A DNA stretch of 56,227 nucleotides from Muribaculaceae bacterium (GTDB lineage Bacteria > Bacteroidota > Bacteroidia > Bacteroidales > Muribaculaceae), in contig JAFYNZ010000037.1 of assembly GCA_017547845.1 (NCBI GenBank), positions 1 to 56,227 on the forward strand, read 5' to 3'. The position numbers and the translations under genes are program-made. This document shows positions 1 to 56,227 of this stretch, one piece after another; within the stretch, counting starts at the first letter, position 1, and each line of letters starts with the position of its first letter. Under the pieces are notes generated by a model. It was not told where the DNA came from and searched no databases. It saw nothing but the letters and a program-made list of their open reading frames with translations.

Positions 1-36
1 TGCAACACAAATTTACTAAAAATCCATGACATGACA

Positions 37-79
37 AAGGCTTTCGCGCTGAAAATCAGCATGAAAGCCTTATTTTTTT
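37..79 (+). terminator. Intrinsic terminator
   Basis: The stem AAGGCTTTC (37-45) pairs with GAAAGCCTT (63-71) and is followed by ATTTTTTT. It probably ends a gene located left of the window. Confidence 0.75.
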
Positions 80-211
80 CGTTGTTTTTTGCAGTACAAC
101 AAAAATAGAGGCCGACTAACGGACTTGTTAGACAGCCTCATCAAACCTTATTAGTTTGAAGAATTGATGATAATTTAAACATCATATTTTTCGCACTTCG
201 TTTTTTAATTT

Positions 212-262
212 AGGGGTTCTGACTACTCGCTAATAGTAAATTCAATTTACAGAACCCCTTTT
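212..262 (+). terminator. Terminator-like hairpin
   Basis: AGGGGTTCTG (212-221) pairs perfectly with CAGAACCCCT (250-259), followed by a short T run. It lies 70 bp upstream of the WG-repeat lipoprotein, so it could be a terminator or a leader structure. Confidence 0.5.
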
Positions 263-333
263 AAATAAATTGATTAAATAAAGGGAGCGGAAACGCCCAA
301 CAAAAATTAGGTCAATTTTAAAATATAATAGAT

Positions 334-2157
334 ATGAAAACAGTTAAAATTTGTTATGTGTCCTTAATAGCATTTTTGCTTGCTGGATGCGGTCTGTTTG
401 AATCCGAAAAAAACGAGTTCATTCCTGTAAAAGAGAACAAATCCGACAAATGGGGATTTATGTCTCTTGATGGAGAAATGATAATCGAAAATGAATTTGA
501 AAAGACTCCAACTTTTCCAATGGAAGGCGTTTTTTCTGTCGAAGAAAAAGATGGATACAGTGTTTTTCTTTTGAAAAATCGTCCTGAGTTAATTAAAGGT
601 TGTGAAAATCTAAAAAGTGTTGGTTGTATGAGTAATGGTGTTATGCCTACAGTTCAAAAAGGCAAACGCATTTCATACATCAACAAAAAGGGTGAAATTC
701 TTTTTACATTAAATCCTATCAAGGGTAAAGAGATTATATGTGTCAGTGCTTATTTTGATGATAAAAATTATGCTATTATTGAAACTGAAGATAACAACTT
801 TGGATACATTAATAATAAAGGGGAAGTCGTAATTAACCCAAATTTCAGTTGTGCTCTGCCTTTTTCAAAAGATGGTTATGCTCTTGTATGTAAAGAAATA
901 GACGGCAAACCAAATTGGCAAATTATAGACAATAATGGAAAAACAATTCTTAAAATCGGAGAAAAATACAATCCTTGCTATCCGTTTGTGATAAACGAAA
1001 AATTAGCTGTACTGCTTGATGATCATTTCGGATTTCTTGATTTAAGCGGTAAATACAGCAGATGTCCAGACTTTGTAGAAAGAATCATTGATATTACAAA
1101 AGATGGTTTCGTATACTATTCAAAAGACAAATATGGTTTCATGAATTACGAGGGTGAACAAATTATAAGAGCTAGATATTCAGGCATCCAAATTCTTGAT
1201 AATGGTAAATTCCTTGTAAACAATGATAATGAATTTCTAATCCTAAATTCAAAAGGAGAAAAAGAAGTTTCGATTGATGATTATAGAGGTATCTATGTAA
1301 CTCCAAACACAAATGTACTATTGGCAAAAATTGGTAATGACTGGGAATTAATTAACTATGAAGGAAAAATAGTTACAAAAAATCCTCTTTCAGAAGTTAA
1401 TATTATTCAAACTATTGAATTCGCACCTAATGATGCTTTAAAGACATTGGAATCAGTAACTTCAAATTATCTTTCAGAAGTTAATACTCTTCAAACTATT
1501 ACATCCGCAACCGAAGATGCATTAAACATATTGGAATCTGTAGCTTTAAATTATCTCAAACTATATAATTTTTCACGAGGAAGAGTCTATTCCGATATTA
1601 AAAATAATTCAGACACATCTGATGATGACACACTTGACATTAATGAAGATATAGTTACTCATAGCTCTGATTCTGTTGCAATTGCGATGGAAAACAAACA
1701 ATTAGAGGACTTTATGCATAAAGTAATGTACAAAAAAACCAATGAGCAAACCATCTACGACCACGGATCTAGAGAATTTATTAGATTAGCAAAAAAATTG
1801 TGTGACGAAACGCCGATGTTAGAGATGGAGGACGAGCACAGCTTCTTGGATGCTTTATGGGCAAATCCTGTCAGCATGGCCGATGAAAATTTATCTGCAT
1901 CGATCGCTTCTATCAAAATTTTAAATTGCGATGGCTCAGAAGGCAATGTCTTGATAAAATTTAGATGGAAAGATAAAAGCATAAATAAAATAATTGACCA
2001 TTGGCCTAGTCAAATGATTGCAAAAATGAAGAAAGAAAACGGCAAATGGGTATTTGATGACCTAGAATATCTTAACGGACGTACAGCAAAATGGTATATC
2101 AAAAATCCTAAATTCTCAAATGATAGACATCGACTATATATGCCTGGAGAATATTAA
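334..2157 (+). CDS. WG-repeat lipoprotein
   Basis: The protein starts with a lipoprotein signal (LLAGCG, lipid Cys19), so it is exported and membrane anchored. From about residue 39 to 345 it has at least six to eight WG-type repeats, seen as WGF/YGF/WEL followed by xxxGE and hydrophobic residues (for example WGFMSLDGEMII, FGYINNKGEVVI, YGFMNYEGEQII). Such repeats are known in bacterial surface and periplasmic proteins and usually mediate binding; the ligand here is unknown. The middle holds a 28-residue tandem duplication (DNA 1387-1554). The C-terminal third has no WG repeats and resembles a small alpha/beta domain. A terminator follows at 2194. Codon use is more AT-rich than in the housekeeping genes further right. 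The function is not established. Confidence 0.8.
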   Translation: MKTVKICYVSLIAFLLAGCGLFESEKNEFIPVKENKSDKWGFMSLDGEMIIENEFEKTPTFPMEGVFSVEEKDGYSVFLLKNRPELIKGCENLKSVGCMSNGVMPTVQKGKRISYINKKGEILFTLNPIKGKEIICVSAYFDDKNYAIIETEDNNFGYINNKGEVVINPNFSCALPFSKDGYALVCKEIDGKPNWQIIDNNGKTILKIGEKYNPCYPFVINEKLAVLLDDHFGFLDLSGKYSRCPDFVERIIDITKDGFVYYSKDKYGFMNYEGEQIIRARYSGIQILDNGKFLVNNDNEFLILNSKGEKEVSIDDYRGIYVTPNTNVLLAKIGNDWELINYEGKIVTKNPLSEVNIIQTIEFAPNDALKTLESVTSNYLSEVNTLQTITSATEDALNILESVALNYLKLYNFSRGRVYSDIKNNSDTSDDDTLDINEDIVTHSSDSVAIAMENKQLEDFMHKVMYKKTNEQTIYDHGSREFIRLAKKLCDETPMLEMEDEHSFLDALWANPVSMADENLSASIASIKILNCDGSEGNVLIKFRWKDKSINKIIDHWPSQMIAKMKKENGKWVFDDLEYLNGRTAKWYIKNPKFSNDRHRLYMPGEY

Positions 2158-2193
2158 ACTTTTCGAAAAACAATTAATTAAGGGAGCAATACA

Positions 2194-2235
2194 AAAATCA
2201 GGGCTTGGCTCAATTGGTTCCAAGCCCTAATTTTT
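2194..2235 (+). terminator. Intrinsic terminator
   Basis: AGGGCTTGG (2200-2208) pairs with CCAAGCCCT (2220-2228), flanked by AAAAATC and AATTTTT, which extend the stem. It ends transcription of the WG-repeat gene. Confidence 0.75.
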
Positions 2236-2264
2236 GAGAAATATAACCTTGCAGACACAAACTT

Positions 2265-2717
2265 ATGAAAATCGACTATAACGACCGACAAGTAGAAGCG
2301 TATGCTCTGGTGATGAAGAAAGAGTATGCCTTAGAGATTTTGAAGGGTTCAAAGACAGTGGAGTTTAGAACCACCAGCAAGAAATACGATGGTATGTTTT
2401 TGGACAAGACTATACTGAAAATCAACGAAACATTGCGAAAACAAGGCAGAGATGACGAATGTGAATCTCCATTCCGCACTGACATCGAAGCAATACATTT
2501 CTATCCCTATAACAACTCCTGGTATCTTGATGTTGCGATTGATGAAATCGGCATAGTCGAGATTTCAGAGGAGGGTGCAAAGTTCTTGGCTGAAGAGTTT
2601 GGTTGTCACGAGTTTGACGATGAGTGGCAACAGTTTGCAGACTTGCCTGAAGATGAAATCCCATTGGTTTATTACATACATATCTGTGAGGTGATAAGCC
2701 ATCAAGGGCTGGATTAA
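2265..2717 (+). CDS. ASCH/PUA-like domain protein
   Basis: This is a 150-residue soluble protein without signal peptide. The early stretch ALVMKKEYALEILKGSKTVEFR matches the usual ASCH-domain opening (a Lys/Gly-Lys segment followed by a Glu-Phe-Arg strand), a fold related to PUA that is thought to bind RNA or modified bases. The remainder is rich in acidic residues. It follows a terminator and so is probably transcribed separately from the upstream gene. The family assignment is by motif only and the cellular role is unknown. Confidence 0.6.
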   Translation: MKIDYNDRQVEAYALVMKKEYALEILKGSKTVEFRTTSKKYDGMFLDKTILKINETLRKQGRDDECESPFRTDIEAIHFYPYNNSWYLDVAIDEIGIVEISEEGAKFLAEEFGCHEFDDEWQQFADLPEDEIPLVYYIHICEVISHQGLD

Positions 2718-2882
2718 CATGAGCAAGCGACGACCACGCTTCAGTAGTTCATAGTCTTGAGTCATTCGCTCGCTACACTGATAAGGGTGCTTGTGTCTTT
2801 GTATTTAGTGGGGGAAGCACTGATTCATTCGTGCTGACCTAAACTTATGACATGAGTTGTCTATTTATGCTGATTTGAGAGG

Positions 2883-4967
2883 TCAGTTGGAGAAGAAGGG
2901 GCCGATGGGGTTGAAGAAGACGTTGCCGAAGTTTTCGGCGTTGTAGAGCGTCACGTGTGAGCCCATTGTCTGAGAAAACACATCTGAATAGAGGTCTCTG
3001 ACTGATAACTCATAGATATTTCTCTGATATAGTGCCGTAAGCACGGCTGAAGTAAAGCTATTTGTGAGATAAGTCTTCCACATCGGAGCATACAACTCTG
3101 CTTTTGAAGTCTCCTTGTCGTTAGTCGCTGTCATCAACATCATTTTCGGCACTCCCACACACTCCATCGCCACACTACCGGAATAGCATGCCTCGATGAC
3201 TCCGAACATTTTGCGATACTTACCTGCAGAATACATTGCTTTGAACAATTCTGACATGAAACGACCATTAATCGTCTTCTGATTTTCGCCCCACAACAAT
3301 GTGCCCGGCACACCATGCCCTGACCATATTATCAACACATTGTGCTCGTCTGTAGAGTTGAGCACCTTCGGCAACTTCTCGCTTTTTTGCCCTAAAAGAA
3401 TCTTTTTTAAATCATTTGGTGTTATCTCATCAAGTCTGTAATCAATCGTTACATCAGTATAAAGATTTTCAAGCAGAGCATTATCTCTGATGACCTGCCC
3501 AGGATATGGATTATGTGTATCGTTGGCAATATCGTCAGCCATAATCAGGATTATGTCGTCATCTGTGAAATTGTTTTTTTTAAGATATTGGTAATATGCC
3601 AGCACATCTGCTTGATGACGATAGTCCTCCCACCCCGATGAAGTCGCAATCAACACAGCTTTTGTGCCTTTATAATCCTTAATATCGGCATCTTCCTGCT
3701 TGTAATCAAAGTCTTGGTCAAACATCTTGTTCCATATCCAAGCGCCATGTTCAGACGAGCCTGCACCTCCACCACGACTGACATAATCGGTCTGATAAAA
3801 CCTATGATTACTCATATACTGAACTGCATACGTCGAATAATTGATGATTGTATGCTTGTCGGGAGAAAACAAGAACTTTCCGAGTGCACCACTTATATTC
3901 GGGACTGTATGTTCCTCTACAATCTGCTCAAAAGCCATCTCAATCCCCTCGCTTGTCCATCCTCCGAAATACAAATCATCGGCGGCAAGCAGGTCACGCA
4001 CAGCGTGATTCAACGATATACCAAATTCTTGCGACATAGCATACGCCAGAGACGCAATCATTATAGCATCATAGAGTTGTGCTTCGCCGAATATAGGTAT
4101 CTGACCATATCTTGCTTCGTAAACATCTTGAAAGCCACTCGACGGATTTGGCACCATTGTCACACCCTTCATTATATAATCCTTATCGATTCCGTAGATT
4201 TTCACCAAATCGATAGTCCTATTGCCGAATGCCTTATGTGAGAAATACCCTTTATCGGTGTATTTCATCATCTCAACAGCCTCAAAGCATGAATTAGGCA
4301 CACAGACAATCGGACAACCCAACTTCGACAAATCCTTCATTGCTGCACCTATCTCTAATATATTGTCAAATGTGCGAATAGCCAAAGGGGTCAGGCCTAA
4401 TTCTGACGCTTGGAATGCAAACCAGTCAATGAAGGTCTGACTATAATCCGAGTCGCTTGCTATCAATGCAACTTCACGATTGTTGACATCTGTCGCTATC
4501 TGAGACAAAATCACCTCACTCTGGGTGATGTCACTCTCCGAAAGTCCCCACATGAAGCCCATTCTGGCATATTTACGAATCACCTCCTGAGAGGTATTGA
4601 ATGTGAACATAGGCTTCGGATTTTTCAGTCGCGACATCTGATATGCCAATTTCTCCGTATTATCCTCGCTTTCGCAACCGATGACACAAGCCACTGACTC
4701 ATCACGAGCAAGATCGTATGCGAGGTTCATCATGTCATAACTTTCTTCGTCGTAAAACTCAAAAACCGGGTTAATATCTGTGACCTTCCTGATATTGTTT
4801 TTCGCAAGGTCCATTATTCTATCCCATCGGTCGCGAGAATCTTCCGTCAAAACAACAGCTATCTTGATGATTCGCTCCTTGCGCTCATCTTTGACGGCAG
4901 GCTCGTCGCAACTGTGCAGAAACACAACAGTCGCTATGAGGAATAATATTTTATAGATACTTTTCAT
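2883..4967 (-). CDS. Lipoprotein fusing a type 1 periplasmic-binding domain to a legumain-like C13 protease
   Basis: Lipid Cys20 (FLHSCDE) anchors the protein. Residues about 33-400 look like a type 1 periplasmic-binding (Leu/Ile/Val-binding) domain: it opens with IKIAVVLTEDS, has alternating beta/alpha segments, and contains VALIASDSDYSQTF and YDAIMIASLAYAM. Residues about 435-690 match legumain/C13 endopeptidases closely: WEDYRHQADV, ADDIANDTHNPYPG, the catalytic His551 in WSGHGVPG, and Cys594 in EACYSGS. Both members of the dyad are present, so protease activity is likely, typically after Asn or Asp in this family. It is the last gene of a three-gene operon and overlaps the preceding gene by 17 bp, which suggests translational coupling. 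The inference is a ligand-responsive surface or periplasmic protease. The ligand and substrate are unknown. Confidence 0.85.
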   Translation of the reverse strand: MKSIYKILFLIATVVFLHSCDEPAVKDERKERIIKIAVVLTEDSRDRWDRIMDLAKNNIRKVTDINPVFEFYDEESYDMMNLAYDLARDESVACVIGCESEDNTEKLAYQMSRLKNPKPMFTFNTSQEVIRKYARMGFMWGLSESDITQSEVILSQIATDVNNREVALIASDSDYSQTFIDWFAFQASELGLTPLAIRTFDNILEIGAAMKDLSKLGCPIVCVPNSCFEAVEMMKYTDKGYFSHKAFGNRTIDLVKIYGIDKDYIMKGVTMVPNPSSGFQDVYEARYGQIPIFGEAQLYDAIMIASLAYAMSQEFGISLNHAVRDLLAADDLYFGGWTSEGIEMAFEQIVEEHTVPNISGALGKFLFSPDKHTIINYSTYAVQYMSNHRFYQTDYVSRGGGAGSSEHGAWIWNKMFDQDFDYKQEDADIKDYKGTKAVLIATSSGWEDYRHQADVLAYYQYLKKNNFTDDDIILIMADDIANDTHNPYPGQVIRDNALLENLYTDVTIDYRLDEITPNDLKKILLGQKSEKLPKVLNSTDEHNVLIIWSGHGVPGTLLWGENQKTINGRFMSELFKAMYSAGKYRKMFGVIEACYSGSVAMECVGVPKMMLMTATNDKETSKAELYAPMWKTYLTNSFTSAVLTALYQRNIYELSVRDLYSDVFSQTMGSHVTLYNAENFGNVFFNPIGPFFSN

Positions 4968-5988
4968 TTACTCCCTGCTTCTTAAAGTATTCTCTTTCTT
5001 TTGCCACAGCCTGAATGTACATAGCATCAAGTTGCTCCGAACTTGAACCCATCGCAGAGGATCTATCAACGACAACCCTCCCCGACTCTAATGTATAGAA
5101 TCTGTAACGAGGCACATCTTTGCCCTCTATCCAAAGTTCTAGGAAGTCATCTAATGCCAAATCCATACGTTTATTCATGCAAAGGTTGACGTAAAAGAAA
5201 GTGTCAGGATCAATACAATCTACACCTATGGCTATTTTATGATTGGATTCAGAGAAACGATACACCCCGAGATTGCTCATGCCTGCGTATGGGATAAATA
5301 TCTTCAATCCATCACCTTCTGACTTTGATGCGAGTTTGCATTCATAATATGCTTTATCATCATCATTCAATCCGTCTCCGGGAGACTGGCTGATATAATT
5401 TATACTGACAGATCCGGTTGTTGACTCCTCTGTCGCCGCAATAAAACCATCTGCTACTTCGTTGAGACCATACAAATATGGATTGGCTGAAATAAGCTGA
5501 AAGTCAATAGGCATAAAATTCAGATAAAAACTACCTATCATGTACGAAGCCCCATAATAGGTCATCGCAAACGTGTAGGCATACGGCAACTCCTTGGTCA
5601 CTTCAAACATCAGTATATCTTTATGAGAGTCTGCTGTGGGGTGAGTAGCATTTGCCAATGGCTCGTCATAGATATTGGATGCAAACACGAAAAGTGAACG
5701 TGAAACGTCATCGCTGACCTCCATCTCGCACCAATCTTTGTAATACTCCATACCCTCCTCTATCGATTCCGGCACACAAAATGAGTAGTCATACCCATAT
5801 TTGTGAGACAAACTCTCAATTGCTTTAAGGGTGATGTCGTTATATCCCATGTTGCAAAAACTTTCCGGAGTAAACAGCACATAGATATGTGCTACTTTCG
5901 GCATGCCCAAATCTTCATTCTTTGAGCACGCCGAAAACAAACCTATTGTCAAAATGATTTGAAAAGTCGCAAATAGGACTTTACGCAT
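4951..5988 (-). CDS. BMP/PnrA-like substrate-binding lipoprotein
   Basis: Lipid Cys21 lies in LFSACSKNED; the acidic residues just after the Cys would suit surface export in Bacteroidota. The mature part starts with KVAHIYVLFTPESFCNMGYND and reads like a BMP/PnrA/Med-type type 1 binding protein (VAHIYVL, later KIAIGVDCIDPDTFFYVNLCMNKRMDLALDDFLELW, near the usual VGVDxDQ region). BMP-family proteins often bind nucleosides, but no permease genes are adjacent, so it is unlikely to feed a standard ABC importer. It lies between the Asp-rich lipoprotein (3 bp gap) and the binding-protein/protease fusion (overlap). Having two binding-fold proteins in one operon suggests joint ligand sensing. Confidence 0.7.
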   Translation of the reverse strand: MRKVLFATFQIILTIGLFSACSKNEDLGMPKVAHIYVLFTPESFCNMGYNDITLKAIESLSHKYGYDYSFCVPESIEEGMEYYKDWCEMEVSDDVSRSLFVFASNIYDEPLANATHPTADSHKDILMFEVTKELPYAYTFAMTYYGASYMIGSFYLNFMPIDFQLISANPYLYGLNEVADGFIAATEESTTGSVSINYISQSPGDGLNDDDKAYYECKLASKSEGDGLKIFIPYAGMSNLGVYRFSESNHKIAIGVDCIDPDTFFYVNLCMNKRMDLALDDFLELWIEGKDVPRYRFYTLESGRVVVDRSSAMGSSSEQLDAMYIQAVAKEREYFKKQGVNEKYL

Positions 5989-5991
5989 ACA

Positions 5992-7563
5992 CTACTTCAC
6001 AAAATAAAAGTTTTTTCCATCGCGAAGTGGATAAGGGCTTGCCTGATATTGTGGCGCTGAGAATGTCCACTCTGACGAATCATGATTCATGCTGTTTGTC
6101 CACTCTAAATTCAATTGATTCCAAGCATCTTCTGTGAAACTCCAAGAAAGTGAACCTTCGAACATAGTTGCCTTAAAGATATCAAAATTTGTTTCCCATT
6201 TAGCCAAAGTATAACCAAGCACCTTGACCTTTGCACCGATATTTCCGGAAAGCGATGCGTACGCACCGACATTCGCCTCAACCGTGAAGCCTTCGCTTGG
6301 ATCATAAGCTGCAGACACTTCTGCCTCTGCACTGATAGATGGGCCAAACGCCATCTTTGGACCGACACTACCAGCCAAATAGAAACCTACTTCGTAGAAT
6401 GTGCCGGTATACGCTTCAAGAGATGCCGAGCCATTTATGCCGTCAAAACTAAATGACTTCGTTGACTTAGACTCCTTAGAGGTGTTTGTCCATCCGGTGT
6501 TGTACTCATACTTGAAGCCCTTCTCAAACTCTAATTGATATTTACCTGATGCTAAAAGTTCAACCGATGCTGTCGCTGTTGCTCCGGTTCGTTGCACCAA
6601 TGAGCTTTCAAGGGTGAACGGCACAGGAACTACACCCACCCAATAGACTAATGTCGTCTTGCCTAAAGACGCAAGTTTCTTTTCCCATTTTTTTTCAATC
6701 TCACGCTCTATGCCAACGCTCAACTTTGCCGCTGCTTCGACTGAGCCCTTCACTCCTGCTTCAAGTTTTCTGAGTTTAAACCAACTTATGTTGATATTAG
6801 CGTATGCAGAAAGTTTGGCTGCGACACCCACTTTGCCTCGGATATAAACCTCTGCACCACCTTCATCGTCGTCATCATCATCTGAATCATCGTCGTCATC
6901 ATCATATTCCGGATATCCAAACTCAAAGTCAGAGTCGATACTAATGATGTCAAAAGCAAGATTGCTTTCGAGAAGTTCCTCAGCGGTAAAATAATTCTTC
7001 ACTTCGCCGGTTCGTGTCTGGATACTGCGTGTAATCGGTGAGTTCTCATCAAGAATAACTACTGCAGGGTGATGGATACCTTCATCATCGATATATTTTT
7101 CAGACACATCATCTACTTCTTCATTAGTGCCGGCTCTTGTCACTCTTGTAGGCGCATCTCTATCGACATAAAGATCTGATTCAATCGAGAATTCAGCATC
7201 AGAGAACATATCGCTGAACTCACCTCTTGTAGTAGTGAGAATTATCTCGCCATTCTCAACCTTGGAATCAGTGATGATACGCACGAAAGGAACTGTCCCG
7301 ATTGTACGCCAAATAGTGACAACTCTGTTCTTGAAATTTTCAATACCCATCTTTTTAACATATGCCGCACTCACAGAAATGTATGTTGAGTCAGGCGACA
7401 CAATCTGCACATCATCGGGAGTGATGAAGTCTTCGTATGTCATTACTAACGGAGACAAATCCGCTGCCGGTGGCTCCGGTGTAGGAGCATCCTTTTCACA
7501 AGCACTTACTATGACCATAAGAAAGGCCATGAGAAACGAAAATTTCAAAAATTTTACTCGCAT
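5992..7563 (-). CDS. Large lipoprotein with Asp-rich linker, function unknown
   Basis: Lipid Cys22 (IVSACEKD) is followed by a Pro-rich stretch, an N-terminal domain to about residue 215, then a nearly pure Asp/Ser run (221-234) and a beta-rich C-terminal half full of Ala, Gly, Ser and Lys (GVKGSVEAAAKLSVG, SISAEAEVSAAYD, GAYASLSGNIGAKVKVLG). The C-terminal half alternates like an antiparallel beta-sheet. The acidic run may bind calcium or act as a flexible linker. It is the first gene of an operon with the binding-protein lipoproteins and has a strong promoter upstream. I do not recognise a family. Confidence 0.75.
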   Translation of the reverse strand: MRVKFLKFSFLMAFLMVIVSACEKDAPTPEPPAADLSPLVMTYEDFITPDDVQIVSPDSTYISVSAAYVKKMGIENFKNRVVTIWRTIGTVPFVRIITDSKVENGEIILTTTRGEFSDMFSDAEFSIESDLYVDRDAPTRVTRAGTNEEVDDVSEKYIDDEGIHHPAVVILDENSPITRSIQTRTGEVKNYFTAEELLESNLAFDIISIDSDFEFGYPEYDDDDDDSDDDDDDEGGAEVYIRGKVGVAAKLSAYANINISWFKLRKLEAGVKGSVEAAAKLSVGIEREIEKKWEKKLASLGKTTLVYWVGVVPVPFTLESSLVQRTGATATASVELLASGKYQLEFEKGFKYEYNTGWTNTSKESKSTKSFSFDGINGSASLEAYTGTFYEVGFYLAGSVGPKMAFGPSISAEAEVSAAYDPSEGFTVEANVGAYASLSGNIGAKVKVLGYTLAKWETNFDIFKATMFEGSLSWSFTEDAWNQLNLEWTNSMNHDSSEWTFSAPQYQASPYPLRDGKNFYFVK

Positions 7564-7972
7564 AAATTCGTAATTTGTAAAGTTTTTTATTAAAGAGTAT
7601 TATTCAATAACTATCATCTTCATTAAAAATTAGAAGTGATAGAGAGAACAAAGTTAAATCAAACATCTAATTATTCCAAACATTTTTTTACAAAACTTTT
7701 GGAAAATTATATTCTATTTACAGAGTGTTTACATAAATTGAAGCCAAAACCGGCAATAAATCTACAAACAATCTACATTTAAGCCGCGCCAACGACCAGT
7801 CAGAGGGCAAATCATGTGCGTCGCATTTAAAGAGTCGTTTATATTTCGACCGGATTTTAAAACTGCGATGACTGCAAATGCAGAAATAGTTTTCAAAACT
7901 TCCAAAAAGCATTTATAAATCCACGAGCCCACACGCTTCATTAATTATTCACAAACATACTACTGCGACATC
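7564..7972. other. Intergenic region between two minus-strand units
   Basis: This 409-bp stretch holds the promoter of the lipoprotein operon (7649-7680). The remainder is AT-rich, and I see no further gene or convincing terminator after the aminopeptidase stop. Confidence 0.6.
7649..7680 (-). promoter_or_regulatory. Bacteroidota promoter for the three-lipoprotein operon
   Basis: Read on the minus strand there is TTTG, a 20-bp spacer and TAACTTTG, matching the TTTG / TAnnTTTG consensus. The start codon is about 85 bp downstream. Confidence 0.75.
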
Positions 7973-10486
7973 TCAAAGAGAGGAATCTGTCGGTTGGCGG
8001 TAGAGAGAGGCTGAGGCTTGGAGGATTTTGTTGGTGAGGAGTGGCGAGTAGCCTGGATTGTCGTTAAGGAATGCCTCAACTTCAAGACGCGCTTGATCAT
8101 CGTGGTAATTTCCAAGCAGTGACATAGTCCAGTTGCGAGGGAAGAAGATGTCGCCTGTGCGTTGCACCTCTTTCAGTTCATCAAGTGCGCGACGAATGTA
8201 TCTGCGACTATCCGGCTGATGAAGATGGTGATTAAGGTAGGACAATGCAGTTGCTACCCATGGCTCTGTAACGCGATTAGCAGGGTCCATCAGTGACTCG
8301 AAGAATTTATCGCGCATAGCTACATCTGCCACTACTGCTTGTGAAATGAAGTCAAATTGTCGCTGACGGTCTGCATTTGTGATGCGTGAGCGTTGAATAG
8401 CAAGTATCTCCTCGCTGCGTTGAGGATAACGCAGTGCAAGCTCGTAACTGAGTGTTGTGTAGTCGTGTTCGGACAACAACTCGTCGTCGGCATTGTGCCA
8501 AATCTGATATAATTGCTCAATCACCTGTGTATCAACGGCTTGCGAGTATAGTACACGCTTTGCTTGCAGACGGCATGACGCAACGCTGTGGAAGGTCGAA
8601 ATCTGTAACAATTGCTTTTCTATGGCAGAATCCTTGCGATAAGACATTACTTCCGAGAGGTAAGATGATAGTGATGAGAAGACCAATTCGTCTGTCTCCA
8701 TATGCATAGCATCGGCCAAAAATCTGCTCCACTCCTCGTCGTTGATGAGGCGATTCCAATGGTTTTCGTGTAGCGAAATCAGTAGCGACATACGCAACGT
8801 AGCATCGTCTAATGTCTTCCAATTATCGACTATCCATTTACGGCTTTGCTCATCGATGACGAAGTGTCCGTAGCCGCGACCATCGGAGTTTGGCAACACT
8901 GCTACAACATCTTTATCTACTATCAATTCCGTCGCCGACTCATATAGCTTCACTTCCATCGTCTTAATCGAGTCACCGACGAGCATTACTTCAAAACCTT
9001 GTGGCCAAGTGAGATTGCGACCGAGCGGATCGCTCTGAGAAATTTTCAGCACTCCGTTATCGAGATGGAAATCTATTTGTGGAAGGCCACGTTCGTTGAC
9101 CCAAACGTTACTAAATCTTGTCAGGTCGGCATCGCATCTGCTGTCCATGATAGCGATCAAGTCTTCCCATGTCGCATTGCCATAGGCGAATGTCTTAAGG
9201 TACTCTTTGATCCCCTCTCTGAATGCTTCTTCGCCCATAATTTCGACAAGCTTTTCAAGCACCACGGGCGACTTGCAGTAGATGATATTGCCATAGACCA
9301 ATCCGGCGTCAGCAAGGTTGTCGAGCGGTTGCTTGATAGAGTTAGTGCCGGTTGTTCGGTCCTCCTTTAGAGCAGGAGTAGTCGTCATCTTGAGCCAATT
9401 GAGTCGGTGGTTGATGTCGGGATACAAAGGCTCAGTGATGCGAGCGGCAAAGTAGTTGGCAAAGACCTCTTTGGTCCACACATCGTCAAACCATGCCATA
9501 GTGACATAATCGCCAAACCACATATGAGCAGTCTCGTGAGCTATGAGTTGAATGCGTTGCAGTTGCTCCTCAGCTGTAGGATTTTCGCTTAGGAATATGC
9601 GAGTATCATTGTATAAAGTGGCACCGGTGTGCTCCATGCCCCCGTATTGAAAACCGGGTAATATTACGAAGTCATATTTTCGGAAAGGGTACTTGATGCC
9701 GGTGTAGTCCTCAAGCCAATCGAGCGAACTAACCACTTGTGCAAATATCTCGTCGAGTTGCGCCACACGCTTGGGGTCGGTCTCACGGTGATAAGCCACC
9801 ATCTTGCGATCATTATCTTCGTAGACTGCCTTATCAAACTTACCAACCACAAACGAGAAGAGATATGTACTCAACGGCTCTGTCGGGCTGAACTTCACCG
9901 ACTTGCGATTGCCATCTACACTTTCCTCCGAAATTGGAGAGTTAGCGACAGCTTCCCACTGAGCAGGCATCTCAAGGCTCAGACGATACTCAGCCTTAAG
10001 GTTGGGTTGGTCGAAGCATGGAAAGAGTGTCCGGGCACGATCGGGAACAAGGAGTGTGTACATAAACTCCTCATTGCGGTTGAGCGACTGGTCGCCGGCC
10101 TCAAAATCTATCACTATGGTGTTTTGACCTGCAATGGTCCATTTGTTGCCGATGACAATATGCTCATTCACAGCGAAATACTCAGCCGATTGTCCATTTA
10201 CCTCGACAGAGTGTATCTTCTCGGCAGGCTGACGGAAATCAACGACCACCTCATCTGCCTCATCTAAAGCAAACGAGATAGCCACTCGACCATCTACCGC
10301 CTGACCGATAGAGTCCGGAATCGCGAAATGCAAGTCGTAGACAAGTTCCTTGATTGTCGCCTTACGCTTCTGCGCTAACTCCATCGACACACCCTCGTCA
10401 TAAAGGTGTCCCTGCTCCGTATCGCAACCGACACAGAGAACGATAGCTAACGCCATCGCCAACATATAACACAATTTCTTCATCAT
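7973..10486 (-). CDS. M1-family aminopeptidase lipoprotein
   Basis: This is a zinc metallopeptidase that removes N-terminal residues from peptides. Lipid Cys21 (VLCVGCDTE) places it in the cell envelope, probably facing the periplasm. The exopeptidase motif appears as GGMEHTG (282-288), a variant of GAMEN. Zinc ligands are His317 and His321 in HETAHMWFGD and Glu340 after 18 residues (WTKE). The N-terminal beta domain and helical C-terminal domain fit the family, and 837 residues is normal length. It lies 36 bp after the FKBP gene and may share its transcript. The substrate range cannot be read from sequence. Confidence 0.93.
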   Translation of the reverse strand: MMKKLCYMLAMALAIVLCVGCDTEQGHLYDEGVSMELAQKRKATIKELVYDLHFAIPDSIGQAVDGRVAISFALDEADEVVVDFRQPAEKIHSVEVNGQSAEYFAVNEHIVIGNKWTIAGQNTIVIDFEAGDQSLNRNEEFMYTLLVPDRARTLFPCFDQPNLKAEYRLSLEMPAQWEAVANSPISEESVDGNRKSVKFSPTEPLSTYLFSFVVGKFDKAVYEDNDRKMVAYHRETDPKRVAQLDEIFAQVVSSLDWLEDYTGIKYPFRKYDFVILPGFQYGGMEHTGATLYNDTRIFLSENPTAEEQLQRIQLIAHETAHMWFGDYVTMAWFDDVWTKEVFANYFAARITEPLYPDINHRLNWLKMTTTPALKEDRTTGTNSIKQPLDNLADAGLVYGNIIYCKSPVVLEKLVEIMGEEAFREGIKEYLKTFAYGNATWEDLIAIMDSRCDADLTRFSNVWVNERGLPQIDFHLDNGVLKISQSDPLGRNLTWPQGFEVMLVGDSIKTMEVKLYESATELIVDKDVVAVLPNSDGRGYGHFVIDEQSRKWIVDNWKTLDDATLRMSLLISLHENHWNRLINDEEWSRFLADAMHMETDELVFSSLSSYLSEVMSYRKDSAIEKQLLQISTFHSVASCRLQAKRVLYSQAVDTQVIEQLYQIWHNADDELLSEHDYTTLSYELALRYPQRSEEILAIQRSRITNADRQRQFDFISQAVVADVAMRDKFFESLMDPANRVTEPWVATALSYLNHHLHQPDSRRYIRRALDELKEVQRTGDIFFPRNWTMSLLGNYHDDQARLEVEAFLNDNPGYSPLLTNKILQASASLYRQPTDSSL

Positions 10487-10522
10487 CTATATTTGGTTTG
10501 TAAATATCTCTGTATATTGAGA

Positions 10523-10912
10523 TCAGGCAATGCCACAGAGTTCAATCTCGAAAATAAGGGTAGAGTTTTTAGGGATTCCCTTCATCGCACGACTGCCGTA
10601 GCCAAACTTTGACGGAATGTAGATGGTCCACTTGTCGCCCACTTTCATCTTCTGCAAAGCGATGTGCCAGCCGACAATCAGGTCTTTGAGTCGCATTGCA
10701 TCGGGATAGGATTGGCGAGTATTATCGTCAAACACCTTACCGTTGGAAAGCATACCTTTATAATAGACCATAACGACGCTACTCATGCGAGGCGATGGAC
10801 CTTTGCCCGACTTCAGTTGCTTGCCAAGAACGCCGCCACCAAGGTCGACCACGCCACTCTCTGCGGCTACAGAAGCCAAAAACTCTGCTTCAGGATTAAC
10901 GCGACCTCTCAT
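10523..10912 (-). CDS. FKBP-type peptidyl-prolyl cis-trans isomerase
   Basis: The C-terminal 90 residues form an FKBP domain: VVMVYYKGMLSNGKVFDD, then VGWHIALQKMKVGDKWTIYIPSKFGYGSRAM and a closing NSTLIFEIELCGI. These are the usual active-site strand, the FGYG loop and the final strand. The enzyme speeds prolyl bond isomerisation during folding. It has no signal peptide and only about 35 residues before the domain, so it is probably cytoplasmic, unlike the lipidated FKBPs common in this phylum. The gene starts 2 bp after the stop of the small Pmp3-like gene. Confidence 0.9.
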   Translation of the reverse strand: MRGRVNPEAEFLASVAAESGVVDLGGGVLGKQLKSGKGPSPRMSSVVMVYYKGMLSNGKVFDDNTRQSYPDAMRLKDLIVGWHIALQKMKVGDKWTIYIPSKFGYGSRAMKGIPKNSTLIFEIELCGIA

Positions 10913-10914
10913 AA

Positions 10915-11070
10915 TCAGCTGTTTTTATTCAAGATTACCAACGCTGCAATTACTCCGGGCAGCCAGCCGATGCCTGTGAGAATCAACGTGATAAGGATTG
11001 AACCACACCCTCTGTCGTACACTGCCAACGGAGGAAATATAATCGCTAATAATACTCTGAAAAGTGACAT
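10915..11070 (-). CDS. YqaE/Pmp3-family small membrane protein
   Basis: A 51-residue ORF, easily missed because of its size, encodes MSLFRVLLAIIFPPLAVYD followed by a glycine-containing second hydrophobic helix (LITLILTGIGWLPGVIAALVIL). The FPPLAV and GWLPGVIHA-like motifs are hallmarks of the Pmp3/YqaE (UPF0057) family of two-helix membrane proteins linked to stress and membrane potential. It lies 2 bp before the FKBP start, and a TACTTTTG promoter box lies about 80 bp upstream, so it probably leads the Pmp3-FKBP-aminopeptidase unit. Confidence 0.88.
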   Translation of the reverse strand: MSLFRVLLAIIFPPLAVYDRGCGSILITLILTGIGWLPGVIAALVILNKNS

Positions 11071-11152
11071 ATCGATTGATTTTGAGTTAAGGAAATTTCT
11101 AAAAATTCCCGGATTTAATTAATTCTTTTGTTTTGGAGTTACCTTAATAGCA

Positions 11153-11184
11153 CAAAAGTAATCAAAATAATTTACTCTTGCAAT
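11153..11184 (-). promoter_or_regulatory. Promoter for the Pmp3-FKBP-aminopeptidase unit
   Basis: On the minus strand ATTG, 20 bp and TACTTTTG match the Bacteroidota consensus with one mismatch in the upstream box. Confidence 0.6.
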
Positions 11185-11309
11185 AATCAGAAAAATAAGT
11201 TGCATTGACTCGGGTTTATTTATACTACAACCATCTGATTATTATTATATTTCCATACTCCTTAATGATTTTTCTGCACACAATCAACCAATGTGTGAAA
11301 TAAATTATG

Positions 11310-11317
11310 TAATTTTG
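11310..11317 (+). promoter_or_regulatory. Promoter -7 element upstream of fabI
   Basis: TAATTTTG matches TAnnTTTG. The upstream TTTG is not clear. The implied transcript start is about 80 bp before the ATG. Confidence 0.45.
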
Positions 11318-11404
11318 TAGTCACAAAAGATTATTCACACGACCGAATGTTTGTCTGGATTTAGTCAAAACATTTGGTCACAACAACAAAAAACATTAGA
11401 AATT

Positions 11405-12265
11405 ATGGCATACGGACTATTAAAAGGTAAAAAAGGTATTATCTTCGGTGCACTCAACGACGCATCGATAGCATGGAAAGTGGCAGAACGCGCTCACGAA
11501 GAGGGTGCAGAAATTGTATTGACCAACACACCAGTAGCATGTCGAATGGGCACAATCGACGAACTCGCCGCTAAGACCGGCTCAACCATCATTCCGGCAG
11601 ACGCGACAAGCGTTGAAGACCTTGAGATGCTATTCTCGGAAGCGCAAAAGGTGCTCGGCGGTCAGATTGACTTCGTGCTCCACAGCTGCGCCATGAGTGC
11701 CAACATGCGTAAGAAACGTACTTATGACGACCTCGACTATAGCCTCTTCGAAAAGACACTCGATATCAGTGCCATCAGCTTCCACAAGATGATACAAGTA
11801 GCCAAAAAGATGGACGCAATCGCCGAATACGGCTCAATCCTCGCCCTCACCTATGTGGCTTCTCACCGCACATTCTTCGGATACAACGACATGGCTGATG
11901 CAAAATCGTTGCTCGAAAGCATTGCACGCAGTTTCGGCTACATCTACGGTCGTGAGAAAAATGTGCGTATCAACACAGTCTCTCAATCGCCAACATTCAC
12001 TACAGCCGGCGGTGGCATCAAAGGCTTCGACGGACTATATGACTTCAGCGATCGCATGTCGCCACTTGGCAACGCAAGTGCTGATGAATGTGCCGACTAC
12101 TGCGTAGTAATGTTCAGCGACTTGACCAAGAAAGTCACAATGCAGACCTTGTTTCACGACGGTGGTTTCTCCAACATGGGCATGTCGCTTCGTGGCATGA
12201 CGCAATACAACAAAAGTTTCATCGACGAAAACCGCGACGAAAACGGCAAAATCATCTACGGCTAA
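11405..12265 (+). CDS. fabI: Enoyl-[acyl-carrier-protein] reductase (FabI)
   Basis: This enzyme carries out the last reduction of each fatty-acid elongation cycle using NAD(P)H. It is an SDR-fold protein with a nucleotide loop GALNDASIAWKVAE near the start and the FabI active site with Tyr and Lys seven residues apart (YNDMADAK), preceded by LTYVASH. The family-typical SPTFTTAGGGIKGF substrate-loop region and the DGG near the C terminus are present. I use ATG at 11405 rather than the in-frame TTG at 11351, because protein similarity begins at MAYGLLKGKKG. A TAATTTTG box lies at 11310-11317. Length 286 is normal. Confidence 0.93.
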   Translation: MAYGLLKGKKGIIFGALNDASIAWKVAERAHEEGAEIVLTNTPVACRMGTIDELAAKTGSTIIPADATSVEDLEMLFSEAQKVLGGQIDFVLHSCAMSANMRKKRTYDDLDYSLFEKTLDISAISFHKMIQVAKKMDAIAEYGSILALTYVASHRTFFGYNDMADAKSLLESIARSFGYIYGREKNVRINTVSQSPTFTTAGGGIKGFDGLYDFSDRMSPLGNASADECADYCVVMFSDLTKKVTMQTLFHDGGFSNMGMSLRGMTQYNKSFIDENRDENGKIIYG

Positions 12266-12280
12266 TCACAACTATTCTCA

Positions 12281-12339
12281 CATATGTAATGATATTGACT
12301 GAGTCTATTTGTCAGACTCGGTCAATATTATTACATATG
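12281..12339. terminator. Very long hairpin after fabI
   Basis: A 26-bp stem (12281-12306 with 12314-12339) contains only two G-T wobble pairs and closes a 7-nt loop. No T tract follows, so this may be an intrinsic terminator of unusual type or an RNA-stabilising 3' structure. Confidence 0.6.
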
Positions 12340-12431
12340 ATGGTTGTTCAATTTACCATTGGCGAGGAGTCTGTGTAGCTGTTTACTCCTTGTGGTGCTT
12401 GTGGTTTTGTGGTGTTAGGGGTGTGGGAAAC

Positions 12432-12464
12432 AAAAAAGAGTTCAGCGTGTAGGCTGAACTCTTT
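12432..12464 (-). terminator. Intrinsic terminator for the transglutaminase gene
   Basis: AGAGTTCAGC pairs with GCTGAACTCT around a 6-nt loop. On the minus strand the stem is followed by a T tract. Confidence 0.8.
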
Positions 12465-12483
12465 GTGTATAGTACGGGGAAGG

Positions 12484-15138
12484 TTAGAGTTTGTGGATTG
12501 TCTTGAGCATTTGCTCGCCGAGGCCGATGGTGTAGCCTTGTGAGATGAAGACAACACGATTGAATGTGTCGGCGATGATGAACATCGGCAGAGTCTTGTT
12601 GGTCAACTTCATTTCTTTGACGATTTGGTCTTGGATTGAAGAGTCGATGTCAATACCAAATGTGATATTAGATGGCAAGCCCGGGAATTCTTCAGGACGG
12701 AATTGCTTGTAGTCGTCCATGCTTGGGAAGAGGAGGATCATTTGGCGTCCCCATTGCTCGAAGTCTTTAGCGAGGGTGGCAATGTCGCGAAGTGCGTGGT
12801 TGGTTGGTTCTTGACCGACACCGAGCACCGCCACTACGAAGTAGCCACGACCTGTGGTTGAAAGCACTGATTTAGCAGCACCGCCGTCGATAGGCATATA
12901 GAGTGATTCGGAGTTGAAACTGCCGATCACTTGTACATCGTCAAGACTTTGACGCATCACCATCTCGGTCTTTGTGGTTTCGCCGTCGGCTACGGCAAAT
13001 GCTTCAAGGTGAGCAAGTACACCACCATTTGCAAGGCGTGTGCCGGTCACCATGAGATAGTCACCACAGTCGAGGTGTGCACCATCTTTGAGGAGGTTTT
13101 GCCAAGTAGTGCCTTCGCGTACGCCGTCGCCTTCGTTGTAGTTGAGGGTGTAGAGGGTGCCGCGGTCGGTGAGTTTGGCGATAGAGAAGTGGTTGTAGTA
13201 TTTAGGATTGTCGAGCATCTTGGTTGGGGCGTAAGATGCTTGGAGGATACCTTGTTTAGCTACGATTTGCTCAGATGCTTCGAAGTCAATGTCGACCAAT
13301 TTGCCATCGTTGAGTATCTGCACCTTGCCTGTCACATCGTCGATGCGAGCAGGGATGTCGAGGCTACGAGCCATAGCGACGAAGAAGATGTTGCGGCTAT
13401 GAGGGTCGGCTACACGAGCTTTCCACACGCCGATAGGGCTGATAGGAGCACCACCACGGTTGCACTCTTTGTCGATGCGAATGCTGTCGGCCACCCACTT
13501 AGCGAGGTCGGCAGGCGATTGACGGAAACGTTGAGCGTCATCTTGAGTGATAGCGGCCTTGAAGAAGCTGCGATATGGAGTGATCATCTCGTTGCTTACG
13601 CGAGGGTTGGAAATCATAGCATGATTATCGGCTGAGTCCCAATTTGGAGCGTTGGTGATGTGGTCGATGAGTGCTTCTTGTGGAATGTCACGAAGGTCTT
13701 TATCGACTACGAGTGAGAGAATCCATGCTGCCTGCTCTTTGTGTTCGGCGAGTGCAGAAGTGATGATGTCGTGGTTGCCACGTGATTTAACGAGCATTTC
13801 AGCGATTGCTTCCACAGATGCATTCTTCACAGGGTGAGCCTTAGCCCATTCGAGAGCTGTCTGCTCGTTGAAGAATGTAGCGACATAGGCATTGCGTATA
13901 GAGTCCTCGTAAGCCATGCGACGAGAGTTTTCAGCGCGTTGCTCTTCAGTGACTTCCGGGAGATTGGCACCTTCGACAGGAGGGATAATGTCAATGTCGA
14001 TAGAGTAAGCATCGCCGGCTTTCTTGTCTAATGCGAGAGTAATCTGCTCATCTTTGCCGAAAGAGAGCTTGCCGAAGTTGTAGCGACCATCTTTTGATGC
14101 CCACACGACAACGTCGCCCTTGCCGGCAGTGAGCGATGCTTTGCCCTCTTTGTCGGTCTTCTTAGTGGCGATAGAGTATAGTTCGGCATAGTTGTAGAGT
14201 TTAAATTCGACTGTAGCATCTTCGACCGGTTTGCCTTCGCTATCAGTGACGATTACTTCGGCAGTAGTGCTTGGAGCGTAATTGTCGATGATGTTGATTT
14301 CGGTGTAGCCTGCGTTTTGACTCATGATTTCTTCCGGACCGTCATATTTGCCGAAAGCCTTGGTGTGCATGAGCATAGCGCGAGAAGCCGGAGCGTTAAA
14401 CCATCCAAGGTCGAGCACCGGTTCAGGCTCGCACGCACCGAAGAAGCGCCATTCGCCATCTACCCAAGCTTCCACCCAAGCGTGGTTGCTGTCGGTGTGA
14501 GCCCAGCGAGGAGTATATACCTGGCGTGCAGGGATGCCGACTGCACGGAGTGCAGAAACTGTGAACGTAGATTCTTCTCCACAGCGACCGTAGGCAGTCT
14601 TGATGCTTGCCAATGGCGAACTTGTGCGACCGTCAGATGGCTGATAGACCACCTTTTCATGGCACCAGTGGTTGACTTCAAGCACGGCATCGTGCATTGA
14701 GAGACCTTTCACGCGGTCTTTGAGTTCGGCATAGAAGACAGTGCGACAAGTGTCGAGATTCTCGTTGTTGACACGCAAAGGAAGCACAAAGTGGATAAAC
14801 TCGCGTTCAGGCACTACCTTGCCCCAAGGCATCTCTTCCTTGGCCTTGAGAGTGCAATCGACCATTTCGAGGAAATAGTCGCCACTCTGGTTGGCTATGT
14901 CGCAGAGAGGCATGTAGGCATAGAGAAACATCATAGCCTCGCGTTGAGGTATCGACATCTCGGTGGTGTCGAAAATAGCGAATAGTTCATCACACGACAA
15001 AGATTGGCGGCGTTGCTCAAAGTCTTGAGTAATCGTCTCACGCTTCTTGTCGTCGTTGATAAGGTGACTGCTTGTGCACGAAGCCAAGCCGATGATTGCA
15101 GCTATAGCAATCAAGCAAAAACGATTAATGTTGTTCAT
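12484..15138 (-). CDS. Transglutaminase-like lipoprotein with C-terminal thioredoxin-like domain
   Basis: Lipid Cys21 (GLASCTSS). A transglutaminase/protease-like core spans about 150-245: YGRCGEESTFTVSALRAVGIPARQVYTPRW with catalytic Cys186, His219 in SNHAWVEAW, and an acidic residue in the GACEPEP segment that follows. Next come an Ig-like beta domain (EVIVTDSEGKPVEDATVEFKLYNYAE), a helical middle and, from about 720, a thioredoxin-like fold that lacks a CxxC motif. Related Bacteroidota proteins are usually annotated as transglutaminase-domain proteins of unknown substrate; hydrolysis of peptide bonds is as likely as cross-linking. It is transcribed alone, with a promoter at 15161-15192 and a terminator at 12432. 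Confidence 0.82.
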   Translation of the reverse strand: MNNINRFCLIAIAAIIGLASCTSSHLINDDKKRETITQDFEQRRQSLSCDELFAIFDTTEMSIPQREAMMFLYAYMPLCDIANQSGDYFLEMVDCTLKAKEEMPWGKVVPEREFIHFVLPLRVNNENLDTCRTVFYAELKDRVKGLSMHDAVLEVNHWCHEKVVYQPSDGRTSSPLASIKTAYGRCGEESTFTVSALRAVGIPARQVYTPRWAHTDSNHAWVEAWVDGEWRFFGACEPEPVLDLGWFNAPASRAMLMHTKAFGKYDGPEEIMSQNAGYTEINIIDNYAPSTTAEVIVTDSEGKPVEDATVEFKLYNYAELYSIATKKTDKEGKASLTAGKGDVVVWASKDGRYNFGKLSFGKDEQITLALDKKAGDAYSIDIDIIPPVEGANLPEVTEEQRAENSRRMAYEDSIRNAYVATFFNEQTALEWAKAHPVKNASVEAIAEMLVKSRGNHDIITSALAEHKEQAAWILSLVVDKDLRDIPQEALIDHITNAPNWDSADNHAMISNPRVSNEMITPYRSFFKAAITQDDAQRFRQSPADLAKWVADSIRIDKECNRGGAPISPIGVWKARVADPHSRNIFFVAMARSLDIPARIDDVTGKVQILNDGKLVDIDFEASEQIVAKQGILQASYAPTKMLDNPKYYNHFSIAKLTDRGTLYTLNYNEGDGVREGTTWQNLLKDGAHLDCGDYLMVTGTRLANGGVLAHLEAFAVADGETTKTEMVMRQSLDDVQVIGSFNSESLYMPIDGGAAKSVLSTTGRGYFVVAVLGVGQEPTNHALRDIATLAKDFEQWGRQMILLFPSMDDYKQFRPEEFPGLPSNITFGIDIDSSIQDQIVKEMKLTNKTLPMFIIADTFNRVVFISQGYTIGLGEQMLKTIHKL

Positions 15139-15160
15139 GATAGATTAGTTGTTTATAGTG

Positions 15161-15192
15161 CAAAGTTAATGTAATGGCGACGAAATAGCAAA
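15161..15192 (-). promoter_or_regulatory. Promoter of the transglutaminase gene
   Basis: Minus strand: TTTG, 20 bp, TAACTTTG. The ATG lies about 25 bp downstream. Confidence 0.7.
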
Positions 15193-15232
15193 TATTTGTC
15201 GATTGAATAGTGATGCATTCAAAGTTTTGTCT

Positions 15233-15240
15233 TAATTTTG
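15233..15240 (+). promoter_or_regulatory. Promoter -7 element upstream of manA
   Basis: TAATTTTG lies 42 bp before the manA ATG, divergent from the transglutaminase promoter. No clear TTTG at the expected spacing was seen. Confidence 0.45.
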
Positions 15241-15281
15241 CACTTTATTGCTGAGCAAAAGACTTGGCATCGCAGTAAATT

Positions 15282-16244
15282 ATGTGGAAATTCACACCGA
15301 TACTTAAGCATACACTCTGGGGCGGAAGCAAGATTGCGGAGCTCAAGGGTATGGTCGACAAGGGTGAGTCAATCGGCGAAAGCTGGGAGATTTCATCGTT
15401 GGCGGGCAGTGTGTCGGTTGTGGCCGATGGCGTAGATGCCGGGCTGTCGATATTGCAACTGATAGCTCGCGATAAGGAGTGTCTGCTCGGCCGTCGCAAC
15501 TATGAGCGATATGGCGATGAATTTCCGTTGCTTGTAAAATTTATTGATGCTGAGAAGGACCTGTCGATACAGGTGCATCCAGATGATGCGATGGCTTCAA
15601 TGCATGGTCATCGTGGCAAGACGGAGATGTGGTATGTGGTAGATGCTGCAGAGGGCACGCGTATCTGCAACGGTTTCCGCAAGAGAATAGATAAGTCGGA
15701 CTATTCGCAGATGGTGGCTTCCGGTCGTATCATGGATTCTCTCAACTATATCGATATAGCGAAGGACGATGTCTATTATATCCCTGCCGGTCGCATACAT
15801 GCTATCGGTGCCGGGGCGTTCTTGGTGGAGGTGCAGCAAGCTTCAGATGTGACCTATCGTGTCTACGACTATATGCGTCGTGATGCAAATGGCAGATTGC
15901 GTGAATTGCACGTCGACTTGGCAAGCGAGGCACTTGACTTCGATGATGTCGGCGGTGGTGCAATTGCTTATGAAAAGAGTGGTGATTCTGCAATGACGCT
16001 GATGCAGACAGATTATTTCACAACTCAGCTCTATCGACTCCGTGAGGAATATGTGCGAGACCTTAGTGACTTGGACTCATTTGTGGTGATAACCCTCACA
16101 GAGGGCGAGTGCCGAATAATAGAGGGCGAGGAGAGTAGAGTGGTAGCAGCCGGCGATACGATATTGATTGCTGCTAAGGCACAATCCTACACCATTATCC
16201 CCAGCGGCAGCGTCGCTTTCGTCGAAGCCTTCATCGAGGTCTAA
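15282..16244 (+). CDS. manA: Mannose-6-phosphate isomerase, class I
   Basis: Interconverts mannose 6-phosphate and fructose 6-phosphate in the cytoplasm, feeding GDP-mannose and GDP-fucose synthesis. It begins at the usual position (FTPILKHTLWGG). Zinc-site motifs are visible: QVHPDD, GKTEMWYV and the later GRIHAIGAGAFLVEVQQASDVTYRVYDY. The length of 320 residues fits the short bacterial type. It is monocistronic and divergent from the transglutaminase gene. The identification is secure at family level. Confidence 0.93.
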   Translation: MWKFTPILKHTLWGGSKIAELKGMVDKGESIGESWEISSLAGSVSVVADGVDAGLSILQLIARDKECLLGRRNYERYGDEFPLLVKFIDAEKDLSIQVHPDDAMASMHGHRGKTEMWYVVDAAEGTRICNGFRKRIDKSDYSQMVASGRIMDSLNYIDIAKDDVYYIPAGRIHAIGAGAFLVEVQQASDVTYRVYDYMRRDANGRLRELHVDLASEALDFDDVGGGAIAYEKSGDSAMTLMQTDYFTTQLYRLREEYVRDLSDLDSFVVITLTEGECRIIEGEESRVVAAGDTILIAAKAQSYTIIPSGSVAFVEAFIEV

Positions 16245-16656
16245 TCATTCCCTTAAATATATTTTTTGTTTGTTTGATTGATATGCAGGTCTTTTTTTGT
16301 AGGTAGAAAGACTGCAATATTTTTGTGGCGCAAGTTTTTGTGTCAATTTTTTTTCGGTCTTTTTCCGTGAATTTTTTAGTCGAGAGCGTGAAAATTGTGC
16401 GAACGAGAGGTCTGAATTTGGTCGAATTTGATTGAAGACGACCTTGGCTGACTTCGAAAAAACGCATTGAGGTGAAGAAAAATTGATGGTGAAGAAAAAT
16501 TTTTTGAGGGCAATTTTGGCTTGAAATTGCCGGATTTTGCCCGAAAATCGTTCAAAAATATTGATTTGTAATAGTGAAAATCAAAAAAATGAAGATTTTG
16601 AGAAAAAAAGTTGCAAAATATTTTGTCAGTTTTGAAAATAGTCGTAACTTTGCACT
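16245..16656. other. AT-rich intergenic region before the SRP RNA
   Basis: No gene is visible. It contains T-rich tracts, a direct repeat of GGTGAAGAAAAATT around 16471-16505 and a small hairpin (GGCAATTT/AAATTGCC, 16509-16531). The SRP RNA promoter is at its right edge. Confidence 0.5.
16622..16652 (+). promoter_or_regulatory. Promoter of the SRP RNA
   Basis: TTTG (16622-16625), 19 bp, TAACTTTG (16645-16652) is an exact match to the Bacteroidota consensus. The expected start coincides with the first base of the RNA stem. Confidence 0.8.
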
Positions 16657-16754
16657 CGGGTAAGTCCTATACGACCAGCTCCTTGCGAATCCCCCCAGGA
16701 CTTGACCGTAGCAAGGGTAGTAGGTCGAGCGGTGCGATGTAGATTGCTTGCCCG
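16657..16754 (+). ncRNA. ffs: Signal recognition particle RNA, small bacterial type
   Basis: The ends pair as CGGGTAAG with CTTGCCCG. The centre carries the SRP-like helix 8 region: CCAGGACTTGACCGTAGCAAGGGTAG in two pieces, an asymmetric loop similar to the conserved AGCA/GGAAG elements that bind Ffh. The length of about 98 nt fits the 4.5S-type RNA. It lies directly after an exact consensus promoter and 3 bp before tRNA-Thr, so both may come from one transcript. A covariance search would settle it. Confidence 0.78.
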
Positions 16755-16757
16755 TAT

Positions 16758-16831
16758 GCCTCTTTAGCTCAGTTGGCCAGAGCACGTGATTTGTAATCTC
16801 GGGGTCGTTGGTTCGAATCCGACAAGAGGCT
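16758..16831 (+). tRNA. tRNA-Thr (anticodon TGT)
   Basis: A cloverleaf can be folded: acceptor GCCTCTT with AAGAGGC, D arm GCTC/GAGC, anticodon loop TTTGTAA giving TGT, and T arm GTTGG-TTCGAAT-CCGAC. The anticodon stem has one T-T mismatch. The 3' CCA is not encoded. Confidence 0.93.
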
Positions 16832-16884
16832 CAAAAAAAAGATCGGGTAACCGATTAGGAAATGTTTTCATAATTTTGTTTTGG

Positions 16885-16917
16885 TGGCATATCTAGCGAT
16901 AGAGATGCCATTTTTTT
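16885..16917 (+). terminator. Intrinsic terminator after tRNA-Thr
   Basis: TGGCAT..TCTA pairs with TAGA..ATGCCA (one mismatch), followed by seven T residues. Confidence 0.75.
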
Positions 16918-16971
16918 ATAAACTAAATTCAACACAACAGAAGCATTTTAATAAACACAACGAAGACAACT

Positions 16972-17301
16972 ATGTATATCTACAATACGACATTTGTGTG
17001 TGACGATTCGCGTCTTGAAGAATTCTTGATCTGGGTAGATGCCGAGTTTATACCTGCTCTTGTGGCTACAGGCATTGCCAAAGATGCACAGCTCGCCCAT
17101 GTCTTGCCGATGAGTGAGTCGGACGAGAAGGAGGCTGCAAGTTTCTCAGTTCAAGTCAAGGTGGAGGATGCCGATGCATTGCAAGAATGGATGAAGCAGA
17201 CATTCTATCCGTCGATAGATGGTTTTGCATCACGCTTTGGCGACAAGGTGTTGTATTTTGCCACCATATTGGAGGTGCTTCCGATTAACCGCTACAACTA
17301 A
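16972..17301 (+). CDS. DUF4286 family protein
   Basis: A 109-residue soluble protein opening with [34 protein letters not shown], the usual start of DUF4286, a small ferredoxin-like (dimeric alpha-beta barrel type) family common in Bacteroidota. No catalytic residues are known. It ends 2 bp before ruvC and is very likely cotranscribed with it, an arrangement seen in related genomes. Confidence 0.85.
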
Positions 17302-17303
17302 AT

Positions 17304-17873
17304 ATGTCAGCAGACTACGACAAGATAATACTCGGCATTGACCCCGGCACGAATGTGATGGGCTATGGAGTGCTGGGCATCAAGGGTAAGAAGCCGGAGA
17401 TGATTGTCATGGGTGTGATCAAACTCAATAAGATTGGTGACCACTACCTGCGTCTGCATCGCATCTATGAACGAGTGTCGGGTCTTGTGGCACAATATCT
17501 ACCCGATGAGATGGCTGTCGAAGCCCCATTCTTTGGAAAGAACGTCCAGTCGATGCTGAAGTTGGGTAGAGCTCAAGGCGTGGCTATCGCTGCTGCATTG
17601 TCGAGAGACGTGCCTATCGCCGAGTATGCACCATTGTCGGTGAAACAAGCGATTACGGGCAGCGGTGCTGCAAGTAAGGAGCAGGTGGCAAATATGCTCA
17701 AGCGACTTCTCAATATCTCCGACGATAAAATGCCGAGTCTGCTTGATGCTACCGATGCATTGGCTGTCGCGTTGACTCACTTCTATGAGAGCAGTAAACC
17801 TCAACTGCCTAAGGGACCTAAGTCGTGGGAACAATTTATAGCGCAAAATCCCGATAAGATAGTCAAGCGTTAG
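17304..17873 (+). CDS. ruvC: Crossover junction endodeoxyribonuclease RuvC
   Basis: Resolves Holliday junctions during homologous recombination with RuvA and RuvB. The RNase H-like fold shows all four acidic catalytic residues: Asp13 in GIDPGT, Glu73 in MAVEAPFFG, and Asp148 and Asp151 in [14 protein letters not shown]. The junction-binding [17 protein letters not shown] helix is present. The 189-residue length is normal. It is cotranscribed with the DUF4286 gene. Confidence 0.95.
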
Positions 17874-17908
17874 AAGTGAAGTGTCGCATTCGACTATGAC
17901 ATAAAGCA

Positions 17909-17939
17909 ATGGCGAGCAACTCTCAGAGATGCCCGCCAT
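17909..17939. terminator. Hairpin between convergent ruvC and cysteine desulfidase genes
   Basis: A 15-bp stem (ATGGCG... with ...CGCCAT) with two mismatches and a 3-nt loop separates the convergent genes. It probably works as a terminator, although no strong T tract is present. Confidence 0.45.
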
Positions 17940-17968
17940 CGTTTCGTTATGACATGTGTCGTTGATGC

Positions 17969-19252
17969 TTATTTGCAAGTCATGATTTTGAGCACAAGTT
18001 TGTCGGTTTCAGTCATTGCGTCACGGCCGATAGAGGTGAGGTTTTGGATTGACTGGTCGACATCGTCGGCGATGATACCTTCGGCTGATGTTACGCACTT
18101 GTTGTTCATAGCCAACATAGCCGAGAGCATAGCGGTAGAAACACCACTTGAAACCTTCATTGCGCAAGATGGCTTAGCACCGTCGCAGAGCATACCTGTG
18201 AGGTTGGCCACCATATTCTTGATTGCTGCACACACTTCGTTGTAGCCGCCACCCATGAGGTAAACGAGTGCACTTGAAGCACCTGTCGAAGCTACTACGC
18301 AACCACACAATGCCGAGAGACGGCCGAGGCTTTGCTTGATGTAGATGCTTGTGAGGTGAGAAAGAGTGAGGGCGCGGATAGTCTGCTCTTCAGTCGCGTT
18401 GATATCTTCAGCGTAGCTCACAACAGGCATAGTCGCAGTGATACCTTGGTTGCCCGAACCTGAGTTTGACATTACAGGAATCATAGCACCAGCCATACGA
18501 GCATCGCAAGCAGCAGATGTGTAGGCAATCATGTGGCTCATAGGGTTGTCACCGATGAGGCTCTTGCCGTTGTTGCGGATAGTGCTACCGAGAGAGTGGC
18601 CATAGTTGCCTTCGAATGCTTGAAGCGCAGCGGCCTTGTTGAGGCGTTTTGCTTCGAGGATAAATTCGATCTCTTCAAGGGGTGACTCCATAGCAAATTC
18701 CCACACAGTGGCGAGGTTGAGACGGATATCGTTGTCGGTATCGACAGCTGCATCTTCACCGATCTCTTTAGAGAGCAACACTTCGTCGTTTTTAGAAAGG
18801 TGAACGAAATTGGTGTGTGCCACAGAGATGACAGCTTTAGCCGATTCGATGCCGTCGATAGCAGTCACTTCGATGTGGAGTTTAGATGGTGCGTTCTCGT
18901 TGAGAGTGATTTTGATTGCACCACTATCGATGTAGCGTTTGCCGTTTTCTACAGCTTCAGGGCAAACGTCTTTAAGCACCTCAAGTTGATACTCAGATTT
19001 ACCGATAGTAGCACCTAAAGCGATAGCGATAGGAAGACCGATCATACCTGTGCCCGGGATACCTACGCCCATGGCATTCTTGAGAACATTGCTACTGAGA
19101 GCTACATTAATTTGCTGAGGCAAGGTGCCGAGCAATTCAGTGGCTTTAGCCACACACAACGCTACTGCTACCGGTTCTGTACAGCCGATTGCAGGAACGA
19201 CTTCGCGCTTAATCAATGAGATGATTTCGTCTCTTTGTGTTTTTGGTATCAT
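17969..19252 (-). CDS. L-cysteine desulfidase family protein (YhaM/CyuA-like)
   Basis: Related to the iron-sulfur L-cysteine desulfidases (UPF0597, serine dehydratase alpha-like), which split cysteine to pyruvate, ammonia and sulfide. Seen: EVVPAIGCTEPVAVALCVAKA with the likely cluster Cys, SSNVLKNAMGVGIPGTGM, and the SGSGNQGITATMPVV motif; further cysteines occur in ALCGCVVAS and NLTGMLCDGAK. Length 427 is typical. It is last in a thymidine kinase-homocysteine methyltransferase-desulfidase series with gaps of 6 and 13 bp, so it is probably cotranscribed. The sulfur-amino-acid theme with its neighbour is consistent. Confidence 0.87.
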   Translation of the reverse strand: MIPKTQRDEIISLIKREVVPAIGCTEPVAVALCVAKATELLGTLPQQINVALSSNVLKNAMGVGIPGTGMIGLPIAIALGATIGKSEYQLEVLKDVCPEAVENGKRYIDSGAIKITLNENAPSKLHIEVTAIDGIESAKAVISVAHTNFVHLSKNDEVLLSKEIGEDAAVDTDNDIRLNLATVWEFAMESPLEEIEFILEAKRLNKAAALQAFEGNYGHSLGSTIRNNGKSLIGDNPMSHMIAYTSAACDARMAGAMIPVMSNSGSGNQGITATMPVVSYAEDINATEEQTIRALTLSHLTSIYIKQSLGRLSALCGCVVASTGASSALVYLMGGGYNEVCAAIKNMVANLTGMLCDGAKPSCAMKVSSGVSTAMLSAMLAMNNKCVTSAEGIIADDVDQSIQNLTSIGRDAMTETDKLVLKIMTCK

Positions 19253-19265
19253 ATTATATAAAGTT

Positions 19266-20186
19266 TTAATTGTTTTCTGTTGATATTATTCTTGGGGAGC
19301 AATTGAGAGCCGACTTTGAGATGGCTTTGATGTGTCCCGGTGTTGAGCCACAGCAACCACCGATAATGTTGATGCGACCTTCTGCAATCAATGGTGCCAA
19401 TGTGCGTGCCATTGCCTCCGGGCTGTCGGGGTATTTACCATCGCTGTCGGGTAGACCGGCATTAGGGTAGACCATAAGAGCACAAGGCAGGTCATCATAA
19501 TATCCGATTTCGTCGACGAGTGATGCTGCTCCGTTGCCGCAATTCAGTCCAAACGCTGCGATAGGGTATTTGCGAGCCAAAGCTTTTATCTCTTCGCGCG
19601 ACTGCTTCATGACGGTCTGTCCTTGGTTGTCGACATGTACTGACAACATCACCGATACCGGTTTCTGAATTGCTTTGATTTCTTCGAATATCTTGTCCAA
19701 CACTGCGTCTGCCCACACGATGTCGATGACTGTCTCCAAGAGCAAAATGTCGACATTGCAATCGAACAAAGTCCTGACTTGCTGAAGGTGGAGCATCATG
19801 CAATCGTCTGCCTGTTCCGCTGATGGCGATACCGGACCAATGCTTCCTGCGACATAGACCTTGCGGTCGGGGTGGGAGAGCATATAGTCATCGGCAACCT
19901 TGCGAGCTATGCTTGCAGATGCCTTGCAGGCAGAGTTGGCGATTATGAGATTATCGTGGGCGGGTGCTAATTGGTTGATATTAAATGTATTGGTGCAGAT
20001 GATGTCGGCTCCTGCGTTAAGAAAACTTCGATGAATGTCGGCAATGAAGTCGGGATTGCTCTCTGAGAGCGATTCGATAGCGAGACATGAATTAGGAGTG
20101 CAATTATCATGCGATAGCTGATGGTGCTCAAGAATAGTTGAGCCCATGCCTCCATCGAGAATCCATATCTTTTGGCCGAAATTCAT
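19266..20186 (-). CDS. Homocysteine S-methyltransferase family protein
   Basis: A stand-alone homocysteine-binding barrel like that of MmuM or the first domain of MetH. It opens with ILDGGMGSTILEHH; zinc-thiolate ligands are the Cys in FGLNCGNG and the pair in GGCCGSTPGH. It transfers a methyl group to homocysteine to make methionine; the donor (S-methylmethionine or other) cannot be told from sequence. The 306-residue length fits the single-domain form. It lies 6 bp after thymidine kinase and 13 bp before the cysteine desulfidase. Confidence 0.9.
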   Translation of the reverse strand: MNFGQKIWILDGGMGSTILEHHQLSHDNCTPNSCLAIESLSESNPDFIADIHRSFLNAGADIICTNTFNINQLAPAHDNLIIANSACKASASIARKVADDYMLSHPDRKVYVAGSIGPVSPSAEQADDCMMLHLQQVRTLFDCNVDILLLETVIDIVWADAVLDKIFEEIKAIQKPVSVMLSVHVDNQGQTVMKQSREEIKALARKYPIAAFGLNCGNGAASLVDEIGYYDDLPCALMVYPNAGLPDSDGKYPDSPEAMARTLAPLIAEGRINIIGGCCGSTPGHIKAISKSALNCSPRIISTENN

Positions 20187-20192
20187 AGTCGA

Positions 20193-20819
20193 TTATTTGT
20201 CAAATGGGAGACTGTTGCGGTCGGAGTGCTCGATGCGCTTATTGCGCCAACATTTGCGACAGACAGCGATGTATCGGTCGTTGCCACCGATTTCGACCTG
20301 CTCACCGACGGTGATGATGTCGCCGTTGGAATCGATACGCGCGTTGACGATAGTCTTTCTGCCGCATGAGCAGGTAGACTTGATTTCGTCAATCGTATCG
20401 GCTATCTCAAACAAGCGTCGCGAACCTTCAAACATCTTGGTCTGGAAGTCGGTGCGAAGACCATAGCAGATGACATTGCAACCGAAATCGTCGACTACTT
20501 GTGAGAGTTGGTCGACTTGCTCTGCTTGAAGGAATTGAGCTTCATCGATGAGTAGCCACTCAGGAATGTTGCTTGTCTGTTCGAAAAGCTGATTGATGAG
20601 CTCATACATATTGGTGTCGGCATAAATCCATTGGCATTCTCTTTCGATGCCAATGCGAGAGCGGATGACATTTTTCTTGTCGCGAGTGTCGACTACAGGC
20701 TTAAAGCACATGTAGGCCATGCCGCGCTCTTCGAAATTGTATGCTGTAGTGAGCAGCAATGCGGTCTTTGCAGAGCCCATTGTGCCATATCTGAAGTATA
20801 GTTTTCCTCTTCGATTCAT
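20193..20819 (-). CDS. tdk: Thymidine kinase
   Basis: Phosphorylates thymidine with ATP for nucleotide salvage. The P-loop reads FRYGTMGSAKTALLL, the catalytic Glu lies in LLIDEAQFL, and zinc-binding cysteines occur in STCSCGRKT and the C-terminal CRKCWRN. The ORF can be extended upstream to 20864, but a TATCTTTG promoter box lies inside that extension, so the start at 20819 (MNRRGKLYFRYG) is preferred, giving 208 residues. It heads a small operon with the two sulfur-amino-acid genes. Confidence 0.93.
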   Translation of the reverse strand: MNRRGKLYFRYGTMGSAKTALLLTTAYNFEERGMAYMCFKPVVDTRDKKNVIRSRIGIERECQWIYADTNMYELINQLFEQTSNIPEWLLIDEAQFLQAEQVDQLSQVVDDFGCNVICYGLRTDFQTKMFEGSRRLFEIADTIDEIKSTCSCGRKTIVNARIDSNGDIITVGEQVEIGGNDRYIAVCRKCWRNKRIEHSDRNSLPFDK

Positions 20820-20841
20820 TTCTGCGATACTAAATAAAGTG

Positions 20842-20849
20842 CAAAGATA
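20842..20849 (-). promoter_or_regulatory. Promoter -7 element of tdk; decides the start codon
   Basis: TATCTTTG on the minus strand lies 23 bp upstream of the ATG at 20819 and inside the longer ORF, which argues against the upstream start. The TTTG element is degenerate. Confidence 0.6.
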
Positions 20850-20897
20850 CTGAATTTTGGTCAATAGACCACCATAATTAGTCGCGATACTTATCGG

Positions 20898-22073
20898 CTA
20901 TTCGAAATTATCTCCCGGGGCAGAGTCATCGTCGATGGTGTGTTCGATTTTTGTTTCCGTTTTGACTGTCACATCTTTGGCTTTAGCCTCAGCGCGTTGA
21001 ATGATGTATCTGTCGTAGTAGGAGAGTATGAGTGTGGTCAACGGCAATGCTATAATCATACCCATAAAGCCCAATAGGCTACCCCATACCGATAGCGACA
21101 AAAGGATAATAGCCGGGTTGAGTCCCATGGCTTTGCCCATCACTTTTGGGGTCAACAGGAGGTCTTGTATCATCTGTACTATCATGTAGACAGCCATGCA
21201 TTGCCAGAAGATGAGCCAGAAGTCGGTGCCTGTGGTCGCTGAACTGACCAAGCAGAGTAATGCTGTGATGGGGAATGATACGGTCTGCAAGTAAGGCACA
21301 AGGTTGAGAACACCGATTCCAAGGCCGAGCAAGATGCCCATCGGCAAGTCAATGATATAGAATCCGATAGCAAACAAGATGCCCACGCATAGTGCTATCA
21401 CTGTCTGTCCGCGGAAATACCGGTTCATGGCCGACTTGATGTCGTCGATGACGCGAAACGCTTGTCGACGATGAGTTGTCGGTACCATCTGTCGAAACAT
21501 GATGCGCAACTTGTCGTAGTCAATCATTATGAAAATGATGTAAAGCACAACGATAAACCAGCTTATCATACCGATGACAAGGCTAAGGCTGGAGTTGAGA
21601 AACGACCATGAAGATGAGATGGTGTTTTTGGCTATGTTTATCCATTCTTCTTTGGTAAACAACTTGTAAATATAGTCCCAATCAATATTGTCGCGAATAA
21701 ACTGCATGACCTCGTTGGACAGGAATGGAATGGTGTGGTCGAGATGACTATACTGTCTGACCATCAATGCCATATCGCCGACTTCCTCGATGATGTAAGG
21801 TATTAGCAACCAGCCGGCTAACGCAAACGAACCGACTACTTCTATCAAGGTCAAGATGATAGGTAGATAGCGACTTTTGATTTTCATCACCTTCATGTGC
21901 CACTGCACTATTGGCTCCAATAGGTAGGCGATGACGAGTGCAACGAAAAATGGTAGAAGCACCCCTTTGAGAAGATTGAGCATGAAAAGCACAGCACCTA
22001 TAATCAAGGCTGTGAATATGATTCGAATCACCCTGTCGAAGGTGTAGGGCTGTCGTGAGGAAATCTTTGTCAT
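20898..22073 (-). CDS. AI-2E family transporter (PerM/YdiK-like)
   Basis: A polytopic inner-membrane protein of 391 residues with about eight hydrophobic segments: an N-terminal hairpin (IIFTALIIGAVLFMLNLLKGVLLPFFVALVIAYLLEPIV in two helices), then the family-typical region RYFRGQTVIALCVGILFAIGFYIIDLPMGILLGLG and VNLVPYLQTV. Members export small molecules or act as Na+/H+ antiporters; the name AI-2E reflects early work on TqsA and does not prove autoinducer transport. It has its own exact-consensus promoter. Confidence 0.9.
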   Translation of the reverse strand: MTKISSRQPYTFDRVIRIIFTALIIGAVLFMLNLLKGVLLPFFVALVIAYLLEPIVQWHMKVMKIKSRYLPIILTLIEVVGSFALAGWLLIPYIIEEVGDMALMVRQYSHLDHTIPFLSNEVMQFIRDNIDWDYIYKLFTKEEWINIAKNTISSSWSFLNSSLSLVIGMISWFIVVLYIIFIMIDYDKLRIMFRQMVPTTHRRQAFRVIDDIKSAMNRYFRGQTVIALCVGILFAIGFYIIDLPMGILLGLGIGVLNLVPYLQTVSFPITALLCLVSSATTGTDFWLIFWQCMAVYMIVQMIQDLLLTPKVMGKAMGLNPAIILLSLSVWGSLLGFMGMIIALPLTTLILSYYDRYIIQRAEAKAKDVTVKTETKIEHTIDDDSAPGDNFE

Positions 22074-22101
22074 ACGAGAATATTGCAGTCGAATAATGCT
22101 T

Positions 22102-22133
22102 CAAATTTAAGCACAATTATTAATGTGGACAAA
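22102..22133 (-). promoter_or_regulatory. Promoter of the AI-2E family gene
   Basis: Minus strand: TTTG, 20 bp, TAAATTTG. It is divergent from and adjacent to the dacB promoter. Confidence 0.75.
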
Positions 22134-22150
22134 CAAATTAGGATTTTTTT

Positions 22151-22182
22151 TTGATTATTTCGGTAGTTTGGATTAATTTTGT
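22151..22182 (+). promoter_or_regulatory. Promoter of the dacB operon
   Basis: TTTG (22151-22154), 20 bp, TAATTTTG (22175-22182). The expected transcript start near 22188 excludes most of the leader of the longer dacB ORF and supports the ATG at 22228. Confidence 0.78.
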
Positions 22183-22227
22183 GATTTAAACGTGGTGTGG
22201 ACTCAAATGACGCTACGCAGAAATGAT

Positions 22228-23451
22228 ATGAAGAAGATTCTTACAGCACTGATATGCATGCTGCTTGTGACGGTGATGGTCTATGCTCAGCCGAGCATGG
22301 ATAAGTTGCTGTCGCATAGTGGTATAGAGCGTAATAAAGTGGCTGTGATGGTGGTCGATATTAACACAGATTCAACCCTTTTGGCTCACAATATAGAAGG
22401 CCCGTTGGTGCCTGCATCTGTGATGAAAGCCATCACTATTGCCTCCACGATCTCATCGACAGGTATTGACTATCGCTACATGACTCGCATCTATATGGTA
22501 GGGTCACTTGTCGGAGAAGAACTCCAAGGCGATTTGCTAATAATCGGTGGTGGCGACCCGTCGCTCAATGCGCGAAGCGGACCACAAAGTGGCGATATCG
22601 TAGATGAATGTGTCAATGCTTTGATTCGCAAAGGAGTAAAGCGCATCACAGGCGATATAAAAGTTAATCAGACGATTTTCCCCGGCCCGGCTACCGTGCC
22701 TTCATGGGCTAAGGAGGACTTGAAATACGGATATGGCGCCGGCTGCTACGGACTAAATTTTGAGAACAATTCCTACCTCAAAGGTTCTCAGTCATATTCG
22801 ATGTCCAATCCTGCGGCAACATTATCGAGACGCATCAAGGAGGCTTGTGCAGAGCGTGGCGTGACATTTGAAGCGAAGCAGAACGATGCCGAAGGCCAGC
22901 GCACCTTGTTGCTTGAGCATCGCTCGGCCACTATCGACGAGATAATGCGTCACTGCATGCAAGTCAGCGACAATCTTTATGCCGAGACTCTTCTGCGTAC
23001 ATTGGCTCTTTCCAAAGGGGAGGAGGCATCGACGCAAAACGGCATTGCGATAGAGAAAGAAATGTGGCGTGCTCATGGACTTGATTTTAAGGGTGTTACA
23101 CTCATTGACGGCTCCGGTCTTAGCCGTAGCAATCGCATGACAGCCAAGTTTTTGGCCGGAGTGCTTAAACACGCAAGCGACAATGCCGACTATGCTTCAT
23201 TCTTCCCGTTGGCGGGACAAGAGGGGACGTTGGCAAAATTTCTTAAGGACACACCTCTGGATAGTTATATAGCGTTAAAGACAGGCAGCATGCGTGGCAT
23301 CCAATGCTATGCCGGCTATATGCTTGACGATGATTATGTGCCGACCCACGTCGTGGTGATGATGATAAACGATTTCACTTGCGACCGTAGCACGGTGCGA
23401 AGCTTGTGTGAAGAAGTGTTACTTGAGGTGTTTAACAATTCAAACAATTAA
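22228..23451 (+). CDS. dacB: D-alanyl-D-alanine carboxypeptidase/endopeptidase (PBP4-type DacB)
   Basis: Trims D-Ala from, and cuts cross-links in, peptidoglycan in the periplasm. An uncleaved signal or Sec signal peptide covers MKKILTALICMLLVTVMVYAQ. Penicillin-binding motifs are present: Ser64-x-x-Lys67 in PASVMKA, SDN in QVSDNLYAE, and KTG in ALKTGSMRG. The GGGDPSL motif is typical of the S13 family. The start at 22228 is chosen for the signal peptide and the promoter position. It leads a series of six close-packed genes ending at 28411. Confidence 0.92.
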   Translation: MKKILTALICMLLVTVMVYAQPSMDKLLSHSGIERNKVAVMVVDINTDSTLLAHNIEGPLVPASVMKAITIASTISSTGIDYRYMTRIYMVGSLVGEELQGDLLIIGGGDPSLNARSGPQSGDIVDECVNALIRKGVKRITGDIKVNQTIFPGPATVPSWAKEDLKYGYGAGCYGLNFENNSYLKGSQSYSMSNPAATLSRRIKEACAERGVTFEAKQNDAEGQRTLLLEHRSATIDEIMRHCMQVSDNLYAETLLRTLALSKGEEASTQNGIAIEKEMWRAHGLDFKGVTLIDGSGLSRSNRMTAKFLAGVLKHASDNADYASFFPLAGQEGTLAKFLKDTPLDSYIALKTGSMRGIQCYAGYMLDDDYVPTHVVVMMINDFTCDRSTVRSLCEEVLLEVFNNSNN

Positions 23452-23454
23452 TTT

Positions 23455-24372
23455 ATGGATAGACAGGAACTCAAACATTTACTCAATATCCTTTACGAGA
23501 TGGAGGGCTTGACCGATATGGCTATCCGTCGAGATGAGGAGACTCCGGAAGGTATTTTCCGACTGATTGCCCAAAAGGCACAGTGTGTGTCGGAAATCAC
23601 ATCATCGTGGTCTGTTGCAGATGATGGCGAAGCCGATCTCGGTTGTGCAGACTATAGTATCAATGAAGCAGAAGAACCGTCTGACGAATTGGAAACTTCT
23701 GCCCTTGAGTCACATTTAGACGAGTCGGAAGCACCGATTGAAGAGCCTCAGAAGGAAGAATCTGAGACACTCGAGTCGCCTTTGTTTGTCGGTGTTAATG
23801 ATGCAGAACCTGACGATGATATAGATGTGGAATTTGTCTACGGCGATGACGAAGATGCTGCTGAAGATGTGTCTGCAGAGCAAATGTCGTCTGAGCAACC
23901 TCAAGAAGATGAGCAAGGCTCTGAAGAGGAATCGATGATAGACTCGCAGATGTCGACACTTTTCGATGCTTCTGCCTTTGACGATGATGACGATGACGAC
24001 GAGGAAGATGAGGGCAGTGAAGAAGATGTGTGCTACGATGCCACCGACGATGAAGAGGTCCTTGATGAAGAGCCTTCGGAAGAAGATGGCGACTTCTTGG
24101 CATCTTACACCGATGCGTCTCACTCGGTCGATGTCTCAGATCGTCCCGATATACGCCGAATGTTCTCAGTCAACGACCGCTATCGTTTCCGTAGAGAACT
24201 GTTCAGTAATAGCGAAGTAGACTTTGTCGACAATCTCAACCTCGTGCAAGCCATGAGTTGCTACGAAGATGCCGAGGACTATTTCTACAACGATCTTCAG
24301 TGGGATAAGGAGTTTGAAGAAGTCGTTGAGTTTATGAGCATAATTTACAGATACTTTAATTCGACACGATAA
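23455..24372 (+). CDS. Highly acidic conserved-type protein, function unknown
   Basis: 305 residues in three parts: an N-terminal helical segment (MDRQELKHLLNILYEMEG), a long Asp/Glu-rich low-complexity middle (about residues 60-215, including runs of six or more acidic residues), and a C-terminal helical domain (MFSVNDRYRFRRELFSNSEVDFVDNLNL). No signal peptide, so probably cytoplasmic. It starts 3 bp after dacB and its stop abuts the rsmI start, which makes cotranscription near certain. The acidic middle may be disordered. I do not recognise a named family. Confidence 0.75.
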   Translation: MDRQELKHLLNILYEMEGLTDMAIRRDEETPEGIFRLIAQKAQCVSEITSSWSVADDGEADLGCADYSINEAEEPSDELETSALESHLDESEAPIEEPQKEESETLESPLFVGVNDAEPDDDIDVEFVYGDDEDAAEDVSAEQMSSEQPQEDEQGSEEESMIDSQMSTLFDASAFDDDDDDDEEDEGSEEDVCYDATDDEEVLDEEPSEEDGDFLASYTDASHSVDVSDRPDIRRMFSVNDRYRFRRELFSNSEVDFVDNLNLVQAMSCYEDAEDYFYNDLQWDKEFEEVVEFMSIIYRYFNSTR

Positions 24373-25086
24373 ATGAGTGGAAAATTGTATATAGTGCCTA
24401 CACCGGTGGGCAACCTTGAAGATATCACGATGCGCGCCATCAGAGTGCTCAAAGAGGTCGATGTCATCTTGGCAGAAGACACTCGCACAAGTGGCGTGCT
24501 TCTGAAGCACTTTGATATCCACACTCCGATGCAGAGCCACCACAAGTTTAACGAGCATGAAAGTGTGCTTCGTGTGGCTGATAGACTTGAGGCAGGACAG
24601 AATTTTGCACTCATCTCTGATGCCGGCACACCCGGCATCTCCGACCCGGGCTTTATGCTGTCGCGCGAATGTCGTCGCCGTGGCATAGTAGTAGAGTGTC
24701 TGCCGGGAGCGACAGCATTTGTTCCGGCGTTGGTCGACTCTGGACTGCCATGCGACCGATTTGTCTTCGAAGGCTTTCTGCCACCCAAGAAAGGCCGTGC
24801 GACTCGCCTCGAACTGTTGGCTCAAGACTCACGCACCATTATAATATATGAGTCACCCAAGCGTCTCGAACGCACTCTTCGCCAGCTTGCCGAAGCGATG
24901 GGAGAGGAGCGTAATGCTTCGGTGTGTCGCGAGATATCAAAACTCCATGAAACTATCCATCATGGCACTCTCGGCGAGTTGTCGCAACATTTCGCTGCGA
25001 ACCAAGCCAAGGGTGAGATTGTTGTCATAGTTGAGGGCAACACAGCCAAAAAGTCGAAGGATAGAGACGAAGATACAGATAATTAA
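24373..25086 (+). CDS. rsmI: 16S rRNA (cytidine-1402 2'-O)-methyltransferase
   Basis: Methylates the ribose of C1402 in 16S rRNA, fine-tuning the decoding centre, with S-adenosylmethionine as donor. Family signatures are clear: LYIVPTPVGNLEDITMRAIR, LAEDTRTSGVLLKHF, ALISDAGTPGISDPGF and LPGATAFVPALVDSGLP. Length 237 is slightly short of some homologs but complete. The ATG immediately follows the previous stop codon, indicating translational coupling. Confidence 0.94.
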   Translation: MSGKLYIVPTPVGNLEDITMRAIRVLKEVDVILAEDTRTSGVLLKHFDIHTPMQSHHKFNEHESVLRVADRLEAGQNFALISDAGTPGISDPGFMLSRECRRRGIVVECLPGATAFVPALVDSGLPCDRFVFEGFLPPKKGRATRLELLAQDSRTIIIYESPKRLERTLRQLAEAMGEERNASVCREISKLHETIHHGTLGELSQHFAANQAKGEIVVIVEGNTAKKSKDRDEDTDN

Positions 25087-25101
25087 CTGAAAATCAATAT
25101 A

Positions 25102-25971
25102 ATGATGAAAAAGATTTTTTTGACATTCGGAATTGCAGCGATGATGTTCGCTTCATGTTCAACGCCTGCTGAAAACGACAACGCAGACTCGTTGAGAATT
25201 GCAAATCTCTCAGACGAATTGCAACGTGCCACAGACTACAAGGATTCTCTTCTCCTCTTGATGGACGATATCTATCAAGGCATGGATCAAATCAACCAGC
25301 AAGAAGGTCTCCTCAACAACCTCAGTGCTTCAGGCGATAATGCCAATCGTCGCGAAGAAATCCGCCAAAACCTCGAAGTTATTCGTCAAAAATTGCGCAC
25401 CAATCGCGAACTCCTCGTTCAAATGGAGAAGAAACTCGCTGCTTCCAACGACAAGAATGGTCTGCTCGCTAAGACTATCGAGAATCTAAAGTCGCAGATT
25501 GCTTCTCAAGAGACTCACATCGCTCAACTCAACACCGAACTTCAGTCGGCTCGCACTCAAATTGCTCAGCTCAACGAAGAGGTGGCTGAAACTAAGGAGC
25601 AGATGGAAATCGAGACTGCTGAAAAGGAAAAGGCTCAGCAGGAGGTGGTCGAAACTACCAACCAACTTAACCGTGTATACTATGCTATCGGTACAAATAA
25701 GGAGTTGAAAAACAAGGGCCTTATCTCAAAGAAATTCCTCAGCAAGACAAAGGTGCTTGATGGCGAATTTGATGCTACATATTTCACTCCTGTCGACAAG
25801 CGCAACTTTATCGAAGTTCCTTGCAACAACAAGAGCGTTAAGCTTTGGACCAACCACCCTGACGGCTCTTACGAAATCATCGAAAACGGCAACAAGACTA
25901 AGACTATCAAGATTCTTGATCCTGAAAAGTTCTGGAGCGTATCCAACCACCTAATCATTCAAATCGGATAA
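25102..25971 (+). CDS. Coiled-coil lipoprotein
   Basis: Lipid Cys19 (MMFASCSTP) followed by a long coiled coil (about residues 30-195) rich in Gln, Glu, Asn and Leu heptads, then a beta-rich C-terminal domain (VYYAIGTNKELKNKGLIS... FIEVPCNNKSVKLW). Similar Bacteroidota proteins have been annotated as Cbp1-type collagen-binding adhesins; the resemblance here is from memory of the family pattern and adhesion is unproven. It is in the dacB operon, 15 bp after rsmI. An outer-membrane or periplasmic location is likely. Confidence 0.7.
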   Translation: MMKKIFLTFGIAAMMFASCSTPAENDNADSLRIANLSDELQRATDYKDSLLLLMDDIYQGMDQINQQEGLLNNLSASGDNANRREEIRQNLEVIRQKLRTNRELLVQMEKKLAASNDKNGLLAKTIENLKSQIASQETHIAQLNTELQSARTQIAQLNEEVAETKEQMEIETAEKEKAQQEVVETTNQLNRVYYAIGTNKELKNKGLISKKFLSKTKVLDGEFDATYFTPVDKRNFIEVPCNNKSVKLWTNHPDGSYEIIENGNKTKTIKILDPEKFWSVSNHLIIQIG

Positions 25972-26021
25972 TAATAGTTCAGGAATCTTCTATAAATGTA
26001 GTGATTTGTGAATTTTTAGGT

Positions 26022-27893
26022 ATGAAGAAATATTCAATGAGTGCACTCCTTGCCCTTGCCGCTGTGTCGGCATCGGCAGGGATTGCTGTAGATAGAATAG
26101 ACCCTCCGCATTGGTGGGTCGGTATGGAGAACGAGTCATTGCAATTGCAAGTCTATGGCGAGGGTATCAAGCACTCTGATGTGGAGATTGACATCCCCGG
26201 TGTGACTGTCGATAGCGTTGCTCGACTCAATGGTAGCGACGACTACTTGTTTGTCTACCTCAATCTCTCCGATCAAGCTCAGCCGGGTAAGTATACGTTG
26301 ACTTTCAAGGAAGGTCGCAAGAAGGTGAAGAAAGAGTTTGAGTTGCGTGCTCGTAAGTCCGACCATAAAGGGGCTAACGGCTTCACTGCCGCCGATGTGA
26401 TGTATATGATTATGCCCGACAGATTTGCCGATGGCAATCCGCAGAACAATCGCGTCGATGAGATGCGTCATCCTGTCGGTGCTAATCGTGCAGACCACAA
26501 TGTGCGCCATGGTGGCGACTTGGAAGGCTTGATTCGTCACATCGATTATGTCGACTCGCTCGGCATCACGACCGTGTGGGTCAATCCTGTGCTCGAAAAT
26601 GATATGCCGGGCGGTAGTTACCATGGCTATGCGACGACCGACTACTATCGTATCGACCCTCGTTTCGGTAGTAACGACGATTATGCCCGACTCATTCGCC
26701 TACTTCACGAGCGCGGCATCAAAACCGTGATGGACATGATATTCAACCATTGTGGCAGCGAACATATATGGTTCAGAAATCGTCCGTCGACCGACTGGTT
26801 TAATTTCCCTGACGGATATGTGCAGACCAACTATCGCTTGTCGACTATCACCGACCCATATGCTTCCGACTACGACCGCCGTCTCTCGGTCGACGGATGG
26901 TTTGTCAAAGAGATGCCTGACCTCAATCAAAACAATCCTCACCTGATGAAATATCTGGTGCAAAACTCTATCTGGTGGATCGAAGAGTCGGAAATCGATG
27001 GTATACGCATGGATACCTATCCCTATGCTGATGCTGCTCGTATGGGTGAATGGATTGATGAGGTGATGACGCAGTATCCACAGTTCGACATCGTAGGCGA
27101 GTGCTGGTTCTCAGAGCCTGCAGGCGAGGCCTATTGGCAGACCGGCTCCAAACTGTCGATTAACGGTGAGGATACACGCTTGCCGGCCATTATGGACTTC
27201 CCGCTGATGGTCAAGTCGCGTGATATGCAGCCATATAGGGAGCAGACCGACCCTTGGAACGGCCTTAATAAAATCTACGACCACCTTGCGTTGGACTATA
27301 TCTATCCCGATCCGTTGCAACTGCTCCGTTTCCTCGACAACCACGACACCGAGCGTTTCATTCTGACTGAGCCTGAGACTCTCGACCAGTGGAAACAAGC
27401 CATTGCACTGGTGCTCACCGTGCCGGGTATTCCACAGATTTACTACGGCACAGAATTGCTCATGTCGGGCGATCGTCGTCCGGGTGATGGCAATGTGCGT
27501 CGCGATATGCCGGGCGGTTTCCCGGGCGATACGACCGATGCGTTCACCCGTCAAGGTCGCACCGATAAGCAGAACGAAGCATTCGACTTCATAAGCAGAA
27601 TTCTTAAGTGGCGTAAGGGTAGCGAAGCCATCGCAAAGGGTGGTATGAAACACTTTATGCCGACCAATGGTGTCTATCTCTATCGTCGAATGAGCGAAAA
27701 CGATGAGGTGATAGTCGTGCTCAATGGCGTCGATAAGCAAAACGATGTCGACATGAGTCGCTACGCAGAGATTGTGAGACCGGGAGATGAGTATATCGAC
27801 ATTTTGACCGGTCGCACAATAGTGTTAATTGACAAGCACGAGCCTACACGCAGTTTTGCACCTCGTGAAATCCTAATACTTCAGAAGAAATGA
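26022..27893 (+). CDS. Periplasmic GH13 alpha-amylase/neopullulanase (SusA-like)
   Basis: Hydrolyses alpha-1,4-glucans or cyclodextrins. It has a signal peptide without lipobox (ending near SASAG), an N-terminal cyclomaltodextrinase-type beta domain (RIDPPHWWVGM) and the GH13 barrel. The four GH13 regions are visible: DMIFNHC, GIRMDTYPYAD with nucleophile Asp331, IVGECWF with acid/base Glu360, and FLDNHDTERF with the transition-state Asp. Length 623 is close to SusA. The ORF extends 7 codons upstream, but ATG 26022 gives the signal peptide. It sits in the dacB operon, not directly beside a SusC/SusD pair; the pair at 30.4 kb lies beyond a terminator. Confidence 0.9.
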   Translation: MKKYSMSALLALAAVSASAGIAVDRIDPPHWWVGMENESLQLQVYGEGIKHSDVEIDIPGVTVDSVARLNGSDDYLFVYLNLSDQAQPGKYTLTFKEGRKKVKKEFELRARKSDHKGANGFTAADVMYMIMPDRFADGNPQNNRVDEMRHPVGANRADHNVRHGGDLEGLIRHIDYVDSLGITTVWVNPVLENDMPGGSYHGYATTDYYRIDPRFGSNDDYARLIRLLHERGIKTVMDMIFNHCGSEHIWFRNRPSTDWFNFPDGYVQTNYRLSTITDPYASDYDRRLSVDGWFVKEMPDLNQNNPHLMKYLVQNSIWWIEESEIDGIRMDTYPYADAARMGEWIDEVMTQYPQFDIVGECWFSEPAGEAYWQTGSKLSINGEDTRLPAIMDFPLMVKSRDMQPYREQTDPWNGLNKIYDHLALDYIYPDPLQLLRFLDNHDTERFILTEPETLDQWKQAIALVLTVPGIPQIYYGTELLMSGDRRPGDGNVRRDMPGGFPGDTTDAFTRQGRTDKQNEAFDFISRILKWRKGSEAIAKGGMKHFMPTNGVYLYRRMSENDEVIVVLNGVDKQNDVDMSRYAEIVRPGDEYIDILTGRTIVLIDKHEPTRSFAPREILILQKK

Positions 27894-28411
27894 GAAAGTC
27901 GGTAATCATAGCAGCAATAGCGTTGTCGGCCGGCATCGCGTTGACCTCGTGTAAAACCACGGTCGACAACTATCAAGCGGCCTACGACATTGCCAAGCAG
28001 AAAGACCAAGGTGACCTCGACGACGAGGTTTATGCCAAGATAAAGGCAGAGGAAGCACCCAAAGTGACCATTGTCAATGGCGACAGTATTCGCACCAAGG
28101 TCGAGCCATTGTCGCGCCTCAATCCCGACGGCAGTCGCACTGCGCCATCGCAGAAGTTCAACGTCGTGGTCGGTGTCTACAAGATTCGCGTCAATGCCAA
28201 TGCTCATGTCGAGCAACTCATCAAGCAAGGCTACAAAGCCTTCTTGCTTAAAAACACCGAGTCGCAGTTTTATGTCGTGGCAGAAGCCTTCGACGACATC
28301 GATGAGGCGGCAAAATTTGTCAAAGCCTTTGAGAAGAAACATAGCGGTCAGTATGTCGGAGTGGAGCAACCGGTCGTAATCACCCCGTCTCACCTGATGA
28401 AACGCTTTTGA
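27890..28411 (+). CDS. SPOR-domain lipoprotein
   Basis: Lipid Cys21 (IALTSCKTT), a charged linker and a C-terminal SPOR-like domain (about 95-165: KFNVVVGVYKIRVNANAHVEQLIKQGYKAFLLKN, QFYVVAEAFDDIDEAAKFVKAFEKK). SPOR domains bind glycan strands lacking stem peptides, often at the division site. The start overlaps the amylase stop by 4 bp (ATGA), so translation is coupled. With DacB in the same operon, a role in cell-wall remodelling is plausible. A terminator follows. Confidence 0.85.
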   Translation: MRKSVIIAAIALSAGIALTSCKTTVDNYQAAYDIAKQKDQGDLDDEVYAKIKAEEAPKVTIVNGDSIRTKVEPLSRLNPDGSRTAPSQKFNVVVGVYKIRVNANAHVEQLIKQGYKAFLLKNTESQFYVVAEAFDDIDEAAKFVKAFEKKHSGQYVGVEQPVVITPSHLMKRF

Positions 28412-28436
28412 TACCTACGGTTGTCATATAAAGGAA

Positions 28437-28472
28437 GCTACACTTGCATTATTCACAAGTGTAGCTTTTTTT
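28437..28472 (+). terminator. Intrinsic terminator of the dacB operon
   Basis: GCTACACTTG (28437-28446) pairs perfectly with CAAGTGTAGC (28456-28465), followed by seven T residues. Confidence 0.88.
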
Positions 28473-28518
28473 AATGTAAAGCGACAGACTGTGGTGGCGT
28501 TTGTCGCTTTATAGACGA

Positions 28519-29706
28519 TTAGTAGTTGCTGCCGTAGAAGACGGTGGTGAAATAGCCTGCATAGCCGTCATCGGAGCGACCATAACCGAATTCCAATGTC
28601 ACATAGCCTGTCTGATTACCGCCCCACCAAGTGTAGCTGGTGATGCCATTGTAATTGCTACTGCTGACTGGTGCTCCATAGAGGTTGCAGAGTTGATTGT
28701 AGACGTTGTTGAATCTTGTTCTGCTTGACGAGCTGCTCCAATACTGCAGACATGCGCTGCTGAAGAGTCCGTCATTATAGTAAAGTTGAACGTCATCCCA
28801 AATGTAGCCAAATTGTGACACACTTGTCATGTAGATAGCATTGTTGGCATATCCTAAGACATTGTAGCCAAATTGGATAAGTGCGTTGATGCTATAGTCG
28901 ATGAACGTGCCGAACGGCAAGCCAAACAACGTATTGATTACAGGCACTCCAGGATGGCAATGTACGGTCGCCGGTGGAGGTGGTGGCAACGGACGTGACC
29001 AGTGATAGTAGTAGTTGTGTGGAGGTGGACCCCAATGACCGCCACCCGGACGCGGTGGGTGATAGTCATGACGCTTGTAGTCATGGTGTGGGTGATGGCC
29101 CGGAGGAGGTGCGCTATGGCCGTGATGGCTTGGGTGACCGTGGTTATCGCCCGGCTTTGGTGCCGAACCATGAGGCTTGTGACCGTTGTCGCCCGGCTTG
29201 TGACCGGGGTCGTGGTGAGGCTTATGCTCCGGACTGCTTGGTTTCTTGCCGTGGTCATTATGCTTGTGGCCGTTGTCGCCCGGTTTTGTCGCCTTGTTGT
29301 CTCTATTAGAAGAGTTCGGATGGCCTTGGTTTTGAGGCTTAGATGAGCCTTTGTTGTCCTTGTCTACTTTCTTGTCGCTATTATTGCCTTTGTTCGCCTT
29401 CTTGTCGTTGTTGTTGCCCTTTGCTTTGCCTGTGTCATTCTTTGACCCCGGCTTAGATGTTGTTGCGCTTTGAGTCGGGCGGTTGGTCTTTGCAGGCGTA
29501 GCTTTTTCTCTCTTTACATCGTTGTTGCTCTTAGTGGTGGCCTTAGCGTTTGACTTCTTCTGAACGTTGCTTGAAGAGCGATGCGATGTGGTCTTCTCTG
29601 TGCGATGATTGCCACTGCCGGTGCGATGTTGAGCTGCTGCATCGTTGACACAAAGCAATGACATCGACAAGAGTGCTGTGCCTAAAATTAATCTGAATGC
29701 TTTCAT
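28519..29706 (-). CDS. Secreted His/Pro/Gly-rich protein, function unknown
   Basis: A Sec signal (MKAFRLILGTALLSMSLLCVNDAAAQ) is followed by about 100 residues rich in Lys, Asn, Ser and Thr, then about 100 residues rich in His, Pro and Gly with repeated KPGDNGHK-like units and PPPGHHPHHD, and finally a compact C-terminal domain (LFGLPFGTFIDYSINALIQFGYNVLGY...) rich in Tyr, Asn and Ser. The His-rich part could bind metal ions; the C-terminal domain looks like a small globular domain I cannot name. It is transcribed alone. Confidence 0.7.
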   Translation of the reverse strand: MKAFRLILGTALLSMSLLCVNDAAAQHRTGSGNHRTEKTTSHRSSSNVQKKSNAKATTKSNNDVKREKATPAKTNRPTQSATTSKPGSKNDTGKAKGNNNDKKANKGNNSDKKVDKDNKGSSKPQNQGHPNSSNRDNKATKPGDNGHKHNDHGKKPSSPEHKPHHDPGHKPGDNGHKPHGSAPKPGDNHGHPSHHGHSAPPPGHHPHHDYKRHDYHPPRPGGGHWGPPPHNYYYHWSRPLPPPPPATVHCHPGVPVINTLFGLPFGTFIDYSINALIQFGYNVLGYANNAIYMTSVSQFGYIWDDVQLYYNDGLFSSACLQYWSSSSSRTRFNNVYNQLCNLYGAPVSSSNYNGITSYTWWGGNQTGYVTLEFGYGRSDDGYAGYFTTVFYGSNY

Positions 29707-30423
29707 CGTTATAATGGTTTAAAATGATTGTTTGTAACTATTGACCGACTATCCGACCGATGGTTTAAAATGAGCCCGAAATTTTGTCTATTTTTCCGAA
29801 ATGTTAAAAACGCAACCTTGTTAACTTAAAATTTTAATTGCGATGAAATGTTCATCTTTATTCTGTGGCGTTTTGGAAATTTTTGGCCGATGAAATGTTA
29901 ATCCTGTAAAGGCTCTGTTAAGAAATATTTGCAATCCGAGTGGGTTGAAAATGTCGTTATGGTAAGGAAATCTGTTAAAAATCTGCTTGATTTTAGCAAA
30001 ATGCTTAAATTTGTTTCGTTGGTATTCGGGATAAAACGGTAATTTTGCAGAGTGGAATTGTTAAAATTAAATGTTAAAATCGAAAAAATAGATTGCGTGC
30101 TAAAATTAAAATGCTAAATTTGCATAATATTATTTTTGGTTAGAATGTTTTAACAGTGCTTGTTGGGTCGAGACTGTGCGTTGTAACTATCTGATGCTCA
30201 AAAGATTCTCGGTGAATTGTTGGGTTTCTTATAAGAAGATGATAGACATTTGATGCCATAAAATGCTAAGACGAAGAATATATGTTGAACAGAATTTTTA
30301 TTTCTACAATGTCGGAAATATGTGGTTGCAATATCGGAAGATGTTGTGACGCAATTCTGTTTGATGACAAGTGTGAATTTGAAAACAAATCATTTTATAA
30401 TTTTAAATCTAATTAATTAAAGT
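29707..30423. other. Long AT-rich control region upstream of susC
   Basis: 717 bp without a gene. It contains a 14-nt direct repeat (29714 and 29760), seven copies of TGTTAA between 29802 and 30077, and two candidate promoters (TAATTTTG at 30040-30047; TAAATTTG at 30115-30122 with ATTG 19 bp upstream). The susC leader would be about 300 nt or more. Confidence 0.55.
30092..30122 (+). promoter_or_regulatory. Candidate promoter of susC/susD
   Basis: ATTG (30092-30095), 19 bp, TAAATTTG (30115-30122). A second candidate -7 box, TAATTTTG, lies at 30040-30047. Confidence 0.5.
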
Positions 30424-33400
30424 ATGAGAAAACTGTTTTTAATCCTGATGGCAGTTGTCGCTTGTGCATGGAGTGCAGTAGCACAAAATCGCACCATAAG
30501 CGGTACTGTTGTCGACGCGGCTAACAATGAGCCTCTCATTGGTGCCACAGTCCTTCCTAATGGCGGTGGACAAGGTACAGCTACAGACATCGACGGTAAC
30601 TTCACTTTGAGCGTTCCGTCTAATGTTAAGACTGCTACTATTACCTACATCGGTTACACTGCTAAGACTGTAGAATTGAAGAATGGTATGACAGTGCACC
30701 TTGCTGCAGAGTCTACTACTCTTGACGACGTTGTCGTAGTTGCTTACGGTACTGCTACCAAAGAATCTCTTACAGGTTCTGTCGCTGTCGTAGGTGCTAA
30801 AGAAATCGAAGACCGTCCTGTGACTTCAGCTACTGCTGCACTCGAAGGTAACGCTCCTGGTGTGCAAGTAAACTCTACTACAGGTCAGCCTGGTGATGAC
30901 GCTTCTATCGTTATCCGTGGTATCGGTTCGGTGACTTCTTCTACTGCTCCACTCATCGTAGTTGACGGTATGCAATTCCACGGCGCTGTATCTGACATCA
31001 ACCCTCAAGACATCGAGTCTATGTCAGTCCTCAAGGATGCTGCATCATGTGCTCTTTATGGTAACAAGGGTGCTAACGGTGTAATCCTTATCACTACTAA
31101 GCGTGCGAAGAAAAGAGACAAAATCGACGTTAACTTGACAGTTCGCCAAGGTCTCTACAACCGCGGTCTCCCTGAATACGATCGTCTCGGCGTTGACCAA
31201 TGGATGGAAACTACTTTCGCTGAATACTCTAACTTCTTGATGACTTCTAACCCAGCTAAATATCCAGACCGCGCTACAGCTAACGCTCAAGGTCAAGAAT
31301 ATTTCGTTGCTAACGAAGTTTTGAACAACATCTACAACATGCCTGGCACTGAATTGTTCGGCGCTGATGGTAAGTTGGTAGAAGGTGCTTACGTTCTTCC
31401 TGGTTACACTGACCTTGACTGGTGGGATGCTATCTCACGCACAGGTTACCGTCAAGAATACACTCTTTCTGCAGCTGCTGCTTCTGAAAAGTATAACGTA
31501 TTCGCTTCTGTAGGTTACCTTAAGGAAAATGGTTATATCCTCCGTTCAGACTACGAACGTTTCACAGGTCGTATCAACGCTAACTTCGCTCCTACTACTT
31601 ACTTGAACTTCGGTGTTAACTTGAACGCTACAACTCAAGATAGCGAACGCAACACTATGGCTGGTACTTCTTACGCAGCTAACCCATTCTCAACTCAATA
31701 CTATTCTCCAGTATATCCTTACTATCAACACGATGCTGAAGGCAACATCATGTATGATGAAGCTACTGGCGAACCAATCTTCAACACAGCAGGTTACCTC
31801 CAAAACCGTAACGTTGCTCTCGAGTTGAGAAAGAACTACACTAACTACAAGTACGACATGATCGACGCAACTGTATATGGTACAGCTGTTATCCCTTACG
31901 GTTTCGAACTTAAGATCACAGGTAACTTGAACCGCAACCGTACAACCGGTACTCAATATACTAATAACGTAATCGGTGACGCTGCATCTGTAGGTGGTCG
32001 TCTTACTCAAGCTTTCGACGCTACTAACTACTACACATTCATGCAACACCTTACTTGGTCACACGAATATGGTCGCAACCTCGAGCACCACGTTGACGTA
32101 CTCCTCGCTCACGAAAACTACGGTTACCACAACGAAGGTACTACTATCCAAAACATCGACCAACAACTCGCTGACAACTACTTGATCGATAACTTCCCAA
32201 CTAACGAAGGTTTCGGCGGTAGCTCAGTAGATGACCGTTCAGAATCTTACCTCGCTCGTGCTCGTTACGACTACAACCAACAATACTTCGCTGAAGCATC
32301 TATCCGTCGTGACGGTTCTTCACGCTTCCACCCAAATCACCGTTGGGGTAACTTCTGGTCAGTAGGTGGTAGCTGGATCATCAGCAAAGAAAAATTCATG
32401 CAACAAGTTGACTGGATCAGCTACTTGAAGCTCCGTGCTGCTTATGGTGCTGTAGGTAACAACGCAGGTGCATCTGCTTACGCTTACATGAACCTCTTCG
32501 GCTTCTCTAACTACGCTAAGCAACTCACATTCCTCCGCAGCCAGCTCGCTCGCGAAGACATCTCTTGGGAATCAACTAAGACTCTTGACCTCGCAGTAGA
32601 AGGTTCTATGTTCAACGACCGTCTCCGTTTCACAATTGGTTACTTCGACAAGCGTTCTGAAGACCTCCTCTTCGACGTAACTCTTCCTGCTTCTGTAGGT
32701 ACATTGAACGGTTCTAACCAATCAGTATTGACCAACATCGGTACAATGTCTAACCGTGGTTGGGAAATCGGTATCAATGGTGATATCATTCGCACAAAAG
32801 ATTTCTTGTGGACTGCAGGTATCGACGCTACATTCATCAAGAACACAGTTGTTAAGCTCCCTGAAGCTAACTACAAGGGCACAACAATGTGGCTTAAGGA
32901 AGGTCACGAGCGCTACGCTTGGTACCTCTACGAATGGGCAGGTGTTGACGAACTCACTGGTCAATCACTCTATCTCATCAACCCTGAGTCTGAAGACCTC
33001 GAAGGTTATGTTGACGCAAACGGTGACCCTGTTCCAACAGAAACAGTTTACCAATCATTGGTTGAAGCTGCTCGCAAGGACGGTGTTCTCGTAGAACATG
33101 GTGGTAAGGCTTACACTACATCTCCTACTACTAAGTATGCTACTAAGAACTGGGCAGGTACTCCACTCCCAACAGTTTATGGTTCTATCAATACAGCTCT
33201 CTCTTGGAAGGGTGTTAACCTCTCTGTATTGTTCACATACGGTCTCGGTGGTAAGACTCTTGACTCTAACTACTTGTCACTCGTGAATGTATCAGGTGCT
33301 AAGTCTGCAGTACACGCTGACGCTCTCAACTCTTGGACAGCAGCTCCAGAAGGTATGACAGCAGATGATCCTAACCGTATCAACCCTGATATCCTCCCAC

Positions 33401-33687
33401 AACACAACCGTGTTTACGCTACAGATAGCTACAGTGGTACAAGCGACCGTTGGTTGGTTAACTCTTCTTACCTCGTGTTCAAGAACTTGAACCTTTCTTA
33501 TGACCTTCCAGCTAAGTGGGTTAACCCATTGCAATTGCAACGCATCAACCTTGGTGTCAGCATCGACAACTTGTTCACAGTTACAGCTCGCAAGGGTATG
33601 AACCCACAACAATCAATGTCAGGTGGTCAAAGCCAAACATTCGGTACTGCACGCGTGTTCTCATTCCAATTGAACGTACAGTTCTAA
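30424..33687 (+). CDS. SusC/RagA-family TonB-linked outer-membrane protein
   Basis: A 1087-residue importer for glycans or peptides that works with a SusD lid. Domains in order: signal peptide (MRKLFLILMAVVACAWSAVAQ), carboxypeptidase-regulatory-like beta sandwich (RTISGTVVDAANNEPLIGATVL, about 22-100), a TonB-box-like segment (TLDDVVVVAYGTATKESLTGSV), plug (VNSTTGQPGDDASIVIRGIGS, ISVLKDAASCALYGNKGANGVI type motif) and a 22-strand barrel ending in SFQLNVQF. Codon use is extremely biased toward GCT, GGT, AAC and CTC, unlike the flanking genes, which suggests very high expression. The substrate is unknown, as no glycan enzymes or regulator are adjacent. Confidence 0.95.
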   Translation: MRKLFLILMAVVACAWSAVAQNRTISGTVVDAANNEPLIGATVLPNGGGQGTATDIDGNFTLSVPSNVKTATITYIGYTAKTVELKNGMTVHLAAESTTLDDVVVVAYGTATKESLTGSVAVVGAKEIEDRPVTSATAALEGNAPGVQVNSTTGQPGDDASIVIRGIGSVTSSTAPLIVVDGMQFHGAVSDINPQDIESMSVLKDAASCALYGNKGANGVILITTKRAKKRDKIDVNLTVRQGLYNRGLPEYDRLGVDQWMETTFAEYSNFLMTSNPAKYPDRATANAQGQEYFVANEVLNNIYNMPGTELFGADGKLVEGAYVLPGYTDLDWWDAISRTGYRQEYTLSAAAASEKYNVFASVGYLKENGYILRSDYERFTGRINANFAPTTYLNFGVNLNATTQDSERNTMAGTSYAANPFSTQYYSPVYPYYQHDAEGNIMYDEATGEPIFNTAGYLQNRNVALELRKNYTNYKYDMIDATVYGTAVIPYGFELKITGNLNRNRTTGTQYTNNVIGDAASVGGRLTQAFDATNYYTFMQHLTWSHEYGRNLEHHVDVLLAHENYGYHNEGTTIQNIDQQLADNYLIDNFPTNEGFGGSSVDDRSESYLARARYDYNQQYFAEASIRRDGSSRFHPNHRWGNFWSVGGSWIISKEKFMQQVDWISYLKLRAAYGAVGNNAGASAYAYMNLFGFSNYAKQLTFLRSQLAREDISWESTKTLDLAVEGSMFNDRLRFTIGYFDKRSEDLLFDVTLPASVGTLNGSNQSVLTNIGTMSNRGWEIGINGDIIRTKDFLWTAGIDATFIKNTVVKLPEANYKGTTMWLKEGHERYAWYLYEWAGVDELTGQSLYLINPESEDLEGYVDANGDPVPTETVYQSLVEAARKDGVLVEHGGKAYTTSPTTKYATKNWAGTPLPTVYGSINTALSWKGVNLSVLFTYGLGGKTLDSNYLSLVNVSGAKSAVHADALNSWTAAPEGMTADDPNRINPDILPQHNRVYATDSYSGTSDRWLVNSSYLVFKNLNLSYDLPAKWVNPLQLQRINLGVSIDNLFTVTARKGMNPQQSMSGGQSQTFGTARVFSFQLNVQF

Positions 33688-33734
33688 TTTAAGCGACCAA
33701 CAAAATTTAGAAATTATTTAAATAAGATAATAAT

Positions 33735-35402
33735 ATGAAGAATTTTATTATAAAGGGTTTGGCAAGTCTTCTTGTTGTTGGCTCTATGGCTTCTTGTTCA
33801 GACGATTACTTGAACACAACGCCTACAGGCTCAATTTCAAGCGAAATGATTTGCGCAAACGTTGATAACGCTCGCAAGGCGCTCTATGGTGCTTGCAGCA
33901 TTATGTACTCAATCAACTCTGCTACTCCTGCTCAACCTTACTGGGGTGGTGAAAGCGCAATGGGTATGTTCTACGGTGAAACTATCGGTCAAGACTGTCT
34001 CGACAGCTTCCTCTGTATCCAGACTAAGGGTTCATGGGATATGTTCCTCAAGATGGAACAAATTGACAACTCTGACTACATCTGGACTCAATCAATGTGG
34101 GTATACGCTTACCAAATCATCGGTCAGTGCAACGAAATCCTTGCAGGTATCGACGCTGCTGAAGGTAACGAATACGAACGTGAATTGATCAAGGCTGAAG
34201 CGCTTGCTATGCGTGCTCACGCTTACTGGCGTTTGATGCAATGCTACGCTCCACGTTGGAACGACTCTAACAATGGTCAAGCTGAATGTGTTATCCTTCG
34301 TCTCGAACCTACTACAGCTGATATGCCGGTAGCTACTTGCAACGATGTTTACAACCAGCTTTACAATGACCTCGACAACGCTATCGCTGGTTACCTAGCT
34401 GCTGAAGCTCAAGGCTTCAAGCCTACATTCAGCTGGGAACCAAGCAAGAACGTTTGCTACGGTATCTATGCTCGTATCGCATTGCTTAAGAACGACTGGG
34501 CTAAGGCTGCTGAAATGGCAGGTAAGGCTCGCGAAGGCTATACTTTGATGTCAGATGCTGACTACCGTATGGGTCACACTGTTGCCAACAACGAATGGAT
34601 GTGGTGGAACTCTCGTATCGCTGAAGACTCTATGATCTATGCAGACTGGGGTACAGCGTTCACAGCTAACGGTTACTACGCTTCTAACACAGTTTATGGC
34701 TCATTGCGTATGAACATCGACCTCTATCGTCAAATCCCTGAAACTGACATGCGTCGTGATTTCTACTTGACAGAAGATAAGCTCGGTCAAGATGTTGAGA
34801 AGATGTATGATGGTAAGAACGTTTCATCTGACGACCAAAAGATTAAGCAAGCTCGTCTCTTGAAGAAGGCTAAGGAATGGATGGCAGAAATCACTCCTGA
34901 AGGTTATGGTATCCCTTACCTCCAAAAGTCTGCAGAAACTGAACCACTCATCGCTTACGGTGCAGCTGTTAAGTTCCTCTCTGCTGTAGGTGAAACCGGT
35001 CCTGCTGCTCCTGCTTACATGCGTGCTGCAGAAATGTACCTCACTGAAGCTGAAGCATGGGCTATGTTGGGCGAAAGCGCTAAGGCTCAAGCTATCATGA
35101 ACGAAGTTAACCAACCACGCGACGCTCAATACACTTGTACAGCTACAGGTGACGAATTGATCGAAGAAATCCGTCTCTATCGTCGTATCGAACTTTGGGG
35201 TGAAGGCTTCAACTGGTTTGATCTTAAGCGTTGGGAAAAGGGTCTTGTTCGCCGCGTATGGGTAGAAGGTGACGCTACTTCTGGTAACTATCCTTCTTAT
35301 ATGGAATGTGACCTCGACAAGACTGTAGGTAATGGCTGGACATATGCAATGCCTAAGGCTGAAACTCTCTACAACGAGTCAGTTGCAAGCGACGTTAAAT
35401 AA
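33735..35402 (+). CDS. SusD/RagB-family nutrient-binding lipoprotein
   Basis: Partner lid of the upstream SusC. Lipid Cys21 (SMASCSDDYL) with the acidic residues typical of surface export in Bacteroidota. The N-terminal tetratricopeptide-like helices and the family C-terminal region (EEIRLYRRIELWGEGFNWFDLKRWEKG) are clear. Length 555 is normal. It begins 47 bp after susC with the same strong codon bias and ends at a strong terminator, so the pair forms a two-gene unit. Confidence 0.95.
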   Translation: MKNFIIKGLASLLVVGSMASCSDDYLNTTPTGSISSEMICANVDNARKALYGACSIMYSINSATPAQPYWGGESAMGMFYGETIGQDCLDSFLCIQTKGSWDMFLKMEQIDNSDYIWTQSMWVYAYQIIGQCNEILAGIDAAEGNEYERELIKAEALAMRAHAYWRLMQCYAPRWNDSNNGQAECVILRLEPTTADMPVATCNDVYNQLYNDLDNAIAGYLAAEAQGFKPTFSWEPSKNVCYGIYARIALLKNDWAKAAEMAGKAREGYTLMSDADYRMGHTVANNEWMWWNSRIAEDSMIYADWGTAFTANGYYASNTVYGSLRMNIDLYRQIPETDMRRDFYLTEDKLGQDVEKMYDGKNVSSDDQKIKQARLLKKAKEWMAEITPEGYGIPYLQKSAETEPLIAYGAAVKFLSAVGETGPAAPAYMRAAEMYLTEAEAWAMLGESAKAQAIMNEVNQPRDAQYTCTATGDELIEEIRLYRRIELWGEGFNWFDLKRWEKGLVRRVWVEGDATSGNYPSYMECDLDKTVGNGWTYAMPKAETLYNESVASDVK

Positions 35403-35422
35403 TCCATACAAGACAATATGAG

Positions 35423-35464
35423 AATAGGAGAGCTCCCAGACCGGGAGTTCTCCTATTGCTTTTT
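35423..35464 (+). terminator. Intrinsic terminator of susC/susD
   Basis: AATAGGAGA pairs with TCTCCTATT, with an inner CTCCC/GGGAG stem, followed by a T run. Confidence 0.85.
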
Positions 35465-35479
35465 ATCCGACATGCCCAA

Positions 35480-36428
35480 GTGCGAGGCAGGACATACCCC
35501 GACAGGGGTTTGCGTTGTGTATTATTGATATGCCTGAGTGCGAGGTAAGCGATACCCCGGTAGGGGTATTATTTCGATAACCGGTGGTAAGCGAGCGTAG
35601 CGAGTGCCACCATCGGATTGGAAAGCATACGTATCTCTACCCCGACAGGGGTTGTACATAGCGTATTATATGATATGCCTGAGTGTGCGGCAGGATATAC
35701 CCCGACAGGGTTTTGCGTTGTGTATTATTGATATGCGTGAGAGTGCGGCAGGATATACCCCGACAGGGGTATTATTTCGATAACCGGTGGTAAGCGAGCG
35801 TAGCGAGTGCCACCATCGGATAGGCGAGTCAAGGTATCTCTACCCCGATAGGGGTTGTACATAGCGTATTATATGATATGCCTGAGTGTGAGGCAAGAGA
35901 TACCCCGTCAGGGGTTTGCGTTGTGTATTATTGACATGCGTGAGAGTGAGGCAGGACATACCCCGGCAGGGGTTTGCGTTGTGTATTATATGATATGCTG
36001 AGTGCGAGGCAAGCGATACCCCGGTAGGGGTATTATTTCGATAACCGGTGGTAAGCGAGCGCAGCGAGTGCCACCATCGGATAGGCGAGTATAGGTATCC
36101 CTACCCCGATAGGGGTAGTACATAGCGTATTATATGATATGCGTGAGTGTGCGGCATGACATACCTCGACAGGGGTTTGCGTTGTGTATTATTGATATGC
36201 GTGAGAGTGAGGCTGGATATACCCCGACAGGGGTATTATTTCGATAGCCGGTGGTAAGCGAGCGTAGCGAGTGCCACCATCGGATAGGCGAGTATAGGTG
36301 TCTCTACCCCGGTAGGGGTATTATTTCGATAACCGGTGGTAAGCGAGCGTAGCGAGTGCCACCATCGGATAGGCGAGTATAGGTATCCCTACCCCGATAG
36401 GGGTTGTACATAGCGTATTATATGATAT
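35480..36428 (+). repeat. Palindromic repeat array upstream of the transposase (forward units)
   Basis: Five copies of a 36-nt imperfect palindrome (CCGGTGG...GCCACCATCGG) start at 35581, 35784, 36045, 36248 and 36333. Around them are about 14 copies of a 16-nt palindrome of the form TACCCCGACAGGGGTA with variable centre. Conserved linkers include TTATTTCGATAA before the long palindrome and TTGTACATAGCGTATTATA between units. The units are REP-like extragenic palindromes. Confidence 0.85.
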
Positions 36429-36431
36429 ATG

Positions 36432-36463
36432 CTTGTGTATATGCTAAGTTTGCACTATCTTTG
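36432..36463 (+). promoter_or_regulatory. Promoter of the IS200-like transposase
   Basis: CTTG, 20 bp, TATCTTTG (36456-36463). A second -7 box, TAAGTTTG, overlaps at 36445-36452. The first would start transcription at or near the ATG at 36468. Confidence 0.6.
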
Positions 36464-36467
36464 CGAT

Positions 36468-36917
36468 ATGAGTTACACATCCATATTATATCACATAGTT
36501 TTTCGTACAAAACACTCAATTCAGGCAATTGACATTCAGTACGAAAGAGAATTATATGCCTATATATTAGGATATGTCAGAAACACTAATTCCAAACTCA
36601 TTCGCTTAGGTGGTATGCCCGACCACATACATATGCTTGTGGATATACATCCTTCTATCGCAGTAGCAAATTTTGTGCGAGATCTTAAGCGTGAAACGAG
36701 CAAATGGTTGACTGCCAATCAGCATTTCCCATTATTCCAAGGGTGGGGTGACGGATATGCTGCCCTAACTTATTCAGCGAAGGATAAGGATATGATAGTC
36801 AATTATATCAAGAATCAAAAGGAACATCATAAGATAGTATCGTTTGCTGATGAGTTTCGTAATTGGTTGCAGGAGAGTGGTATCGAACTCCCTTATCCCA
36901 ATCATTTGTTAGACTGA
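36468..36917 (+). CDS. IS200/IS605-like Y1 transposase, REP-associated (RAYT) type by context
   Basis: A single-strand DNA transposase of the HUH class, 149 residues. The metal-binding HUH motif is His53 and His55 in MPDHIHMLVDIHP; the catalytic Tyr is Tyr113 in MIVNYIKNQKEHHK. The opening MSYTSILYHIVFRTKH is family typical, which supports ATG 36468 over the upstream start at 36429. The gene lies between arrays of palindromic repeats, as expected for REP-associated transposases that act on the repeats and not on their own element ends. No tnpB is present. All motifs are intact, so it may be active. Confidence 0.92.
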   Translation: MSYTSILYHIVFRTKHSIQAIDIQYERELYAYILGYVRNTNSKLIRLGGMPDHIHMLVDIHPSIAVANFVRDLKRETSKWLTANQHFPLFQGWGDGYAALTYSAKDKDMIVNYIKNQKEHHKIVSFADEFRNWLQESGIELPYPNHLLD

Positions 36918-36930
36918 TGGTGTACTACCC

Positions 36931-37250
36931 GCTTCGGGGTAGTGTGTCGGAGTTGTCATCTGTCCACGGGTGGCACTCGGCTATCGCCTCGCTTACCCGC
37001 GGTTATCGAGGTGCAACCCCTCCGGGGTAGCAGCGACGTGCTTCGGGGTAGTGTGTCGGAGTTGCCATCTGTCCACGGGTGGCACTCGGCTATCGCCTCG
37101 CTTACCCGCGGTTATCGAGGTGCAACCCCTCCGGGGTAGCAGCGCCGTGCTTCGGGGTAGTGTGTCGGAGCGGTCATCCATCCACGGGTGGCACTCGGCT
37201 ATCGCCTCGCTTACCCGCGGTTATCAAGGTGCAACCCCTCCGGTGTAACA
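36931..37250 (-). repeat. Three tandem 109-bp units carrying the palindrome in reverse orientation
   Basis: Units start at 36931, 37040 and 37149 (period exactly 109 bp; the last is slightly incomplete and diverged). Each holds a 39-nt core (36964, 37073, 37182) whose reverse complement is a variant of the 36-nt palindrome upstream of the transposase (same GTAAGCGAG...GAGTGCCACC framework), followed by an AACCCCTCCGGGG segment. Confidence 0.88.
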
Positions 37251-37720
37251 ACGATGCTCTCTCTCGGTCGCATCTCGGGTGGCAAAGGCCCAAAAGGGCT
37301 AACAGGCCCAAAAGGATATGCTGAGTGTGAGGCAGGATATACCCCGAAAGGGGTATTATTTCGATAACCGGTGGTAAACGAGCGTAGCGAGTGCCACCAC
37401 CGGAGGCTAACAGGGCCAAAAGGCAGTCAGGCTAACCAATAGGCAAGCAAAGCCCATCATAGTAGGGGTAGCAGCGACGCTCTCTCTCGGTCGCATCTCG
37501 GGTGGCAAAGGCCTAAAAGGGCTAACAGGCCCAAAAGGCAGTCAGTCCAACCACAAGGCAACCAAGCAAAGCCCATCGTAGTAGGGGTAGCAGCGACGCT
37601 CTCTCTCGGTAATATCTCGGAGGGCAAAGGCCTAAAAGGGCTAACAGGCCCAAAAGGCAGTCAACCCAACCACAAGGCAACGCAAAGCCCATCGTAGTAG
37701 GGGCAGCAGCGACCCTTAAT
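37251..37720 (+). repeat. Third repeat family, about 119-bp period, with one forward palindrome
   Basis: Units begin with GCTCTCTCTCGGT at 37256, 37479 and 37598 and contain GGCAAAGGCC, AAAAGGGCTAACAGGCC, CACAAGGCAACCAAGCAAAGCCC and GGGGTAGCAGCGACG. The first unit is interrupted by a forward-oriented long palindrome (37368-37403) with its short palindrome at about 37350. Further diverged units occur at 39740-39860, 40055-40190 and 40400-40490. Confidence 0.75.
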
Positions 37721-37776
37721 TGGGGGAGTCGTTAAGCATTTTTAATATGTGGTGTTTGCTTTTTTTTGTGCGAATG

Positions 37777-37808
37777 TTTGCATAATCCAAAATTAATTGC
37801 CAAATTTG
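37777..37808 (+). promoter_or_regulatory. Candidate promoter of the secreted protein at 37993
   Basis: TTTG (37777-37780), 20 bp, CAAATTTG, one mismatch from TAnnTTTG. Confidence 0.5.
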
Positions 37809-37992
37809 CACTCGAATACGTGCTGATGTGAAACAAAACCTGTCCGTCGCGTGTTTAAGAAATGAATATGTTTTGCTCAATTTGCCAAAGATTCTAGTTT
37901 GACTTTCTTAGCGATAGAAGCAATCATATCATTATAGAGAGAATGAAAATGAATTAAACTATTTATTATCAATAATTTAAATTATTTTTTTT

Positions 37993-39537
37993 ATGAAGAA
38001 AATTTATCTATTAATCTCTGCAGCTTTGGTTGCTTTGACATCTGTCGCAGCTCCTAAGTTTGCTAATCAGCCAATCGAATTGAATGCTGACGCTGAATTC
38101 CGTGCGGAACAAGTGAAGTATGAAGCTCAAAAGGCTATCGAAAATGGTGAAGTTGCTCCTACTCGTTCTTGGACAGACCCAAATGGTACTGTTTGGAGCG
38201 CATTCATGGTTAACCAAGGTGGTCTCTGGTCAATGGTAGGTGACGGTACTTACACAGTAGAAGATTTCCCGGTATATTGGGTGTCTGTAAACATCACATC
38301 TCTCAAGGAAGACCAAAGCGGTTACAACAACTACTACAGCCTTGACCTTTGCTGGCCTGCTTGCGTATGCTGGTACAGAGATGCAGAAGGCTACCTTGAT
38401 ACACAGGCTGCTTATGATGCTCTTGGCGATGCAATGTGGGATCCAACTCCACTCGAATGGTTCAACGACCAATCTATCTTTACTATGATTGAAGCTGGTT
38501 ACGTTAACTACATCGGTATCCTTCACCCAGACACAGTAGGTACAACTTGTATGTACAATGGTGTTGATGGTTACACATTCACAGACGACACAACTATCTA
38601 TTTCGCAAACTTCGACGCAGAAATCAACTGGTTGGATATCACACTCAACGGTAAGTTGACAGGTAATGGTACTCGCAACGTTGCTATGGCATACTCAGGC
38701 GAAACTACTGTCCTCGGTTTGGTTGTTGGCGCTGAAAACGAAGTAGAAGTTGGTCAAGTTCATATCTTCGACTGTGGTGACATCGACTACGATAGCGAAT
38801 GGGCATTCGTATATGTAGAAGAATTCGAACCAGTACGTCGCTACCAAGTATGCTTCACTTCAACAGACTTCGCATACATGGATCCTGAAACAGGTGAAAT
38901 CTTCAACGACGTTTATGACTCAACTACTACTCCAGAAGGTCCTGGTGCATACGTAAATCCAGAAGGTGAATACTTCTCATTCTGGGGTACTTTCTTCGCT
39001 AAGGAAGGTTCAGAAAAGCCTTATGGTAAGTGGACAGGTCCAGAATGGTGGAAACAAGACCCTGCTGGTAACGTTATCACAGTTCCAGAAGCTTACAAGC
39101 TTATCCTCGGTGGTTACACACTCGACATCTCTAAGCAAGATGGTACTTGGGTAGTTTACGGTGACTTCTACCGTTCACCAGACCAAGACTCTGCTGAAAT
39201 GGTTATCGGTGACAAGAACGTAGGTATGAACTTCACATGGGTTGACCGTTTCGGTGAAAACTGGACAGCTGCTTACAAGGGTGACATCTTCTTCCACAAC
39301 AACCCAGAAGACTTCATCGATTATGTAATGCTCCCAGCTGTAGGTGACGAAGAACTCGTTGGTATCGAAAGCGTAGCTGCTGAAAAGATCAACGTGAAGG
39401 TTGTAGGTAACTCTATCGTAGCTCCAGAAGGTGCTGAAGTTTACAACCTCAATGGTGTTCGCGTAAACGCTAACGAACTTTCTAACGGTCTTTACATCGT
39501 TAAGGTTGGTAAGAACGCTGTTAAGGTAGTTCTCTAA
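37993..39537 (+). CDS. Secreted protein with C-terminal sorting-tail-like domain, function unknown
   Basis: Sec signal (MKKIYLLISAALVALTSVAAP) followed by a beta-rich, acidic, aromatic-rich body of about 420 residues with no motif I recognise. The last 75 residues (VGIESVAAEKINVKVVGNSI... VYNLNGVRVNANELSNGLYIVKVGKNAVKVVL) resemble the C-terminal sorting or Por-secretion-tail type domains common in Bacteroidota exported proteins. Codon use is as strongly biased as in susC/susD, suggesting abundant expression. It lies between two repeat arrays and is followed by a good terminator. Confidence 0.78.
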   Translation: MKKIYLLISAALVALTSVAAPKFANQPIELNADAEFRAEQVKYEAQKAIENGEVAPTRSWTDPNGTVWSAFMVNQGGLWSMVGDGTYTVEDFPVYWVSVNITSLKEDQSGYNNYYSLDLCWPACVCWYRDAEGYLDTQAAYDALGDAMWDPTPLEWFNDQSIFTMIEAGYVNYIGILHPDTVGTTCMYNGVDGYTFTDDTTIYFANFDAEINWLDITLNGKLTGNGTRNVAMAYSGETTVLGLVVGAENEVEVGQVHIFDCGDIDYDSEWAFVYVEEFEPVRRYQVCFTSTDFAYMDPETGEIFNDVYDSTTTPEGPGAYVNPEGEYFSFWGTFFAKEGSEKPYGKWTGPEWWKQDPAGNVITVPEAYKLILGGYTLDISKQDGTWVVYGDFYRSPDQDSAEMVIGDKNVGMNFTWVDRFGENWTAAYKGDIFFHNNPEDFIDYVMLPAVGDEELVGIESVAAEKINVKVVGNSIVAPEGAEVYNLNGVRVNANELSNGLYIVKVGKNAVKVVL

Positions 39538-39567
39538 TCAGAATTAATCACACACGATAATATCGTA

Positions 39568-39596
39568 AAGGTGTCCCACTCGGGGCACCTTTTTTT
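39568..39596 (+). terminator. Intrinsic terminator
   Basis: AGGTGTCCC pairs with GGGGCACCT around a 4-nt loop, followed by a T7 run. Confidence 0.85.
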
Positions 39597-39599
39597 GAT

Positions 39600-40635
39600 G
39601 CCCCCCGCCATACGTATGTATCGATGTATAACCCCTTCGGGGTATTGTGTCGGAGTTGTCATCTGTCCACGGGTGACACTCGGCTGACGCCTCGCTAACC
39701 CGCGGTTATCAAGGTGCAACCCCTCCGGGGTAGCATCGCCGCTCCTCAGTAATATCTCGGGTAGCAAAGGCCCAAAAGGGCTAACAGGGCCAAAAGGCTG
39801 TCACCACAACCCCAAGGTAGCCAAGCAAGCCCCTCGTGGTAGGGGTAGCATCGCCGTGCTTCGGGGTATTGTGTCGGAGTGTGGCGAGAGATGAGGAGCG
39901 ATACCCCAACGGGGTATTATTTCGATAACCGGTGGTAAACGAGCGTAGCGAGTGCCACCACCGGATTGAGGAGCATAAGTATATCTACCCCGATAGGGGT
40001 TGTACATAGCGTATTATATGATATGCCTGAGTGTGCGGCTAAAGATACCCTCCGGGGCAGCAGCGCCGCTCTCTCGGTCGCATCTCAGGTGGCAAAGGCC
40101 TAAAAGGGCTAACAGGGCCAAAAGGCAGTCTGTCCAACCACAAGGCAACCAAGCAAGCCCCTCGTGGCAGGGTAGCATCGCCGTGCTTCGGGGTATTGTG
40201 TCGGAGTTGTCATCTATCCACGGGTGACACTCGGCTGACGCCTCGCTAACCCGCGGTTATCAAGGTGCAACCCCTCCGGGGTAGCATCGCCGCTCCTCGG
40301 GGTATTGTGTCGGAGTGTGGCGAGAGATGGGGAGCGATACCCCAACGGGGTATTATTTCGATAACCGGTGGTAAACGAGCGTAGCGAGTGCCACCATCGG
40401 AGGCTAGCAGGGCCAAAAGGCAGTCAACCCAACCCCAAGGTAGCCAAGCAAGCCCCTCGTAGCAAGGGGTAGCAGCGACGTGCTTCGGGGTAGTGTGTCG
40501 GAGTGTGGCGAGAGATGAGGAGCGATACCCCAACGGGGTATTATTTCGATAACCGGTGGTAAACGAGCGTAGCGAGTGCCACCACCGGATTGAGGAGCAT
40601 AAGTATATCTACCCCGATAGGGGTTGTACATGGTG
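39600..40635. repeat. Mixed-orientation palindromic repeat array
   Basis: Forward long palindromes lie at 39929-39964, 40365-40400 and 40553-40588, each preceded by the short palindrome TACCCCAACGGGGTA. Reverse-orientation cores lie at 39667-39705 and 40218-40256. Units of the third family are interspersed. The array ends with GATAGGGGTTGTACATG just before the corrinoid locus. It fills the gap from the terminator to the riboswitch promoter. Confidence 0.83.
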
Positions 40636-40693
40636 CAGACAGTCTGAATGCATCCGACCGCCGGTTTATCGGCTGATATTTTTATTGTTGAGA

Positions 40694-40725
40694 GTTGGAG
40701 AATTTAAAAAAAATGTCTAACTTTG
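40694..40725 (+). promoter_or_regulatory. Promoter of the corrinoid uptake operon
   Basis: GTTG, 20 bp, TAACTTTG (40718-40725). The expected start falls at the beginning of the riboswitch. Confidence 0.65.
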
Positions 40726-40732
40726 CAACGCA

Positions 40733-40873
40733 ATCGGAATCAAGGGAATCAGGTGAGAATCCTGAACAGAGCCGCTGCTGTAAGCCCACAAGAGGCTGAA
40801 TGATTTCACTGTCACCACTCCAACGACGGGAAGGAACATTCGCTTAAAGCCGGGATAAGTCAGAAAACCTGCC
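40733..40873 (+). promoter_or_regulatory. Cobalamin riboswitch 1
   Basis: Family landmarks are in order: GGGAATCAGGTGAGAATCC, then ACAGAGCCGCTGCTGTAA (the B12-box-like core), CGACGGGAAGG, and AAGTCAGAAAACCTGCC near the 3' end. It lies in the leader of a btuB-like gene, so high cobalamin should reduce expression. Confidence 0.93.
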
Positions 40874-40926
40874 GATTACTACATATTTTGTTGAAGCTTT
40901 CGAGCATTAGAGCTTACAAAAAACAG

Positions 40927-42990
40927 ATGACAGACATTCTAAAGACTACGGCATTGCTGCTATTGGCAATTGCTATCCCTTTCCTATCGTGGGGAGCGAC
41001 TGTCGAGATGATTGCGCCCGACACGATGATGGTCGACCTTGATGAATTTGAGGTCGTAGGCGTTCAACGTCCTTATGCGGAGGTGATTCCATCGCAAAGA
41101 CTATCGGGTGATCAACTTGAGTCGCTCAATTCGCATAGTGTCGCTGACGCTGTGCGCTATTTCTCGGGTGTGCAAATCAAGGACTATGGTGGCGTCGGTG
41201 GCGTGAAAACGGTCGATATTCGCAGCATGGGCACCAACCACATGGGTGTCTTCTACGACGGTATCCAGCTCGGCAATGCTCAGAATGGTCAGATCGACCT
41301 CGGCAAATTTTCGCTCGATAACATTGAGGAAATCTCGATGTACAATGGTCAGAAGAGCGAAATCTTCCAGTCGGCCAAGGACTTCGGCTCTGCCGGCACA
41401 ATCTATCTTCGCACACGCTATCCACGTTTCCCATCGGGCAAACGCTACAACCTCAACCTCACGTTTCGCACCGGTTCGTTCGGTCTGCTCAATCCGTCGG
41501 TGCGTCTGGAGTATCGACTCAGTGAGCGTGTCAGCGCGTCGGTCAATGCCGAATATACAAATGCTCACGGACGCTACAAATTTCGCTATCGCAAGGTGTT
41601 CTCCGACGGCACATTGGCATGGGACACTACAGCAGTGCGTCAGAATGGTGACATCGAGGCACTTCGACTTGAAGCCGGTGTCTTCGGCTATGTCAATGAG
41701 GGCAAGTGGAATGTGAAGGCCTACTACTATGACTCCGAGAAGGGTATCCCGGGTGCTATCGTCAATAATGTGTGGAAGAACTCGCAACGTCAGTGGGACA
41801 GAAACTTCTTCACGCAAGGCAGCTATCAGCAACGACTCTCGGAGCGTTACGAACTGATGGTCAATGCCAAGTATGCACGCGACTATATGCGTTATCTCAA
41901 CCCCGACACGACGCTGATGTATCTCGACAATCAGTTTTGGCAAGATGAGCTGTATATCTCGACTGCCAACAAGTATACTATCCTGCGCGACTGGGACGTC
42001 AACCTCTCGGTGGACTATCAGTGGAACACGCTCGACGCTACGCTGACCAACTTCGCTTGCCCGACGCGTCACTCACTGCTTGCCGCTCTCGCGACAGCTT
42101 ATCGCTGGCAGCGACTCAAGGCTCAGGCAAGTATCCTCGGTACGTTTGTATTCGATCACTCCAAGATAATCAGCGGTAGCGACTACCTCGGCCGCCGCAC
42201 CAACAAGTTCTCAAGGTTCACGCCGGCTGTCTTTGTCTCCTATCAGCCGATAGAGGACAGGGACTTCAATCTGCGTGCGTTCTATAAGCGCATCTTCCGA
42301 ATGCCGACATTCAATGACCTCTATTATACCGACATCGGCAATGCCGACCTGAAGCCGGAGTATGCAACGCAATACAACGTAGGGCTTCAGCATCGTTGGA
42401 ACTTCGATCGCACCATCTTCAAGAGTTTCAACGTGACGGCCGATGCTTACTACAACGAAGTGACCGACAAGATTATCGCTGTGCCTAAGGGTACGGGCCA
42501 ATATCGCTGGATGATGATGAATATCGGTGAGGTGCATATCACAGGCGTCGATGTGACGGCTCAGCTCTCAATGCTCCTGCCTTACGACATCGCCATTAAC
42601 GGTCAACTCAACTACACCTATCAGACGGCGCAAGACTATTCCGACCCGACGGATTGTCTCGATGAGGCCGGCACTTATAAGGGCCAGATTGCCTACATAC
42701 CATGGCATAGCGGCTCGACTATCCTCAACGCTACATGGCGAGGCATCGGTCTGAACTACAGTTTCATCTATGTCGGCGAGCGTTATCACAACTCGTCGAA
42801 CATTCCTGCCAATTACGAACAGCCATGGTACACCCACGACCTTTCGGCCTCTTATGCTTTCAATGTGGGCAAAGTGGGTCTGAAGGCCACGCTTGAGGTC
42901 AACAATCTGCTTAATCAGCAATACGAAGTGATAATGAACTACCCGATGCCGGGCCGTAACTATAAACTAATACTAAAGGTTGATATATGA
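40927..42990 (+). CDS. btuB: BtuB-like TonB-dependent corrinoid receptor
   Basis: Outer-membrane barrel that imports cobalamin or other corrinoids. Signal peptide MTDILKTTALLLLAIAIPFLSWGA (ATG 40927 is preferred over the ORF start at 40888), TonB-box-like segment DLDEFEVVGVQRPY, plug (SVADAVRYFSGVQIKDYGGVGGVKTVDIRSMG), and a 22-strand barrel ending in NYKLILKVDI. The substrate is inferred from the cobalamin riboswitch in its leader and the BtuG-like neighbour. Length 687 is normal. Its stop overlaps the next start by 4 bp. Confidence 0.92.
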   Translation: MTDILKTTALLLLAIAIPFLSWGATVEMIAPDTMMVDLDEFEVVGVQRPYAEVIPSQRLSGDQLESLNSHSVADAVRYFSGVQIKDYGGVGGVKTVDIRSMGTNHMGVFYDGIQLGNAQNGQIDLGKFSLDNIEEISMYNGQKSEIFQSAKDFGSAGTIYLRTRYPRFPSGKRYNLNLTFRTGSFGLLNPSVRLEYRLSERVSASVNAEYTNAHGRYKFRYRKVFSDGTLAWDTTAVRQNGDIEALRLEAGVFGYVNEGKWNVKAYYYDSEKGIPGAIVNNVWKNSQRQWDRNFFTQGSYQQRLSERYELMVNAKYARDYMRYLNPDTTLMYLDNQFWQDELYISTANKYTILRDWDVNLSVDYQWNTLDATLTNFACPTRHSLLAALATAYRWQRLKAQASILGTFVFDHSKIISGSDYLGRRTNKFSRFTPAVFVSYQPIEDRDFNLRAFYKRIFRMPTFNDLYYTDIGNADLKPEYATQYNVGLQHRWNFDRTIFKSFNVTADAYYNEVTDKIIAVPKGTGQYRWMMMNIGEVHITGVDVTAQLSMLLPYDIAINGQLNYTYQTAQDYSDPTDCLDEAGTYKGQIAYIPWHSGSTILNATWRGIGLNYSFIYVGERYHNSSNIPANYEQPWYTHDLSASYAFNVGKVGLKATLEVNNLLNQQYEVIMNYPMPGRNYKLILKVDI

Positions 42991-44141
42991 TGAAATCGAC
43001 TATCAAATACGCGCTGATGCTCATCGCTGCTGTCGCACTCCTCGGCTCATGTCGTGGCGAAGATGTGATTTTTATACCCGAAGAGGTCGAAGTCAGCACC
43101 CCGGAATATACGTCAATCAAAGGTTTTTACCTGCTCAATGAGGGCAATATGGGTAGCAACAAGGCGACACTCGATTACTATGACTATGCCTCAGGTGTCT
43201 ATACTCGCAATATTTATGGCAATGCCAATCCGTCGGTGCCTAAAGAGATGGGCGACGTGGGCAACGACTTGAAGATATATGGTTCGAAGCTTTATGCCGT
43301 CATCAACTGCTCCAACAAGATAGAGGTGATGGATGTCGCTACGACAAAGCGTATCGGCCAGATAGATATCCCCAACTGTCGCTACATTCGCTTCCATGAA
43401 GGCTATGCCTATGTCACATCCTATGCCGGCCCGGTGGAGATACGCCCCGACTACACGCAGAAGGGATTTGTGGCTAAGATAGACACTGCCACACTGCAAG
43501 AGGTAGACCGTTGCATCGTAGGTTTTCAGCCTGATGAGTTGGAAATTGTCGATGGCAAGATATATGTAGCCAACTCAGGCGGATATATGGTGCCTCGCTA
43601 TGAAAATACGGTGTCGGTCATCGACCTTGCGACATTTGCTGAGATAGAACGCATCGCTATCGATATCAATCTGCATCGCGTGCGTTGCGATCGACATGGA
43701 CAACTCTGGGTGTCGTCGCGTGGCGACTACTACGATGAAAACTCGAAGCTGTATTGCTACGACACTCGCAAGAAGCGCATCACTGCCAAGCTCGATGTGC
43801 CGGTGTCGAATATGTGTCTTGACGGCGACTCACTCTATGTCGTCAGCGCACAGTGGAGCTATGTGACAATGAGCAATGAGATAACCAATTGTATAATAGA
43901 TGTCAACAGTCATGAGGTGGTCTGCGACAACTTTATCAAGGACGGCACCGATGCCGAAATCCGTATTCCTTACGGCGTGATGGTCAATCCGATCACCAAA
44001 GACATCTATGTGACAGACGCCAAGAACTATGTCAACCCCGGGTATCTGCATTGTTACGGTGGTGACGGAATACGCAAATGGAGCGTGCGTACGGGCGACA
44101 TACCGGCACACTTCGTCTTTGTCGGTGATGAGAAGCAATAA
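42987..44141 (+). CDS. btuG: BtuG-like surface lipoprotein, DUF5074-type beta-propeller
   Basis: Lipid Cys22 (LLGSCRGEDV) and a seven-blade, YncE-like propeller with repeated pattern such as SKLYAVINCSNKIEVMDVATTKRIGQIDIP, DGKIYVANSGGYMVPRYENTVSVIDLATFAEIERI, and KDIYVTDAKNYVNPGYLHCYG. In gut Bacteroides, BtuG proteins of this type bind cobalamin with extremely high affinity and cap BtuB. The gene overlaps btuB by 4 bp and is under the same riboswitch, which supports the same role here. Confidence 0.85.
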   Translation: MMKSTIKYALMLIAAVALLGSCRGEDVIFIPEEVEVSTPEYTSIKGFYLLNEGNMGSNKATLDYYDYASGVYTRNIYGNANPSVPKEMGDVGNDLKIYGSKLYAVINCSNKIEVMDVATTKRIGQIDIPNCRYIRFHEGYAYVTSYAGPVEIRPDYTQKGFVAKIDTATLQEVDRCIVGFQPDELEIVDGKIYVANSGGYMVPRYENTVSVIDLATFAEIERIAIDINLHRVRCDRHGQLWVSSRGDYYDENSKLYCYDTRKKRITAKLDVPVSNMCLDGDSLYVVSAQWSYVTMSNEITNCIIDVNSHEVVCDNFIKDGTDAEIRIPYGVMVNPITKDIYVTDAKNYVNPGYLHCYGGDGIRKWSVRTGDIPAHFVFVGDEKQ

Positions 44142-44160
44142 ATTTTAACTCTGATTATAT

Positions 44161-45312
44161 ATGAAAAGAATTTTTACACTTTTTTTTGCAGGCGTTTCTC
44201 TCTGTGCTGCGGCTCAGAATTCGCCTTATATCAGCAAGGTCTATGACTTTTTGCCTGCACCGGGACAATTTGTCAACGAATTGCCGGAGTATATGGACGG
44301 CGATACCCATGAGGCAATACTTGCTAAGGTAGAGGAGCAAATCTGTGGCGATAAGAATCCCGGCATGATCAGCCTTGGTGCATTCGGGGGGTATGTGGTG
44401 TTTGGTTTCGACCACCCGGTAGCAAACGTAGAGGGTGCTTACGACTTCAAGATATATGCCAATGCATTCATGGCAGCCGGAAGTTCTGCCGGAGGTAGTT
44501 GCGAGCCGGGTATCGTGATGGTCTCTGTCGATGCCAATGGCAACGGCTTGGCTGATGACGAGTGGTACGAACTCGCCGGTAGCGACTATGGCAAGGAGAC
44601 GACTATCAAGAACTATAGCATCACCTATTACAAGCCTGATGCCGACAAAGAGCCGACAAAAGATGGCATGATAACTGATACGACCTACATTCGTTGGACA
44701 TCATCTGACGGCAACTCGGGCTATGTGATGAAAAACAGTTTTCATCAGCAGTCGTATTGGCCGGAATGGTATGAAGGCGAGACAATGGAGTTCGTGGGAA
44801 CGAAATTGGCTGATAACGCATTTGATCAAAGTGGCAATGGCACTTACTATGTGCTTACGCGTTTGGATTGGGGCTATGTTGATAATAAAGCTAACGATAT
44901 TGATGAGGGTTTCAATATTGACTGGGCTGTTGATGCTCAAGGCAATCCGAAGCATTTGACACACATTGATTTCGTCAAGGTCTATACGGCTGTCAATCAG
45001 TATTGTGGTTGGATAGGGGAGACTTCGACCGAAATCTGCGGTGCTGAGGACTTGCACCCGGATGCAGAGGTGGTCGGTGTCGATGCCGTTGATGCCGATA
45101 GTGATGTATTGACGCTTATGGCATCAAATGCTTACGGCGTTGCCTTACGAAATGGTGGTGAAGCGATGGAGGCTCAGATTTATTCGGTCGGTGGTGGCAT
45201 GGTGAAGCAGACAGTGCTTGCTTCGGGTGATAACCTCATCGATGTCGCATCGCTTCCGAAGGGTGTCTACATCATCAGAGCCGGTCGCAAAGCGATTAAG
45301 TTTGCGAAATAA
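44161..45312 (+). CDS. Secreted protein of the corrinoid locus with C-terminal sorting-like tail
   Basis: Sec signal (MKRIFTLFFAGVSLCAAAQ), a beta-sandwich-like body (SLGAFGGYVVFGFDHPV, YDFKIYANAF, GIVMVSVDANGNGLADDEWYELAGSDY with a calcium-binding-like DxNxNG, and FVKVYTAVNQYCGWIGETSTEICGAEDL) and a C-terminal tail (YSVGGGMVKQTVL... LPKGVYIIRAGRKAIKFAK) of the type used for sorting in this phylum. Proteins of this body type are frequent next to btuB/btuG in Bacteroidales. A role in corrinoid capture is inferred from position only. It starts 19 bp after the BtuG-like gene. Confidence 0.78.
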   Translation: MKRIFTLFFAGVSLCAAAQNSPYISKVYDFLPAPGQFVNELPEYMDGDTHEAILAKVEEQICGDKNPGMISLGAFGGYVVFGFDHPVANVEGAYDFKIYANAFMAAGSSAGGSCEPGIVMVSVDANGNGLADDEWYELAGSDYGKETTIKNYSITYYKPDADKEPTKDGMITDTTYIRWTSSDGNSGYVMKNSFHQQSYWPEWYEGETMEFVGTKLADNAFDQSGNGTYYVLTRLDWGYVDNKANDIDEGFNIDWAVDAQGNPKHLTHIDFVKVYTAVNQYCGWIGETSTEICGAEDLHPDAEVVGVDAVDADSDVLTLMASNAYGVALRNGGEAMEAQIYSVGGGMVKQTVLASGDNLIDVASLPKGVYIIRAGRKAIKFAK

Positions 45313-45408
45313 GCGGTCATCTGCATAGACAGACTGCGCGGTCGGCACAAGAGAGTGTCAATCGATAAAAACTACATATTGGGATAGCAGAAGGCTCGGC
45401 TTAACGTC

Positions 45409-45570
45409 GATTAAAAGGGAACGGGGTGAGAATCCCCGGCAGACCCGCTGCTGTAATTTCCGTGCCCATCAGGGCGATGCTTGATAAATGTCACTGAATA
45501 AATAGATTTCGGGAAGGCATCAAGCGTTATCTCTACTCAAGAGATGGAATAAGCCAGAAGACCTGCCTTT
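45409..45570 (+). promoter_or_regulatory. Cobalamin riboswitch 2
   Basis: Landmarks: GGGAACGGGGTGAGAATCCCC, GGCAGACCCGCTGCTGTAA, TCGGGAAGGCATCAAG and AAGCCAGAAGACCTGCC, the last an exact form of the 3' box. It controls the collagen-like DUF4465 lipoprotein. Confidence 0.95.
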
Positions 45571-45703
45571 GCTTGCCTTAAGGATATGCTTACGAGGACT
45601 TGAGCATTTGGCAATTTTCAGGTGACGATGAGGCCATCGGTGCACCCTGTCGACGACTATAGTATAGGCGTTCGGCAGATGCAATGTAGGACGCATGGGT
45701 GGC

Positions 45704-45740
45704 AGTGTAGTCGGCGACTACACTCACATCGCAGAGTCAA
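45704..45740 (+). terminator. Possible terminator hairpin in the riboswitch 2 leader
   Basis: AGTGTAGT pairs with ACTACACT around CGGCG. A run of six T residues follows about 10 nt later. A partly complementary segment at 45648-45663 could form a competing structure. Confidence 0.35.
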
Positions 45741-45807
45741 TTTTTTCAAATTCTTGTAGGCAAGTGATTGATAATCATTTTATTAACCATTTAATAAATT
45801 ACAAGAA

Positions 45808-47607
45808 ATGAAAAAGTTTTTTTATTGTGCGCTTTTAGCGCTTGCGACAGTCTTCACAGGCTGTTATGATGACGATGACTTGTGGAATAGAATCGATGAT
45901 CTCACAGGTCGAGTGGAAACAATCGAAGAGATGCTCCAAGGTCTCAATACGGAGATTACCGACATCAAGACCGTGGTGTCGGCACTCAGCAAGGGTGCTG
46001 TGATTACTGCAGTAGAGGAGACACCTCAAGGCTATCGTTTGACATTCAGTGACGGCAAAGTGATAGAACTTCATCATGGCATCAACGGCATCGACGGCGA
46101 GAATGCTCCGGTGATCGGTGTTAAGGAAGATGTCGATGGTGTCTATTACTGGACTATCACAGTCAATGGTGTGACCGAATGGCTTCTTGACAGCAACGGC
46201 AATAAGCTTCGTGTCACCGGCAAAGATGGTGAGAAAGGCGACAAGGGCGACAAGGGTGATCAAGGCGAAACCGGTCCAATGGGTCCTACAGGTCCTGCCG
46301 GCCAAGACGGTCAGAAAGGCGACAAGGGCGATAAGGGTGACCAAGGTGAAACAGGTCCTGCCGGTCCTGCCGGACAAGACGGTGTCACTCCGGTGATCGG
46401 CGTAGATGCTGAAGGCTATTGGACAATCGACACAGGCAACGGTCCTGAACGCATCGTCGATGCTAATGGTCACTATGTCAGAGCGATTGGTATCAGCGGC
46501 GACTCATTCTTTACAAATGTCGTTGTCGGCGAAGACGAGGTGATCTTCTATCTCGCGAGTGGCGAAACATTCTCAGTCTATCGCGTTGACAATTTCGGCA
46601 TCATGATTGACACAACCGATGTGGAAGTGGCTCAAGGCACAACCAAAGAATTTGCAATGACTTTGACTAAAGTCAGCACAGTCTTTGTGGCATCAGTGTC
46701 AGAGGGCTGGGACGCAGTAGTCAAGGGCGATGTGCTCTATGTCACTGCTCCAAGCGAAATCGACGACGAAAATATCGTGGGTGAAATCAATATCATTGCA
46801 GCCAACAAGCGTGGCGATTGTCGTGCATTCACACTTGAGTGCGTAGCAGTGTCGGCCATGAGAATCCTCACGTTCGAAGATGCAGATGCACGATTTACTC
46901 CTTACACTCTTGACTATGCGGGTGTGACTGTCGAAAAATGGAGCGATTTGATTGATAGCTCGCAGTATAATGGTCCGTTGACCTACGATTTCGGTGGAGG
47001 AACATACTATTGGTATGATGAAGGCAACACCGAATTATTCCACTCGTTTGTGACTCCGTACTGGGGTGGTGGTCATGCTATCTCAAACTATGTTATCGAA
47101 AATTACGAGACACTCCCTGAAGGTTACTGGGGATGGTATGAATTGCAGTTCTGCAATCCGATAGGTGGTCATAACGGTTCAAGCAATTTCGCTGTACATA
47201 ATGGATATAAAGACTTCTATAACTCACAGATTTATGATGCAGAGTTGCAAGGATTTGAATTCGCAGACGGTGTGGCTCGTGTCGTTGACCACATGTATGT
47301 GACCAACATCAATTATGTGCTTAACTCTTTGACATACGGCGACGGATTTAATACGCCTGCAACCGAATCTACCTATCTGAAGGTGATTGCCTACGGCTTC
47401 AATGGCGAAGAATCTACAGGTCAGGCTGAGATTTATCTCTGCAAAGATGGCCGGTTGATTACTACTTGGGAGAAATTCGACCTTTCATCGTTGGGCAAAG
47501 TGACCAAGATAGTCTTCAACTTCGAAGCGAGTGAAGACCAAAGCGGTCAGTATGGATTGAACTGCCCTGCTTATTTCGCTTACGACGATGTCGCTGTCGT
47601 GATGTAA
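45808..47607 (+). CDS. Surface lipoprotein: coiled coil, DUF4988, collagen-like stalk, DUF4465 head
   Basis: Lipid Cys19 followed by four Asp (TGCYDDDD), a strong surface-export signal. Residues 25-60 form a coiled coil (LWNRIDDLTGRVETIEEML). A DUF4988-type module follows (about 60-137). Residues 138-191 are 18 uninterrupted Gly-X-Y triplets rich in GDK, GDQ, GET and GPA, i.e. collagen-like and expected to trimerise. A second half-module (PVIGVDAEGYWTID) mirrors PVIGVKEDVDGVYYWTI before the stalk. A linker of Ig-like type leads to a DUF4465 domain from about 353 to the end (LTFEDADARF, WSDLIDSSQYNG, VDHMYVTNINYVLNS, YFAYDDVAVV). Riboswitch 2 in its leader ties it to corrinoids. BtuH-like binding is possible but unproven. 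Confidence 0.85.
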   Translation: MKKFFYCALLALATVFTGCYDDDDLWNRIDDLTGRVETIEEMLQGLNTEITDIKTVVSALSKGAVITAVEETPQGYRLTFSDGKVIELHHGINGIDGENAPVIGVKEDVDGVYYWTITVNGVTEWLLDSNGNKLRVTGKDGEKGDKGDKGDQGETGPMGPTGPAGQDGQKGDKGDKGDQGETGPAGPAGQDGVTPVIGVDAEGYWTIDTGNGPERIVDANGHYVRAIGISGDSFFTNVVVGEDEVIFYLASGETFSVYRVDNFGIMIDTTDVEVAQGTTKEFAMTLTKVSTVFVASVSEGWDAVVKGDVLYVTAPSEIDDENIVGEINIIAANKRGDCRAFTLECVAVSAMRILTFEDADARFTPYTLDYAGVTVEKWSDLIDSSQYNGPLTYDFGGGTYYWYDEGNTELFHSFVTPYWGGGHAISNYVIENYETLPEGYWGWYELQFCNPIGGHNGSSNFAVHNGYKDFYNSQIYDAELQGFEFADGVARVVDHMYVTNINYVLNSLTYGDGFNTPATESTYLKVIAYGFNGEESTGQAEIYLCKDGRLITTWEKFDLSSLGKVTKIVFNFEASEDQSGQYGLNCPAYFAYDDVAVVM

Positions 47608-47756
47608 TGCAGTGAATATATTGATTTGTAAATATACCAAGCCTCGAACGGTTTTCAAGTTGACAATATAATTTAGTTAAGAGGTGAATTTACGCAAGGC
47701 ATAGAGCGCTGTGATTGGCGCGTAAGTGCCGATTAAAGTGCGCGTTCAAAAGTGAT

Positions 47757-47786
47757 GAGTGCTCGGCAAGTGATTGTCGGGCACTC
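47757..47786 (+). terminator. Terminator-like hairpin after the DUF4465 gene
   Basis: A 12-bp stem with two wobble pairs (GAGTGC... with ...GCACTC) without a strong T tract. Confidence 0.45.
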
Positions 47787-47813
47787 TTGCCAATTATTCA
47801 GTCGTGCAGTCAA

Positions 47814-47845
47814 CTTGCATATGTGGGAAATTTGTTATAACTTTG
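47814..47845 (+). promoter_or_regulatory. Promoter of the MgtC-family gene
   Basis: CTTG, 20 bp, TAACTTTG (47838-47845), 38 bp before the ATG. Confidence 0.7.
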
Positions 47846-47883
47846 TGGATAGCTTATAGCTGTAACGACAAAGCGAATTATTT

Positions 47884-48609
47884 ATGGAATTTCTAAACGA
47901 TTTATTGTCAGAACTGATGGTCGCTCTCAATTCTACGGAGGTGACTTTAGAGAACTCTGCATTCCGATTGGTGCTCAGTATGATTCTGGGCATGATGGTC
48001 GGCATGGAGCGTAAGCGCAAAGGTCAGGTGGCAGGTGTGCGCACGTTTGCACTGATTTCGATGGGTGCGTGCATGGCAATGCTGCTGTCGATATATGTTC
48101 CTCAAGAATATTTAGGGCTTAAGAATGGCGATCCGGGTCGTATCGCTGCACAGGTGGTGACCGGTGTCGGTTTCTTGGGCGGTGGTGCGATGATTCACAT
48201 GCGTGGGTCGGTCAGAGGATTGACTACTGCTGCAGGCATCTGGATGGTGGCGACGATCGGTATGTCGGTCGGCGTCGGAATGTATGCTGTAGCCATTATC
48301 GGGACACTACTCATATTGCTTACGCTGATTGCTCTCGAGGTGTGGGAACATCGTCGTCGCATCGGTCAGGAGTCGAGAGTGATATGTGTGAAAATCAATC
48401 AAGTCGGCATCAGTGCTGACCGATATAAGGAGGTGCTTAGTCGCAACTATGTGCAGTTGTCGACGTTCTACATGGGGTGCAACTACGAACAGCAGACGAC
48501 GGAGTTTAATTTCGTGGTGATGTATCGCAAAGATGTCGACCTACAGTCGCTCTTCGAACAGTTGCGCCAGATAGCACCGACTCACTCGATAGCTTTATCC
48601 ACTCAATAG
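47884..48609 (+). CDS. MgtC/SapB-family membrane protein
   Basis: Inner-membrane protein with four to five N-terminal helices: FRLVLSMILGMMVGMERKRKGQVAGVRTFALISMGACMAMLLSIYV, then RIAAQVVTGVGFLGGGAMI and RGLTTAAGIWMVATIGMSVGVGMYAVAIIGTLLILLTL. The ERKRKGQVAGVRTF and GFLGGGAI motifs are family signatures. The C-terminal 85 residues form a soluble ACT-like domain. MgtC proteins are linked to growth at low Mg2+ and to modulation of membrane ATPases. It is separated from the antiporter by 14 bp and may be cotranscribed. Confidence 0.88.
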   Translation: MEFLNDLLSELMVALNSTEVTLENSAFRLVLSMILGMMVGMERKRKGQVAGVRTFALISMGACMAMLLSIYVPQEYLGLKNGDPGRIAAQVVTGVGFLGGGAMIHMRGSVRGLTTAAGIWMVATIGMSVGVGMYAVAIIGTLLILLTLIALEVWEHRRRIGQESRVICVKINQVGISADRYKEVLSRNYVQLSTFYMGCNYEQQTTEFNFVVMYRKDVDLQSLFEQLRQIAPTHSIALSTQ

Positions 48610-48623
48610 ATAATTTCAAATAT

Positions 48624-50153
48624 ATGACAAAGGATAACAACAATAGAAGCCTCAAGGGCGTGGCGTTGGCATTGCCCGCGTTGGCAGGTTTTGAGGCATA
48701 TGCAGATGAGGTCGTAAGCAATCAGGCGACACAGACCGTCACAACGCAAGAGGTCGCTGAGACGACCGAGGAGTCTATGCACTCGGAAGGATTGATAGCC
48801 GACTTGGCGTTGATTTTGCTCTTGGGAGCAGTGGTGACAATACTTTTCAAGAAACTCAAGCAACCGGTGGTGTTGGGTTACATACTTGCCGGATTCTTGG
48901 CAAGCCCGAAGTTTGAGTATCTGCCATCGATTGCCCACTCGGCAAATATCGACTTCTGGGCAGAACTCGGTATCGTGGTGCTTATGTTTACCCTCGGCCT
49001 CGAATTCAGTTTCAAGAAGCTGCTCAACTCCGGTAGTTCGGCCGTCACAACAGCATTGATTATCATCACGGGGATGACCTTCGCCGGATTTGGTGTGGGG
49101 CATCTGTTGGGCCTTGACAACATCAATAGTATCTTCCTCGGTGGTATGCTGTCGATGTCGTCGACGACCATTATCCTCAAGGCTTTCACCGACTTAGGCT
49201 TGAAACAGAAGAAGTTTGCGTCGTTGGTGCTTGCCGTGCTGATTATAGAAGACTTGTTTGCCGTATTGATGCTCGTGTTGCTGTCATCGTTGGCAATGGG
49301 CAATGTGGAGGGCAGCGAGTTGCTCTTCTCGGTGGCTAAGTTGGCATTCTTCCTGATACTATGGTTTGTGATAGGTGTCTACGTGTTGCCGACTTTCTTC
49401 GATAGAACGCGTTGGGCTCTTAATAACGAGACGCTGCTTGTGGTCAGCATGGGGCTTTGTTTCGGCATGGCATTCTTCTCGGTGTTTTGCGGATTCTCGC
49501 TCGAACTCGGGGCATTCGTCACAGGCTCGATTCTTGCCGGAACGATGATAGCAGAGCGTATTGAGAAGGTCGTTCAGCCGATCAAAGACCTATTCGGCGC
49601 TGTCTTCTTTATCTCGGTCGGCATGATGGTCGACCCGAATATCATCGTGCAATATTGGGGCGAAATCTTGCTGTTGGCTTGCGTGGTGATATGTGGTATG
49701 ATCACGTTTGGCACACTCGGCATGCTTGCCACAGGTCAGACGCTTCGTGTCGCTATGGAGAGCGGTTTCTCGTTGACTCAGATAGGTGAATTTTCGTTCA
49801 TCATCGCATCGCTCGGTATGAGTCTCGGAGTGTTGGATCCGACGCTTTACCCAATCATTGTGGCGGTCTCGGTGATTACTATTTTCACGACTCCATATTT
49901 CATTAAACTTGCCGACCCTGCCTATCGCTTTGTCGAAAAACATCTGCCCAAGGGGCTCAATTTCTTGATAGAGCGTTACTCGACGCAGACAGTCGACACC
50001 AATGAGCGTCGCCAACTTTGGAAGGCTATCTTGGGACGCTATCTATGGCGCATAGTGCTTTATTCGGTGCTATTGATCGGTGTGATTCTTGTCTCTCGCT
50101 TGTGGCTTTATCCATTGCTTGAGGGCATCTTCGTCGAGTGGGACACTTTATAG
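48624..50153 (+). pseudogene. CPA2 (Kef-type) cation:proton antiporter, N-terminal part, probably frameshifted
   Basis: The membrane domain of a CPA2 monovalent cation/proton antiporter: helices from IADLALILLLGAVVTILFKKL, GYILAGFLASP, the family region ELGIVVLMFTLGLEFSFKKLL, LGGMLSMSSTTIILKAFTDLGLKQKKFASLVLAVLIIEDLFAVLML, and GFSLTQIGEFSFIIASLG. The frame runs to a TAG at 50151-50153 right after a helix (YSVLLIGVILVSRLWLYPLLEG). The next frame continues immediately with a further helix and regulatory domains, as expected for one protein of about 790 residues. Loss of one G in the GGG run at 50140-50142 would explain it. N-terminal start could alternatively be at the Met before HSEGLIADL. Confidence 0.7.
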
Positions 50154-50986
50154 CGACGGTAGTAACGCTGCTATTGATGTCGCCATTTATCGGTGCGTTG
50201 TCGTTCAGTGCGGTCAAGCCCGATGAGCGAATGAAGTTGCACTCTACTGCCGGCATGGCGGAAGTGCCGTTGGTGGTGCTCAAGATAGTGCGCTATCTCT
50301 TGGCATTGTGTTTCGTGGTCTACTTCGTGTCGTTGGCATATACGATGACCATCGGTTGGCTTGTGGGTGTCGGATGCTTTGTGCTTATCATCATCGTTGT
50401 GTCAAAGAGCATCACACAACGCTATAAGTCGATCGAGAAGAAGTTTATCGACAACCTTAATGTCAGGGAGAACACTCGCTCAGGAAAGAACAACAACCTT
50501 GTAGACGATCTTCACTTGGCATATATCGAGGTGTCGTTGAATTGTCCGTTTGCCGGCGATAAAATCGTTGACACAGGTCTGCGTAGAGACTACGGTGTGA
50601 GCATCTCAAGTATTTATCGTGGCTTTACGCTCATCGCTTTGCCGGGCAAAGATGTGCGCATATTCCCGGGTGATCTCTTGGGCGTAATCGGCACAGATGA
50701 GCAGATTCAGCGACTTAATGCCGACATCGAGTCGTATGAAGATGCTTCAGAACATCTCCCTGTCTACAACGAGCAAATCGAACTTGTCAACGTATTGCTC
50801 ACCAAAGACTCCGCTATCGTGGGTAAGACCCTTGTCGATGCTCGCATTCGTCAGGACTACTACTCGATGGTGGTCAAGATTCAGCGTGGCGATGAGATGC
50901 TCGTGCCAACGCCCGACGTCGTATTCGAAGAGGGCGATGTGCTATGGATAGTGGGCAATCCGAAGAATATTGAGAAGCTTCGTTAG
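50138..50986 (+). pseudogene. CPA2 antiporter, C-terminal part with TrkA-C domains
   Basis: It continues the antiporter in the -1 frame. Two or three helices (FIATVVTLLLMSPFIGALSF, VLKIVRYLLALCFVVYFVSLAYTMTIGWLVGVGCFVLIIIVV) are followed by two RCK-C/TrkA-C-like domains: HLAYIEVSLNCPFAGDKIVDTGLRRDYGVSISSIYRG... FPGDLLGVIGTDEQIQRL and ELVNVLLTKDSAIVGKTLVDARIRQDYYSMVVKIQRG... EEGDVLWIVGNPKNIEKL. The only upstream start is a GTG inside the preceding frame. If translated separately by coupling, it could form a two-chain antiporter, but a frameshift is simpler. Confidence 0.7.
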
Positions 50987-51059
50987 ACGAAATAGCCATA
51001 ATTCGGCTCGTTATGCAAGAAAATTGCCCGTTGGTTACTTGGATTTAACGAAAATAATA

Positions 51060-51067
51060 TAACTTTG
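51060..51067 (+). promoter_or_regulatory. Promoter -7 element of guaA
   Basis: TAACTTTG, 60 bp before the guaA ATG. The upstream element is weak (CTTG at 18 bp). Confidence 0.55.
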
Positions 51068-51127
51068 CAGTATGGAGTCATGCGACTCTTTGAGATGGAA
51101 ATAAAAACATAATATATAAGCTAAATT

Positions 51128-52651
51128 ATGGTAGAAAAAATCATTATTTTGGATTTCGGTTCACAATACACGCAGCTTATCGCTCGCCGTATCCGTGAAA
51201 TGAATACATATTGCGAAATCCTCCCATACAACAAGTTTCCTCACAACGATGAGGGGATTATCGGTGTAATCTTGTCGGGTAGCCCTTACTCGGTGAATGA
51301 CCCACAAGCATTGCAGATTGAATTGACCAATATCCGTGGCAAATATCCATTGCTCGGTATCTGCTATGGTGCACAATATTTGGCACATGTCAATGGTGGT
51401 CGTGTCGCATCGTCCAACACTCGTGAGTATGGCAAGGCTCAACTCATGTGGCGCGATGAAGCTGACCCATTGATGAAGGATGTGCGCAATGAGTCTATCG
51501 TGTGGATGAGCCACGGCGACTCTATCGTTGAAACTCCGGCTTGCTTCAAGAATGTGGGCTCAACTGCCGACGTTAAGAACGCCGCTTACCGCATCGAAGG
51601 TGAGCAAACTTGGGGTGTGCAGTTCCACCCTGAAGTAGTCCACAGTGAAGATGGTGCTACATTGCTCAAGAACTTCGTTGTAGGTATCTGTGGCAGCTCT
51701 CAAGCTTGGACTCCTGCATCTTATATCGATACCACTGTCGCTGCTCTCCGTGAGCAACTTGGCGATGACAAGGTGGTGCTTGCACTTTCAGGCGGCGTTG
51801 ACTCTACAGTAGCTGCTGTGCTCTTGAACAAGGCTATCGGTAGCAACCTCACATGTATCTTCGTTGACAATGGTCTCTTGCGTTACAAAGAGTTTGAAAC
51901 AGTGCTTGCCAACTATGGCAACATGGGCCTCAACGTAATTGGCGTTGACGCTAAGGAGCACTTCTATCGCGAACTCGCAGGTGTCACCGACCCTGAAAAG
52001 AAACGAAAAATCATCGGCAAGGGCTTCATCGACATTTTCGACCAAGAGGCTCAGAAGCTCAAAGATGTGAAGTGGCTTGCTCAAGGCACAATCTATCCTG
52101 ACGTGATTGAGTCTCTCTCTATCACCGGTATGGTAATCAAGAGCCACCACAACGTAGGCGGTCTCCCTGAAAAGATGAACCTCAAACTTGTCGAACCACT
52201 CCGCCTCCTCTTCAAGGACGAAGTGCGTCGCGTAGGTCGTGAACTCGGCATCTCTCAGTCGCTCATCGGTCGCCACCCATTCCCTGGTCCGGGTTTGGCA
52301 GTGCGTATCCTCGGCGATATCACCGAAGAGAAAGTGCGTATCCTCCAAGAAGCTGACCACTACTTTATCCAAGGTCTTATCGACAACGATCTCTACGACA
52401 AAGTATGGCAAGCAGGTGCTATCCTTACGCCAATCCGTAGCGTGGGCGTAATGGGAGACGAACGCACATACGAAAGCGTCGTAGCACTCCGTGCTGTGAA
52501 CTCGGTAGACGGTATGACAGCGACCTACAGTCACCTTCCTCACGAATTCCTCGCTAAGGTCAGCAACGAGATTATCAACAAAGTGCGTGGCGTCAACCGC
52601 GTAGTTTACGACATCTCTTCAAAACCACCTGCAACTATCGAATGGGAATAA
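51128..52651 (+). CDS. guaA: GMP synthase (glutamine-hydrolysing)
   Basis: Converts XMP to GMP using glutamine and ATP. The class I glutamine amidotransferase domain has catalytic Cys79 in [10 protein letters not shown] and His167/Glu169 in [11 protein letters not shown]. The ATP pyrophosphatase P-loop is SGGVDS (221-226). The C-terminal dimerisation domain contains the substrate motifs ([25 protein letters not shown] at the end). Length 507 is normal. It is transcribed alone and ends in a terminator overlapping the stop. Confidence 0.97.
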
Positions 52652-52677
52652 TTTTTGCCTTAAAATAGGCAAAAATT
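52650..52677 (+). terminator. Intrinsic terminator of guaA
   Basis: AATTTTTGCC pairs perfectly with GGCAAAAATT around an 8-nt loop. It overlaps the stop codon. Confidence 0.6.
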
Positions 52678-52847
52678 ATCGGCAAGGCGAGTAGCAAAAG
52701 TCGCACGAAGCCGTGCGAGTTGCGAACAACGAGCCTTGTCAATAATACCGGCAGGCACAAATTATCGGCAAGGCGAGCAGCAAAATGTCGCACGAAGCGT
52801 GGATGAAGTTCACGCCGTGTGGATTGCGAACAACGACCCTTGTCATA
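52673..52847. repeat. Two copies of a structured repeat (about 75 and 90 bp)
   Basis: Copies at about 52673-52745 and 52759-52847 share AAATTATCGGCAAGGCGAG, GTCGCACGAAG, GCGAACAACGA and CCTTGTCAT/A. Each folds with an outer stem (GGCAAGG with CCTTGTC) and inner CGCACG/CGTGCG-type stems. The second copy has an insertion in the centre. The rest of the 52652-53067 gap is a long hairpin and the promoter of the next gene. Confidence 0.7.
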
Positions 52848-52863
52848 TAGTCAAATAGTCAAC

Positions 52864-52910
52864 AACAAGCAACCGTATCAACACAAATGATGTTGATGCG
52901 GTTGCTTGTT
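52864..52910. terminator. Long hairpin downstream of guaA
   Basis: A 20-bp stem with a single wobble pair (52864-52883 with 52891-52910) and a 7-nt loop. No T tract follows. It is similar in build to the hairpin after fabI. Confidence 0.5.
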
Positions 52911-53006
52911 ATACATCTCCTTTAGAGTGTTTAGGAGAGTGATTTTTAATTATTGCTGTCCGATAATAGTTTTAATCACGATAATTTACAAAATCTATCT
53001 CTTGTG

Positions 53007-53038
53007 TTTGATTATATCGTGTAGATTATTTAATTTTG
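53007..53038 (+). promoter_or_regulatory. Promoter of the zinc-ribbon protein gene
   Basis: TTTG (53007-53010), 20 bp, TAATTTTG (53031-53038), 30 bp before the ATG. Confidence 0.78.
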
Positions 53039-53067
53039 TGATATATTAACTGTTAATTATTTATATT

Positions 53068-53628
53068 ATGGCATTGATAAATTGTGCAGAATGTGGAAGA
53101 GAGGTTAGTGACAAGGCAATGGCATGCCCTCATTGTGGCAATCCGATAAATCAACAATCGCGACAATCAGAAGAATATTTGTGTTGTCCGAAATGTAATT
53201 CACGTGAACTTCATGCAGAACACAATGGGTTTAGTGGAGGTAAGGCTCTAACAGGGGCTCTTCTGGTAGGCGGCATTGGACTCTTAGCAGGGACTATTGG
53301 TAGTAAAGATGTGCAAATTACTTGTCTGAAATGTGGAAATCAATTTAAGGCGGGAGAGGCTAAGGTTGTAAAGAACATATCTGTTATATCTGACGATGAA
53401 GCAGAAATAGTTGAAGTGATAAAATCTCAGGGATTAATAGGTGCAACAAAGTGGTATAAGGATAAGAAGAATTGTGGATTGGCGGAAGCAAAAAAAGTTG
53501 TAGATGAGATTAGAGATAAGTATGAAATATCCCCATCTGCTAAAGAAGTCAATTCAAGTGGGAAAGGTTGTTCTGTAATTTTACTTATTGGGTTGGTTAT
53601 AACCATAGGAATGATTACTCTTTTTTAA
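53068..53628 (+). CDS. Zinc-ribbon membrane protein with L7/L12-like segment
   Basis: Residues 6-25 form one zinc ribbon (CAECG... CPHCG). A second Cys4 set is CCPKCNS and CLKCGNQF, separated by a Gly-rich hydrophobic stretch (GGKALTGALLVGGIGLLAGTIG) that may insert in the membrane. Residues about 110-150 (IVEVIKSQGLIGATKWYKDKKNCGLAEAKKVVDEI) resemble the C-terminal domain of ribosomal protein L7/L12. The protein ends in a hydrophobic helix (VILLIGLVITIGMITLF). The function is unknown. It is transcribed alone and is convergent with the ATPase gene. Confidence 0.72.
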   Translation: MALINCAECGREVSDKAMACPHCGNPINQQSRQSEEYLCCPKCNSRELHAEHNGFSGGKALTGALLVGGIGLLAGTIGSKDVQITCLKCGNQFKAGEAKVVKNISVISDDEAEIVEVIKSQGLIGATKWYKDKKNCGLAEAKKVVDEIRDKYEISPSAKEVNSSGKGCSVILLIGLVITIGMITLF

Positions 53629-53742
53629 TAACTGTATGCTTAATTAGCAACAATAGTATAATCAACCCTATAATATTTCTCATACATATTAAAAGGAGAG
53701 ATGGTTCGCCACCTCTCCTTTCGCTGTCTATTGCGAGTGATA

Positions 53743-54885
53743 TTATAAGTTGCCGTTAATCTTGTTAATCCACATTGCAAAGAGTTTGTCATTGACCATA
53801 TAGACTTTGTTGACATCAGTGATAATATCGCGGTCAAGAAGTTTCTTGATAGCTGACTGCACCGAACTTGCCGATTTTAGTCTGTGTCGTTTTATGAAAT
53901 CGGCAGAACTGATCTGTGTGGCTTCTCCGTCTTTAGCAATCGCGTATAGAACAGCCTTTTGGCTTTCTGGAATGTTTGATAATATTTCCCTGAAAATTGT
54001 GTCGTTGGAGTCAATCATAGTTTTGACGGCTCGGTCAATTATTTCTTTGCTGCACGCTTCCCCCTCTAATGTGTCGGCAAAAGCTTCGTTGAATGTGCGT
54101 TGAATGTAGTAGGTGTGCCCCTTAAACAATGCATATACATATTCAATCTCTTTAGCTTCAATGCTCTTGTTGCGTTTATCAAATTGCGAAATGACAAATT
54201 GTGTATAAATTTCACAAGGGATGGCATTCAACTCGAGAATGTCGGAACTATTGTAGAATGGTCGAGCAGCAGAAGTGAACATTTCTTGCATCATGTGTCG
54301 CTCACTTCCAGCAAAGAGAAAATGACTATTAGTGGACTTTTGTATGTGGGTGCGTAGCAATGCTTCGATATTTTTCTCAGGATACTTGGCTATCTGTTGG
54401 AACTCATCGATAGCAACAATGCATGGTTTGTCCGCTGTGTTTAGATACTTGAATATCTCTTCCAATGTGTATTCAGGGCGTTCAATGTCACCCAACTCAA
54501 TATTAAATGAGGGCATACCCGATACAAGATCAAATGCAAACTTTCCACATATCGACTTGACAGTCTGCAGAAATGCCAATGCCATCTTTTGACTGCGAGG
54601 TAGGAGAGTGTTATAAATTTCTTGACCCAACACAAACGTAAATTCACGAAGGCTTGATGTGTGAAGAATATCAACGAAAAAAGTGTAGTATTCGTCGGCT
54701 ATAACAGGATTGTCGTAGCAGAAACGTATAAGTCCGGTTTTTCCCATTCTTCGTGGCGAAATTATCACAAGATTGTTGCCGTTTGTGATTGATTTAATTA
54801 GTCGTTCTGACTCTTTTATGCGGTCGCAAAAATATTCGGGTTCAATCTTGCCCGTTACGATAAATGGATTCTTTACTTTTGTCAT
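53743..54885 (-). CDS. AAA-type ATPase (archaeal-type ATPase family) with C-terminal winged helix
   Basis: P-loop ATPase resembling the PF01637-type family. Walker A is ISPRRMGKTG (42-51), Walker B PCIVAIDEFQQI with Asp160/Glu161, and an arginine/sensor region LFAGSERHMMQEMF. The last 80 residues look like a winged helix (QKAVLYAIAKDGEATQISSADFIKRHRLKSASSVQSAIKKLLDRDIIT). Such ATPases are frequent in Bacteroidales, with an unclear role. It has an exact promoter overlapped by a perfect palindrome, so it may regulate itself. Its start uses ATG 54885. Confidence 0.82.
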   Translation of the reverse strand: MTKVKNPFIVTGKIEPEYFCDRIKESERLIKSITNGNNLVIISPRRMGKTGLIRFCYDNPVIADEYYTFFVDILHTSSLREFTFVLGQEIYNTLLPRSQKMALAFLQTVKSICGKFAFDLVSGMPSFNIELGDIERPEYTLEEIFKYLNTADKPCIVAIDEFQQIAKYPEKNIEALLRTHIQKSTNSHFLFAGSERHMMQEMFTSAARPFYNSSDILELNAIPCEIYTQFVISQFDKRNKSIEAKEIEYVYALFKGHTYYIQRTFNEAFADTLEGEACSKEIIDRAVKTMIDSNDTIFREILSNIPESQKAVLYAIAKDGEATQISSADFIKRHRLKSASSVQSAIKKLLDRDIITDVNKVYMVNDKLFAMWINKINGNL

Positions 54886-54901
54886 ATGTAGTATTTATCT
54901 G

Positions 54902-54933
54902 CAAAGTTAATTATTCGAATTGAATTATGCAAA
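54902..54933 (-). promoter_or_regulatory. Promoter of the AAA ATPase gene
   Basis: Minus strand: TTTG, 20 bp, TAACTTTG. The TTTG lies inside the left arm of the palindrome at 54924-54956. Confidence 0.78.
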
Positions 54934-54956
54934 TCGAATTATGTGATTTGCATAAT
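54924..54956. promoter_or_regulatory. Operator-like palindrome over the ATPase promoter
   Basis: ATTATGCAAATC (54924-54935) and GATTTGCATAAT (54945-54956) are perfect 12-bp inverted arms around a 9-bp centre. It lies between the divergent ATPase and recombinase genes. Confidence 0.65.
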
Positions 54957-55043
54957 CTGATTTGATTGTGTTGCAGACTTAATTACTAATAGGTCATGGG
55001 TTAACTGAATATTTGTCTAAACAAAAAACAAAATCAATAATCT

Positions 55044-56021
55044 ATGGCAAATATTAAAGCAAAGTTTCGACCTTTCTCAAATGAAAATATTGAGGGAAAA
55101 GTTTATTATCAAGTACTCCAAAATCAGCAATCATTGTTCAAATTTATGCAGACGATTATTACTCAGCTGCAGCAGATGGGTAAGCAACGCACATCTGAAA
55201 CCTATCGTAGCACGCTCAAAAGTTTTATGCAGTTTAGAGAAGGTAAAGATGTCCGATTAAAAGACATTGACTCTGATTTAATGCTGATGTATGAGGCTTA
55301 TTTAAGCAATCGAGGGTTGACAAAGAACACCACTTCGTTTTACATGCGAATACTCAGAGCCGTCTATAATCGAGCAGTCGAAAAGGAATTGACCTCGCAG
55401 CGATTCCCGTTTAAACACGTCTATATAGGCATTGATAAAACCATCAAACGAGCTATATCACTAAAGGCTATCAAGCAGATTAAGTGCCTTGACCTGTCGC
55501 TACTGCCATCGTTGGACCTTGCTCGTGATATGTTTCTCTTCTCGTTCTACACCCGTGGAATGTCATTTGTCGATATGGCATATCTCAAGAAGAAAGATTT
55601 ATCCAATGGCGTACTATCTTACTGCCGACGCAAGACCGGTCAGCAACTATTCATTCGTTGGGAAAAGTGCATGCAAGAGATTGTAGATAAATACGATAAT
55701 CCGATATCGGAATACCTGTTGCCTATCATCAAACCGATGAAAGGCGATGAACGCAAACAATATAAGAACGCAATGTACCTTATCAATCGCAAACTCAAAA
55801 CAATAGGTAATATGGTGGGTGTTCAACAGCCACTGACAATGTATGTCGCAAGACATTCGTGGGCTAGCGCAGCCAAGAGTAAGAATGTGCCGATATCGGT
55901 AATCAGCGAGGGAATGGGACACGATTCCGAAATGACCACCCAAATCTATCTCGCATCGCTCGATACCGGAGTTGTTGACAATGCTAATAGCATGATATTA
56001 AGTTCTTTGTCAGATATTTGA
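55044..56021 (+). CDS. Tyrosine recombinase (phage-integrase family)
   Basis: A site-specific recombinase of 325 residues. The N-terminal SAM-like core-binding domain covers about 25-130 (TSETYRSTLKSFMQF, NRGLTKNTTSFYMRILRAVYNRA). Catalytic residues: Arg171 in FYTRGMSFVDM, Lys197 in CRRKTGQ, Arg270 in YVARHSWAS, His293 in MGHDSEMTTQIY and nucleophile Tyr302. The usual first His before the second Arg is Tyr267, a substitution I recall as common in Bacteroidota members. Its stop lies 9 bp before a 24-bp inverted repeat that bounds a 150-bp segment, so a DNA inversion role is likely. No phage genes are seen nearby. Confidence 0.9.
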   Translation: MANIKAKFRPFSNENIEGKVYYQVLQNQQSLFKFMQTIITQLQQMGKQRTSETYRSTLKSFMQFREGKDVRLKDIDSDLMLMYEAYLSNRGLTKNTTSFYMRILRAVYNRAVEKELTSQRFPFKHVYIGIDKTIKRAISLKAIKQIKCLDLSLLPSLDLARDMFLFSFYTRGMSFVDMAYLKKKDLSNGVLSYCRRKTGQQLFIRWEKCMQEIVDKYDNPISEYLLPIIKPMKGDERKQYKNAMYLINRKLKTIGNMVGVQQPLTMYVARHSWASAAKSKNVPISVISEGMGHDSEMTTQIYLASLDTGVVDNANSMILSSLSDI

Positions 56022-56029
56022 CAAATATT

Positions 56030-56053
56030 TTCGTCTCTTGATAAGAGACAAAT
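56030..56053 (+). repeat. Left inverted repeat of the putative invertible segment
   Basis: It is the exact reverse complement of 56204-56227 (24 of 24). It contains the internal palindrome GTCTCTTGATAAGAGAC. Confidence 0.88.
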
Positions 56054-56203
56054 CTACATCGCAAATTTAATAAAATTATTTATAATAAAGACTATTTAAC
56101 CCCAAAAAATTACACATATAAATAATTTGATATTGGAATGTATAGCAAAATCGATATTAATAACCAAGCTAAGTTATTGCTATACAGCATTCTATATCTA
56201 ATG
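56054..56203. promoter_or_regulatory. Putative invertible promoter segment (150 bp)
   Basis: A very AT-rich segment between the 24-bp inverted repeats. On the minus strand TAAATTTG (plus 56062-56069) matches the -7 consensus, pointing left toward the recombinase end; the TTTG element is weak. A 10-bp inverted repeat (TGTATAGCAA 56139-56148, TTGCTATACA 56177-56186) lies to the right. Flipped, the promoter would drive genes right of the window. Confidence 0.7.
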
Positions 56204-56227
56204 ATTTGTCTCTTATCAAGAGACGAA
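56204..56227 (-). repeat. Right inverted repeat of the putative invertible segment
   Basis: Perfect reverse complement of 56030-56053. The window ends here, so the repeat may be longer. Confidence 0.88.

What the first reader, a model, noticed from the sequence alone, without database searches (positions are those of the whole stretch)
2883..7563. Operon joining two binding-fold lipoproteins with a legumain-type protease
The third protein fuses a type 1 periplasmic-binding domain to a complete legumain/C13 domain with both His551 and Cys594 and the YRHQADV and NPYPG motifs of eukaryotic legumains. The second gene is a BMP-like binding lipoprotein and the first a large lipoprotein with an Asp run. 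No ABC permease is present. I infer a ligand-sensing surface or periplasmic proteolysis system, with the small molecule controlling the protease or the protease acting on the partner lipoproteins. I know of no described system with this layout.
Basis: partly seen in the sequence, partly recalled or inferred. Interest (0 to 1): 0.82.

Follow-up and report, generated by a model that had tools for sequence, protein, structure and literature searches.

The report
Ligand-sensor legumain protease linked to perforins
Some gut Bacteroidales carry a conserved pair of membrane-anchored proteins, a nutrient-type sensor and a second sensor fused to a legumain-like protease, sometimes next to genes for perforin-like or other surface proteins, which suggests a sensor-controlled protease that processes neighbouring surface weapons; the function is untested.

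Summary
The three genes are there, and the 694-aa protein is a lipoprotein joining a type 1 binding domain (LivJ/class-C-receptor kind) to a complete legumain (C13) domain. Its conserved unit is two genes, not three. In 30 of 31 copies from Bacteroidales a BMP-family binding lipoprotein sits directly upstream, overlapping in 27 of 30. The two proteins co-evolve (r = 0.94 over 27 loci), and His/Cys are kept in 30 of 31. No LivH/M-type permease was found in 16 of 18 carrier genomes searched, so these are unlikely to be transporter parts. The third gene is a variable partner. Six loci hold MACPF (perforin-like) genes: all 8 MACPF matches in 18 carrier genomes lie 1.3-5.9 kb from the protease gene. 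The window and five other loci hold the P0003 family, of unknown fold; 19 of 31 have neither. My best reading is a ligand-gated surface protease that processes co-encoded surface effectors. Support is linkage plus precedent: surface C11 proteases activate Bacteroidales toxins, and mammalian legumain cleaves perforin-2. No processing has been shown, P0003 is not shown to be a toxin, and its structure model failed. I found no paper describing the system.

The parts
2883..4967 (-). P0001: 694-aa lipoprotein, type 1 binding domain fused to legumain/C13 protease domain
3828..4880 (-). LivJ/class-C-receptor-like binding domain of P0001 (about residues 30-380)
   Evidence: family profile against PDB; Foldseek and VIA-align on the AF2 model (model poor overall)
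2928..3659 (-). Peptidase_C13 domain (residues 437-680) with Arg450, His551, Glu592-Ala593-Cys594, Asn636
4951..5988 (-). P0002: 345-aa BMP-family binding lipoprotein, homologue upstream in 30 of 31 loci
4951..4967 (-). 17-nt overlap of the P0002 stop and P0001 start (translational coupling likely)
   Evidence: overlap in 27 of 30 loci with both genes
5992..7563 (-). P0003: 523-aa lipoprotein, partner gene of unknown fold; family also beside the pair in L002-L004, L116, L117
6865..6903 (-). Asp run (P0003 residues 221-233): variable acidic/Asn-rich interdomain linker
7649..7680 (-). Bacteroidales-type promoter match TTTG-N20-TAACTTTG, 86 nt before the P0003 start; none of the 10 window matches lies inside the operon
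   Evidence: 10 in window, 1.04 expected; consensus recalled

Best explanation
The conserved core is a two-protein, lipid-anchored, probably cell-surface receptor-protease. P0002 (BMP type) and the binding domain of P0001 (amino-acid-receptor type) sense one or two small ligands; the legumain domain of P0001 is the output. Ligand binding switches the protease on or off, and it cleaves, probably after Asn/Asp, surface lipoproteins encoded beside it. In one clade and one further locus these partners include MACPF pore-forming-type proteins resembling BSAPs, so processing would mature, release or disarm a pore-former. In the window the partner is P0003, whose Asp/Asn-rich interdomain linker is a candidate site. 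SHOWN: gene pair conserved and co-evolving, catalytic residues kept, LivH/M-type permease absent from most carriers, MACPF linkage above background, P0003 linkage in about three independent cases. INFERRED: surface location, ligand gating, the cleavage event, P0003 being an effector.
For: P0002 homologue adjacent in 30 of 31 loci, overlapping in 27 of 30; distance correlation 0.938, 0 of 2000 permutations as high (27 loci). His551 and Cys594 in 30 of 31 copies; the exception, L059, is also the only one without P0002. BPD_transp_2 not found in 16 of 18 carriers. MACPF: 4 of 18 carrier genomes, all 8 matches 1.3-5.9 kb from the protease gene (chance about 1e-9 if one random site per genome), plus L115 and L119, whose genomes were not searched whole for MACPF; order sample 3 of 7 strong carriers vs 20 of 386 others, Fisher p 0.005. 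MACPFs fetched from 2 of the 20 non-carrier genomes are single genes without P0001/P0002 homologues nearby. P0003 family beside the protease in two further distant, mutually close genomes; of 7 family-positive genomes among 79, 4 have it adjacent, one of them by its N-terminal part only. Precedents: C11 surface proteases activate BcpT (PMC9308784), CDCL (PMC11169675), Fab1 (PMC8406203); legumain cleaves perforin-2 (PMC7614779); passages read.
Against: Only 6 of 31 loci hold a MACPF gene, five of these one clade; 19 of 31 have neither MACPF nor a P0003 relative over most of its length (several loci are cut by contig ends, so some absences may be false). P0003 has no similarity to MACPF or to any PDB chain at E up to 10, and its model is uninterpretable (pLDDT 36.5). 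The legumain residue Asp aligned to Asn636 (S1 role recalled) is mostly Asn here, so Asn/Asp specificity is not assured. In perforin-2 the legumain cut is not needed for pore formation in vitro (PMC7614779). In the passages read, fragipain is encoded outside the BFT island and CDCLs are activated by proteases of the target cell, so an operon-linked activator is not the known pattern. Surface export is inferred from acidic residues after the lipid Cys; the window's three do not match the SDDDD consensus exactly.
Confidence: 0.5

Rival explanations
1. Nutrient scavenging: a surface protease cuts host or dietary protein and the two binding proteins hold released amino acids, peptides or nucleosides for uptake by another route.
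For: Binding folds are of nutrient types. A TonB receptor lies upstream in L047 and a C10 protease downstream in L003, with a similar gene in L004. SusD-like genes, with SusC-like neighbours, lie 3-8 kb away in L046 and L052, each with a sensor-kinase/AraC regulator farther out.
Against: No LivH/M-type permease in 16 of 18 carriers. SusD-like genes clustered in only 2 of 22 loci, at no fixed place. It does not explain the MACPF linkage.
Confidence: 0.2
2. Regulated signalling or shedding: the protease cuts P0002, itself or small partner lipoproteins to release signals or sensors, with no toxin involved.
For: Small lipoprotein families recur: one in 10 of 31 loci, another in 9, an overlapping third in 6; P0002 is the only near-universal partner. 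Genes with AraC-type or kinase domains lie within the fetched stretches of at least 6 of 22 loci (L046, L050, L052, L053, L054, L059).
Against: Those regulators lie about 3-9 kb away on varying sides, none at a fixed place. The MACPF linkage is left as coincidence.
Confidence: 0.15
3. Transpeptidase: like the GPI transamidase subunit, the C13 domain joins proteins to a surface acceptor instead of hydrolysing them.
For: GPI transamidase and asparaginyl ligases are among the solved relatives.
Against: Partners already carry lipid anchors; the closest chains are legumains and asparaginyl endopeptidases, not transamidases. A shared C-terminal sorting signal was not looked for.
Confidence: 0.07
4. 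The MACPF link is clade-specific hitch-hiking: the core has an unrelated job and MACPF genes joined it once or twice. (Not exclusive with the readings above.)
For: Five of six MACPF loci form one clade (98/98 support); most loci lack MACPF.
Against: That clade spans three families (f55, f106, f108); L049 is a separate case in f1; in five of six the MACPF gene is directly upstream of the pair on the same strand.
Confidence: 0.3

Closest known systems
C11 surface proteases (fragipain, doripains) activating BcpT, CDCL, Fab1 in Bacteroidales
   Same: Clan CD cysteine proteases (clan recalled), lipid-anchored on the surface, processing secreted antibacterial toxins (PMC9308784, PMC11169675, PMC8406203, passages read)
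   Different: C11 cuts after Arg/Lys (PMC12853789, passage); no fused binding domain is mentioned in the passages read and no operon link to the toxins; here the family is C13, fused to a sensor and linked to its neighbours
Mammalian legumain (AEP) and perforin-2
   Same: Same protease family and a MACPF partner; AEP cuts perforin-2 (PMC7614779, passages read)
   Different: Lysosomal; no binding domain (recalled); no bacterial cleavage shown
BSAPs, MACPF toxins of Bacteroidales
   Same: Partner proteins in six loci carry MACPF domains and begin as lipoproteins where the start is held; the GTH of the signature is in 12 of 12 aligned
   Different: No protease-sensor pair is mentioned for BSAPs in the passages read (PMC12853789, PMC4999547); the window's partner is not MACPF
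Class C receptors, NMDA/GABA-B receptors and other binding-domain-fused effectors
   Same: LivJ-like binding domain fused to an output domain
   Different: The output is a protease; I know of no such fusion with a described function (recalled)
LivJ and BMP substrate-binding proteins of ABC transporters
   Same: Same families by profile
   Different: No LivH/M-type permease found in 16 of 18 carriers; one is fused to a protease

Membership tests
Peptidase family C13 (legumain) | C13 domain with His-Cys dyad | tested here: met
   Pfam 1.2e-53; His551 and Cys594 in 30 of 31 copies
Peptidase family C13 (legumain) | S1 pocket residues of legumain (Arg, Glu, Asp; roles recalled) | tested here: inconclusive
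   Arg450 in 32 of 32 rows with a letter and Glu592 (E26, D5) kept; the legumain Asp aligned to Asn636 is N21, D9, T1
Peptidase family C13 (legumain) | Asn/Asp-specific endopeptidase activity | not testable with these tools
   needs purified protein
LivJ-type (Peripla_BP_6) binding protein | type 1 binding fold of that family | tested here: met
LivJ-type ABC transporter component | cognate LivH/M-type permease | tested here: not met
   no BPD_transp_2 in G000; over cut-off in 1 of 18 carriers, sub-threshold in another
BMP family (PnrA/TmpC type) | sequence-profile relation over most of the domain | tested here: met
   Lbp 2e-17, BmpD 7e-10, TmpC 1e-8; no Pfam hit with the single sequence
MACPF (partner genes in six relatives, not the window) | PF01823 and YGTH...GG signature (signature recalled) | tested here: met
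   PF01823; of 12 aligned, GTH in 12 and exact YGTH...GG in 11 (one has FGTH...GC)
MACPF | P0003 of the window is MACPF | tested here: not met
   no Pfam match; profile comparison aligns only the signal-peptide region
C11 fragipain-type activator | C11 domain | tested here: not met
   the domain is C13; no C11 Pfam match in P0001
GPI transamidase | transpeptidation onto a glycolipid | not testable with these tools
   sequence relation only

The most novel reading that the evidence does not exclude
A new class of bacterial surface signalling: a two-receptor, ligand-gated legumain that controls pore-forming and other effector lipoproteins on the outer membrane, a bacterial parallel (perhaps convergent) to legumain-perforin-2 in mammals, with P0003 as a new effector family.
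Probability: 0.28. Interest if true: 0.92.

Novelty: new variant of a known kind. Interest (0 to 1): 0.74.

Why it matters
If right, it links small-molecule sensing directly to proteolytic control of antagonism on the surface of gut Bacteroidales, gives bacterial C13 proteases a biological setting, and offers a simple model for how legumain acts on MACPF proteins. Even without the toxin link, a receptor-protease pair conserved across several families, in genomes mostly without a matching permease and with no description found, is an unexplained surface system.

Tried and rejected
Rejected: ABC transporter part (LivH/M-type permease not found in 16 of 18 carriers). Phage or plasmid origin: no P0001 match in phages or plasmids and no confirmed relative in viral contigs; PHROGs and PADLOC give nothing. 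P0003 as a diverged MACPF. Asp run as a conserved element.

Led nowhere: the AF2 model of P0003 (4 sequences, pLDDT 36.5) was not searched. The P0001 model (pLDDT 48.3) is usable only as a hint for the N-terminal domain; the fold search does not test the rest of it. Direct profile comparison of the two binding domains aligned only the signal-peptide region. Terminator scan after P0001: none found. Iterative searches for small partner families drift on signal peptides, so one search counts only stretches below 1e-15 (1e-20 for one family). In L054 the 'MACPF' profile hit is an accessory N-terminal domain, so L054 is not counted as MACPF although one search lists it. Three weak P0003-family genomes and two were not followed beyond the listing, except L122-L125. 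A third partial P0001 match in G1138 (C91) was not fetched. L054, L118 (split reading frames) and, for the correlation, also L114 (near copy) were left out (L114 was kept in 91).
Full report
WHAT IS THERE. Three genes run on the minus strand: P0003 (5992-7563, 523 aa), P0002 (4951-5988, 345 aa) and P0001 (2883-4967, 694 aa). Each begins with a signal peptide and a lipid-attachment Cys followed by charged, mostly acidic residues (window: CEKDAP, CSKNED, CDEPAV). In Bacteroidetes an acidic motif after that Cys (SDDDD in B. fragilis) is a surface-export signal (PMC5080379, passages); the window's motifs are similar but not exact, so surface location is plausible, not shown. A TTTG-N20-TAACTTTG promoter match lies at 7649-7680, 86 nt before P0003; none of the 10 window matches lies inside the operon (the consensus as Bacteroidales promoter is recalled).

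CATALYTIC SITE. Over 31 copies, His551 and Cys594 are kept in 30. The exception, L059, is a second copy in its genome and lacks both. Arg450 is kept in 32 of 32 rows with a letter there (two copies are split into two rows). The position aligned to an Asp of legumain (S1 pocket, recalled) is Asn636 here (N21, D9, T1), so the P1 preference may differ.

DISTRIBUTION. The window's genome has one C13 gene. Relatives of P0001 occur in 12 of 297 genomes of the family, the window's own included. In 393 genomes of the order, 52 match C13 at E 0.001, but only 7 genomes (8 copies, E up to 2e-40, frames of 694-782 aa) have the strong form. In a phylum sample of 395 genomes, 123 match the profile but only the window's own over the full length; the rest match one part. 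Further searches around known carriers, those included: 1 of 13, 7 of 56 and 4 of 18 genomes in three other families of the order. Presence is patchy. L113 is 99.8% identical to L114 over 6 kb (another genus) and 99.9% to L118 over 15 kb, and L113/L114 nest among copies of the window's family, so it moves horizontally.

THE CORE IS A PAIR. I examined 31 loci from 29 genomes: window, L002-L004, L046-L063 and L113-L121. P0002 is directly upstream of P0001 in 30 of 31. The ORFs overlap in 27 of 30 and are 27-28 nt apart in 3 (start codons chosen by script). Distances of the two proteins correlate at 0.938 over 27 loci, with 0 of 2000 permutations as high. No BPD_transp_2 permease was found in 16 of 18 carrier genomes; one has a strong match on another contig and one sub-threshold matches. 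The other carrier genomes were not searched for it.

THE PARTNERS. Genes around the pair vary. (i) MACPF genes lie in six loci: L049, L057, L060, L063, L115, L119. Genome-wide, 4 of 18 carriers have MACPF, and all 8 matches are 1.3-5.9 kb from the P0001 homologue. One random site per genome would do that in all four with probability about 1e-9. In the order sample MACPF occurs in 3 of 7 strong carriers and 20 of 386 others (p 0.005). Of 12 aligned MACPF proteins, 12 keep GTH and 11 the exact YGTH...GG. MACPF genes fetched from 2 of the 20 non-carriers are single genes. Five of the six MACPF loci form one clade spanning three families; L049 is separate. (ii) P0003 family: window, L002-L004 (55-57% identity to the window over the aligned parts, L004 incomplete), all upstream of the pair; and, far away, L116 and L117, downstream of the protease after a 123-aa lipoprotein. 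In 79 genomes the family is in 7; it is adjacent to the pair in G000, G1106, G1128 and G548 (N-terminal part only, divergent), and unlinked in G019, G1109 and G1111. Among 247 family genomes it occurs in 6, of which 4 have no P0001 match. G1106 and G1128 are close kin, so the linkage rests on about three independent cases. (iii) Small lipoproteins: one family in 10, another in 9 and an overlapping third in 6 of 31 loci. Six loci have none of these (L052, L055, L056, L058, L059, L120; L058 because only the N-terminal part of P0003 matches). Altogether 19 of 31 have neither MACPF nor a P0003 relative over most of its length; several loci are cut by contig ends. (iv) Other neighbours in the first 22 loci: AraC-type or sensor-kinase genes about 3-9 kb away in at least six and SusD-like genes in two, at no fixed place.

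MECHANISM. A binding protein and a binding-domain protease, translated together, mostly without a matching permease, read best as a receptor with proteolytic output. The MACPF linkage suggests that the output acts on surface effectors. Bacteroidales precedents are strong: C11 surface proteases activate BcpT (PMC9308784), CDCL toxins, whose producer is protected by a surface lipoprotein (PMC11169675), and Fab1 (PMC8406203). BSAPs are surface lipoproteins with MACPF domains (PMC12853789). In dendritic cells legumain cleaves perforin-2, though this cut is not needed for pore formation in vitro (PMC7614779). All these papers were read as passages only. P0003's linker is Asp/Asn-rich but hypervariable, which is compatible with a cleavage loop and with simple disorder.

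LIMITS. Most loci lack MACPF, P0003 may not be an effector, and nothing here shows cleavage, ligand or location. I give the effector-processing reading 0.5. It is not exclusive with the hitch-hiking rival for the MACPF clade.

NOVELTY. Searches for legumain with Bacteroidetes, C13 and lipoprotein (0 papers), 'bacterial legumain' (0), legumain with Bacteroid and MACPF (0), two broader ones (5 papers, and 1 paper, on other subjects by title and abstract start) and a broad one (832 papers, 10 listed, none on this by title) found no description. The library lacks most subscription papers and preprints. C13 proteins in bacteria are themselves known (Pfam family; Caulobacter control).

Noticed in passing
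window 40679-40890 and 45374-45584 (+): Two cobalamin riboswitches: one before a TonB receptor (40888), one before a 599-aa DUF4988/collagen/DUF4465 protein (45808).
   Followed up: no
window 16651-16831 (+): Bacteroidales small SRP RNA directly followed by a tRNA.
   Followed up: no
window 30424-35402 (+): SusC/SusD-like pair (TonB plug and SusD domains).
   Followed up: no
window 334-2717 (+): WG-repeat lipoprotein and a protein with a sub-threshold ASCH match, convergent with the operon.
   Followed up: no
L003:5857-8370, L004:4198-6633: C10 (streptopain-type) protease genes just after the legumain gene; L003 checked: I69 inhibitor-type domain and a sub-threshold Por-secretion tail; L004 similar by clustering.
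   Followed up: partly
L113, L114, L118: Nearly identical DNA carrying the system in two genera, beside transposase-like and ParA/Tra-like genes (names by eye, not searched); the legumain gene of L118 is split by a frame break.
   Followed up: partly
L059:8343-10553: Second copy in G548 lacking both catalytic residues and the P0002 partner: a dead or repurposed receptor.
   Followed up: partly
L054:11632-14859: Four small lipoproteins sharing the N-terminal domain of the MACPF proteins, with sub-threshold zinc-ribbon matches in the two checked.
   Followed up: partly
L055:551-2143, L056:6873-8462: Secretory-lipase-like (PF03583) lipoprotein directly downstream of the legumain gene; L055 checked, L056 by clustering.
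   Followed up: no
L046:12521-15235: A hybrid sensor kinase whose own N-terminus is a Peripla_BP_4 binding domain, about 9 kb from the legumain gene beside a SusC/SusD-like set.
   Followed up: no
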